Assembly: GCA_963422465.1 (NCBI GenBank)
Contig: OY730174.1
Coordinates: forward strand, 2,170,001 to 2,234,000
Direction of reading: 5' to 3'
Length of the DNA stretch: 64,000 nucleotides
DNA from: Lichina pygmaea
Lineage: Eukaryota > Ascomycota > Lichinomycetes > Lichinales > Lichinaceae
The position numbers and the translations under genes were made by a program. Below the pieces are notes generated by a model, which worked only from the letters and a program-made list of their open reading frames with translations, was not told the DNA's origin and made no database searches. Below are positions 1-64,000 of the stretch, piece by piece. The number at the start of each line of letters is the position of its first letter. Within the stretch, counting starts at the first letter, position 1.

Positions 1-1833
<1,833 letters not shown>

Positions 1834-2671
1834 ACTCACCGGTTGTCCTCCTCTCCTCCGACCTCTGACACCAGGTCAAAGACAACGTTCCGCTAGACCC
1901 CGTCATTTCATTTCTTTGCCCCCGGCCCAATCCTCTTGTCCCACGACACCCACAGAACCAACCACATTCGCAAAGACAATGTTTCCATTCCAGCCAATCC
2001 AAGCACATGGAAGAGCACAGCAACCACAGAGAATTTATGTAATTGAAGCTGCTATCCCTCAGCCACTCCATCTACATGGTCCTAGTATACTAGTCCTTGT
2101 TCCTGTAAGACTCTCTACGTCTATTTCTCTCCTTTTTTCGAGTAGCCAATCAGTGCGACGTTGTCGTTGAAACTACGTGTTTCATGCCTATGGATCTGTG
2201 ACCGAGAGTACTCTAGTGACACAACCATCATCATGTTGAGAGGCCTGAAGATGATCCATTGGTCGGGTCGAGGACGAGCGCGTCGGGGCTTGCGGGGGTA
2301 TCGGTGCCCATCTGACTAACCTCACCTGAGCTACCTTCCACCATTGCACTGACTAAGTCGAGCCCATCCCGCATGAAGCTCTGAGACTTTGCTTAGTCAT
2401 AGTCACACTGTACCGGTATATCATAAGTTATAAGGCTGATTTGCTGACCGTAGCCTCAGGTTGCGATCACCGCCTAGCAGTGCCTGGACACAAAGAACGA
2501 CAGCCACTGCCAGCCTCATCTCGCCTCATCAGCGGCACAGTCCACACTCTCAAGGGCCCGTTTCAATCCAGGCGCATCTGAGAACTGTGCATCTGGAAAG
2601 CAAGACCAGGGGGCTAGGAGGGCTGCTATGCTTGCGCGTTGATCAGAACCGGGCAAACGTTCCTTGACCTG
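1834..2671. other. Intergenic region between sar1 and the PP2C gene
   Basis: Holds the SAR1 3' end and the presumed promoter of the downstream phosphatase gene. No gene is supported. The recurrent word TGACTAAG appears near 2350-2356, and its reverse complement lies near 2392; the same word is seen at 34.5 kb and 57.7 kb. Confidence 0.6.
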
Positions 2672-4699
2672 ATGCGCCGAGCCGCGCTGCAGTCTCTTCG
2701 GGCTGCGATACAGCCCCGCGGCTTCCAAGCGTTCCATCGGGGTCCTCTTGCAAATTCTCCGCGTCATGGCTTTGGGCTCCGGACAGCATCGACATCTTCG
2801 AGCTGGGATCACAGGGTGAGGCCGGCATTGAACTCCTCGATGCAGTTTCGAGGCTTGTATATCGCCGTGGCGTCAGCGCTGGCAGGATCTGGCGCTTGGT
2901 ACGCTTATCGAGGGACGGATTCGAGCTCGAGCTTGGCCGCCGAATCGACCGGTGGTGGCTCGATCGGCCAATCCAGCACCCCAGCATCATTAGAAGCGTA
3001 TTTCAATTCACCGCAGGCTGGGGAAGGCCGAGTCGGCCCAGGAAATCCAGGAGAGACTCGTCGACAGGCGCTAGTGGTGGACAACGACCAGCTTTACACC
3101 GAGCTGATATCTGGAGACGAGCCGTTGCAGAAGACGACGGATGATGCAGGGCGAAAGTTGCTGATGATGATGACTCCTGACCAGGCAACGGCGAAGCTGC
3201 GGCGGAACGAAGAGTCTTACCTCGTTGGACGTGGACGGGGGTTGGTGCGCTACGACATTGTTCAGTTATCGAGCAACGATCCGATTGAAGACGATCACGC
3301 CGAGAAGATCGTCGAGGTGCCAGATACCATTGCTGCCGCCGATGATGCTTCCGCCAGCAGCGACTGGATGTTCTGGGGCGTCTTCGACGGACACAGGTAG
3401 GACACGCAGCAGCATCCGCCTGGAGACGATCCTTGAGGCTGATGCTTCGCAAAGCGGATGGACGACGTCTGCAAAGCTTCGTCAGGTGCTCATCAGCTTT
3501 GTCGCACGCGAGCTCACCGCAACGCACAAGTCCGCGCTGGCAGATCCGGCGGTCGCGCAGCCCAGTCCAGAGTCGATCGATGCCGCGATCAGAAAGGGAT
3601 TCGTCCGGCTCGATCACGAGATCATCCACGAGAGCGTCGAAAAGGTGCTGAAGGCCAACTCGAAACGTGCCGCTGCCGAGTTGCTGGCGCCGGCGCTCTC
3701 CGGGTCCTGTGCCTTGCTCTCCTTCTACGACAGCCAGACCAAAACGCTACGGGTAGCATGCACAGGCGACTCTAGGGCCGTTCTGGGTCGACGGAGCCCA
3801 AGCGGCAAGTGGACGGCGACGGCGCTCTCGGTCGACCAAACCGGCAGCAACGAAGAAGAGGCCGCCCGGCTGAAGCGCGAACATCCCGGGGAAGACTACG
3901 TCGTGCGCAACGGGCGCGTCCTGGGCGGTCTAGAGCCAACCCGGGCTTTTGGCGACTCGATCTACAAGTGGAGTCGAGAGGTACAGGATCGCATCAAGGG
4001 GTCCTTCTTCGGCCGGACGCCGTCCCAGCTGCTCCGGACACCGCCGTACGTGACGGCCGAGCCCGTCGTCACCGCGACCAAGATCGACTCTTCCAAGGGA
4101 GACTTTGTCGTCATGGCGACCGACGGGCTCTGGGAGATGCTGACCAACGAGGAGGTGGTCGGACTGGTCGGAAAATGGATCGAGGCCCAAGGAGACGCGT
4201 CCCACGGCGCGTCGGGCGAGAGCAGGTCGTGGCTTCAGACCCTGTTCAAGAACAAGCCGGAGGCAGTACTCCCCGTCGAAAAGGAAGCACAAGCCGTCGA
4301 CGGGAACGGCACGGCGATCAACGGACAGAAGGCGCCCCTCCGGCAGAGGCAATGGGGCGTGAAGGCGGACCAGAACTCGCGCTTCGTGGTCGAAGACAAG
4401 AACGTGGCCACGCACCTCGTCCGGAATGCATTGGGTGGCAAAGACCGCGACATGGTGTGCGCTCTGTTGACTCTGCCGAGCCCTTACTCTCGGAAATATA
4501 GGTAAGCGCCGTCTCCCCTCCTCCAGTGAGATCGTGTCGATGGCTGCTGTCCCACCACCAGCTGACGATCCATCCTCACCGACCCAGAGACGACCTCACG
4601 GTCCAAGTCATCTTTTTCGGCGAAGGCGATCGCAGCGGCAACGTGACTTTGAACGCTGAAGCCAGCGCTCAGACGGAACAGCTCAAAGCCAAGCTGTAA
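2672..4699 (+). CDS. Mitochondrial-type PP2C phosphatase, Ptc5-like
   Basis: Metal-dependent Ser/Thr phosphatase of the PP2C/PPM family. Exons 2672-3396, 3455-4501 and 4588-4699; introns of 58 and 86 bp; 627 residues. The N-terminus is Arg-rich without early acidic residues (a likely mitochondrial presequence), followed by a single hydrophobic stretch at about residues 61-79, an arrangement that suggests anchoring in the inner membrane. PP2C motifs in order are WGVFDGHSG at about 235 (completed across intron 1), CTGDSRAVLG, LEPTRAFGD, VMATDGLWEMLTNEE and, across intron 2, RDDLTVQVIFFG. Yeast Ptc5 and the mammalian pyruvate dehydrogenase phosphatases have this layout, so dephosphorylation of pyruvate dehydrogenase is the inferred role. 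The first ATG in frame was taken as start; upstream codons in the same frame lack an ATG. Confidence 0.92.
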
Positions 4700-5744
4700 C
4701 TCGACATTCTCCGCTCTCCGGCCTTGAAGTCTTTTGTTCTCCTTTCGGTTCCCTTTCCACGTATCTCTTCTCGTGATCGTCCACGTCTTATTCTATATAA
4801 ATTGCATTTGTCATCGGACTGAGCGACCGTGCACAGGGGTAGACTAATTTCTTAAGCCTGCCGTGCCTGCCTACGAATCTGGTTACCGCTACACACCTCC
4901 ACCGGCGTTTGAATTGACATTCGAACTGCAGCTACAGATGTACTTCTACTGCTTAGCAACCTGATTTTGGACTCCTGGCCAGACCGGTACACTATCTGTG
5001 GTACTTTGCGGTGCTACGTAGTTCCACACGTGCTAGTAAGTAGGCACTGGCCCTGGTACTCTTTACAGGCCAAGGCTGACACGGCCGAGGGCATGCCCAG
5101 CTACAGACGTGCGGTAAGGCTGCAAAACTCTGCAGGCATCCCACCCGTACATCGGAACAGACTTGCAAAACCTCACTACGGAGTACTGCTGCAGTACACA
5201 CCCAAGCACGCATGCCACGGCATCTCCACGGTCTGTTCTTGGTTCAAGCAGCTGCATCAATTTCGACCTCTCTACCGGTATGCGACTGCGGCTCCAGCAT
5301 GCCCACAGACTTCTGCGCCAGGATACAACCCTCGAAGAGAAGGCACAGCCTTTCCATCAGCATAATCGAAGCCCCCACTGGCCCTCTGCTCCTCCTCCTC
5401 CGCTATGGATGCTTGCTTTTGTTGCGCGCCGGAATCTCGCATCGCCGGCAATCCTTGGCTGTGAGGCTGGCCTGCTTTGTCCGGCACATGCGTCTGGACT
5501 ACGTACGTAGTAGCCAACCAATTGCTGTCATTGTACTAAATACCTCCTAGCAGGTGTGAAGGTGGCCGTGCAAACTGCACCCACTGGGCCATGTGGGCGT
5601 ACATACGCACGGCACGTATGTACTGCAGCCCTGCGCCATGCTGCATTGCAGACGTAGCGGGTGGGCGAAAGGTCAGCCTCGTCCAAGGAAGATAACAATG
5701 CCTCTCCCCCCTTCTCCCCCCATTTTTCTGCACGACCGCCCAGC
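4700..5744. other. Intergenic region
   Basis: No supported gene. The reading frames here are short and have no recognisable motifs. The stretch joins the phosphatase 3' end to the presumed promoter of the HeLo-like/ankyrin gene. Confidence 0.55.
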
Positions 5745-8700
5745 ATGGAGGCCTTTGGCTGTGCGGTCAACACGCTTCAGTTCGTTGAATTCGCCTACAA
5801 ATTGGTCACAGTTGCTAGAGAGCTCTATAGCAATGGAGCCCTGCCGGAAAACCTGGATCTTGAGCACGTTACTTCGCAACTCAGGGGCTTCAACGATCGG
5901 CTCAGTACGTCTATCAAGGGCAAAGCTCCGCAATCGGCTGCTTGGACAGGACAAGACAAGGTAAGCCCACTGACTATCAAGTGATTACAGAGGCTGAGTC
6001 AAGTAGCATCTCGAAGACGTCAACGACAGTTGTCAGAAGGAGGCCGAGCTGCTGCTGGAGAAAATCGAGAAGCTAAAAGTTCATGGCAAGCATCGCAAAT
6101 GGAACAGCTTTCTCCAGGCTTGGAAGACCATGTGGGGGAAGGATGAGATAGAGGCTCTTGCGAAGCGGCTAGGCCATTACCATGGGGTTTTGCTGCTTCA
6201 CCTACAGGCTCGCATGGTGGCTTCCTCAGAACGGAGTACCGCGCAGGCACACTCCATGGAAAGCACGTTGAAGGCGGTGCTCCAGACAATAACACAACAA
6301 CTCAATCGGAGTACCACGCAGGCATACTCCATGGAAAGCACGTTTAAGGCGGAGCTCCAGACAATAACACAACAACTCAATCGGTTCATGCCACCGACTG
6401 AGGCAAAACAGCATGTCTCTGGACACACCGGGCCCGGCAATGGAACTCAACCCCCAAGGCCAGATGTGGTCAACAAGAGTCTACTGACCCACGAAACCGG
6501 CTGCTGTGGAGGACATGTGCAGACAAATGTCACGACACCAGCGTACGGAGCAAGGACACCGATTCCGCCAAGCCCAAACCCTGTCCCTGCAAACAGAGAA
6601 GAGAGCGATATTCTCACGAAAATCCAAGAGACGAAGCAACTCACGCAACATATTGAGGAGCATCTGGAGGAACACCCTGCAGAAGTCAATGCGGCGCTTG
6701 CTCAACGGAACACTGGAGAATCCCCGACCATTGCATCGACTCTGCAGCCGCTCGAAGACCACGAAAACCAAGAAGGACACACCTCACTCGGCAACAGCTG
6801 CGACCTGATGACAGTGCTGGAAAATCTCAAAGGTCTCATTTCCGAAGAGGGGTTGTTCCTCTTCTTGGAAGACGCCCGCTCTATCCTTGAGACTCTGGAC
6901 AAGGTCTTTGAACTCTTCGAGGAAGCTACTGTGAGCTTGCCGGTAGTACCTGAACACAGAAGAAGGAAGCGAAGCGAGAGTCCGGAGGCTGCTGACGCAC
7001 TCCCACGGCCGCACATCAAACGAGCACGAGGAGTCATCGCGAACTCCCATAGTGTCTCCGTCGGTCACCGAGGTAAGAGTTATATCAGATTTGACTAGAG
7101 CGACTGGCAGCTGACTGGGTGGCCAGGCTGGCTATCTGCACCCAAGCTGAAAGCAAGCGACTACAGCCGTGTCAGAAGATCAGCCAAGGCGAGGATCAAC
7201 CACGCGGAAATCAAGCTTACCTGGAAGGAGAGGAAGCGTAAGCGGTCACTGAACATCGAGGACTGCTCAGCAGAGCCGGAAGCAGTCGTAGAGTTTTACT
7301 CTTCTGCTTTTGAAGTCATGTCCCAGACCTCCTCTGGCAGTTACAAGATCGTCGCAACTCTGATGCAACTGGCAACATCGGGATCGACAAGACTGCTCCG
7401 GCCTACTTTGACGTATTCTGCTCTCATCCCAGAACATGCTGAAATCTGGCAATGCATCGAAAACGATGATGTGCCTGGCATGAGAAGTCTGTTTGAGCAG
7501 CGAAAGGCTTCAGTCTCTGACTGTGATTCGCGTGGGGAATCACTTTTAGCTGTCAGTTGACCCCCACTGATTTGATTGAAGTTATCCATGCTAACGTCTG
7601 TCAAGCGAGCATGTAAAGAGATGTCTGTTGATGCTGTGGAGTACCTTGTCAATCATGGGCTCGATGTGAATGAGTTTTTTAGACATGGAGGATATCAAGA
7701 GTTGGTCTCACCTAGTCTAGACTGAATAAGAATACTGAAAGAGGAGTAGCTGATTTCTGATTGACTGAAGAACGCTACTCTCTCGAGTCGTGTCAATGCA
7801 CTGTTGTTCAAGCAGTTGGTCGCACAAACCAAGACAGGTTCTTGGAAAACTGCTACAAGCTGAAGCTGATCCAATGGAGAAATATTGCGTGGGATTCGGC
7901 CGTATGATCGGACGAGGGTGTCATGTGGTGAGCGCTGGGTTTGGTCCATACCACCTGAAATGCCTTACTATACTTAGTGTTACTGATACTGACTTTAATC
8001 TAGGAAGCGCTGAAGATGGTGGTTGACCTAGTTGGGGCATTGGTGGACATTAACTACATGGAACACAGCGAGGACCCACCAATTGCTTTGGCACTTGATC
8101 CACCTATTTCTTCAGATATAGTTGAACTCTTGCTAAGCCGCGGTGCTAATCCACTTGTTGGATATCGAGGTGGAACCTATCTCCACACAGCAGTCGACAC
8201 GCTTGGAAACTATTGGGATGCCTCTGACAGCAGCCCTCTTGTGATACTGATGGAGGCAATCGCGAAGGCAAAAGCTGCGAAAGACCCATACAAGTTGGCC
8301 TCACGCAGGGAGCTATATATGCTGGATGTAGCAGATGATCTCGGGCATACTCCTCTGAGTAAGGCAATGACTTTGTGTATTACACGGCGGAAGATCGTTC
8401 ACAAAGCGCTTGTGAAATGTGGCATTGACATTGACTTGTTTCCTTCCGGAGAGAGGTGTCCGGCTCAGAAGCCGCTCGTGGGTTTGTTGGCTCCATGGTG
8501 TTTCTGTGACGAGGATTCGTCTCTTGATGGAAGTGATCAGAGTAGCGTAGACTCTGGGAGTGAAGAGTCAGAGGATGGAGTTTCTGCCAATGATGTCTGC
8601 GAGGGAACTGTGTTTGAGCCTGGTGGTTCTGACGGGTTCTCGCAGCTCTTGAGCTCAGCTGAGCAGGTGAGTCCTTATACTCTTCTGATCGCAACACTCT

Positions 8701-9200
8701 CTGACACTGTAAAGGCAGGACCAAGCTTCCCAAGGGTCCAGCCCACTTTCGATAATGGAAGAAACAACTCTTTGGACAGCCAGATGACGCAGATTTCGTC
8801 TTTTTGGTCGACAGTCCCCGACTTCTCATCCATCAACATTCAAGATGGTAGCTCAGGTCCCGCGACAGTAGCTACAGATTCTACAGCCAGCACGAGTGCA
8901 GCTACCGGCTGTCCACCAAGCTTCCTAGAACCTCCAATCTTGCTAGATCATGGGAGACTTCATGTCGCACCTTGGGATGATCAACTGCGACGCCTTGACC
9001 GCACGAGAACGCAGCCTTCAGCCACAGCAAACAGATGGCTTGGGAACTCCATCTTTCAGGCCGATAGCTCGGCCCCCGAGACGCCTGCGTTCTTGAGGAT
9101 GTGGAGTGATCCCTCCGCAGCCAATGCCCTGGAAGAAAATGCTTGGTCGAGGTGCATGGAGGTGGATTCAGATGCCGTTAGTCCCCTTTTCCAGCATTGA
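5745..9200 (+). CDS. HeLo-like N-terminal / ankyrin-like repeat protein
   Basis: Large multi-exon gene. My model is 5745-5960, 6007-7072, 7127-7551, 7606-7704, 7838-7927, 8004-8666 and 8715-9200, giving about 1014 residues. The 7705-7837 intron is the weak point; the other junctions are in phase with GT-AG borders. Residues 1-130 (starting MEAFGCAVNTLQFVEFAYKL) resemble the helical N-terminal domain of fungal NLR-type (STAND) proteins. Residues 148-197 are a 25-residue segment in two tandem copies. The C-terminal half has ankyrin-like phrases such as LLLSRGANPL and VEYLVNHGLDVN and ends in a Ser/Asp-rich tail. No NACHT or NB-ARC P-loop is visible between the two ends, so this is not a full NLR. 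A role in non-self recognition or regulated cell death is only an analogy with the N-terminal family. Confidence 0.75.
6232..6381 (+). repeat. 75-bp tandem duplication inside the HeLo-like/ankyrin gene
   Basis: Two head-to-tail copies of a 75-bp unit (6232-6306 and 6307-6381) with only a few substitutions. The unit is a multiple of three and keeps the frame, so it encodes two copies of a 25-residue segment beginning RSTAQAHSMESTLK and ending QTITQQLN, probably helical or coiled-coil. The high identity suggests a recent duplication. Confidence 0.93.
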
Positions 9201-10277
9201 CAGAACCCCTCTGCCGTCTCTTTCCAAACCATCCACAGCTACTTGACTAATCGGGCCGAATAGGGACCAGACGTGTCAGGACCTGCTGGAACACAACCTC
9301 GGCAGTGAACTCCCTGCTCGATCAACGGAGAGGCGGTAACCACGAGGGATTTGTCGCCTTGAGTAATTCGTCGTTTCGAGGAATTCGTCACCTCGTCACT
9401 TCGAGGGATTCGTCACTTGGAGGACACCCCACAGCGACGCGTCTAGCTTCGAGACCTTTGGCGGTGAAGGGGGTCGTTACTTCGAGGGTGTCTTAACGCA
9501 CAGCGACCTGCCGGGCTTCGAGGCCCTTCGGCGATCGAGACCGGCTTCGAAGATCGAGACCGGCTTCGGGAGGCGACATCGACACCTTCTACGTCTCCAG
9601 ATGATGCCGCCTACAAGCACCGCTTCGTTCATCTTTTGTCTTTTCCTCGCCGCGGTGAGGCGGATTCGCTGGTTCGGCAATCTCTTGGCGGAGAGGAAGG
9701 GGGATGGAGACCCGGGGGGGCTGCTTTTGGAAGGATACCAGGAGTGGAGGGATTGGCCTGGAGGGCACCTCACACACACACTCTCTCACCCACCCACTCC
9801 CGTGCTCCCTTACTCCCTCGTTCTCTTTTTCTCTCTTCCTCTCTTCCTCCCTGTCTCTTACTCTCTCTCTTTCCCTTCCCCCCTTTCTTTCCCCAAAACT
9901 AGTATTTGAAACCTCAGTCTTTTTCGAGACCAACGAATGACGAACATGCCATTCCTTCAACCGACTACCGGCTCAGCTACTCATCACGGAAGAAGATCTC
10001 TTCTTGCAGGTAGGGCTATCGTAGTGAACGCCTAGTGCGGTGGCTGGGGCGGTGCAGGGCAATCTCTTCTACGTAGATGGGCTACAGTGGCGGGACTGGG
10101 GGCAACGGGTACAGAGCTACTGGACAAGAATTATTGCCTTCAAATGTTCTCTGGGGGTTGCGTATTGTCACGCATATTCCTTCTACGTATTATACTTTGG
10201 CCACCCATCCTCGCCTTGGCATTCTACTTTCAACTTTCTATCGCCTCCACGTCCTTACTCTGGGAGCTCGTCTTCCG
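9201..10277. other. Convergent intergenic region with pyrimidine-rich tract
   Basis: Lies between the 3' ends of two convergent genes. Around 9360-9560 there are short imperfect repeats of CTTCGAGG/GATTCGTCAC type, including a roughly 19-bp unit repeated at about 9534-9571. From 9770 to 9900 the plus strand is almost pure C/T. Such tracts are common in fungal promoters, which is odd between two 3' ends, but the frames downstream carry no recognisable protein. Confidence 0.55.
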
Positions 10278-12475
10278 CTACTCCTCAAACTCCGAAAAAG
10301 AATCACCTGCGCAGCTGTGCAACTCCCATCCTTCATCAAACTCATCGCAACGGTGGCTCGGACTGTCTTCGTCTTTGACTTCGTTCTTCACGAAGGCTTT
10401 GTTGCGTGCCGTGGGCATGGTAGATCCCTCATCAACGGACCGCGCTGGAGGATTTGCTTCCTCGACGATGGATACGACGCTGGATAGATCGCTTTCCTGT
10501 TTCGGCGCTACGTCTGATATGGACCCGGCCGCGTTAAAGTCCCAGATCTCTGACAGTCCGGTTGTTGTGCTTGACGCGCTGGGGAAAGGGGCCTCATAGA
10601 TGACGCTGGCGCCGTCGGATTCCGCCTTGATGACTTCCATGTCCGACGTGTCGTTTATATCGCTGATGTCCTGGGATGTGCAGCCTTGTTTGCAAGAATG
10701 CAACGTCTCCACAGACGAGACTGTCGAGCTGGACTCCTCGTAGAGGCTGCTCGAAAGATAGCCGTCTTCCTCGTCCTTGATTGCTGCGGATATGGCAGGG
10801 ACCTGGGAGCATGGTTCGAGACCGCCAAGAGCGGAATCATTTGCGGTAAGAGCTGTCGACACGTGTTCGTTGCTACTCAGGTAAGCGGAACAGTCACCGG
10901 CCTCAGGAGTTTGTTGCTTCAAGCTCTGTGATCTACTGTCGACCGACATGTCCCTTTCGCGAGCGTCTTCAGCAGCCATCTGAAGGGACTTCAGCGTCAA
11001 GGCAGCCACAGGATCGTATAGACGCTGCTGCAACAGCCTCCATAGGCGTGCCTGTGCTAGCGCATAAAGATCGGACGGTTCATTCGGGAGACATGTCTCG
11101 GGCGCTTCTCTTGAATGGATGGCGGCCGAGGGGGGCAAATGAGAAAGCCTAAGGAAGCTATGACGTAGACTCGGAGATTTACACCTCTGCGAGATTGATC
11201 TCAGACTTCGAGATATTGTAGAGACGTGAGGAGTACGTTGCGAAACTGACTGTGCCCATTGGTTAGAAATTGTGATATTAAAGCGCTGGCGGTGGTGGGC
11301 GAGCTGACCGAGAGATATCCGGGGCTCCACAAAGAGGGTGCTATCGCGGAAAGGGAGGGACCCGGACTGTCCTTGGTGACTTTGACCTTGGAATTTCCAA
11401 CAACGCTGCCCGATCGAAAACTGATAGATGATCGTAGTGCGGCATCTGTCAGTTGGACTATAGTAGGGAGACTAGCCTCGTGGACGGCGTCGTTGCTTGA
11501 CTCGTCGATGAGATTTGAATTGGGGTGTGACCGCTTTGAAATCGAGTGCTTCTCTGGCGATGGCTGCGATGCCACTAGCCTTTGGACCGCATCTCCGCTC
11601 CTATGGTTGATTGTTATACCCTCTGGCTTCAATGCTCTCGAACGCAAGCTTGAGTGGTCCTCGTCTGAAGACCATCCCAGGCCGTGACTGCTTGCTGGGT
11701 CCGAGTTTCGTCTGCGTAAGCTTCTGCAACTTGGCAATAGGTGGGTAAACTCTTCCGCAGACTTTCGGTTGCCCAAGGTCGTACGGTTGTGAAAAGGACC
11801 CTCCTGCAAGTCTGGCTCTGATATGACACGCTGTATGTCTTCGTAGTCGCTTGTCCTTTTGATTCTTTTCCGAGGAGGGGAGAAATCAGAAGGACATAGC
11901 AGGTTGAGTTTCATCCAGATGGTGCGAATCCCAAGAGACGGTACTGCCACGGGCGGCTTGACGAATCCAAGAGATGTTGAAGCCCGCTTCACAGGAGTTG
12001 CGTTGCTAAAATGGTTTGCAGCTCCTCCCGGCTCGCCAATCTTTATAATGAGGTCTTCTTGGTCGAAGGCAAGGCTATGGATTGGATGAGACGGAATAGA
12101 GAGCGAAACCTGGAGGGACAGCTGCTCCCACAGCTATTGAAACGTTAGCCCAGATTCTTGACTGAAGAGGAACTGTATGCAGTGTACTTCAGCTCCCCTC
12201 AGCACCTGTCCAAGAGTCTCCACTGTGTTGGAGCGCCACTGTTCGTCTCGAGGCTGTCCGCCGTCTACAAGTAGTTGGATCACGATGCGACAGCCTTTTG
12301 CTCGTGTGACCCAGACTTCTCTGGACGTGATCAGGTCAAGTGGTCTGAGTCCGCTGACGGGCCAATCCGGGAAAGGAGATGGAGAAAGCTCAATTGAGGT
12401 GGTAAGATCAAGCGCAAGACCGCTCTCGGTATTTATAGCATGGATGGTTCCTAGATGCAAGTCTGGACGGGACAT
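10278..12475 (-). CDS. Unrecognised Ser-rich, probably nuclear protein
   Basis: Three exons on the minus strand: 12475-12188, 12133-11309 and 11249-10278. Both introns (54 and 59 bp) have GT-AG borders and a CTAAC branch motif shortly before the acceptor, and all junctions are in phase 0, giving 694 residues. The first junction removes an in-frame TAG that would otherwise end the protein. I do not recognise the family. The first 140 residues look folded (for example REVWVTRAKGCRIVIQLLVDGG). A basic PRKRIKR cluster at about 184 could be a nuclear localisation signal. The rest is rich in Ser, Asp and Glu, with an acidic C-terminus (EFDEGWELH, then DSFSEFEE). It may be a regulatory or chromatin-associated protein, but that is only a guess from composition. 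An additional upstream exon cannot be excluded. Confidence 0.72.
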
Positions 12476-12942
12476 AAATGGAAGAGCCTAAGAAATGGGA
12501 ATATTCTTCGCGTGCAGGTGCCCCATGGAAGAGCAGATAGAACCATCAGGCAACTCGGTAGGTTGATATGAGCGGGCGAGACTTGTGTATGGGAACTCGA
12601 GCTAGATTGAAGGGCCGATCAAGTCTCAATGTATAGGAAGGAGGGTGTGGCGGTTGGAGCGTAACAGCAAGGCGAAGCCCATCTTACCGTGAAGCGGAAC
12701 GGCTCAGGGTCAGAGTTATCCGTGCGTGAATACCGAGGGAAGTGCAAGGTAGACCGTTGGAGATCTCGTAACTCCAATTCCCAGCATTCCGGAACTTACA
12801 ATGTCTCTATACTCTATGTAGAGTATCCCTACTGCTAGACTCTACATGCTCTCACCTAATCGAAACATCTTGACAGAATTGTACCATGCCCTGCTCATCT
12901 GTCAGTTCTTCTCTGACGTTGGATAAGGGGTCTAGATGAAAC
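12476..12942. other. Intergenic region between two minus-strand genes
   Basis: Contains the presumed promoter of the Ser-rich gene and the 3' end of the TatD gene. Near 12810-12830 there is a short inverted sequence around CTCTATGTAGAG. No gene is supported. Confidence 0.55.
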
Positions 12943-14009
12943 CTACGCTTCCGCGACTTTCTCGACTGGAAGGCCCTTCACTTTGGCAATGACATGGGCG
13001 ACCCGTGGTAAAGCAACAGGCTCATTGCGTCCCTTCACCATAAGACCTCTCTCGAATTTCTCCTTCTTGACGCTTTTGGGGAGTGGTGGCCCATCAGCTA
13101 AGAGCTTCGTAGAAGCGTGTGACGCCCGCATCTCACACTGTTGTACCACGCCTTAGTACTCTGCGCTTCAACAGCCGACCCCAACCTAGTGGACAACAAA
13201 CCCATGGACCATCTGTCTCGATCTGTAGCCTGTCAAGTGGTATCTCTTTTACCACTGCCAGGTTCTCTTCTGTCTTCAGGCTGCACCCATTCACCCCAAC
13301 GGTCAAGCCCAGTGCAACGAGCCGCCTCATCTCGTCCATGGTGCCTGTGAAGCTATGTACCAGACCCGAACGCGGCAATTGAGCCAGTTTTGGCCGAAGA
13401 AGTCGTTCAAAGTCTTCGCTAGCGGCTCTGGAATGCAGGAACAATGGAAGCTGCACCCTGACGGCCACCTCTAGCTGTTTCTCGAAATACTTCAGCTGCT
13501 GCTCCTTGCCGGTCAGGAAGAGCCGATCGTAATCAAGCCCAATCTCTCCAAAAGCGACGGCATGGCCGCTTTTCTTTGCTGCTTCTGCAAGTGCTTCAAT
13601 CTCTTGAAGCATCCAGTCTGGGCCCGATGGGTTTTCATCAAACTGCTTGGCCGTACATGGGTGTACACCAACGGTAGCATAGCACAGTCCGGCTTTATGT
13701 TGACACAAGTACAAGTCAACGATCCTGCTCGCTGACAGTGCCTAGAACGACGTACGTTTCTGCGATGCCAATCTCACCGCGCTTTTGGACTCCTCCAGGC
13801 TGGAACCAGTAACCATGAGCTTATGAACACCAGCGCCCGTAGCACGCCGGATGACGTCTTCGAAGTCGTTCTCATGGACATCTTTGCCATGGTAGATTCC
13901 ACTATAGGTCGGGTCTGTAAGGTTTATACCAACCTTGAGGCTGTATGAGCAGCAGGAACGAAATCGGGTGGAGCATTCATATTACATCCGCATAGAGAAG
14001 AGTTGGCAT
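12943..14009 (-). CDS. TatD-family deoxyribonuclease (TATDN1-like)
   Basis: Metal-dependent hydrolase of the TatD family, implicated in DNA processing and apoptotic DNA fragmentation in eukaryotes. Four exons on the minus strand: 14009-13986, 13933-13756, 13692-13202 and 13137-12943; introns 52, 63 and 64 bp; 295 residues, the normal length. The first exon is only 24 nt and joins to give YADVGINLTDPTYSGIYHGK, matching the N-terminus typical of eukaryotic TatD proteins. Other motifs are ATVGVHPC, the metal-binding Glu in AFGEIGLDYDR, His in PLFLHSR, His in LVHSFTGTMDE, and Asp in QIETDGPWCEMR, the last completed across intron 3. All key metal ligands appear to be present. The gene is divergent from palA with about 520 bp between the two starts. 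Confidence 0.94.
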
Positions 14010-14533
14010 GTTGTTATTTGGCTGGCCATGCTCAGATGTACCATTGGTATCGTCCGAGTCGGTCACAGAAGGAGTGTGCTGCTCCTTGGAAGCCATTGAG
14101 GCGACTGTCAGATCGGTAAGCCTTAGCATCAAGGTTTCAACCGTGGGAGAGAAATGCGAGGACACGGACGTTGCCTGCCACAAGAGCTTCTGCGTAGAGA
14201 GTGATTGGGTTGGCGACCAACGTAGCTGTTTTGAAGCACGTTTCGTATCCAACGAGCGTGCACTCTATTGCACAAGAATCTATACATGCAACAACGTCAT
14301 CGGGACGAGATAGACATCGAGTCCCTCGTCGTTGGTACCTGTAAGGATTAGATAATCAAGCTACGATCCCTACGGTACTGTACACCGTACGGGGTGTCTT
14401 ATCACTTCTGCAAATCATCGGTACCGTACCGGTACGGTAGCGCACCGGCGTAGCCCCAACTGTCGTCACTGCCCGATCCATGGATACTCCCAGCTTTGAC
14501 GCCGCATGAAGCAGCTTCAGGGCTCAACGAACA
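14010..14533. promoter_or_regulatory. Divergent promoter region tatD / palA
   Basis: These 524 bp separate the starts of two divergent genes and must hold both promoters. An 18-bp perfect palindrome (TACCGTACC followed by GGTACGGTA) lies at 14422-14439, inside a GTAC-rich patch at about 14374-14440. I looked for PacC-type GCCARG sites, which would suit a pH-pathway gene, and saw none that is convincing. The regulatory use of the palindrome is inferred from position only. Confidence 0.5.
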
Positions 14534-17500
14534 ATGACATCGTGAGTGCCTATTTTCGAGGAGCTACATCAGACTTGACTAACCAGTGGCAGAAATATCC
14601 TCTTCGTGCCGTTTCGGCGGAGCCACTCGGTCTCGATGGCCGCAGCCATGAAGCAGTACATCTTCGTCAAATATGGCCAGCATCCCGACATGTTTACTGC
14701 GGACCTCGAAGCTATAGATAAGCTGAGGATACAGGCTGTTAATGTTCAGGAACCGCATTCAAGTGGTATCAAGAAGCTCATGGCATATGCAGCCCAACTC
14801 TTGTGGATTGGCGGAAAGTTTCCAATCGACGTGAGTAGGTTGGCGGAACACTACCAATGTCAGCGCATATGGTCTGATCTGAGATTTCTGTACCTCTCTA
14901 GATTGGTGCCGATTTTATCTGGTATCCAGCCTTGGGCTACAATGCGCAAAAATCAGGTCAAGCCTCCATCGAGATTACTGATGGGCAATCCCTGCTTACT
15001 GTGCAACAGTATCACAGAACAACCTTCGTTTTGAGCTTGCCAACATCGTCTTCAACCTTGCTGCGCTATATTCTCAGTTGGTCTCCTCACTGAACCGAAC
15101 ATCGGCAGATGGACTTCGAGAGGCTTGCAATTACTTTGGCCGTGGAGCCGGTGCCATTGCTTATCTTAGAGATGAGATCATCCCAGAGATGCGGTCCTCG
15201 CCGCCAGAAGACATGGACAACATCACACTTGACTGTCTAGAACGGCTCTTCCTTGCTCAGGCACAGGAATGCTACTGGGCCAAAGCAGTCATGGACGGAC
15301 TCAGAGACGCATCGATTGCGAGATTAGCAGCCCAGCTTTCGGACTACTACTCTGCGGCAAGTGACCTGGCGGTCAAGGCGGATGGTATAAGCTCAGAATG
15401 GCTTCACCATATGACCGCGAAACATCATCACTTTGCAGCGGTCGCGCAGTACCGGGCATCCCGTGACTGCTTGGAGAAGCGCAAGTATGGCGAGGAGGTG
15501 GCTCGCTTGAGAGACAGCGTCGCATGCGTGAACGAGGGGCTGAAGGAAGCAAGATATGTCAACAAGATTGTCCTGGGTGACTTGCAGGGGCTGAAAAGCA
15601 GACTTCTGGAGGACCTTAAACGGGCAGAAAAAGACAACGACATCATCTACCTTGGTACGTCAAGCAAGGAGTCATAACTCCCATCGTCACTCACGTACAT
15701 CCAGAACCGGTTCCTCCAAAGTCCGAGCTCAAACTGCTCGAACGAGCCAACATGGCGCCCAAAAAACTCGCCAGCGAAGTGGCTCAGAGCTTGGATCTTG
15801 GTGGAGGGCAACATCAGCTAGGAAAGCCATTGTTCTCAAAGCTGGTACCTTACTCCGTACACGTTGCGGCAAGTCTATACGGCGAGAGGCGAGACAGACT
15901 CATCGCCCACTCAATCCTCGAGGCTATGGAGAGTTTGGATGTTCGGTTGCACGAGTGAGCTTTGTCGGCCTCCCGTTGCAGCGTGTGACAACTCACATAT
16001 ATACTAGACTCTTGCAGTCGCTGAACCTTCCTGGAGCATTGCAAGCGCTCGAGAAGCCTCTTGGACTTCCTCCAGGTCTCGTGGCACATTCCGAGGAGAT
16101 TAAGCAGCAGGGCGGGCTCAACCGTCTATACAGCTTTGTGGAGGATGTTGCCAAGCTGAAGTCGACCGATCAAGCGATATACCAAGAAGGCGTCAATCTT
16201 CTGCAACAAGAGTTTGCTGAAGACGACGCAGCTCGTGCAAGGCATGGCACGGACCGCTGGACGCGTCCTCCATCTCGAGAAGCTGGGGAGAAGCTCTACA
16301 GCCAAGTGGCTGAGATTGAAGGCTACTTCAAGTCCGCTCAGGGCAGCGATGAACTAGTGGACAAGAAGATCAAGGCTTCCGAAGAAATGCTCCGACTGGT
16401 AGCCGGACCCAGGAGACACCTTAACGAGTTTGTGCCAAATGCCCAGCGAGCAGCAATCCCGCCGAAGCTTGAGAGGGAAGTTCAAAACCTAAACTCTGTC
16501 CTCCACGAAGCCAATCGTCTAGAAAGTCGGCGACAAAGAATCTTCGACGAGGTCAAGGCCAGGGCGAAAGCGGACGATATCAGTAAGTCTGCTCAAGCCT
16601 TGGTCTTGGCAGTTCATGCTGACTCCCCGCAGATCCAGACATCTTGGACGAGGCGGCTCGATTAGAGCGCGAATATCCAGGCTTGAAGCTTGAAGCCGCG
16701 CAGTTCGAGAACTTTTTCGAGCAACGTCTCCGGGGGTATGAAGCGGACCTCGAGCGGGTGAACGACGAGCGCGAGGCACAAGAGCGCGTCATGGTCAAGC
16801 TACAGGAAGCCAACGCCAGCTTCGTCGGTGCCAAGAAAGGCGACACGTCGAGTCGAGAACGAGAGCAGGCCCTGCAGAAGCTCGAGAACGCATACTTCAA
16901 GTACAAGGAGATTGTTTCGAACCTGGACGTCGGCAGGAAGTTCTACAACGACCTCGCGAGACTGGTCAGCCGCTTTAGAGACGAGTGCGGCAGTTTCTTG
17001 CAGCAACGGCGGAGCGAGGCCGAGAGATTGCAAAGGTACGTTGCTGAAGCGGTTGTCCTGGCACGAAGCGCCTTGTCGCTTTGATATCTCGGCAGAGGAC
17101 TGCCTGTTCTAATTCATCTCAACCTCGTAAAGTGACATCAGTCTCGGCCTTTCCCATCTCAACCTCTCATCCGATCCCAGAAACCAGCAGGCGCCAGGTC
17201 CACCCTTGGGGTATCACCAGACGCCAGAATCGACCCATCCACAGTCCCCCATCACAGCGCCACGCTACCCCACACAGCAACAGCAACAGCAACCTCCTCC
17301 TCCCACCCAGGCAGTCCCCAGCCGCCAATCCTACGGAGCTCCTCTCGCAGCCACGACCGCATATCCCTCGCCGTCACCGTCCACGCAACCCACCAGTCCT
17401 GCGTCGTCATACCCGCCAATGCCAGGGACGTGGACTCCCACCGCGGGTATTCGGTTCGGCGGTGGAGGGGTGCCAGGGAGCGGGCCAGCAGGAGGTGCCA

Positions 17501-17694
17501 CGAGCGGGCTAGGACGGATCGACTCTTCATCAAGACCGGCATCAGCTACGTCATCTTCTACTGCGCCGTCAGGAACAGCAACGCCGCGTCATTATCAACA
17601 GCAGCAGCATCAACAGCAACAGCAACAGCATTCTCAGCAGCAGCAGCAGCAAAGAGTCCGGTGGGATGCGACTCGGGGAGTTCATTTCGGGTAG
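14534..17694 (+). CDS. palA: PalA/Rim20, BRO1-domain pH-signalling scaffold
   Basis: ALIX-like scaffold of the fungal ambient-pH pathway. It binds ESCRT-III and the transcription factor PacC/Rim101 so that PacC can be cleaved at alkaline pH, at endosomal or plasma-membrane sites. Eight exons: 14534-14541, 14593-14830, 14902-14956, 15010-15654, 15705-15954, 16008-16582, 16633-17035 and 17133-17694; 911 residues. The first coding exon is just 8 nt (ATGACATC) and joins to give MTSNILFVPFRRSHSVS, the expected PalA N-terminus. The BRO1 domain fills roughly residues 1-390 (for example NVQEPHSSGIKKLMAYAAQL, AQECYWAKAV). A long coiled-coil V domain follows, then a Pro/Gln-rich tail with poly-Gln encoded by CAG/CAA, ending RWDATRGVHFG. 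All junctions are in phase. Confidence 0.95.
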
Positions 17695-19368
17695 CTCATG
17701 CGGTACAGTCGTACGTCCCGGGACGGTGTTTAGAAAAGGGGCATGATGCGGGATGGGGAAATTTCACGACGGTGGTCGCGGCACGTTGTCTTCAATGTAT
17801 TGGAACTCTGTTGGCTCTTTCCATGTTCGTGATTCTCATGCTCATGACTCTTCCACGTGTTAAGCAAACTAAGGAGCTCTGCCTTTGGGTCGAGGATCGA
17901 TGTGACCGATCACTACCTGGTCGTAGCGCCTTGCTTCATGGATCACGACCATCTACCTCCCTCAAAAAACCCCTCGCTCTTCATATCCACAACATCGTCA
18001 GTCACCCGAAGCGGCCTTGACGTCGGGCCACGAGTCAAAGCAATCAACGATGAACTAGCCATAGCAAGCTCCTTCACGAATCCTGACCTCCTTCCTCCAT
18101 CTTCAACCAGCTTGCTCTTAATATCCACAACGCTCTCAGTCGACCGAAATGACCGCAGCTTCAGGCCACCTGACCGACCCCTGCCTAGCCATGGCGCACT
18201 ACTCCATGCCTCAGGCCTGTCCTCCATTCCCTACACGATTTCTTGCTGTTCACATACGGTATGTAGGTACGATGGGGTATACTTCTTCATTGTATCCTTC
18301 CCTCATCGTACTCCGTACACCTCCTTCCCCCTACACTTCCCCCACTGTATCCTTCCCTCACCGGTCCAACTTCCACAAAGCCAGCCAGCCCCAACAACGC
18401 AGCCGGGTCCAGCGAACAAGCCAGTCCCAACAAAGCATCCCAACCACACCCCGCCCTTTTTCTGCCAAAGGACAACCATCCCCTTCCCTTCACCATTAGC
18501 TAGAAAGATTTGCATGGCTGTAAAGCTACTATCAGTGTAAGAATCCATAAAAAAAAGGGACGACCATCCCCAAAACACAAAAGCACTTGGGAAGTCGCGT
18601 CGAGGGACAAGGGGGTACAAAGGGGGGGGGGGGGGGCACATAGCAGGGGTACCGTACTCGACTTTGTCGTCGACGGTCCGCGAGACGTGATTGAGAGTGA
18701 TGAGACTTGATCTGTGATGAGGTTGCTTGTCGAGTTTTTCTTTTCTATTTTTTTTTTTTTTATTTGTTGTCGCGTTTGATCGATGGATATGTGAGTTGAG
18801 TGAGTGTGGATGGAAGGTGCATGGAAGGTGCATGGGAATGGAATGGTTATATAACGGTATGTCCGGAAGGGTGGACATGAACAGAACATGGCCGTGAATG
18901 CAAATGGAAATGTGAATTCGTAGATTTAGCAGATTAGCGGACAAGTAAACCACGGCAAGCGAGCACGAAAGGTCGTCTCAAGCAACTGAATGTGGTTTCT
19001 TGTGTGGTAGAATCTTGCGTACCTGGTACAGTAGTACCGCGTACAGCAGTATCCCGTACAGCAGTATCTCCTACGGCAGTACCTCGTACGGCAAGGTATG
19101 TCTGCGATGATAAGAGATGGAGATGACTGAGTTGGACGGGTTCTTGTTAGGCAAAAGAGAGAGATAGCTGGACGGTGTTGCGCGCGAAAGAGATGGCTTG
19201 GCGGAACGAATCTGTTGCGCGAAAGAACAAAACTGAAAAAAAAGGATGGGGATATCTTGGTTTCTGGCTCGATCGATGAAAAGGTTGAAAGAATCAACAA
19301 ACCCCCCCCCAAAACACAGGAGCACTCCACACACCCACACACTCCTCCCCTCATCTCATCTCATTACT
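17695..19368. other. Convergent intergenic region
   Basis: Between the 3' ends of palA and the large minus-strand gene. It contains a run of 15 G at 18622-18636, a T-rich run near 18745-18762, and a cluster of GTAC words near 19020-19095. Several medium reading frames occur on both strands, but they are Ser/Pro/Thr/His-rich, lack motifs and overlap each other, so I treat them as chance. Confidence 0.6.
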
Positions 19369-20311
19369 TCAGTCGTAGATGCCAAACAGCCGTCTCAGTC
19401 GGCTAAACTTCTTCTTCTTGCCCCCGCGACCGTAGACGGCCGGCGCGTTGTCTTTCGTCTTCGCCTTGTGCGCCTCGGCGCGCTCTGCGTCTCCGTCCTT
19501 CGTCGCCACGTCCGTGGCTGCCTCGTCCCCCTCGTCCTCTTCGTCCTCTTCGCTGACTCGCTCGGGCACCGCCAGCCTCTCCCTGGCAAAGCGTTCGTCG
19601 GTGGTGACGTCTGTGCCGGTGGGCGAAGTCGCGGTCGAGGCAAGATCTCGAGAGGCGATGCTGCTGCTGCCGCCAGCGAGCGGGTTCGATGTCTGGCGAG
19701 GGCCGGCGTCGGATCGTCGCTTCGAGTTGTCGCCGCCGCCGAACCATAGGAACTGTCGCGGGACGCCGTCTGATGTGCTTGGTCGCTCGCCGGCTGCCGC
19801 GGCCGGAGAGGACTGCGCGGCGGGTGACAGCGGCGACGAGTCGGGGATGGGCCACGACTCGGCGCCAGCGAGAGATGAGGTCCTCTGCGCGAGCGTGGGA
19901 CGAGCAGCACCGCCGCCGATCGACACGGGCGTCGAGCCGGTCCGTCCTACAAACCCGTTGACTTTGGTTGATGGAGAACTCCCACCCAAACTCATGCTTC
20001 GTGGCGCCTTGGTCGCTGCAGCCTGGTCCGGATGGTGCCGTCGTCCGAGCATTGTGGAGAACAACGAACGTCGCTTCTTGTCTGCCCGCTTTCCTCCCTT
20101 GGGGCTCGAGTCGTGCGCAGACTCGTCGAAGCGGAGGGTCCCGCCGGTCAAGCCACGCGGCTTCGTCGATTGCTTGTCCCGCGCCGACTTTGTGCGAGAC
20201 CCGGCAGGCTCCTCGTCCGAGCTGTCTGACAGCTCGGACGAGTCCTCGTTCCCTTCTCCAATGCGCCGCGGGATGCCCCTGACCGGTGCGAAGGATCTCT
20301 GGGGGAGCTCC

Positions 20312-20351
<40 letters not shown>

Positions 20352-22170
20352 TCGAGTCTTCGTACCTGCTGCGGAAAGCCGGCAAGGGCGTCGCGTCGTC
20401 GCTCGAGTCGGAAAACCGCCGGGAACTGCGTACCGGACGCTTCGGGGTAGAAGCAGCTTTGGAAGGCCTACCAAACCCTTTGAAGCTGCTCGGTGGCTTT
20501 GCTGCATCGGCCGACGTCGGCCGCAACGATGCAGCGCCCCGGGGATCCTGCCCTCGTAGAGAGGACCTCATGGGACGCCTCGCGGAGCCAGCCGGGGACA
20601 GGGACCGGACACTGAGACTGCTTGGTCGGACGGCTGGGGTGGTCAACTGATCCGTTGCCTGCGCCTCTGGCCGCATTGTCCTTCGTAGAGACACGGACGC
20701 CTCCGCCGTCGCCCGCCGACGTCTCTTTCTGAAGCTGCTGGACGAATCTGACGAGTCGCTGTCTTTGCGCCGCAGAGAGGCCGTGGATCGTCCCTTCTTG
20801 TGTACGGTAGAAGCAGCGGTCGCGGGTCTGTCTGCCCCCATCCTGTGAATTTCGTTGCGAACGGCATCGGTGAAAGCATCCCGAGGTGGGCCGGCGCTGG
20901 AAGAGGGCCTTGTCTTCCGTGCGGCTGCTTTTCGAGGGCCTGGTTCTTGTGCGCCCGTGTCCGGTCTGGGTACGGTGGGTCGTGAATTCTGCCGGGTCGC
21001 CGCCTGCCCAGCGACGCGGGGTGCGGAAGCTTGAGCGCCGGCACCGACGTCAGAAGGCCGAGAACCCGCCTTTCTAGGCTGCCCCTTGTCCGTGACGACA
21101 ACACGTTGCGCGTTGACGTCTTTTGCCGGCGATGTCAAACCCAGCCCGGTCCCCTTCCCGGCAGGCCCGGTCTCCCTTGGCCTAGGCTCATGCTGGGACG
21201 ACGTCCCTTCCCTGCGCTTCTTGACCTTTGGTCTCGGTGGCGTACCAAGCGGGGTCTCGACGACGGGAGCAGCCGCTTTCTGAGAATCCTTTTTCTGGCT
21301 TTCAAGGACGTCGCTCCAATGCGCTTGTGCCATGCTCCAACTGCCAGCACCGCCAGGCGCCGCTCCGTTGATCGCGCTTTCGGTAGGCTTTTCCATCTCG
21401 ATGCCGATACCATTCGTCGTCTTCATCGGCGGGCTATCGGGGCCCGTTGTGAATTGATCGCCCGGCGGCGAGTCGACGGCTGGGGTGTCTACAACAGCAT
21501 CGATGGAACCGAATCCATCCCCGAGATCAGGGTCTTCGGGTGCATCGCTGTAGAGGCTTCCGTTGTCTTCCTCGGAGTCATCGCTCGCGCGATGTTCAGC
21601 TTGGTGTAGGAGCGCCTCGGCCACATGGCCTACCACTGGCGACTTGCGTCCATGGGTTCTGGCGACCTCCTCCGGCTCCGGCTCGGCCAGCCCGGCTAGT
21701 GCGGGCGTAGGCTTCGGTGGTTCGACATGATCAAGGTCGGCCAGATCTTCGTGCGGTAGTACCCCTTCCAGCCGTTCGCTGAATACGAGCAGAGATCCCT
21801 CGGCCCCCATGGTCGATGTTTGCTCGACCACAGGCGTGGGTTGGATGAACTCTATCGAAGGGACGGGATCCGCTGGCTCCTTGACTGCATCTTGGCTTGC
21901 GGGCGCACCAGTAGTACTCGAGGGAGCGCTTTCGGCCAGTTCGGAGGTGATGCCGACCTCTCCTGTCGCGGCTTGAGCGGGAGGCGCGGCCTGCTCGTGA
22001 TCTGGAGAGATGCTGTCTGCAACGCCATCCTTGACCGAGCTTGACCGCCTTGCAGACATGTCCCGAACGAGTATGCCGCCGATGGCATGGTCACCTGACG
22101 CCTCCAGCGGCACTTTGGGCTCGTGGCGCGGTTTGTCCTCGCCGGGTGAATTCTGTGTTGCGCCGCTCGA

Positions 22171-22213
<43 letters not shown>

Positions 22214-22867
22214 TCCTTGTCCCTCTGTCGCCTGATGCTTCCGAAAGATGGTAGAGCGGGCCGCGGTTTCATGTAGCCCTCCTCGAGGTCGTTATTTGGT
22301 CGCCTGCCGCCGTCTCGTCCCCTCTCAAGATCGTCCGTGCGAGCAAGGCCGCCTGTCGTAGGTTCCTGATGAAAGGGGCTTACGCCGGAGGTCGACTCGC
22401 CCTCGATCACGACAGACTCCTCGTCGAAGCTTACCCGCGATGTCTTCCTTCGATGCGTCGAGCCTGCTTCTGCCGTGGTTGCGTCGGTGCCGATCGAGAC
22501 GGCAGGGGCGAATCCGGTGTTGGACGTCTGGCTGGCGGCCGAGCCCGGTCGAGAGGAAGTCGACTTCCTGAGGGCGGATTTGGCCGGCGACAGGGACCGC
22601 GGCGGAGGCTCGTGCTTGAAGGCCAAGGGTGACGACGTCGGCGTCGACGCCGCAAAGTGAGCGTACCGGGTCGGACTGAGCGACTGCGGCCTCGGGCCGC
22701 GGCCAGCGCCCTTTGCCTCGCCAGACGACGCCGTCTCTTCGAGTCCCGCATCTCCACCCGGCCGAGCGGGGGAGGCGGTGCGGGAGCCGGCTGTCGGCTG
22801 GCTCATGGACCGAGCTGGCGACTGAGCACCCCGAGGCTGTCTGGCCGACCCCGAGGGCGCCGACTCG

Positions 22868-22917
<50 letters not shown>

Positions 22918-24352
22918 GGACGAGGCCGGGACGCCCGTACCAGGTCGTTGCTCGCGCGCTCGAGCCAGCTCGTGCTCGTCGTCCGCCTCTTCTTCGAGCT
23001 CTCTGTTCTCGCGCACGACCGAGGGATACTTCACCAAGCGCGCCGGCCTGGTTTTGTAGCCTCGCCGGCCATCCGCTTCCGCATCACCGTCTTCGGATAT
23101 GGTGTCGAGGTCTGAATAGTACGGCGCTGCAGATGTGAGATCGGCCGAGGCCGAGCGTCTCGGGGTGGGCGCCGCATCGGTCGGGCCAGGCAACTTCTTT
23201 CTCTTCTTCTTCCGCTTCTGTGGGTTTGCGGGGTTCTCGTCGGGGACTGCAGGCGGTAATGACGCGCCGACGTTGTAGCGGCCACGGAGACCGAGGTCGG
23301 CAGAGGCGCTGGCCGGGCGAGCGGCAGGGGTTGCCTTCTCGCGTAGTGTAGGCTGGGCGGCCGCCACGCTTCCCTGCGCGGCCGGCGTCCTCTGCTTCTT
23401 CCCTTGGCTCGCCCTGTCCACGTCTCTTTGCGCCGGAGGAAGATCTCGTCGGGGCGGTGACCGCACCGCCGGTTCAGAGTCGGTGCGCGGCGGAGAGGAC
23501 CGAGCCCACATCACCGGGGAGCCGTCCGAGGCCGATTCCGGACTCCGTGGGCTTATCGGGTAGGAGAAATTGACCGAGCCCCTGCTCTCAGGTCTCGCGG
23601 GGGCCTGGGCGGCAACCGAGGCCGCACCGGCGGCGCGTTGAGCCGCCAACACCACGGGAGATGCTATGACGCCGGCATCGACACTCTTACCGCGGCCGTG
23701 AGCCGTGGCCGGGCGGGGTGACGCGACGCGAGGGATTTCGGGACCGGCAGACTCCGTCGTGGACGCTCGTCGATGAGCCCTGCCTGGAATCGGAGGAGGT
23801 GGCGGGTGTTCGGTCGTCGCCGGCCTGATCATGCTCGGTGGAATGGGGCTCCGGGCTTTGGCCGGCAGCTCCCTGGGCAAAGCCGGCACCGGTGGCACTG
23901 CAGGACTCACGGCTCCGGGCGACATCGAACGACTCGGCGACCGATCGCGAAACGACCTCTCCGTCATCGAACCAGAGCTGCCTCGTCTGCGGAGGACAGC
24001 TGGAGATGCCGCCGGTGAGCTTCCGGCCACGACGCCATCGCTCGACGAGAAACTCTCGTGCCGTTGGAGCGTGCGCCTCGTCTGCACCTGGGCCACCGGA
24101 ACCGGGGTGGTCGAGTGAGATCGCAGGGCGGCGGCGGCGGCGGCGGCGGACAAGGAGGCATTGGAGGCGCGGTTGGCCAGGTAGGCCTGGGCAGCGGCGG
24201 TAGCGGCCGACGGGGTGGGATCCTGATTGAGATGCTGAGAGGCATCAAGTCAGCAGTGATCCGGCAGCGTCAGCGTCGTGGGTGGCTCAACATCGGAGGG
24301 TGAAGCATAGACGTACAGCATTCGAAGGCGTTCGCGGTCTGCGGTGAAACAT
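19369..24352 (-). CDS. Large disordered fungal protein with Ala and Asp runs
   Basis: Two exons on the minus strand: 24352-24317 and 24234-19369, intron of 82 bp, 1633 residues. The short first exon starts at a CCACC-ATG context (MFHRRPRTPSNA) and splices in phase to HLNQDPTPSA, giving a continuous N-terminus. The motif NASLSAAAAAAALRSH looks like a conserved signature of a filamentous-fungal family, but I cannot name its function. Almost the whole chain is predicted disordered: Ser/Pro/Arg-rich with many SP and RSxS sites. It has a nine-residue Asp-rich run with basic neighbours (20313-20350), two long Ala runs (22171-22208 and 22870-22915), and ends in a basic motif KKKKFSRLRRLFGIYD. The basic tail could bind membrane or a partner. 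A scaffold at the cortex or in the nucleus is a guess. Confidence 0.85.
20313..20350 (+). repeat. GTC trinucleotide run encoding poly-Asp
   Basis: Uninterrupted (CGT/GTC)n on the plus strand, read as Asp codons in the minus-strand 1633-residue protein. Confidence 0.95.
22171..22208 (+). repeat. GGC trinucleotide run encoding poly-Ala
   Basis: Uninterrupted (GCG)n inside the minus-strand gene, read as a run of Ala. Confidence 0.95.
22870..22915 (+). repeat. CAG trinucleotide run, read as poly-Ala on minus strand
   Basis: About 15 CAG units on the plus strand. In the reading frame of the minus-strand gene they encode Ala (GCT), not Gln. Confidence 0.95.
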
Positions 24353-27010
24353 GGTGGCAGAGGCGTGTCCGTCTCCTCAACGACGCAGGCGATCGCAACT
24401 GTTCGTGTCGTCCGGGAACGCGGCCTTCGGCGACCGTTGCCGGCGGCGCGAAGTCGTCGAGGGGGCCGACGGCGACGGCGACGGCTTGTTGGCAGCAGGA
24501 GGTCTTTTCCACCTGCGGACCGACGGAGCGCTGGGTCGGCGGAGTGGGACAAACACCGAGCGACACCGGTGGGCTGGACGCAAGCGAGCTCAAAACGACC
24601 TTGATTCCGACGGCCGTGGCTGATTCTTCATCGTGAGCGGCTGTTTGTGGCTGGTGGTGCAGTCACCTTGCGCGTCGGTGATTCGACCGCCTTGAAATTG
24701 AGGTCAGACACGACACCGTCCATACGGGACAGGGTGGAGTACATACGTACCTCGAGGAACAGAGGCAAGACGCTACCACGTAGGCTGTCCTGTCGTGTTC
24801 TCATTACGTAGGCCTCATCCTCGCGGAGCACCCTAACAATTTCTTACAGTGGCTTGATCGTGCTAATGTAACTGAGTTACGTATGTACATACGTACGCAC
24901 GCACAGTACGAGTACGATACGTAGTTGGGGGCGTGAGTCAGGCCCAGGCCTGTCGGGATCGAAAAAGCATACGGGTATGCTTATGTAACTGGCCGGTCAC
25001 CGTGCCACCTTCATCGTTGGCTTAGTAATCTACCGTCCCGACGCGGAACGTGCCACCCGCGCCACCCGTGCCACCCGTGCCACCTTAGCAGCCCACCGGT
25101 CTACCCATACGTAAATGCCCGAGATATGCCGGAAGCAACTCCTGGAGATGTGTTCGAGAGTCGGCTTACATTCCGAGTCTCGAACGCAACCTTCATCGGC
25201 GAAGCTCTGTCTCCCACTGTTGGAGCCCTGTCTCGGCCTTCTTTCAGGCCGGCCTGCGTGCGTCGTTGCATTGGATTTTGTCGGAAGATACCAATCCGGG
25301 TCTAGTCTGCTATAGTGTACGTAGGCCGACCGGCGTCTTGTGACGTGATGCTGGCGCATTGGCGGTGGCGCTAGTCTTTCGATGCAGGGTGCTCCACTGC
25401 GCTTCCCCACTCGCCACTCGTCTGAACGACATACTATTTTGTACTATGTTCGATTCGAATCCCTTCGAGCTGGCTTCTCCGATCCGTCCTTCTACTCCTC
25501 TCATTGCAAACATAGGCCACTCTTTTGTCAGTGTTCCGTTCAAGGCTGGTTTCCTTGAAGAATCACGCAGCAGAGCTCTTGTCTTGTTGGCTGAATCCCG
25601 ATTTGACCTGCTGAGAAGCACACTCTGTATACATCATGCGTACGTTCTCCGAACCCAGTCCATTTACGGAGACCCCTACCTTGGCCGGTGATTCTTATCC
25701 TGGGAACGCCCAGTCAACACCACGAGAATAGACCTCTACCCACGAGGCGTACGTCACCAGAGGGCTAAACACCGGAACTTCTACCGGCGGACCCTCACTC
25801 TTCAGGATTCTGGCAGCGACGTCCTGACAAATGTGTTTTGCTTGAAAACAATCCGGCCAGCAGCGTCCTAGTCGGTGGACCTCCTAGCGTGTGGCAATGT
25901 CCTTGCCAGGGAGGGTTCGACCTTGCAATGGCATCCCGTTGTATAGAAGCTGGAATCCATAGGATATGTCTATGCTGTTTTGTTACCCGCGAGAGTATGT
26001 TACCTACACGGATTCCTGTCTCCCTATCAAGGCTCCGGCGTGCCCAAGTGCAGTCTGGCTCTCAAGGAGCCAGCGTGGTTTGCTGGACGCTGGATGCTGG
26101 ATGCTACCTGTTACATACTACATGCTACCTGCCGCCGGCCGCCTATCGTGAACGCATGGTATAAAGTCTAGCCTGAGCCATCTCATCATCTCACAATCCA
26201 TCCCAGACCACTACGGTATCCACCGTGCCACGCAACTGCAAGACATCTCGAACACGACACCAAGACCACCAAGTAGCACAGCAAGACCGCCGGTGAAGAA
26301 GCACGGCAAAGACAGAAAAAGACAGTATACCGGTATGACATTGATGTCCATCTCCGGAATCCCTGACTATGCGGACAATGTCGATGGTCCCGTCAAACGG
26401 ACTTTAGTACCGTATCGAGGGGGGAGAGGGAAGGGTGGACGGAGCTTGTCGCACTGGTGAACAGGGAGATGGAGACGAGGAGACACAAGGAGACAAGGAC
26501 GAAAGTAAAGAAGTAGATGGTCTTGTCCGGGGTCACAGGTATATGCAATACCGTACTTCGTGGCAGCTGGAGATCCACCACCGATGCTCTGAATTTCAGG
26601 CTATAGATCCTATGATCTGTTGTGCATGCTCTGCTCCATGCTTGGTCTGTGCTCGGAGATCTGGGTCCTGGATTCTAGATTCTAGACTCTGATTTCTGGA
26701 TTCTGGGATTTGAAGTCTAGATTCTGTGCTCTGTGTTGTGTATTCCAGACTCCACTCTGCTCTGATATCCAAGATCCCAGGCCATTGGCTGCATGCACCA
26801 AGCTTTATGCTCTGTGCTCTAAGCTCCTACGCTCTGTGCTCGGAGCACAGAACTCTGCGCTCTGGCACATCACCCCGGTACGTAGTACGACCGCCAGCAC
26901 CACCACCACTGCCCAACACCGTTGCCAGCACCACCATGATCAGCAGAGGACAAGCACCACTCCTATATCACCAGTACGTATGTGGTAGTGTCGCCCAACT
27001 CGAGTCCTTC

Positions 27011-27130
27011 CATATTCAGCCACGGCCCTCTGTCCATAGAACGTAAGATCGAGCCTAGTGTGGTGACTACCATATTCAGCCACGGCCCTCCGTCCATAGA
27101 ACGTAAGATCGAGCCTAGTGTGGTGACTAC
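27011..27130 (+). repeat. 60-bp tandem duplication
   Basis: Copies 27011-27070 and 27071-27130 are identical except for one T/C difference (27031 against 27091). Intergenic, so the near identity indicates a recent duplication. Confidence 0.97.
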
Positions 27131-27310
27131 CACAACATCCATCACGGCATTCACCACGTCATCCACCACATCATCCAACATACCGTGTCCACGACAGGTG
27201 GGCCTTGACAGAGACCCCCACGAGCCCCGGCCCGCCGTGCTTACGCAAGAAAGAAAAAGACGTTCTTCGATACCTTTTGATATTGGGGTTCAAGAAGATG
27301 TTGATTGGAT

Positions 27311-27337
27311 CGATTGATTGATTGATTGATTGATTGA
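27311..27337 (+). repeat. GATT tetranucleotide repeat
   Basis: Run of about six GATT units in non-coding DNA. Confidence 0.9.
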
Positions 27338-28003
27338 ATTCCTACACCATTCTAAAGCTAGCTAAGCTAGATCATGCTGGGAGATCTGTAGAGAGATGGT
27401 AAGGAAGACCTCGGGATCATGTGCCGGTCACATTGGCTCCAGGGTGAAAAACTTCCGCTGCGGCCCCTAGGCGGGTGCCATCCGGTCGAGAGTCCATAAA
27501 ACAAGGTAGGTGACTGCAGTGCAGTCAAGCAGGAGGGAGTTGCTCCCTAGCCCAGGAGAATTGGGGAAGAAGATCTAGGTGGAGGAACCACGTCGTGAGG
27601 GCAGCGGCTGCCCGGGGGTCCGATGTCAGTCTCTTCGACAAGATGTCCGTTTATATTCCTTGGCATAGATGGACAAGTGGATGGATAGATGGATGGATGG
27701 ACGGATGGATGGATGGATTGATGGACGACAAGACACTCTTTTTCTAAACCGACGAATCCTCCTCCCCTCCCCTCCCCAGCAAGACATGCCGCCAACGTGA
27801 GCAGCGCGTTCCTCCCAGACGTGTCCCAATGGACGGAATAGTAGGTACAGATGAAAAGAAAGAGGGGAGAGGAAGGAAGGGCGGGAGGGTATGAGGGGTG
27901 GGGTGGTATCAGGGAGAAAGGTCTTGATTGGAGATGGCCGAGGAAAGGACGAGGATGGAAAGAGGATTACTTTCCCACGTGCCCTCCCACGTGCCCCAGC
28001 TCC

Positions 28004-28008
<5 letters not shown>

Positions 28009-28049
<41 letters not shown>
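28009..28049 (+). repeat. GA dinucleotide tract
   Basis: About 20 GA units just downstream of the 3' end of the X325-type gene on the minus strand. Confidence 0.95.
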
Positions 28050-28052
<3 letters not shown>

Positions 28053-28212
28053 CGATGGATCGACCCGCCCGTGAGCTCGGATGTATATTCAGATGCTGTG
28101 TGGGTGGCTAGAGAGGTCATGTCGGTAGGTAGGTAGGTAGGTGGTATATGGCCGAGGAGAGGAAGAGAAATGTAAGAGTGTGAGAGAAGAAAGTAAGACG
28201 GAGAGGCCGCCC

Positions 28213-28931
28213 TCATGGATGCAAGGCTGCGCCGAGAACGGCGACCGTTGCTATCAGGAGCGCCGTCCAGGTGGTCGATGCCGGCCCGGCCATCGACCGC
28301 GCGCCGGCCGAGCTTTGGGTCGACGTGAAGACGTCGGCAAAGCCGATGGTGGAGGAGTTGAAGCAGTTGGTCTCGTTGACCTCGGCGACCTCGGACGGGT
28401 CTGCGAAGGTGATGTCGACGCACTGCGTGACAAGTCTCGGGGTGAGCGCACGGCACATGCGACGAGCGGTCGAGGGCGCGGATCGAGCGCGACGACGACA
28501 GCACGCGGAGAGCGAGGCGACGGAGCGAGTACCGAGGCGGACGGAGCAGGGGAGAGGAACTCACGTTGAACAGAGCGGCGCCGTGGATGGCCGTCTCGAT
28601 GATCTGGATGGTCGCGTTGTCCCCGACCTCGACCGTCGCGTTCACGGGCAGCGGCACCTGCGGGAGACAGAACGTGCCCGGGTAGGGGTCCCGGGACGGG
28701 CCCAGGATCTGGAAGACGGGGAGCATGGGGAAGCTCATGTTCCGAGGCTCGTTGCCCAAGCCCATGTTAACGTAGAAGAAGGCGGTGTGGTGGCCGGTGA
28801 ACCAGCCCGGCTGGACGGCGACGGCCCCACCGTCGATCGGCCATTTCGTCCGGTTCTGCGAGAGGGGCATGCCACCGCCTGTCGCGCAGCTCGGGTCAGC
28901 GACGGGGCCGCCACCGGCGCATCGACGGAGC

Positions 28932-28983
<52 letters not shown>

Positions 28984-29201
28984 AGCGAGAGGGCCGCCAC
29001 GACGGGTGCAAGAGGGCGTGACGACGGCGGAGACGGGGGGAACGTACATGGATACATCCATTGCATGCCGTAGGGGAAGGTCTCGTTGTCGATCAGGTTG
29101 TTCCCTCGCCATCCCGGGTACGTGAGCACCGTGTGCGCCGCCACCAGACCCCAGCTCCAGCTCCACAGCAGAGCAAGCGACGGGATCGACGCGGTCTTCA
29201 T
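28213..29201 (-). CDS. Secreted X325-type (LPMO-like, copper-site) GPI protein
   Basis: Three exons on the minus strand: 29201-29048, 28878-28565 and 28422-28213; introns 169 and 142 bp; 225 residues. A signal peptide of about 22 residues ends in LVAA and is followed by His in HTVLTYPGWRGNNL, so the mature protein would start with His, the hallmark of the copper histidine-brace fold. The body has YPCGGMPLSQNRTKWP, the QPGWFTGHHTAFFYVNMG segment, NPYPG-like PYPGTFCLPQVPLP, HGAAL and CVDITFADP, with conserved Cys. The C-terminus is Ser/Ala-rich and hydrophobic, typical of a GPI-anchor signal. This matches the fungal X325 family, related to LPMOs but linked to copper handling (Cryptococcus Bim1) rather than polysaccharide oxidation. 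Copper binding is inferred from family. Intron 1 carries a long GAC repeat. Confidence 0.86.
28933..28982 (+). repeat. GAC trinucleotide repeat inside intron 1 of the X325-type gene
   Basis: About 16 GAC units lying within the 169-bp first intron (28879-29047). They account for nearly a third of the intron, which is longer than most in this window. Confidence 0.95.
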
Positions 29202-31691
29202 TGACGACGTCGCTGTCTCGATGCGCGGACAGAACTGTCTCCTCACGATTCGACCATGTATCTTCTTGTGCGTCGCCTAAGTCTGCGCCGGCCCTCGTTC
29301 CTGGTCGCAAGCCGCTCTCGGACGCCCTTCTGTCGCGCCTTCGGTGGCCAGACGAAAGCTGCGATGCCGATGCGGTCGATGATTCGAAGACGCTCCTCCG
29401 TCCTTGTCGAGTCGGTCGAGGGACGACGGATGGCTCGGGCAAGAGAGAGACGGAGAGGGGGAGAAGGTGCCGAGTGCGGGGGCGGACCAAGACACTCGTC
29501 CACCGTTTTCGTCGTAGGTACGTACGTACGTTGCTCCCTGCTGCCGATCGAGTACAGAGGTACTGCGCACGCCGCGTGAGCCCTTAAAGACAGGCCAGGG
29601 TCGCTGCTGATCTGGCGACTATGAAGAGCGCATTGACGGAGAGATCGGTGGGGGGGTGGTGACCGGGAACGGACCCGCGGCGGAGGCAGGGCGACCCAGA
29701 ACGTCCCATCTTGCATCGGGCATCTGCGCCCTCCAATATCTTGCCTCGCCCTCGTTCGCGCGCTGCCATCTCGGTCGGTTTACGGCGGTTCGCTCCATGT
29801 GTGATGGGTGGGTGGCGGTCCAACAAAAAGCACGGCTCCAGCCCTGGTCCAGTCGAGGGGCAAAGCCGGGGCCGTCACTCGCGAGCTTTCCCTGCCAGGT
29901 TGCGCGCCAGTGGTAGGTAGGTTCTGGCGCTGCCCATCCGGCCATTGGCCCATACCCTGCCGAGTCCGTGTGATGGCCCAGCATCTGCAGCTGGACGACC
30001 TAAGCTCCAACGGGGCAAGGCCGGTTTCTGTCCGCTCACCGGCTTACCTCGGAAGGCGTCGTCTTTTCTGGTCTCGGCTTGAGTCGGAGCTCGGTGCAAA
30101 GATTGTCCGTCCTGCGCACTCGTAGGCTTCTGCGGGGGCGGGAGCGGCGTCGAAGAGTCGAGGCAAGCGCACGGAAGTACTCACGTACGGAAGTACTCAC
30201 GTACGGAAGTACTCACGTACGGAAGTACTCACGTACGGAAGTACTCACGTACGGAAGTACTCACGTACGGAAGTACTCACGTACCGGACAGTACGTAAGC
30301 GGTGCTTGGTTGGCCCGGTTTCGCACGGTGCGAACGGTCATGCTCTGGCCTAGTCGTCTCTCACCGGTTCCGGCTGCGGCAGCGTGCGCAGGCTCCACGA
30401 TGTTCTCTGTAGGTACGTACCGTACTTCCGTACTTACGTACGTAACGTACGTATGTACTGTACGAGGCGTACGATACGTACGTCGTACGTCGTACGTCAT
30501 ACGGCACGAGCGGCGCGATGGGCATGAAACTGGCTTCAGCCTGTCGGACGGGCGCACGTCTCGAGCTTGTCGCGGACCAGAGTGCTGCTGGAATGCCCCA
30601 TCGTAGCGCCAAGACTGCGACCGAGATGTGCAACGGTCGGCTCCTGGGGCCCTCGGACAAGCTCTGCATAAAGGCGGTGGCGCTCGGCCTCTTGCTTCTT
30701 CGCCCCGCCGCCTCCCTCTTCCTTCCGGCTGCGTTCCTGGCGCTGGAATCGGTTCTACCGTGCTTTCTGGCCCCTCCCGAGACTGCTGTAAGCGCGCGGC
30801 GGACGGAAGTATGAGACTGCCGACCGGCCGCCGAAGCGACGTGATCGATCGTGGGCTCGGGCGCGTAAGGCTGTTGCACCGCGTGCCGAAACGGACCTTG
30901 AACGACCTTCCCCTCATCGAAAGCGTCGAGAGATCTCATTTCCCTGCACCGTCGCGATCGAGCGCCTGCGCTGTCGTGATGGGATTCGGTTACGAGCTCT
31001 GTGGGTCGCGACCGATGACGGCGCTGGACCGTCGCTGCTGTAGATATCTGACGGCGCTTGGCGATCCTTCCTGGCGGCATGCTGGTAGTGACCTCATGTG
31101 AGCATCCGCGACCACTTGCCGTTCCTACAGCACCCACATACGGCTTCCGTACGAGTACCTAGAATGTTGTGCGCCACCGTGACCGTTTCGAGAAGTGACG
31201 ACACACCGTACTTGAGCCGCATCTCCAACCTTTGTTTGTCCTTCCGCCTTACATCCAGGAAAGTCGATCGAAGTTGTGTGAAGAAGAGCGTGATGATTCA
31301 ATAGCCGTCGAGATTTCCAAGATCTGCTCTCCCTCTCGTTGATAGAACCTTGCGTTTGCTCTTGGAGAAGCCGTAGGACGAAGTGCTTCCGAGAGGCATC
31401 ACCAACGAGCTTCTGTGAGGACGTACGTACGTAGGAGGTAAGAAAGAAAGAGATTGAACGACGCCGGAATTATACCCGCTACCATATACCAGCCAGGGTG
31501 GTCGGCCAGGTCGTCTGGAGACGAAGTGTCTACGGATGAGCGCTCTCGTCATTGAGCTTATCGCGAGAGGGGGACTGAGCCCCGAGACATAGGCCTGGTC
31601 TGCAGATGATCTGGTCGGGTTGGTGGTAAGCGTCACGTGAAAGGACTGCGGCGGAGAGATGACTGAGCATGTCGTGTGGATATAGCACAGC
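29202..31691. other. Divergent intergenic region, GTAC-rich
   Basis: Separates the X325-type gene (minus) from the SRR1-like gene (plus), about 2.5 kb between divergent starts. Frames up to about 250 codons exist on both strands but none has a recognisable domain, and they overlap repeats. The stretch contains the 16-bp tandem array at 30171-30282 and a dense GTAC patch at about 30408-30505. Confidence 0.6.
30171..30282 (+). repeat. Seven-copy 16-bp tandem array
   Basis: Seven perfect copies of ACGGAAGTACTCACGT in tandem. Each unit has two GTAC words spaced 8 bp apart (one spans the unit boundary). The array is followed after about 125 bp by a non-tandem patch of the same words. It could be a protein-binding array or a simple minisatellite; the sequence does not decide. 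Confidence 0.97.
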
Positions 31692-32722
31692 ATGCCTCCC
31701 ACATCTCGCAAGACAAAGTTGACCAAGACTCGCAACGGACGTGTCGAGATCGAGCATGCCGACGGATGGACCACCGTCACGACCACCCGTGCGCGCCACC
31801 GGCCGCCGGCGACGAGGACCGGCCCCGCCGATGCCGCGGCCAGGCCGTCCCCCGAGGCGGCCGTCGCGTCCGAGGACGTTCGTTCGGTGGAGGACCTCGA
31901 TGCGGACCATCTCCGCTACCGCGCAGCCTGGGAAGCGTCCGAATGCCGCCGGAGGCTCGAACTGACGCTGTGTCGCCCGTCGACGAGTCCGCCGCCGACC
32001 AGATTGGACCGCTGCGTCTGCTTGGGACTCGGGAGTCTTGCGTCGACGTCTCACGGGAAGAATTCTCTCTACCAGCTTGCCTGCCTGCTGTCGGTCCTGG
32101 ACGTCATCGGTACCCGCTCCCGTCTTCCTTGTCCCGGCTGTGCTCGATGACGGTCTATTATTTCGAGGGTCCTCACGCTCGACCAGGCTTGCGGAACGGT
32201 GGCCCGGCCAAGGTGTACGCCCAGGATCCCTTGTTCACCGAGCTGGACGTGGCGTTCCTGGCATCCCTGGAGATCGTCGTCGTCGAGGCTCCGGCGGCGA
32301 CGGCTCTGGTCACGCCATCGACCTTCGTCTACGCCCCACACTGCGAGAGATGCTTCTTCTTGCCGGCAATGCAAGGTACGGATGCGGCCTTGATCATCTG
32401 CAACGCTTTGGAGAGCGTGGCCGACGGGTGCGTCGCGCATCTTCCAGACGCCGTCTATGATCATCCAGCCCAGATGACCATCTGACGGCTGCCTGGGCGA
32501 AACCCGACTGACTCGCGTCCGCGATGCCGCGTCTCTTCAAGGCTGTTGACGCACTCGGTACCGCCGGCGGAGGTCCAGGCGGCCAGAGACTTCCTGCGGG
32601 GTCGCGATGGCGTCGTCTTCCCGGCCTTTGAAGCCGACGAGTCCGTCTTCAACGATCTATGCATCTACACGACCGGTGCTTCTGACGGCAGCCGACGCGG
32701 AGTGCCAGACACGATCGGCTAG
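31692..32722 (+). CDS. SRR1-like domain protein
   Basis: Three exons: 31692-32109, 32187-32427 and 32542-32722; introns 77 and 114 bp, GT-AG and in phase; 279 residues. The start MPPTSRKTKLTKTRNGRVEI is basic. The SRR1-type domain shows as CLGLGSLASTSHGKNSLYQL, then after intron 1 YAQDPLFTELDVAFLASLEI and STFVYAPHCE, and after intron 2 VVFPAFEADESVFNDLCIY. These are the usual landmarks of the family containing Arabidopsis SRR1 and yeast Ber1. Proposed roles in other organisms include light/circadian signalling in plants and microtubule stability or stress in yeast; the biochemical activity is unknown. Intron 1 has no strong branch site, so that junction is somewhat less certain than the second. 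Confidence 0.85.
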
Positions 32723-35201
32723 ACTAGACGAGCCGAATGGCAGGTGCACTCGCACGTCTGTCGGCGATTGCGGCCAGCGAAAGGCTTGGACCATCACGGA
32801 CGGCACGAATGGACACGGACGGATGGTCTTGGAGGAGAAGGACCGTCCAACGGCTGCACAGCGATCGCGGGCCGTTCCCTGGCCCCATGTCAGTTCGCGC
32901 CACCGGCCGGCAGCATCGCAGCTCTCTCTCCGTCTCGTCGCCCCTTGCTACTGCTACCGTATCGACGGCGCGGTCATCCCCTACGTCGTTGGGTGCAACC
33001 ACTGTACGTATGTACGACGGCACTACGTACGGGTTGGCAGCCCATTGACAGACATGACAGGATCAGCGGGGGCAGGCAGTGTCAAGTCGGCTTGCTGTCT
33101 GTTGCGCGATGACGTGGTCTGTGCTCAGTAAAGTACGGTGCAGTAGAAAGAACGCTGCTATTCCTGGATCATCTTGGCCCACACATGTCGTCAAAGGTCT
33201 CAGGCTGCCCCCAGCAACGACCCATACAGTAGTGTAGGAGTACTCTGAGCTACTGGTACTGCAGAGTGGGGTTTGGCCGGGCCATACCGGTACGATACGT
33301 ACTCACGTGTGGACCTCGTATGAGTGGTGGCGTACCGGTCAGCTGACGGAGGCGGCCATGGCCGTTTCCCTGTCGGAGGATTCGTGTCACCCCGCTTGAA
33401 GCTATGTACTGTATGTAGCTCAGTGTGTGCATCGTCGGGAGGAAGGCCGATCACCGTCGGGTGCGCAGTCAGCCCAACTGCACACAAATGGTCCAAGACG
33501 CAGTAAGATACGCACTGACATCTCCGTTCCCACTAGTCTTTCGTCCGAGAGCTCGAGCCATCTTCACCGGCAGCCTTGAGCTGGGTTGGTTCACGGCAAT
33601 GAAGGGGGGATGTGGTAGCCAGGGAAGCACAGCCGGTGCATCGGGATGTCGGAAGGAAAGTGCTTGCTGCTATGGATTTGTATCTCGGAAGCAGCCAGCC
33701 GGGATCGTCTACTTTTACTCCGAGCCTGAGCCAGACGTGGTCGAGTCCAAGACCTGTCAGGCCCTCTTCTCTCGATGAGGTCTCCTGTCAGAAGGCCCAA
33801 CCGTCTTGGGCAAAAGACCCGACAGGCCTGATCAGGTGATCAGAACCGCCGTCGGCTGTAACATCTCCCTACTGTACTAAAAATAAAAGTACTCCGTACC
33901 ATGAGTCCCGGCCACGTACTGTAACATTACGGTCGCCCTCTGCTTTATCATGCATCGTCCCTCTCCCATCGACAACGCCGCGTAGAAGCTTGAGATGCGG
34001 TGACCTGACAGGAACTTGCTATCTTTTACCGTACTAGTTACCTGCCACAAGCGACAGACTCCAAAGGAGAAGAAAGAAAGAAACAGGACAGGGTGGGAGG
34101 AACACTCACCGGGTACGTACTGTACGTACTGTACGTACCTCGGAGGGGCAAGTCCGGCGGTGGTCCAGAGGGGAGCAAGACTGTTGATCGAAGCCCTGTG
34201 TGTACGAAGGTACTGGGGGGCCTACAAGTATACGGTACGAGGTGGGTGACGGATACAGTAGTACTACGAGTATCTGTAAGCTGAGAAACCAGCTACCATG
34301 TCAAAACACTGAGCCACCGACTCACCGTGGAACCTGGTGGATTTCTCGAGAATTGTGATAATGCGGCTCTGCGACCGATTCTCGCCTCTACGGTACGTAC
34401 TCCTGCAAAACGTTACTCACCAACCTCGAACGTATGTACTTACGTACGTAACGTACATACGTACTGTACTTCGTAGGCCTTGGTGGCTGGCTGACTAAGC
34501 GAAGTAGATACTGACTAAGCTGATTGGAGACTGGCTGACCACTGACTAAGCAGCCTGACTACCCGTAGTGACCACGTACTGATGATGCTGTCACTATCAC
34601 TATTCTTAAATGATGTGTAAGCCTGGCCGCGCGCGTCGGGAAAACAAAAACAGACAATTACTCCGGTAACCCCCCTCTATGCACGTATCTTACTTCGGAC
34701 AATTACTGCCGTACCCCCCGGTATGCAGATTCCTTACTTCGGTGCCCCCCCCCCGTGCTCCCCTCTTACTGTACTTCCATGCCCCCCCTTCGCTTAGCAT
34801 AAGTACTTCTAGCTCTGTGGCACTCCGTACAAGAACTAAGTACTACTACTAAACTTCTGGGCCATCACCCACCGACCGCCCAACTCCACACCACTCACAA
34901 AGTCCCCGAAAATACCGTTACCATACATGACATCGAAAATGAGATTTGGCTTGATAGACCTAGAGCCGGGCATTGGATGCGACTAGGAAAAAAATGCGAC
35001 CGAAGAATGTAGGCTGTGTGGTGCTCCCAGGACTTATGAAGCGCATACCTTGCTCGACTTGAAGAGATACCTAGGTTCATATGGTGTGGCTCGGCAAAGC
35101 ACATGTACTGATTTATGCGGGGCGGCATGGAAGTACGAGGGGGGCACCGAAGTAATATACGTGCCTAGTGGGGGGGTACCAAAAACCGCCATTCCCAGCT
35201 G
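32723..35201. other. 2.5-kb intergenic region left of the Mutator-like element
   Basis: No supported gene. GTAC words cluster near 33005-33030, 34113-34140 and 34432-34475. The word TGACTAAGC recurs several times between 34489 and 34555. A C-rich patch of about 34673-34790 contains near-repeats of TTACTTCGG followed by C runs. Confidence 0.55.
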
Positions 35202-36006
35202 GGGTGCCGTTATCACGACACCCACTTCTTTTAGCACGACACCCAAGGTTTTGTTAGCACAACACCCATCGTTAGCTTTGTTGACATGATAGTGTTGTTA
35301 ACACAACACCACCTTTTGGCATTGTTAGCATGACACCTTATATCTATAGTACGGTACATGTTTAGTTGTTAGCTAGAATATTCCTTTGCAGTCAACACAC
35401 CGTAATCCATCATTCTTTGAGCTTGTTGAGAGACAGGGAAGGGGAAGAGGAGGGGGACAGAGACATCAACAAGGACAAGGACAGGGAGGACCAGGCAGGG
35501 GCATCACAGCTCCAGCCATTGTCGGGGGGGACATCAGGGGAAGGAGGGGCATCATAGCTCCAGCCATTGTCGGGGGGACATCAGAGGAAGAAGAAGTATC
35601 ACAGCTCCAGCCATCATTGGGGGGAACATCAGAGAAAGGAGGGGCATCGCAGCTCCAGCCGTCATCGTGGCCAGGGGCAGGAACATCGTAGCTTCAGGCA
35701 TCGTCAGGCCAGACTTTGTCGGAGCCAGAGATATCGTGAGGTTGAAATTGACTTGGCCTTACCAGTGCTGTGGTCTTCTGTGCTGTGCCTTCTCATTGAC
35801 TGGATAGAATCTGTAGAGTATCTTAGCCGGCGACCATGCCAAGGATCTAGGAGAGGTGTCATGCTAACAACGCTAAAATGTGGTGTTGTGTTAACGACAC
35901 TAAAAACTTAGATGGGTGTCATGTTAACAAAGCTAACGATAGGTGTTATGCTAACAAAATCTTGGGTGCCGTGCTAAAAGAAGTGGGTGTCGTGACCACA
36001 ACACCC
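35202..36006. mobile_element. Non-autonomous Mutator-like DNA element with long terminal inverted repeats
   Basis: Left inverted repeat about 35202-35338 and right inverted repeat about 35854-36006. Read in opposite orientation they align nearly end to end, differing by roughly a dozen substitutions, nearly all transitions, plus one indel of about 17 bp. The flanks carry a 10-bp near-identical direct repeat: TTCCCAGCTG at 35192-35201 and TTCCCGGCTG at 36007-36016, a likely target-site duplication. Long inverted repeats with 9-10 bp duplications are the mark of the Mutator-like superfamily. The 515-bp interior encodes no transposase; it holds a 48-bp tandem repeat. Each inverted repeat is itself built of GGTGTYRTGYTAAC-like subrepeats every 20-35 bp. 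Foldback element is the alternative label. Confidence 0.82.
35501..35700 (+). repeat. 48-bp tandem repeats inside the Mutator-like element
   Basis: Copies begin at about 35501, 35549, 35596, 35644 and 35683, each starting RCATCRYAGCTCC-like and carrying GTCGGGGGGACATCAG-like sequence. The spacing of 48, 47, 48 and 39 bp and the lower identity of the last copy show decay. In one frame (about 35386-35691) they read as a 16-residue repeat with phrases such as APAIVGG, but there is no sign that it is a gene. Confidence 0.88.
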
Positions 36007-36016
36007 TTCCCGGCTG

Positions 36017-36638
36017 TCTCTTGCCAGAGCGACAATGTGCGTCGATCTTCTCCGGGTATTTTCTTTCTCTTCTGTTCCCCCCCTCCCTTTTTTTTTCCCT
36101 CCCCAGGAGCAAAGCGCCCAAAAGAAGAGATGGTAAAGGCTAGAAGGAGAGGAGTCATGATACCGGGAGACATGATGATACCACCACGAGACATACACCA
36201 GGATGAGACATGATAAATTACAGCAGGAACACATGAACAATACCGGTACAGGAAGACACGACCAAGAGCTCGATCTTGCACGAGAGAATTCGCCTGCACG
36301 AGAGAGAGAGATGTCCTGCAAGAGAGACTTTATTCTTTCGCATCGGATGTCTTGTGCACAAGACTCTTTTTACATGGTATAAGAATGTGAGAGACGAGAA
36401 GAGAAGAGGATTTCCCTGCACAAGAATCACGAGGACGAGACGTACAGTACCATGACAATCATTAAAGATCAAAGGTGCATTGTAGATAAAGATGCAGCGT
36501 GTCTTTGTGCCTCGTTCCATCATTTCTCCTCGTTGCCCCCCCCCTTCCAAGAAACCCTCCATACAAGATATAAAAACAACTAGAAAAACAGCTAGGAAAA
36601 CCATCAAAAAACTCCCGTCACAGTATTACTAAAGCAGT
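36017..36638. other. Short intergenic region
   Basis: Between the Mutator-like element and the 3' end of the glucanase gene. It contains T-rich and C-rich runs around 36085-36105 and no supported gene. Confidence 0.55.
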
Positions 36639-39342
36639 TCATATAGTCTTGCCACCACAGTCCGGAATCTTGAGACCCTTTTTGAGCTTACGGTCGTCGT
36701 CCATGAGACCCCACTTGTCTTCCCAGGCTCGGCCGGGCGTGTTGTATCTGATCTTCCACGGCTCGTCGAACGCTTCGAACCTGTGCGTCCGGGCGATTGG
36801 AGTCAGTATGTGGGTTGTGTAGCGAGGAGAAGTTGAAAGTGGAGACGCTTTAGGGGGGAAGGTTTTTGTGTGGGAAGGTTGGGAAATTTGCCAAGGAGGT
36901 GATGGAAATGGCAATGGATGGTTGAACGGACGGATGGATGAACGGGCGAATGAACGTATAGACAGCTGAGAATGAGTAGGTAGATGGGTGAAAGATGGAT
37001 GGACGAAGGATAGATCGATGAACGGCCAAGACGACTCAGGTGCAGTGAAACGATACAGATCGACACAATCGAGGCGAATGAATAGGCAAGACCACCATGT
37101 AAGAGACGAACGAATCCAGGAGCCGCAGAGGCGAAAACACCGAACATGAGAAACCAAGAATCGTCGCGAGAAGAGAATGAGAATCGACATGAGAAAGGAT
37201 GGCAATGGTCAAAACTCACCAGAAATACTCGGTCCCGTTGCTCATGCTCTGACACACCCAGTCCTCCATGAAGATGTTCATCTCGTCGATACCGGCGACG
37301 CTGCCGGCGACCTTACCGGTGCAGTTTTTATCCCCGCAGGCGGCGCCGCCGCCGCTCGGCCAGCCCACCTCGCTGATGACGTGCCTCTGCGCGCTGTCGG
37401 ACGAGGCCGTCAGCGACACGCCGTGCTCCTGCCAAAAGTTCCAGGTCCAGCCGGCGGCCTCGTCCGCGGCCGTGCCGGAGAAGAACGGGTGCACGTTTAA
37501 CATGACCTTGTCGACCTGCTCCGCGAGCTGGGCCGTCCAGCCGTCGCCGAGGTCCGACGTCGCCAGCGGCAGGTCGATCTGCTTGCTCGTGAGGTTGCGC
37601 CTGACCCCCGCCAGCGTCTGGCCGAGCCCGGTCGCGCTCATGTCCTTGCGGAAGAGCACCTCGTTGCCGACGATGACGCCGGCGAACCGGTCCGGCTCGT
37701 GCTTCTCGAGGTGCTCGTACATGAGCCGCAGCTGCCGCGCGTTCGTCGTCTCGTTGTTGTCCAGCCACACGCCCATCCACACCTTGACCTCGTCCGTCAG
37801 CTCGAGCCGGTCGATGGCGTGCAGCACCATGTCCGTCTGGTTGCAGTCCATGCCGTAGAGCCGGATCCGGTTCGTCAGCTGCGCCATCACCGCCACGTCC
37901 ATCGTGATCTCGTTCTGCCGCGGCGGCGTCTCGAGGCAGTCCGGGTACTGTCCGTTCGGCGGCGTGTAGTCCATGCCGGGGAAGACGCGGTGCAGGTCCG
38001 GGTTGTCGAGCAGCTCCTCGACCTCGGCCGCCTGCTTGTCCGGGTCGGCAGAGCCGCCGCTCTTGCCGGGCGACCTGCGCGAGCCGCTCGACGAGCCCTT
38101 GTTTCTCTGCGACAGCACGACGCCGAGGACGGTGCCGACGATGACGCCGACCAAGATGAGCGCGATGGCCGCGCCGATGAGCCACCTCATCTTTCGCTTG
38201 CCGTTGTTCTGCCGGCTGAGCCATTCGCTCTTCTCGCCGCCGCCGCCGCCTCCGCCGCCGCCTCCGCCCCCGCTTCCGCCGCTTCCGCCGCCGCTGTCGC
38301 CGCCGCTGCCGCCGCCCCCGGGGCCTGCGAGTGGGCCGTACTGGGCGCTCCCGCCATGGTCGACGTGTCCGGGGTTGCCAAGGCCGAATAGCCTGCCAAA
38401 CGCCCCCTTGACGCCCCCGGCGGCCGCTGCTCCACCGGCGGCGCCGGCAGCGACGCCGACGCCAGCTCCGCCAGCCGCGGTCGCGACCGCCGGGTTGACC
38501 CCCGGCAAGATTCCGTGGCTCGAGTGGCGGCCGAAGCTGAGGACGGATCGACGACGCGACCCGCGCGACCCCATCCCGTCGTCGTCGCCGTCGTCCTCGA
38601 TGTCGTTGGGGTTGAAGTCGCGCACGGCCGCCGGCTCCGCCCGGGGGTCCCACGTGCTGGAATACCGGCTGTAGCGGTCGTCGAGATAGGGCGACGCGCT
38701 GGCGCCCGCGTATCGCTCCTGGGATGGATACGAGCCCAAAGACGTGTCGGACGAGCCACCGGGCGCGATCGACGACCGCGTCGGCGGCGGTGCGGCCGCC
38801 GCGCTCAGCGGGAGCATAGACGAGTGGGAGCCCTGATGGTATGCCTCACCACGGCCTGTCGGTGCAGGCGGCACGTACGGGTTTGGATCGTACATCGATT
38901 CTCCATTGGCGCTCGCGCCGGCGCCGGGTCTCGGTGTTGCGCGATCCTCGTCGATCGGGCCCAGGGCCTCCAACCCGCCGTCTCGCTCGTCGTGCGAGGC
39001 GACGCCGTGGGCAATCCCGGCGATGCCACCACCGGCGGCCGACTCGCCCATGTTGTCGACTCCGGGGGTGGCGGTGGCGGCGGTGCGCTGAGAGCCGGAG
39101 TGTCCCAGTCCGTTGTCCCAGTAGCCTCGATGATCCTGTCGGGCGCTGGCCGGTGGCACCGGGGCGCGCTCGGTGGACCCGGACGAGTCGGTGGGCAACG
39201 GCAGGCCGGAATGATGCGGTGGCGGCACCGGAGTCGGCGACGCCGAGGACGAGTCCACGTAGCGATATCCGTCGGCCGGCTCTGGTGACCACTGGTGTTC
39301 TCGGGCGTCCCGGTAGGGGGGGAAGTGGCCGGACGAGGACAT
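36639..39342 (-). CDS. btgC: GH17 glucan endo-1,3-beta-glucosidase, BtgC-type, type II membrane protein
   Basis: Cell-surface endo-beta-1,3-glucanase that remodels wall glucan. Exons on the minus strand: 39342-37220 and 36780-36639; 754 residues. The long cytoplasmic N-terminus is Ser/Pro/Gly-rich with a run of about 12 Gly. One membrane segment at about 385-407 contains [20 protein letters not shown]. The catalytic domain follows: [16 protein letters not shown], the proposed acid/base Glu in [10 protein letters not shown] at about 560, NVHPFF, and the nucleophile Glu in [11 protein letters not shown] at about 657. The second exon supplies FEAFDEPWK and ends [12 protein letters not shown]. 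The intron is 439 bp, unusually long for this window. The start chosen is the first in-frame ATG; about 74 open codons precede it without an ATG, so an upstream exon is possible. Confidence 0.92.
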
Positions 39343-40309
39343 CAGGGAGTGCTCAAGCGGCGGGGCGGTCGAACGATGGGTATCGTAGGCGCCGTGCTGA
39401 TCTGGGCGTCGCAAGGACGAGAGGACGGCTCCGTCGTGGTCTTCGAGGGGGTAAGAGCGGTCGGCGGTGCGTGGATCCGTCTCGCAGAAAGCGACAGCAC
39501 GTATCTCGAGATGCTGACGGCTTCCCGGCCGACGATCCCGAGCTGGACTCTGCGGGACCTGCACCGACCACCGAAGTGGGAAAAGGCCTCGCGACGGTGA
39601 CTCCTCAAGGATTACTGCTCGAACGGCCTTGCCCCGACGGCACTGCTCTGAAAGACGTGGTGTCGATAATGGTATCGCAACTAGGATGGGAGCCCTGTTG
39701 ACGAAAGGCGCATCTCACGCTGGAATGCAGTCTCAAGTCATGAACACGGCTGATGTCTTGTCCTGCTCTGAGACTCGGGGCTGTCTTGTTGTCGTCGACG
39801 TTTTGACATTCAGTACGTACGTATGTACAGTACGGAGGTAAGGTGGATATGCAAAGTACCGTGCCTCAGAAGAAACGAGACGCTGGTACTTACGATTAGC
39901 CCTGTGGACGTCCCTCTGTCTCCCTCGTGGACTATCGTGCTCGTGGACAGAGCGGGCGATCTAGCAGATCTTGTCGTCGGCGAGGTCGTCGTCGTCGGTA
40001 GCGCTCGGCACCAACGTCGTGGTGGTGGTAAGATGTCGTAAGCAGTTCTCGTCCGGCTCGTCCCTCCTTTTCCCAAGCGGTTCTCACTTTCTTACCATCG
40101 GGACCGAAAGCCTTGAGGTACGTATGAACTACGTACCGGTAGTCCTTCCTTCGCGCTGTCGTTACAAGCAAGATGTATTCGAACGCCCGCAACCGGCCGC
40201 CTGACTCGCCTGATTCTCCCACGTCAATTCGAGTTTCGACAGTCGGCCGAGCAACCGGCAAGCGAAAGAGTCGCTTGCCCTAAAACGGGCACCGACAGCT
40301 CGAGAGATA
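39343..40309. other. Intergenic region left of the MITE
   Basis: Presumed promoter region of the glucanase gene. Frames on the plus strand here are the mirror of the glucanase N-terminal coding region or short chance frames. GTAC words occur near 39812-39838. No gene supported. Confidence 0.55.
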
Positions 40310-40311
40310 TA

Positions 40312-40453
40312 CAGTGGAGGTCCGTAAGTGTTAGAGAAAGATTTCTTGCAACTTTTGTCATTTCTTGATGGCTGCCAGTTAGTTTTTTGATGTAGAGGAA
40401 ACTACTGCTAAGGTTATGAGACAAGTTTTTCTAACACTTACGGACCCCCACTG
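40312..40453. mobile_element. Pogo/Fot1-like MITE flanked by TA
   Basis: A 142-bp sequence begins CAGTGGAGGTCCGTAAGTGT and ends with the near-perfect inverted copy (read from the right: CAGTGGGGGTCCGTAAGTGT). TA dinucleotides flank it on both sides (40310-40311 and 40454-40455), the target duplication of Tc1/mariner elements. CAGTGG...CCGTAAGT termini are known from fungal pogo/Fot1 transposons, so this is most likely a non-autonomous derivative. The interior has no coding capacity. Confidence 0.9.
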
Positions 40454-40455
40454 TA

Positions 40456-40888
40456 GCAGAAGGGCCCATTACGTAAGCCGAAGAAATACGTATACTACAG
40501 TACTATATCTAATGATCTCCTGGAGGCCGCCAGCTCAACACGATGGCCGTCTTGCCAACTGCTTTGTCAGAGCTTAGTCATCCGGCATCTGCTATCCGGG
40601 TACGTCATCGTTCCGCCGCAGTCTCAGCGCCACTTCCATGGACACTGCCACACTGCCCCATCGCCCTACCAGCCCATACTTCCATAGACGCTCAACAATT
40701 CGAGCGATCTCTTGACGCACGCTCAGATACCCCCACCCCAACGCACCTGCAGGGATCGTAAGTTAAAATACTCGGTATGTCTGTTATCCATCTGAAAGAC
40801 ATAGTCGGCCTTGCAAGACAAGTACCTACTTACAGTACGTATTTACGTGTAAGGGTGTGAGCAGTGTCCAATCATCAACTATACAAGG
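40456..40888. other. Short intergenic region upstream of the protease gene
   Basis: No gene supported. It presumably contains the protease promoter; GTAC words occur near 40832-40848. Confidence 0.5.
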
Positions 40889-42581
40889 ATGGGGAAGCAA
40901 GATTTGATATCGGTCGCTGAGACAACTAAGCACCTCGCCTCGCCTGGCTGCTTCGATGACAGGCGCTCGGTCCTGCCTGTCAGAAGTCCCTCGGACATGG
41001 AGGCGAAGTTCTACTACTATGGCCTGCCCTCTCTGCCTCGCCTCGTGGATCGTTCGAGCACGACCCCCTGGGTAGTCGCCACCGGTCCATGGGCTCGTCC
41101 AACACCGAAAGAGCTCAGGCCGATCGGCGACCATAAGGGCCTCAAGAAAGCCTGGCAAACCAACCTTCCGACGCAGCTCTTCCAAGTTTTCGACAAGCTG
41201 AATGTCAACTGGACATGCCTCGACGTCGTTCGCATCGCCAATGCTCGAGACGACTATCCTGCTGGAGATGACGATGCTCCTGCCATCGTATGGATTGGAG
41301 TGATGCCGGGATCTCTTCCCTCTCAACAAGGGTATGGGCTAGCTATGCAGGTCAAGAGTTTGCTGCAGAGCCATGGGATTACAGACGTCGAATGCGAGAT
41401 AAGAGAAACCCAAGTCCTGCGGAGTGTCGGGCCTAAGCTCCTGAAAGCGGCCACCCACTACAAAGATCCGATGCGTGATGTCCGTATCCCTATAACCACC
41501 ACTCTCGGCCAGCCGATCTCAACCTTTGCGAAGCCATGGGAGGAGGGTACTCTGGGTTTCTTCATCCAGAGGGGCGAAGATCGTAGCACCCTGTTTTGCG
41601 TGACTGCCGGCCACGTCGTTGCTACCCAAAAGGAGGAAGGCAATGTACTCTACCGCCGCACAACTACCAGTCAGCCCGCCCAGAAAGTTATCCTCCTCGG
41701 TACCTGGAGCTATGGGCAGCTTCTTGCTAAGATCAGGGAGCAAGTTGATGGTCAGACAATAGTGATCGAGCTGCTGAAAGAGGATATCAAGACGTCGGGG
41801 GAGAACAAGAGCAACGAGGCCAAAGCGCAGCGTATCACAGACCAGAGGGAGTTGGATGGTTCCAGGAAGGCCAGAGAGGCTTTTCGGAAGTTCGAGAAGG
41901 AAGTCGAGACCAATTGGGACAACCCTGAGAACCGTGTCCTGGGCTTTAAACTACTCTCACCCCCCCCTGGTGGCCGGGGCCGCGCCACACGGATATACCC
42001 AGGACTGGGCCATCATCAAGCTGGACCTGGAAAGGTTTGACGCCGCCAACTTCGCGGGTAACGTCATCGCCCTGGGGACAGCGTTCGAACCTCAAACTTT
42101 GACAAAGATGATGAACCCTCACCCACGCAACCGCCCAGGCTTCAAATATCCACAGGGGGGTCTACTAAAGATCAGCGGCAAGATTCCCCTCAACGAAATG
42201 AGAAACCCGATGTCAGTGGGCGGGAATGATGAGCCTGCCATTATGGTCATGAAGAGGGGTCGAACGACAGGTCTTACCGTTGGTCGCGCCAATGAGCTGG
42301 CGTCGTTCTCACGCATCATGTTCAAATGTGGCGCACGGCACATGTCCAAGGAGTGGTCTATCCTACCATATGACAAGAAGTCCGGCCCATTCTCCGCTGG
42401 AGGTGACTCTGGAGCTGCTATCGTTGATGGTCAGGGCCGCTTGGGTGGTATTGTGACCGGTGGTACCTCCTATACCACTACGCTCGACATCACTTACGCC
42501 TCACCCATCGACGTACTTCTCGACAGCTTTCAACAATGGGACTTCGGCAAAGTCAACCTCAGCCCTGAGCTACCAGCTTAG
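40889..42581 (+). pseudogene. Trypsin-fold serine protease gene with a one-base frameshift at a C8 run
   Basis: Intronless gene that reads openly from ATG at 40889 but switches frame at a run of eight C (41960-41967). Removing one base would give 564 codons including the stop at 42579-42581. Across the two frames the PA-clan catalytic triad is complete: His in FCVTAGHVV, Asp in YTQDWAIIKLD, Ser in GGDSGAAIVDG. Upstream of the protease fold is an N-terminal region of about 200 residues that I do not recognise. No signal peptide is visible, so an intracellular enzyme is likely. The frameshift may be a sequencing or assembly error at the homopolymer, or a true lesion; everything else in both frames is intact, which favours an error or a very recent loss. 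Similar intracellular trypsin-like proteins are common in fungi, with unknown roles. Confidence 0.82.
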
Positions 42582-42832
42582 AGTGCTACTGGCATCTGAC
42601 TAGCAATAAGTTTCTAGAAATGTGGAGACAGGCCTGAGATATATCGATATTGGCTCTCGACTTGCTATCTACTCATTTGCCTCAAAAAAAATAGGTGTTG
42701 CACAGTAAGTATCATAGTATAGAAGAAGTATCTGTCGGCGGCTTCTGCTCGCCGTCTTCTTTCTGGCTAGTTTGGAGGCACGTGACAGCCACGAGCTGCC
42801 CCGACGCCCATGAGCTGTTTGCCGCTCTAGTT

Positions 42833-42854
42833 CCCCCCCCCCCCCCCCCCCCCC
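42833..42854 (+). repeat. Run of 22 C
   Basis: Uninterrupted poly-C. Confidence 0.95.
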
Positions 42855-43288
42855 TCTTTCTACAGCCGCAGGCGGGTTCGTCCAAGAGAACGGAGGAGAG
42901 ATTGCGTGTATGTGTGTTCTTGTGTTCTAGGGCCTGTACCGGTAAGGAGCGTGGCTGGACTCTGTGCCTTCTTTGTTGTTTTGCGCGTGGTGGACTTGGG
43001 CCGAGGACACCTTTTCGAGCCTGTCTAGGCTCGCGGCAAAGCACTACTAGGGCAGCTGCTTCTCCCTTGTATGCTTTGGTCGCCTTCAGAGATGCCAATC
43101 TCTCGCATTCTTGTCTGGGCTATCAGACAGATGGCGTGTTGTTATTGCTGCCGAGACCCACAAGTCCTAGTTGTCTACAGAAGAAGTGCTGAAACATGTG
43201 GGCGGATGTCTAGATCGACTGCTCTTACGATGGATTGGACGTGAGGGAACAAGAGATTGGATGAGAGAAGACGGATAAGATGTGAGAG

Positions 43289-43604
43289 ATGCAGCTCTTC
43301 GGAGACGCCTCCATCGGAGGGCAGCTGGCCAGGCACTTCCTGCGGGAGATCGAGGACTATACTTACTTCAGCTATCAAGGTGTCAACCACGCGATCAAGG
43401 AGAAACCCCTGCGTGTCAGCATGCAACCGAACCTGGCATTGTTGGGCAGCACAATGGTACCGACAGCTCCCGGAGGATATCCAGGGATCATGGCCTCGGC
43501 TACGCCAGGCATTCCTGGAGAGGTTCAGCCTCGGTGAAGAAGACCAACCGCGGCGGCGGAGGAACACCTTGGAGGCGTTGTGCACCTGGGATCCTAGTTT
43601 CTAG
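43289..43604 (+). pseudogene. Decayed retrotransposon gag fragment
   Basis: In one frame the sequence reads LREIEDYTYFSYQGV and IKEKPLRVSMQ; about 50 codons later a second frame gives AAQWYRQLPEDIQGSWPRL and then QAFLERFSL. The W-Y-x-x-L-P...SW..L..AFLERF pattern is the retrotransposon gag (capsid) signature found in many fungal LTR elements. The switch of frame near 43440 and the short length show that it is broken. No reverse transcriptase, integrase or LTRs are seen nearby. Confidence 0.7.
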
Positions 43605-44108
43605 GCAGAGCTTGTCACTTTTCAGTGCGGAAATGGAGAAGACTACCGAGATGCCTGCGACTGCCGACAACGCCCTCAAGGCTTCCGATCACAGCTCCGA
43701 GTTCCGAGACACCTACGGTACCGAGACATCCACCCGCACAAATCCAGGTTGTAAAGAGCTAGCGGGTCTGGCCACCGAGGCAGCTGCCGCGATGCCTGAC
43801 CGATGGATCTTCGAGAAGAACTAGCCACCGAGGCTTGTGACAAGGCGACCGAATACACGGGTCTGACAAGCGACAAGCCAGTAGGACGAGCTGCCAAGGC
43901 TCCCGAACGAGACAGCCAACAAGGCAACTCCGAGCTCTGATGAGCGGGCAGGATGGGGACCGGGCAAGGTATCTGCTGTGACTGCGAATAGGATCCTGAC
44001 GAGCGAGAGGCCACAGGACTAGCTACCAAGACATACTTGTGACTGCCGACAAACACACTCCTGATGCGGCGACCGGGTCACACGATCAGCAGCTCTGAGG
44101 AGCCAGCA

Positions 44109-44139
<31 letters not shown>

Positions 44140-44551
44140 CGATGAGGACCAGCCACCGGAGGCCCATCCTCCACTACTGTACGGGAGTACCGTATAGTAT
44201 TCTTCCCCGAGTTCTCCTAGGCTCAGAAGCAGCTGGGAGCTGGCCACTAGCCAGCCAGCCAGCCACTCTCTAGGTTTCTATAGCATCACGGCAGGATAGC
44301 ACCGGGTTTAGATGCCGCAGAAAGAAAAGTTCTTGACACTCTCTTTTCGAGTTATTCCTTGCCCTAGTCACTTCTCTCGATGACCCAGTATAGTCTGGAT
44401 CCACTTCACCTCCAGTACCAGATTACGTCGTAGTGTGGGAGATTTGATCGATCGATCGACCGACTCCTCTATTTTCTTCTCGGTCGAGGTCCAGGACATC
44501 TAATACCCACTATAAAGCCGAGTTGGAACTGCAAATGAAGTTGCTGGGGCC

Positions 44552-44576
44552 GGGGGGGGGGGGGGGGGGGGGGGGG
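44552..44576 (+). repeat. Run of 25 G
   Basis: Uninterrupted poly-G, a possible quadruplex-forming tract. Confidence 0.95.
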
Positions 44577-44813
44577 CACTGGTGTCACAGAGAAGACTTT
44601 TTACAAGTTTTATAATCTTTGTGAGAGACTACCGTACTGCTGTCTAGCCCGACCACTGGTTTTTTTTTTTCTTTTCTTCTTCTTCTCTTCTTTGTTTGAT
44701 CCATCTGGCTTCTGCTTGTACCTGTCATGAACTGGGCATGGTGAGTGTATCTCATCTCACTTATGTTTCAAGTGAAGTGGGGGGTTTCGTAGTGTTTCTT
44801 CAGGGTAGAACAA

Positions 44814-44834
44814 ACACACACACACAGACACACA

Positions 44835-44891
<57 letters not shown>

Positions 44892-44895
44892 ACAC
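44814..44895 (+). repeat. CA dinucleotide tract
   Basis: About 40 CA units with a few interruptions. Confidence 0.95.
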
Positions 44896-45112
44896 TTCTA
44901 TCAGGATTGATCGGGAGAAGTGTACAGAGTTTGTCTTTCTAAACTGGCAGGTGCGGAGAAGGGATGATACAATGATAAGATGCTGTCAGAGAAGGTCTTG
45001 AGTACTTTGGAATAGAAAGATGGATTGGAGAAAAAAAAATTAAACAGAAGACGTGTCTGGTTTGGAAATTCAACCGCCTATAGCGATGGAGGTGCAACCC
45101 AACTTGCAAATA

Positions 45113-45242
45113 GTAGATGGTAGGCGATAGATGGTGGATGGTGGATGGTGGATGATAGAGGGTGGGTTGTAGATGGTAGATGGTAGATGGTAGATGGTAG
45201 GTGGAAGGTGGTATATAATAGATGATAGATGGTCGAAGATAG
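45113..45242 (+). repeat. GATGGT-type minisatellite
   Basis: Degenerate tandem of roughly 7-10 bp units of TAGATGGTGGATGG type. Confidence 0.85.
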
Positions 45243-45453
45243 ATGAAAAGGAGGCAATGGAGGGCCACAGGTGGTCTTAGCCACAAGCATCCAGGAAACA
45301 CCCAAGCGCCGCCTCGCTGCCGGCCCATGAAAACAAAAAGACATCAAGTCGTAGACTGGGGTCGTCGGACGACAAAACATGCTCATCGACACATGCACAC
45401 AGACACATGCCCATCGATACGGTCGTGCCGCGGACAAGCCCACCGACAAAACT

Positions 45454-48447
45454 TCACGGCGTCGATTGTCTCCCGGAACGCCTGGCCCGCTCTTTCCATC
45501 TGCGCTTGCCGACCCGGGTCTCAAAGTGTGGGGCAATCTGCGAGGCGTCTTGGCCGGTGGCCATCATTGTGCTGCGCATCTTGTTCCGATAGGCGTCCAC
45601 TGTGTTTTTTTGGGGGGACATGGCATCACAGCCCACGTGTGTCAGTACGTGACGTGCATAACTCTGATGCGACATCCACCAATGAAAATGCCGGCCGCGT
45701 CGACGAGACGGAGAAGACACATCTGATGCACAAGGGACAACGGGTAAGGGGCGCCCCACGTGATGGTAGTCGGCTTGGGGGGGGGGGGGGGGGGGGTTGA
45801 AAAAAAAAAAAAGTCAACCACTTACGAGCTCGCTGCAGAAAGATGGTCCGCCCTGCAAAAACTCGACTCTGGCTCCAGCTCATGCGGTAACCAAGGTCGT
45901 TCAGGGCCGCTTCCTTCTTCCGCTTCGTCCGCGTCATCCGCGGCGTCGGCACCTCGGCCTCGGTGCCGTCGAGCGTCGGCACCGGCACGAGGGTCCGGCC
46001 GCGGCCCGGCTTGGCGTGGTTGTCGCGTCCGCGGCCGTCGCCGTCGACGTCGTCGCCGTCTTCGTCCTCGGGAAAGCGATGTGGCCGCGGCGACTGCATC
46101 TGCATCGGAAAGTACGACCGCGGGAAGACCGAGTTGCCCTTGCGGTACGAGTCCGGGATCTCCTTCATCTCGACCTGGTCGAGCGTGACGCGCACGCGCA
46201 CGCGCATACCGCCGCGGTGCGGGTCTTCCACGAGGATGAACTTGCGGCGCCGGCCCTCGGGGATCTCGCCGAACAGCTCGACGTTGCGTTCGCTGGTCCG
46301 TGGTGTCGACGAAGACGACGATGCCGCCGCCGCGCCCGACGACTTCCGCGCCCCCATCTGCGTCATCGCGCCGAAGCTTGAAGGCGGCAGACCCGGCACG
46401 CCGACTCCCGCGTCGTTGGGATAGTGAGGTGGGTACGGATGGAAGATCTGCCGGTGACGCAGGTCGGCGGCGGTAGAGGTCGAGGCCGCCGTCGTGGCCG
46501 AACCGTTTGGGGCCTGGTGATGATGGTGCTGGTGGTGTCCGTCGTAGGCGGTCCCCGCTGGGCGTGAGATAATATCGACGGTTAGTGCATCCTTTCGTAG
46601 TGCAGGAAACGATACGGGGGAAGGAAAGGGCGGGCGGAAGAAGACTGATGGAAGGCCTTACCGGACAGGCCCTCGGCGGCCGGGGCGGCGGCACCCTCGG
46701 GTTGAGCGTGGTGGTGATGGTGCAGCTGTGGCCCCGGTAAGCCCCTCGGGCTCGACTTGAACCCTGCCGATCCGATCGCGGCGGCGTGCCCGCTGGGTGC
46801 CGACGAGCCAGGAGGGCCCATCTGGCCTGCATGGTGCGGCTGCTGCTGCTGATGTTGTTGTTGTTGAAGTAATTGGTGTTGTCGGTCTTGCTGTTGGTGT
46901 TGCTGGTGATGTTGGTGTTCTTGTTGTTGGTGTTGCGGCTGTTGGTGGAGCTGCAGCTGCTGCTGTGGGGCGTGTCCGGCCTTGCGCGTGCCGACCTTCG
47001 CCATGCGTCGCACGCGCCGGCTGCGCAGACGTGGATCCTGGTTGCTGTTTCGCCAGCTGTCCACGGCGCGCTGGATCAAGCCGCGCTTGCCGCGCAGCGG
47101 CGGGTTCAGCTCGGCCAAGGCCCAGCCGACCGTGTTGCACTCGGTCTCGTACACGAGGCGATTGCCGCGGTACTGCTCCTTCGAGCAGCACGCCCGCGGG
47201 TAGACGCAGTTGTCCGTCTTGAACTCCTGGCTCAGCTTGTCGACGTCGACCGACTCGACGTCGCACCGGATCTGGTACTCCATCTTGACGCGATCGCGCG
47301 AGTACTCGAACGCGATCCACTGGACGCCGTTGTGATCCTGGCGCACCACGAGCGGCGTCGTGGCCGGGATCGGGCCCGGCGCGGCGCTCGGGTTCGAGCC
47401 GGTGGTGCCTGGCGGCCCCGCGCTGCCCGGCAGGCCCAGCATCGTGCCCTGACCGGTGGTCGAGTGCGGCGTGTGCGGGGTCGTCGGCGCGGCCGTCCCG
47501 CTCGGTGGCGGCCCGGGCCGCTGCAAGGACGGCTGGGTCGGGCTGGACCGCCGGCTGCCGCCCATCGACGACAGCGCGTGCGGGTGGGCGTGACCTGAGC
47601 TTGTTTGGGGGGTCGGTACCGATGTCGACAGGGGCTGCGACGACATCATGAGGGGCGGCGGTTGAGGATGCAAGACCGACGTGTGAGGTAGACCGCCGCC
47701 GCCACTACCACCCCCACCACCACCACCACCACCCGCCGCGCCTGCGTGTCCGTACGACGTCATCGGCGGATAGGTCTGCGGGTACGGGTACATGCTCGGT
47801 GGAATCTGAGGAGGCGTCGGTTGGCCGTATAGCGCGCGGCCATGCGGCTCGTGGCCGGACGGCGACGAGACGGAGGCAGGCGAGTTCGACTGAGGGGTGT
47901 GGTAGATGGGCGGATACGATCGATTCAGATGCGCCGGCGCCATGAGCTCGGGCGTCTCTGTGGGGCCCATCTTCTGTCAGCTGTGAAGGTCCATCCAATC
48001 CGTCATCGCTGACATTGCCCTTGTCGCGGTCGTCGTCACGACGACGACGACGACGACGAGGGCGCTTTGCGAGAAAGGGACGGCCACCGGGGAGGAAGCC
48101 GTGACCGGGGGGTTCGGCGACTCACCGGCAGATGAATAAGTACCCGATGCGCTCGAGGTGCTATACGGGCTCGGTTGGGTGGCGAAGTAGGGAATGTCTT
48201 GGGCGTGGGCGCCGGCCGAGGCCTGACCGGCATGGCCGAAGGAAGATGGGTGTTGAGGTGGGATGGCGTGGGTCGAGGCGTGCGAAGACGGAAAGGGCGC
48301 CTGGTGTTGCGATGGTTGCAGCGCCGGGGGCTGGCGTGGGGACTGCTGGCTCGCGTGTACGTGGATGCCGCTGGACGGAGCTCGCGGACGGTGGAGAACG
48401 TGAGAGGACGGTGGCGCTTGGGCCCGCTGATGTGAGTGATGTTGATG
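45454..48447 (-). CDS. Conserved filamentous-fungal protein with two related modules (DUF8032-like)
   Basis: Exons on the minus strand: about 48447-48126, 47957-46662, 46557-45826 and 45599-45454; introns 168, 104 and 226 bp; at least 831 residues. All junctions are GT-AG and in phase. The 5' end is unresolved: the first exon has no in-frame ATG, so a short upstream exon is needed. The long N-terminus is His/Gln/Pro/Ser-rich. A first conserved module (about residue 313 on) reads NGVQWIAFEYSRDRVKMEY, then NCVYPRACCSKEQYRGNRL and WRNSNQDPRLRSRRVRRMAK. A second (about 620-830) reads KFILVEDPHRGGMRVRVRV, NSVFPRSYFPM, SWSQSRVFAGRTIFLQRAL and APHFETRVGKRRW. I believe this matches the family labelled DUF8032, function unknown. 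The Pro/Gln-rich and basic composition suggests a nuclear regulator; that is inference. Confidence 0.82.
45778..45812 (+). repeat. G19 and A-rich run inside the last intron of the DUF8032-like gene
   Basis: Nineteen G (45778-45796) followed by TTG and a run of 13 A (45800-45812). On the coding strand this is a T run followed by a C run just after the donor site of the last intron. Confidence 0.93.
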
Positions 48448-48876
48448 CTGCGTCAATTCCGATCAGATAGCGTTAGCCGATCCACCTCCGCCAAGTTCGC
48501 CTCGCTCGGGGCCCCGCATCTAGGCCTCGCGAAGTCGAACAAGACATTGGCCGTTCAAGGCCAATGAAGAAATGACTACTGGCGCAGGATCGTATCAAGA
48601 CATTGACAATGAGATGATAGAGGGAGGGGGAGGGGGAGAGATAGAGATAAACATGTAGGCGACGACTCCAGACCTAACGAGCTCAGATTGAGGACGGCAG
48701 GGGACTCGGCCGGGATGCAGAGCCGCAGAGAGAGCGCTCACGGGCCCAAGCCTCTCGCCAAGCGGACGGCGACTGGCAGCAATGATGAGTCTGAGGATGA
48801 TGTGCGCTGGGGGCAGGGGAGTTGGTCGAACGGCCTTGTCGTCTCGGCGAGCTGTCTGGGAGTGAGAGAGCGCGAT

Positions 48877-48976
<100 letters not shown>

Positions 48977-49769
48977 TGGATGGCGCAACCACGCAGTAGG
49001 TCTTCGCCGTCGACGCAGGTCGGCGACCACACAACCGACACAGGAAGACTGGGTCGTCGAGGGCAACGGTGACGAGGAAAGGAACGGGTAGCGGTGGCGT
49101 GCCGCGTTTCAAGACATCTCTTCTTTCGCGAACAAGGGGCTCGGACACGGCATCGTCGACGGTAGCTCCTCGTCCGCGGGCCAGCTGGCAGCGCCGACGC
49201 GGACGGGTGACGGAGAGCACGTCGTCGAGGACGGAGAGGGAGAGGAGGCCTCGGCGTGGACCCTCTGCGGACAGCCCGACTCGAGGACCGAGAACGATGG
49301 AGCGGCGGCGGGACGACCGTCCCGGACCCGACGCCGTGCCGACGAGAGACCTTCGACTCTCGCACGCCCGAGCCCCAGCTCAGCATGGCAAGCCAGACCG
49401 AGGTTCAGCCGGCGCAGGCTAGGGCCGATGCAAAGCACCTCGCTCCGGCGATGGCCTCGGTCGACAGCTCGGCACCGACGGGAATGGCAAAGGCCGCCGA
49501 CGGCCGCAAGATGGCTCGACGGTCTGACACCGATGGCCAAGGCGCGGCGGCATCTCCTGCTCCTCCGACATGTGTCCTCACGAGCACGACCTTCCTTCGT
49601 GCGGTGCCCCTCCGACGGTCAACGAGACCCGACGAGGCCGGACCGGCCCAGCGAGAGAAGGAGAAGACGACGGTCGGAGGTGAGGACGACCCGTGAGCGC
49701 CTGCCCGGCTCTGCCCCGTGCTCATGCCAGCCGAGCGATTTGAGTGTGAGATGTCGCAGGTATGTATGG

Positions 49770-49770
<1 letters not shown>

Positions 49771-49809
<39 letters not shown>
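49771..49809 (+). repeat. GT dinucleotide tract
   Basis: About 19 GT units. Confidence 0.95.
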
Positions 49810-49816
<7 letters not shown>

Positions 49817-50098
49817 GGTGGACATGTAAGCGTGTGGGTGTGGGTGTGTTCGACGGGGATCGACCTTGATGCGGCGCGCGATCTCCCTTCTCTCAGGGAT
49901 GAGCAGGGCGGGTCGGACCGGGGCAGGGGTGCTTTGGTGAGTTCGGTCCGGGACTCGCAAGCAACCTGGCAGCGACCGACGGCGAAGCGATCCCGGTAGA
50001 GAATGGGTTCCAGCAAAAAGCCAAAACAAAAAAGAAACATCCACCGCACCCGAGACGTCTGAGGATGAACGTCGAGAAGGCCACGGCGGCAGGAACGT

Positions 50099-50130
<32 letters not shown>

Positions 50131-53100
50131 TCTCCTCCAAGGTCGTCGGGTCGAGAAAAGACAAAAGAGTGTCGACTGAGTAAAAAAAAAAAAGAAAAAA
50201 GAAAGGAGAAGAAGAAGAAGAAGGGCAAGAGCGATGCCAAAAAGAGAGGGAAACGAGACCGGTCGCGAAACGAAACGCCGGCGGCAGAGGCCGAGGAAAC
50301 GCGAGGAGAAGGAAGAATAGCGACGTCGGACAGACTTACCGGGTCTGTCGAGAGCGGCGCCGATTCCTGTTTGAACATGGTCGAGCCGTGAACGGGGCCA
50401 GGGCCGAGGTCGGGCTGTCGAGACATGGCGGTGCCGCGACCGGGTCGGGGTCGGGTCGTCGTCGAGGATGGATCGTGATGGCGATGAGAAGGAGGAGGAG
50501 GAGATGGTGGTGGTGGTGGTGACGGTGGTAGACCTGCTCCGCTGCAGGACGACGATCGACGCAGGGTCGATGGCGACGAGGCCGCAGAGGAGGAGGCCAA
50601 AGAGCCGGCAAAGAACACCAGGCTGGTCGCGCCGGATCGCGTCGTTCGCGACGCGCTTTATAGCGTCGTGTAGACGTGATGGCCGTCAGATCCGACCACA
50701 GACGGCGGCACGGTCGACACCGCCCCGTCCAACGAGCTTCTACGGACGAGTCGCGTCCGATGTTGTTGGAAGCGCGAGCGCGCCGTAGTGTGAGCCGGTA
50801 GCCGGGCGACGACGAGATCGTTTGACGGTGATGGTGGTGGTGGTGGTGGTGGTGGTGGCGGGCGGTGCTTGTCGTCGACGAGCAGTTGTCGCGTGAAGAT
50901 GCCGCCGTTGGAGGGACCGAGCGAGCGAGCAAGCACCCGAGGGGTGAATAACGGCGACGAGTGACCGTATCGGACTCGGCAACGGTGCTCTCCCCTCTCC
51001 CCTCTTCCCTGTCCTCTCTCGTCTCTCGTCTCCGGCACCCCCGCTCGGAGAGAGCTATCTTGTGCGACCGATATGTCGCTGTGACCGACTGGAGAGTCTT
51101 AGCGGGACCGCCGACGATCGCGTCGGGCGATGCCGTAAGATTGTATATCAGCCTCGGCCGCGGCCGGTGGACGACGGGGCTGTGGGAGCGTCGCTCGACT
51201 CGAACTTCCACCGCCGAAGACTCGGCCAGCCTATCGTGGGCAGGATTTTTGCTCGTCGCTCGCGCAGCGCGGTGTGGCGCGCTGCAGGTGTGCGTCGCTT
51301 CGTTGGAGCAAGAGCGAGCGAGAGAGAGAGAGAGGGCGGTCGAGTACCGCGACTCTGCGCCGGCGAGTCGCGAGATGCGCCGATCGACCAGACGCGGCGC
51401 GGGCGGTGACGACGTCGGCGTCGACGGCAACGGCGACTGCCTCTCCGCTCCGCAGCAAGCCCAGCCGGCGTCGGATGGATATACTGTACCGTCTGCACGC
51501 AGGGCCGGGCGATCCCAAGCGCCCTCGACGGCCAAACGCGGCTGTCCGCCGTCTTGCCCAGGCCAGCCAGCCCGTCCGCGCGCGCGCTCTCGAAGGAAGG
51601 TAGAAGACGAAGCGGGAAGATCGAAGCTCGAAGGCCGAAGCTTGTCCGTCCCTCGGCCGCGAGACTTTTTCGTTGACCGTCGATTCGGCTGGTGGGGCGG
51701 AAGCCTGTGTGGCCGCGAGTCTTCGATTAGTCAGCAGTAGCTCCGCCTCGCGACCAATGAGAAAATTCGGGTGGTGAGAGACAGGGAGAGCGGAGAAAAA
51801 AAAAACAAAGGACGATTGCTGTTGGAAAAAGACAGTTGCGCCCGGTTCGGACGCCAACAAGCTTGGTCTTTCTTTCTCTCTTTCTTCCTTTTTCTTTGTC
51901 TTTTTTCTTTTTTCTTTTTTCTTTCAGGCCTTCTGGTGGCCTTCTTTCGCTCGGCCGTCGGGTGAGCCCCAGCCTTCCCTCTCTTCAGCCTGAAACGCAG
52001 ACAACGGCGCGGTCACAACCCCCTCCCCTCTCTTATCCCCCCCGCGTCGAAAGGTGTGGCGGGGGTCGGCTCACCCCTCGCAGCAGAAGAAAAAACCCGT
52101 CTGGCGGAGAGAAGCGGGAAGCGGAGAAGAACGATGGAAGGCCTGGACGGTGACGGTCGTGGTGGACGATGATGCAGACCTGCATCGCCGGAGCGTGACA
52201 CAGGTACGTACGCATGGAAAGCGAAAAAGAGAGAGGACTCGGGCCCGACACTAGTGGACGAGCGCCAGGGTCACCAGAGAAGAGAAGTCGCGACCGTCAC
52301 GGCGATGGACAGAGACAAGGAGAGCTTTGCCGAGATGAGCCGACGACGGACGAAGAGAAGACAGCTCCGTCGTCGGCGCGGTCGTGAGGCCATTGGCTCC
52401 ATGACGCAGGAAGAGCCGTCGTGGCCGGTCTCGGAACAAGGTCGGGCCGGGCCAAGATAAGACGGAAGAAAGGGCTGACGGCGCCACCGGGGGTGTGTCA
52501 GAGGCGACTCGGTACTAGAGTAGTACGTAACGGTAACGCTGCAGTTGAGACCGGTACCGTAGCGTGCGTAGTAGTGAAGCTACTACGTACGTAACGTACC
52601 GCTGCCAGTGGTGGTGGAGCTCTCGACCCCGGCACAGTACAAGTACGGGCGGCAGCAAGTACACGTAGACGAAGTTTTCGTGCTGGCCGAAGCCGAGAAA
52701 CATTGACCGGAGGAATCATCACCAACGCGGCAGGCACGGTAGTGGTAGACGGCGAGTGAGACACGCGTCGAGAGGGGACCGCGGCACCGAGATGATGGCC
52801 TGTGCCCTCCCACGCCAGGACGTGACGACCAGATGGAGTGGATGGCGCGCCCGAAGCTCCGTGGGAGACGGAGAGGACGAGACGGATGGAGAGACGGAGA
52901 GATGGGCGTCTGAGCACCGAGCCTGGCACCGCCTGCCTGTGAGGGTCGAGTGTCCAAGGCGAAGGTCATGCCGGAGAGAGATGACGATGGCGACGACGAC
53001 GACGATCGTGGACGAAGCGCCGCCGCATCGAGACTCGATCGGGCATCCGGTTCTGGGCATGATTACTCCATACGACGGCGGTCGTCGCCGGGGCCTTTGA

Positions 53101-53256
53101 ACCGAAGAAGCGAGGGAGACGCCGCCAGCGGAGGTCTGTCCAATGGGAAGGACAAGCGAGGGACATGGAGCGACCGACCGCTCGACCGCACCGGAAGAGG
53201 GCCCAGGTCGGAGGAGACGAGACGTCCAAGGGGCCGTGAAGCGAGAAGGAAGAGAG

Positions 53257-53257
53257 A

Positions 53258-53293
<36 letters not shown>

Positions 53294-53320
53294 CGTGCGC
53301 GCGCGTGTGTGCGCGTGTGA
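53257..53320 (+). repeat. GT/GC alternating tract
   Basis: GT run followed by alternating GC/GT purine-pyrimidine sequence, a potential Z-DNA-forming stretch. Confidence 0.88.
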
Positions 53321-54216
53321 AGCCGGGATTCGACATACAAGAGACGAGGCTGCAGAGGGAACGAGCAAGGGTGTAGGGAGGAAAAGGGAGCTCTGTCGTA
53401 CCTTTGTGATGGTGCAGATGACGGAGACGATGGAGGGTGTCGTCGCCGTCGCACTGGCACGACCCAGGCGAGGTGACGATCGTTGTGGCGCGCGCCGACG
53501 ACCGTTCGAGGCTCGCGCAGGGTGTCGACGGCGACGGCTGACGGGACGGACGAGCCGGCAGGGGTGCGCGGTCCGGAGGCTCGAGTCGAGTGCCGCCGGC
53601 GTTGCTGCCCGGTCGCGAGGTTGGTGGCGCCCGCAAGCCCCGGACGACCACGACCGCGAGGCTCGATGGGACGGATTCGAGCCGCGGCTGGCTCGTGCCC
53701 CTGGTCGTCGACTGCCCGCTGGTTACTCGACCGGCAACGTGGCTGACGACGGCGACGGCGGCGACGCCGTGCCTCGGCGAGAAGGACGCGTGACGGAACT
53801 CCGGTGCGACAGCAGCCCAGGGTGGCCCTGAACCTGACCTTGTCGCGAGGGTGATTCGAGCGTTCCTTGCGGCGCGGACCGGCCCTTTCCTTTGACGCTT
53901 GACGACGCGTGCGTCTACCGCTCTTTTGACGACGATGATGGTAATGACGATGGTGATGATGACGATGATGCTGATGACGATAATTTCGTCGCAGATCCAG
54001 CACGGTGGTTTCTTTCTGACGTTGCGCGCGTGATCCCCCCCCCCCCCGGCGCACGATCGATGTGGGACCACACTCGGCCTCGTCAGAATTCTCCGAGGCG
54101 GGCAGGGCTTTGCTTCGAGAAGGACCGGAAGGGTTCGACTGCACGGGTCAAGGGGTGAGAAGGGCAGATGGTGGGAACGGGACGATCAGAACGAAAGATG
54201 GATTTGCCGGAGAGAG

Positions 54217-54220
<4 letters not shown>

Positions 54221-54253
<33 letters not shown>
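54221..54253 (+). repeat. GA dinucleotide tract
   Basis: About 16 GA units followed by a G run. Confidence 0.95.
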
Positions 54254-54262
<9 letters not shown>

Positions 54263-56900
54263 ATCCCAGACTTGGTACCCGGTGGCGCGCTGGGCTGAGC
54301 TGGGACGAGTTGGGCTGGAAAGGGGGGGAGGGGAGACCTGGAAAAAGGTGAGCGGGAGATGAGGACGACGGCAGATCGAGGCGCTGAACCCTGTGATATC
54401 TAGCAGTCGATCTGGTCGATCCCGGCTCCGCCGTGGCTCGGGTCATGGGCCCCTCGGTCGTCGGTCCTGGTCGTGGTATCGTTCGGTCGGTGCTGGTTGG
54501 GGTGGTGGTGGGGCCGATGACGATCATGCGTCTCCGTGCCGACGTTGCAGCGAACGGGGGACCAGGTTCTGCAGGTCGAACGGAAAAGAGCATGTATGAC
54601 TGGCTGACGGGAGTCGGAGCCCTTAAGGTGTGGCCCGGGGTCGCGCCAAAACGATAATGTTCCTCCTCCGTCGGCGCCCACGGGGCGGGAAGCAGGACGA
54701 TCCGACGTCGAGCCGGGCAACGACGGAGGGTGAAACAACGAATCGAGAAAGAGTTTCACGTGAGCGTTGATCCTCACGAGAGTTGAGTAGACGCGACAGA
54801 GCCACGTTCGACGATGCCGATGCGTATCGTCGTCAATGTCCATGACCATGACCACGACCATGGCGCTCTCGGCGTTCGTCGACAGACAGGGCCGAGGGTC
54901 ATTCAACCGCCCTTGTTACGAGACCTGGGACAACCCAGCTCGGTCTTTCTGCCGACGTCCACGAGGCGATTGGCGTCTCGGCTCTTTCTCGCCAGGGCTG
55001 TGACGAGCGAAGCGGGGAGAGATAGTCGAGGCGGCGATTCGAGCTCCCACAGCCTCGTTCGGAGCCTGCGCATCATGCGGCACGGCACACCTGTTGGACG
55101 AGCAAAGATGCACTGGCAACTCTCCGGTCCGAGTTGGCGCAAGCGCCCTCGAATCCTCGTGTGCTGTACGGGGCATGCGGCGCCGATGAGGTGAGTGAAA
55201 CGCCGGTGTTTTGTGGAGTGTCGTGACTGGTCATTGGCTGGTTGGATGCCTGCTCGATCCCTAGGTCGGACCGTTGGCCGGTGCGCGCATACGAGTACGG
55301 AACGTACGCCGGGGCTCGTAGGTCGCTTTGGTGGCAGCACCGTCGTACGCTGCTGCCGCATGCACAGCACCGGTGCATGAGCTCCCCGTGGGAGCTGGCC
55401 GATGCTGGAGGTTGCGCCACCACCACGGACGAGCACAAAAAGGGAGTAGCGTGTCATTTTCCTTTGTCCTAGACGCCGGCGACAGATCTCCGAGCCCGCC
55501 GTTGGAGAGAGTTTCGAGAAAATGTCGATGCGGGAGCACGGCATCCCAAACCAGCCGTCTTCCCGTCGCTCGCCTCGTACTATACATCGTACGTTGTTGA
55601 GTCCGGAGTCCCGCGGTTCCGATGGGTACCATGGCGGTACAAATCGTACCGTGAGCGCGAGAGGCAGTGAGACGAGAAGGCGGAGACGTTCAGAAGCGTC
55701 GAGAGGTCGGCGTCGAGATTCGGTAAAGGCGGTCAACCGAGCAGGCTGTGCGGTACGAGTGCGGGCCCAGTACGCATCTACTCTGCTGCGGTGCACCGCA
55801 CGTCTGCAATGGTATCATGGTCACTGTGAGACGTCTGTCAGCCAAGCCGAGTCTTCGTCTCGAGCCGACAGGGAGGGAACGGTGGACCAACCTACCCACA
55901 GTGACAGATACGTCCTCGACTCTTTCCCGCGTCTTGGCACATGGATAGTATCGTTCTTCCCCGCCGTCGCCGCCGCGGCCGTCGCCGCTGCTCTTCGTCG
56001 TCCTGGTCCTCGTCCCTGGGCTGTCATCCTGACCGTACTGCTCCGGGCCTCGTCATTGGCCGCCGCGACATGCTTGACTAAGCCCGACCCAGGATGGCGC
56101 GAGCGTGCTTGCAGGACAGCTGCTAGGCGAGCATGCAGAGTCGCCTGCGCAGGCAACCTAGCGCCGGTGCCGTCGTCATGACAGTCGTACTCTGCAGCCC
56201 AGGCGAGCTCCGCGAGGGCGTGGAATGTACGAGTACGTACGAGTACGTACTCCGTACTTCATAGAAGGAATAGGGACCTCGACACTCGGATCGTGAGGAA
56301 AGTGCGCACGGTAACTTGGTTCCTTTTCTGGTGTGGACCACAATCAGCTTCAGATCGCAGTATCGATTCCCTGAGCGACAGCCTTGTGCGGTACGGACGG
56401 TACCGTACAGGTGCCGCAGCGTCGCAGTACGATTTGCTCAACGTCGAAGCTCCTCAAACGTTGGATCATCGAAGACGGTCTGACCACCTCGGATTCGACG
56501 ACCTGCCGCTGAATTGACGAGGCGGAGTTTGATATGGCGTCGATATCATGCCGTGTGACATTGCCGCGATCAATGTTCAGCGGGAACGTCTCGAAGCACG
56601 GTAGGGCAGAAGGTCCAAGCATCGTATTGTTAATGCATCAGCAGCTCTCTTAGGAATGGTTGTAGAAGAGCCGTTAGGACCCCCATGCACCCCCCCCCCC
56701 CGCCTCCTTCCCCTCAAGGGCCGCCGCAGGAGGAGGAGGGAGAGTGCTGTAAGGTGAGACATGCGATCCTGAAAGGCCGGTGTGGGGGGGTATCAATACG
56801 TACTGAGGAGGTACATATCGTACGAAGCAGCATTCCGTCAGATGCTTCGTACAGCACTCCCGTGCGACGACGTTGACCCGAGCTTTGGAGTTCTCGAAGG

Positions 56901-59900
56901 AGGAGACTGGACTGACCGGTCAGGCCAGGCCAGGCCAGGCCAGGCCATGCCAGAGTAGCGGTGTCGACGCCGGAGATTGGAAGGGCAGCTTGCCGCCTGC
57001 TCGTCCGACCAAGACCGGCACTTGCAGCGTTTGCTTCCCTCGACGCGACAGTAAGCCTATTTGCAGTCTAGGCATGTGCGTCGTCGAGGGAGCCTGCAGG
57101 AATGAGAGCACCGTTGCAAGATTGCAATACTTGGTGCGAGGTGCAGGATGTAGTCTGGCGTGAAGGAACAGCAGCCGTCTTGAGGGCCGATGGCGCAGTT
57201 TGCGCTGCTGTACGAAGTACCAAAGCACGTATGAGTACTTCCATACAGAAAGACGTACGTACGATGTACGGAACGTACGTAACATACGTATGTACGGTAC
57301 GTACAGTAGCGAGCGAGGTAGATGAAAAAGCAATCAAGGGAAACGGCGAAGAAGGACAAGAGATGAGGTGCGAAGCGAGATATCAGATGTGTCCAATTAG
57401 TCATCGAAAGATCCCGTAGAAGTGCCGGGGAGGTCGAGGAACAGAAAAGAAATGAGGACTCGATACGAAGCATTGATCGAACTCAGGCGAGAGGTGTACA
57501 TACGTACGGAAGTATATCGGCCTGTCTTCAACAGGCAAAGAAACTGTTACCCTACGATATGCTTGAAAACAGATGGTACACGACACAGCCACCCTGCGGT
57601 GGCGCTGGAGCTACAAGGCAATGGCCTGCTCTGAGCATTGACGCCCTCTCAGACCCGAGGGCTATATGGGCCTCTGTCTAGCTGACTAACAATACTGACT
57701 AAGCCAGGCTCAGCCCTGTGGCCGCAACAGGTGGGCATGTCCACTGCACAATGCTTTAAAAGTGTAGCCCTTGACATTGCTTTACTGTGCGGATACTTGT
57801 AGGCCGTGCCAAGGAGGATGCATCTCGTGTCTGTGAGCTCATTCTTGAATCCAAGCTCGATGTTCGTCGTCGTTGTCATCGGGCCAAGGGTGCCTCTGGT
57901 GACCGTGTTAGATGAAGTTTAGTTTTGTCTTCCCTGGAGTCATGTCGCCCCACATACCCTTGAGCATGCTGGCTTGACAAGGCCAAGGTGAGGCAATGTC
58001 GCTGCTCCTGAGAAGAGAAAATACATGAGTGGGATATTTGATTACAGTAGCACTTTGCTCTTGATGTGATTGTTGTGGTGGAGGACTTTTTGGCGAGTGG
58101 GCCAAGCAGCCAGAAGGCCAGAATACTTTGGTAATGCATGGAGAGACTTTTCCAATCTCAGGTCCTGTGCCTTCAGTGCCTGCTCAGAGAGCTTCTGTGT
58201 GGGTGTGTGTGCTGGGAAAGTTTGGTTCCCCAGCAGGCCAGACAGTGAAACACAGGCATTGTCCACTGTTCCATTCCAAATCTTGTGGAGAACCGTCACA
58301 TCTCGAGCGCAGATGGATGATCCACTACCGCTCTTCAAAGGTAAAATTCTTTGGTAGAGTGTAGCTGGGTGTCGATCAAGATGCAGCCAAGTGAGTGCTG
58401 TACCTTCATGCAGTGAAAAAGCGGCTGATAGGCTGTTGATGGTTGGATCAACAAAACAGAATCTGATGAGACGGCTGTTTTGTGGCAAGACACCTGACAT
58501 ATGGAACTTGGGGGGGGGATGATTGTTGAAAGTATCTCCAGCGCTCAGGCGGAGCCTGGAGGCTCAGGAAAGTGGACCGTCAGCTCCAAGCAACGTCCTG
58601 ACAGCTGTGCTCAAAAAGAAGTTGCTGATTGCTGACTGCTGAGCAGTTCAAACATGTTTGACTAGGAACGCTGTCGCAAGCAGCGGGGAGGAAGAAGATG
58701 AGTGTCACGACTGATAGATTGATTAGGGAGAACTAGCTAATCAACTATATGTAGACACGAAGCCTTTGTTTGCCTTGGAGTGAAGAAAGCTCTAGAAGGC
58801 ACGAAGCGGATCCATGCAGGGGTCAGCGGCACCATGCAGGCTCAACGGTGGCACCGTGCAGGATCAACGTCAAACAAAACGTGCATCAGGTACCGTAGAG
58901 TTGTGTATGTGAGTGGACACGATAACCTGATTTCATTGTCGTTGCTTATTTTTGAGGTGTTTGACTTCTGTGATGCCTTTTTCTGTCCTCTTGACTGTCG
59001 ATCAAATACTAATGTGAGGCTGTATATAACATACTAGCCAGTTCTTGATTATACTGTAGAATTCATAAATTCACCACAGAGAGATATGTCAGCCTAATGA
59101 TGAAAATCGACTCCAAAACTTGTTTGAAGGTAACAGTAGCAGCTGCCCACCTCTGTTGGCCGCGGACCAACCCAAGTTGGCTCTTTCTGTGTTGACGGAA
59201 TCTACACTGTCCTCCACGCTGGTGACAACCGATGAGTGACAGTGGCATTGTACTGTACCTAGACATTACGTGCGTCTGTGTACCAGTGTTGAAGCATGGT
59301 TTTCATTGTCGTCATCATCGTCATCGTTGTCGTTGTCGTCATCATCTACCGGTGTACTGTCCCACTGACGAATCAACATGCTGAGTGCCATCTCGGGGAA
59401 GAGTAATGCCACCGGCCCTCCATGAAGCAGTGATCTTAGTACTGTACGGTACCGATACCGTACCGTACATAAAGTCCAGATAGATCGCTGATAGGACTAT
59501 CTGAGCAAACCTCCACCAGCAAGTGTCAGACCCAGCCAGACCCAGCCAGACCCAGCCAACACCAGCCAACACCAACCAACGCCAGCCAACACCAGCCTAT
59601 TTCCCTTCTTCCACCCATCTATTTTCACAAGACAAACCCACAGTCATACTCACTAAAAGTCATGCCGTACGGTAGTCAAAAGACACACAGTAGAGAACAA
59701 GCAGCGGTACTAGAGACTCAGTGCTGCCAACGATTCGCCTCCCTACTTAGTCACCAGCATCTCTCTCCTTGCCTTGCAGTGCACAGGTATAACTACCGTA
59801 CAGACCAGCCAGTCCACCCGACTCCTGATCCTACATCACGGACCGTTGAGGCGCGGTGCCCTCGTACGGGAGTACACTTCCAAAAGTACCGTACGTACTG

Positions 59901-60833
59901 TATCATACAGTGAAGTCCGCACCGCAACTCTGCGGTACCGTGCGGTACCGTAGCAGGCCCGGCCAACATCTTCTCGTTGATTGCTAAGCAATGTGAGGTG
60001 TACGGAATAGTGGAGTCGGACTAGCTGTGCAAGCTACTGCGAGTCCACCTTCCTACCTCTCCTGGCATTCTTGGATGTCGTTGGAGCTGCTGTTGTCCGT
60101 GCTGCGTAGTAGTGTTGGGATGGTGCATGCGAGATGGGTCTATGTGCATGATGATTATTGGGATCGACGGCAGACCCTAGCGACGCACGGGGCACCTACT
60201 ACTTTTCTATGACGGGTGCACGGTGAGCGTTGAAATGTGTCTTGATGGAGGAGTGGGCTATGTACTCCTATTCGTTCCCTCGTGCCTTCTCAGTTGGGAC
60301 TAAGCCTTGAGGTGGCGAGTCTAGGCAGCCTGGCCACATCACCAGGTGACGGTCTGGCCGAGTCCGTACCAGTGATGATGAAGAATATGGGCCGAAAAGT
60401 AGATGGTGCTAGGCAAAGAACGGCCGAGGAAAGTACAATGTAGCGGGACCAGAGGAAGAGGAGGAGGAGGAGGAGGAAGAGGAGGAGAGAACACCCGAGC
60501 AAGTATGTGGACGAAAGCGCGAATGAAGAACAGCGTGTCACAGATGGGACGACTCCAGCATTCCACCGCGCCTCGATCATCGCAGCAGCTCCATGTGGCT
60601 GGCCGCAAAATATGAAGATGACAGAGTCGCCAAAAACCGAGCAGGCACATAAACTGTAAAAGAGGCCGTGGCGAGGCATCGTCTTCCGACTACCCTCGTC
60701 GCGCCGTCCGTCATGCTGCGGCGAAATCAGAGGCCGCCGGACATGTAGCTGGGCAGGATCGTCAGCGCCGCTGTCACCACTTCTCCCACGGCACACGGAC
60801 AGCAGAAGGATGGAGGGCTTGAGATCGTACTGA
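56901..60833. other. Gene-poor region, more AT-rich than its neighbour
   Basis: No supported gene. It includes a tandem CCAGG run near 56925-56946, a GTAC patch at about 57225-57310, an AT-richer block at 57650-59300 with one unrecognised minus-strand frame (58042-58500), a near-palindromic GTAC cluster at about 59440-59470, and a minisatellite at 59516-59605. The last 500 bp lead to the 3' end of the DUF8035-like gene. Confidence 0.5.
59516..59605 (+). repeat. CAGCCAGACC / CAGCCAACAC minisatellite
   Basis: About eight copies of a 10-11 bp unit, in two sub-types, head to tail. Confidence 0.88.
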
Positions 60834-61015
60834 CTACTCCTGAGACGGCTTGGGCTGCGGCGGTCCCCCTCGATCGAAGACGATGTGGTGGTCCGAGTCG
60901 TAGTCTGTGCTGTCGCTCCCGTCGACGTCGTCGGCGCTTCCCGAGTCCGTGTACGCGTCTTGTCGATCGTGTTGGCCGCCGGCGTCGTCCTTGCCTCGTC
61001 GGTCACCGTCGCGGT

Positions 61016-61059
<44 letters not shown>

Positions 61060-61655
61060 TCGTCGTCGTCTCGTCTCTTCTTCTCCCTCATCTCCTGGCC
61101 ACGATCTCTCCGCTTCTCCGTGGATCTCCGAGAGCGGCGCTCGCGGCGTTCGCGGCCGTCTAAAGTCAATCCCCAATCTCGTCAGCCTCTCGAACCCCTT
61201 TCGTCCCGAAAGCCGGTACGGTACAACTCAGACCGCGAGATAGAAACTCACGCCGGATCTGTTGGGTGCGGAGGGCGAGAGCCTCAATCTCGTCCCGCGG
61301 CAGGACCCGGAGAACGATGACGTGATCGGGCCGCTCCTCGTACCGCTCTTTGGCCTCGTCCAACGCGGCCGGGTTGACGCGTCGTCGGTCGATCTTCGTC
61401 CATCGAGCATCCGGCGGGATCCCCTTGCGGCCGTCCTTGAGCGCCTCCTTGAGCGGCGCGACACCCTCTCGGACCGGCGCCGGATCCTCTGGAAACTTCT
61501 CTTTCGGTTCTCGTAAGATGCCCTTGAGTGGCCGCACGTCCTTTGTCCGTGGCGGCGACACGAGCCGAACTTGACCGCGCTGCTCGTCAGCCACCGCCGC
61601 CGCCATCTCTGCGCCGTGATCTGCTCGGTGCGAGATGCGACCGCGATGATACGCG

Positions 61656-61686
<31 letters not shown>

Positions 61687-63289
61687 GGGCGTCTTGAGAC
61701 GGAGCCAGCCGAGCAACATCCGTGGCTGGACCGTCGACATCTCGTTGCCGATCCCAGAAACGGTCACGCGGATCGTAGTCTCGGTCCGCGGTCTGAAGCC
61801 CTCTCGATTCAGGCGGGAGCGCGTCCCGACGGCCTCGCACATCCTCCTCCCACTGCCGGTAATCTCGATCGTGGTGAGCGGATTGCCGTGGATCCTCGTG
61901 TGGAGAAGTTGGATAAGGAGGAGGAGGATGAGGATGGAGAGGGGCGTCGTGATCGTGTTCGGATCTGCGTCTGTCCGGGGGATCGTAATGCGGCGCAAAG
62001 CGTTGGCGCGATGCGTCGTAGTCGCCGCGATTCGGCGGTCCGCGCTGGAGGCGGCGGCGGTCCACGTCGTCCTCGTCGTCGCTGCGGTGGTGGGGCTCAT
62101 GATGTTGACGGTGATAACGGCGATCGTGTCGACGGCGTCGGGGAGATCGGGCATGACCGTCGCTGTCGTCTATCAAGTGATCGTCCGAAGCGTGGCCGGG
62201 ACTCCTGTCGTGGAGGCGCGGGCTCAGTGGAAGGCCGGTCGAGACCACCGGCGACATCCGGTCTCTGTCGTCCACGTACTCACGCGGTCGGCGGCCCCGG
62301 TCGTGGCCGTACTCGTGGCCGTAAGCCGGGTCAGGGTGACGCGAGCGAGCCGGATTGTCGTCCTGGTGCAGCAGCACCTGTCGGCGGCCTCCCCCCAGCG
62401 GGTCATCCCCACCCATCCGCGGATCGACCCGCTCGACCGGACTCTGTTGGTAGATGGCCCCCGGGACGGCGTGGCCAGCGGCAGGCAAGCCGAGCAACCG
62501 ATCATGCTCACGCTCACGCTCCACACGCGGTCTGGGCTCCGGCACTCGAGGGAGACTCTGCTTCAACTCGGTCATGTCCAAGGGCAGCCGCCTGCCGGCG
62601 TCGACACTATCGGCCCTGCGCCGGCCTGGCACCGGATACGGGTAGGGGCCATCCCTGCCGGCGATGATGCTGCGGCGCCGCTCGCGTCGTTCCCCAACGC
62701 GACCCTCATTACGGCCGCGCTCTTCCACCGGCAGGGTCCCGGGGGCCCCGTCGTAGCGGTAAATATTTCGTCTCTGGTAGCGGGGATAGCCACCCGGGTC
62801 GGGCACCCGGTTCCTGTCCGGGCGCCGCGCATGGCCACCAAGGCGGCCCCTATCAGCTTCGTCGACGCTGACGTCACTCCCGCGAGGGCGTCCTGCTATC
62901 GTCGAGGGGTGACCGTAGTAATCCTCGTCAGGATCCGGGTCGCCGGGCCGCACGAGCGTTCCTGGAGGATGCACCGCTGGCCTTGCGCCCGCCATCGGCA
63001 CCGGCCTCTGCTGCTGGTCACTCTCGATCGTGGCCCGTCGAGGACGCGGGTAGGCCACCGGATATCGAGTCGGCGGCGCGCGATCACCTTGATACGCGCG
63101 CGGGGGCTGCAGCTGGTAGTCCGGAAGTCGGACAGCGCTGCTGCGGGGTGATGTCCTTATGTCCTGCATCAGCCGAGACGGCGGATGGTAGCGGTCGTGG
63201 TAGGGCATTTCGAGGGTGCCCGTGGACACCCGTAGAGGATGGGCGCCACCGACGGGCGAACTTGAACGACGATAATGGCGTTGAGCCAT
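60834..63289 (-). CDS. Arg/Asp-rich disordered protein with DUF8035-like segment
   Basis: Two exons on the minus strand: 63289-61252 and 61159-60834; intron 92 bp (GT-AG, in phase); 787 residues. The start MAQRHYRRSSSPVGGAH was chosen as the first in-frame ATG with a good context. Most of the chain is disordered and rich in Arg, Asp, His and Pro, with a nine- or ten-residue Asp run (about 61658-61687). Near residue 590-680 is the only segment that looks conserved: VRPLKGILREPKEKFPEDP, then GIPPDARWTKIDRRRVNPAA and HVIVLRVLPRDEIEALALRT. This matches what I know as the fungal DUF8035 segment, of unknown function. The C-terminal exon has an alternating DA run and ends in an acidic stretch DSDHHIVFDRGG. 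A nuclear or RNA-related role is possible from composition but not shown. Confidence 0.86.
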
Positions 63290-64000
63290 GGCTCCGGTGG
63301 AGGATGCTCGGTACAATGGCGGGGCGTCGGACGTCGCGGGCGCACGATGGAATCGAAGTGCGGGTGGGGCCGCAGTCTTTCAGCCTCAATTCCAAGACGT
63401 TCCGACGGTGTCTCAAAGGCAGCTGAGGGCCGAAATTCCCCGCAGTGAGGCTGCAACGACTCGCACCAAGTGAGGCAATGGCTGAGGATGATTGGGCCGA
63501 GGAGGCTTCGAGGGGGACCCTTGCATCACTCGAGATCAGCACTCTCGGCGGAGGAGAGCTACTTGAGGGTCAGCCGTCGTAGGCGCAGTACATACTGTAC
63601 GTACCGTTCATGCCGACACTAGCTGGAGGCTCAAGTCGCTGCGCGAGTGTCGAATCTGAGATTTACAATCATGGTGGCCGACAACGCCGAGCAAAGATGG
63701 AGGCTTGAGATGGGACGGAAATGATGGTGGTGGATTCCGAGGCGAAACCCACCATACGCCTTCGCTAAATGCGAAACGACCGTCACGTGCATGGCAGTGG
63801 CCCCCAGACAGGCAGGAGCTGGATGGTGTTTACTCGTACGGACGGAGACCCGTGCAAAAGTATTCGGAAAGATTTCTATGGAAGTGACAAAAGTTGTGAG
63901 ACAATCCAGCAATTCCCCTCTCGATCATTATCATGATTCTTGTTGTTGTCCACCACCACCCCACCACCCCTGTGGTTTGAGGTCTTGAAGTCTGAATTTG
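63290..64000. other. Right-hand end, presumed promoter of the DUF8035-like gene
   Basis: No gene supported. A GTAC patch lies near 63588-63604. The frames on both strands are short and have no motif. A gene could begin beyond the window end. Confidence 0.5.

Follow-up and report, generated by a model that had tools for sequence, protein, structure and literature searches.

The question raised by this locus is what kind of element occupies positions 35202-36006 of the window, by which we mean the whole stretch of 64,000 nucleotides analysed here. A sequence-only reading had described a non-autonomous Mutator-like element with inverted repeats built from subrepeats, a near-identical 10-bp direct repeat at its limits and a 48-bp tandem array in an interior free of transposase. 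The interpretation as a Mutator-like non-autonomous element is supported by the analyses reported below. The element is 805 bp in length and its parts are as follows.

35192..35201, no strand: left target-site duplication, 10 bp, TTCCCAGCTG, 9/10 against the right copy, in register
35202..35338, plus strand: left terminal inverted repeat, 137 nt, five recognised subrepeats (inverted-repeat and motif search)
35377..35691, plus strand: open frame, 104 codons plus TAG, the first part homologous to the C-terminus of the MULE transposase (NIPLQSTHRNPSFFELVERQGR...)
35497..35660, plus strand: 48-bp tandem array, 3.4 copies, within the transposase-tail remnant
35692..35853, plus strand: 3' non-coding stretch common to sister copies (alignment with the copies)
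35854..36006, minus strand: right terminal inverted repeat, 153 nt, six subrepeats (inverted-repeat and motif search)
36007..36016, no strand: right target-site duplication, TTCCCGGCTG (read directly)

The inverted repeats proposed at 35202-35338 and 35854-36006 were confirmed as two arm pairs, an outer one of 88 nt (35202-35289/35919-36006, 90% complementary) and an inner one of 49 nt (35290-35338/35854-35902, 92% complementary), which jointly make up the repeats of 137 and 153 nt. Long terminal inverted repeats, a trait of MULEs, are thus present. The element starts with GGGTGCCGTTATC and ends with GACCACAACACCC. The proposed direct repeat and the tandem array were found as described. A second inverted-repeat structure adjoins the element upstream (34665-35180; 34-nt arms at 88%, two further pairs), and a GACAATTACTGCCGTACCCCCC stretch that resembles it by eye lies beside a family end at C1:3333.7 kb.

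The genome containing the window (32.47 Mb, eight contigs) was searched with the element, yielding at least 47 matches, and 16 candidates were scored. At least four copies including the window element are full-length, the other three being 77-88% identical to it by BLAST: C1:3618134-3618939 (88%), C3:534109-534924 (84%) and C3:486402-487135 (77%). Partial copies were located on C3 and C7, and a query taken from the variant at C3:4454 kb returned more ends and pairs (33 matches), among them the pair C4:614431/615059. Across aligned columns, the five two-ended window-type copies share 87.3-95.8% identity (10 pairs), while identity is down to 84.1% in pairs involving the halves of a split copy. 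The near-palindromic terminal 22-mer (up to three mismatches) was found at 37 genomic places, some of them internal units, compared to two for a control pattern. The sister copies share the ends, in line with the prediction of multiple genomic copies with identical end bases. A host structural repeat or a chance palindrome, with no transposon involved, would agree with the repeat-rich region and the adjoining structure at 34665-35180, but the occurrence of copies elsewhere in the genome, with shared ends and duplicated target sites, makes this explanation extremely unlikely.

For the target-site duplications, the flanks of nine two-ended elements were compared in register at lengths of 8-11, with limits placed by eye according to the canonical ends; p is the raw best value over these lengths and the threshold was p ≤ 1.4e-3. 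A duplication of 9-10 bp in register was observed for six of the nine: the window element (9/10), C3:0.486 (9/9), C3:2.04-2.06 (10/10), C2:1.612 (8/9, p 1.1e-4), C1:3.618 (7/9) and C7:1.995 (7/9). None of 72 mismatched flank cross-pairs reached the threshold (lowest p 3.5e-3), and among 144 controls with swapped orientation two did so (best 3e-5). The predicted duplications of 9-10 bp at the copies therefore held for these six elements but not for the remaining three, C3:0.534, C3:4.640 and C1:4.266. Shifting the left flank of C3:4.640 one base earlier by eye still gave no duplication, and C1:4.266 has degraded ends with flanks that, by eye, are similar only out of register. Duplications of 8-11 bp are given as a MULE trait in the sections of PMC6446971 considered here, and the same six elements show it while the three do not.

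A profile search of the genome with PF10551 had a single match, at C2:4277477-4277743, where one in-frame stop interrupts the matched sequence. Transposase_mut (PF00872) gave no match in the genome. In Pfam, the C2:4277 transposase matches MULE (PF10551, E 3.4e-12) and the ZSWIM1-3 RNaseH-like domain (E 4.7e-9), both above the cut-off. Searches with protein pieces of this transposase led to one further core relic at C1:2445 kb, and judged by these sequence matches the transposase core survives as two relics, at C2:4277 kb and C1:2445 kb. The N-terminal piece was found at 26 genomic places including itself, compared to two for the core pieces, which reflects either many N-terminal relics or a shared domain.

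Comparison of the interior of the window element with the 3' coding end of the two relics resulted in scores of 82 and 97, above the maxima of 200 shuffles each (45 and 56) and the scores of the reverse complement (27 and 36). The sister copies C1:3.618 and C3:0.534 scored 99-110 against the transposase coding DNA, and shuffle maxima across the window and sister comparisons ranged from 44 to 57 (200 shuffles). In view of the simple composition of the transposase tail, the first 66 nt of the window frame, which are not repetitive, were tested separately. They scored 48 against each relic, at the corresponding place in both, and 0 of 1000 shuffles scored as high for either relic. Among 1912 other 66-nt tiles of the window, none was as high against C2:4277 and one was against C1:2445. 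The frames translate as IPLQSTHRNPSFFELVERQGRGRGGGQ (window), LPLQSTRPNQSYFEIVERGGGQRGGQG (C2:4277) and MALQSMRRNPSYFEVVEVHGRGRGQ (C1:2445). With low-complexity filters off, tblastn matched the window tail at 65% over 40 aa (E 7e-9); the same search also returned stretches outside elements (loci L039 and L042) at E ~1e-7 to 1e-8, so that this protein match is not strong alone. A further match to the tail (53% over 104 aa, E 2e-26) is found at C2:763 kb, a locus at which no arms could be recognised. The units of the array are spaced 47 and 48 bp apart; owing to the one spacing of 47 bp their reading frames differ, as would be the case in a relic.

From this homology, the element carries inside it the C-terminal ~100 codons of a MULE-domain transposase as a 3' coding remnant. 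The earlier statement that no transposase lies inside was therefore inexact with regard to these codons. The assignment to the Mutator-like superfamily is supported by this homology to the C-terminus of a PF10551 MULE-domain protein. The sequence from the left arm to the coding tail is unbroken in the window copy, C1:3.618, C3:0.486, C3:0.534 and C3:2.06, which points to a single founding deletion followed by spread. The copies illustrate how a non-autonomous family can arise via internal deletion with the transposase tail retained.

The sequence-only reading had also expected an autonomous copy with a MULE transposase between the same ends. In the genome searched, no transposase was found between the element's exact ends, only the two core relics, and the existence of a mobilising partner is accordingly inferred. 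The MULE gene at C2:4277 was rejected as this partner: its left end bears a weak family resemblance (2 of 300 shuffles as high), its right end is unconvincing, and it is hence taken as a relative only. A 730-bp imperfect palindrome (80%) lies just upstream of this relic, at C2:4275762-4276491. An autonomous copy within the family ends at C2:1612-1617 kb was likewise rejected; the interior there is an eIF2B-gamma-like frame, and the transposase pieces had no tblastn match in it.

Duplications of roughly such a length are not confined to Mutator elements, and the duplication typical of hAT and P is 8 bp. An element of another superfamily with 8-10-bp duplications (hAT, P, Merlin) could have acquired a MULE coding fragment, which would agree with the missing MULE transposase between these ends. 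The 8-bp duplication of hAT and P was not observed, as the six duplication-bearing elements have the longer form of 9-10 bp, and the MULE-protein coding remnant is at the same place in the copies compared; we regard such an acquisition as improbable.

Taken together, the copies with shared ends, the duplications and the homology to the transposase tail make a Mutator-like deletion derivative the most likely interpretation. The element is very probably a non-autonomous Mutator-like element that derives by internal deletion from a MULE-coding ancestor and was mobilised in trans. In the full-length ancestor, the MULE-domain transposase would have ended in a C-terminal tail rich in Gly, Arg and Gln and encoded by repeats. 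Through an internal deletion, presumably a single founding one, all except the last ~100 codons would have been lost, with the composite inverted repeats on both sides spared. A transposase supplied in trans, perhaps of the lineage of the relics, would then have copied the derivative through the genome, cutting at GGGTG...CACCC with 9-10 bp of the target duplicated upon insertion, and the subrepeats of the composite arms are its putative binding sites.

Both arms are built from units around GGTGTYRTGYTAACA. Allowing up to three mismatches, this motif has 12 matches in the element, six in each of the right-type and left-type orientations; the left-type match at 35991 is the near-palindromic end unit seen from its opposite strand. 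Dinucleotide shuffles of the element (n=300) gave 0.17 matches on average and a maximum of 3, and the 64-kb window minus the element contains only two (13691 and 43414), which bears out the claim of subrepeat-built inverted repeats. In element coordinates, the subrepeats lie at 7, 28, 51, 95 and 122 in the left arm and at 654, 681, 714, 741, 764 and 785 in the right arm. C1:3.618 has six units in each arm at spacings of 21-27 bp, whereas the arms of the window element contain five and six units, two of the gaps being wider (44 and 33); the C1:3.618 unit at position 78 is missing from the left arm of the window element, next to an 8-nt deletion. In the remaining copies of the window type, each arm contains five or six recognised units, compared to one to three in the variants C2:1.612 and C3:4.454. 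The C2:1.612 left arm contains two recognised units and its outer limit is still at the target duplication, which is consistent with unit loss by recombination between units. In the copy at C7:364 kb (C7:364.3 kb; L035:4300-4668), a perfect tandem array of 16 x 23 bp derives from the arm subrepeat, a case of a transposon end expanding into a minisatellite.

Tandem arm subrepeats in variable number are the mark of Foldback-type elements and are found in this family. Composite variable arms define the Foldback (FB-like) class, in which arms lengthen or shorten by slippage or recombination between subrepeats, regardless of the transposase. The differing unit numbers in C1:3.618, in the window-type copies and in C2:1.612 and C3:4.454, the perfect 23-bp array and the short C2:1.612 arm bounded by its target duplication all agree with this, and in our judgement the chances are even that Foldback is the better label, one that overlaps with the Mutator reading. 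According to the parts of PMC3169594 considered here, Foldback is a structural class and FB-like families house different transposases. Such a label leaves untouched the Mutator origin, for which the coding remnant is the evidence.

Within this Mutator-like interpretation, the closest structural precedent is Tm1, a Mutator/Foldback family of root-knot nematodes (PMC3169594, parts considered). Both families have composite inverted repeats with tandem units in variable number; the Tm1 duplications of 8-10 bp, mostly 9, are comparable to the 9-10 bp found here, and Tm1 has a MULE-domain transposase, just as the tail of the window family derives from a MULE-domain protein. Tm1 derivatives have lost the MULE domain and kept patches 200-600 bp 3' of it, similar to the window family. 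However, the Tm1 units are 13-15 bp long and differ in sequence from those of the window family, which are mostly 21-27 bp long, and the hosts belong to a different kingdom than the fungal host studied here. Tm1 also features asymmetric terminal 7-mers and a FLYWCH-type zinc finger, neither of which was seen here: by eye, ends of the form GGGTG...CACCC and other units were found instead of the 7-mers A1/A2 and the 13-15-bp motif C, and the four transposase pieces scanned, which represent part of the gene, contain no FLYWCH. The family thus works like Tm1 but is not filed as Tm1.

Among fungi, VdMULE1-3 of the filamentous ascomycete Verticillium dahliae share the PF10551 MULE transposase with the window family, but their inverted repeats of 73-86 bp are shorter than the window arms, and they are coding elements of 3.4-3.6 kb; the portions of PMC3441728 considered here do not describe a deletion-derivative family of the window type. 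Of the three, one is listed with an 8-bp duplication; for the Verticillium Class II elements collectively, a legend in the supplement speaks of direct duplications internal to the inverted repeats, and Hop1 of Fusarium oxysporum is named among fungal MULEs (same source, same portions). The Hop group is a fungal Mutator-like lineage, as is the window family. Its ascomycete-only subgroups have arms of 22-99 bp and a mixed plant/oomycete/fungal subgroup arms of 30-220 bp (PMC6446971, Table 1); composite arms, in contrast to the window family, are not noted in the sections of that paper considered. The same sections describe Rehavkus and aphid Phantom, in which a minisatellite is located in the C-terminus or downstream of the transposase frame, similar to the repeat-coded tail of the window family, and which have 8-10-bp duplications as well; these have animal hosts, and Rehavkus carries a PHD finger. 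A narrow literature search of incomplete coverage found no report of foldback- or MITE-type Mutator elements in ascomycetes, and the novelty in print of a composite-arm fungal Mutator family is not established. The present data add a supported family of this type for what is probably a filamentous ascomycete, to judge by a DUF3425 protein on C2, a GH17 match below its cut-off and the general character of the transposase.

The imperfect duplications and arms and the copies interrupted by inserts are signs that the element is old, and the family is presumably inactive now. The C3:2.04-2.06 Mb copy is split by an insert of ~19 kb (C3:2043065-2062114), read over its outer parts on either side of the middle ~9 kb, that starts with TG and ends with CA between CCTGG repeats and has LTR-like direct repeats of 485 bp (92.6% alike). 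The C7:1.995 Mb copy contains an insert of 745 bp (L034:3956-4700) with inverted repeats of ~270 bp (90.7% alike) and TA flanks. Repeat-induced point mutation was considered and rejected, as the indices give no clear signature: TpA/ApT was 0.74-0.89 in six of seven sequences, compared to 0.71 for the window, and 1.20 in the seventh, a left-arm fragment, while a second index was 1.12-1.35 compared to 1.05. A mild transition bias is possible, with transitions exceeding transversions in 20 of 20 comparable pairs (for instance 46 to 18 for the window element and C1:3.618).

The element is of an ordinary kind, save for its repeat-built ends and one relative that seemingly encloses an essential gene. 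This relative, at C2:1612278-1617166 (L031:2779-7667), consists of a pair of family ends that span 4.9 kb and are flanked by an 8/9-bp duplication. Between the ends lies a frame of 557 codons, whose hexapeptide domain matches eIF2B gamma in PDB (best E 3.1e-23); the first part of the gene presumably lies in the neighbouring frame, which Pfam did not recognise. A frame of the epimerase family is located immediately beyond the right end. A genome search with the frame yielded itself and two weak matches (27%, E 7e-5; 31%, E 0.04). The left 0.9 kb of the element, followed by 200 bases of N, includes a stretch of 472 bp that is 85% like another end-bearing locus on C2 and is thus probably native element sequence. 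Either the locus is one element that captured the genome's only close eIF2B-gamma-like match found, which we consider possible but rather doubtful, or two independent ends flank the gene and the duplication is due to chance. Capture, if true, would mean that an essential translation gene resides within a Mutator-type transposon, enclosed by the transposon's ends and its target duplication, and would make housekeeping-gene relocation by a fungal Mutator element testable. Our literature search found no report of essential-gene capture by fungal Mutator elements; for a hAT element in a fungus, the capture of histone H3 is described in the parts of PMC6710886 considered.
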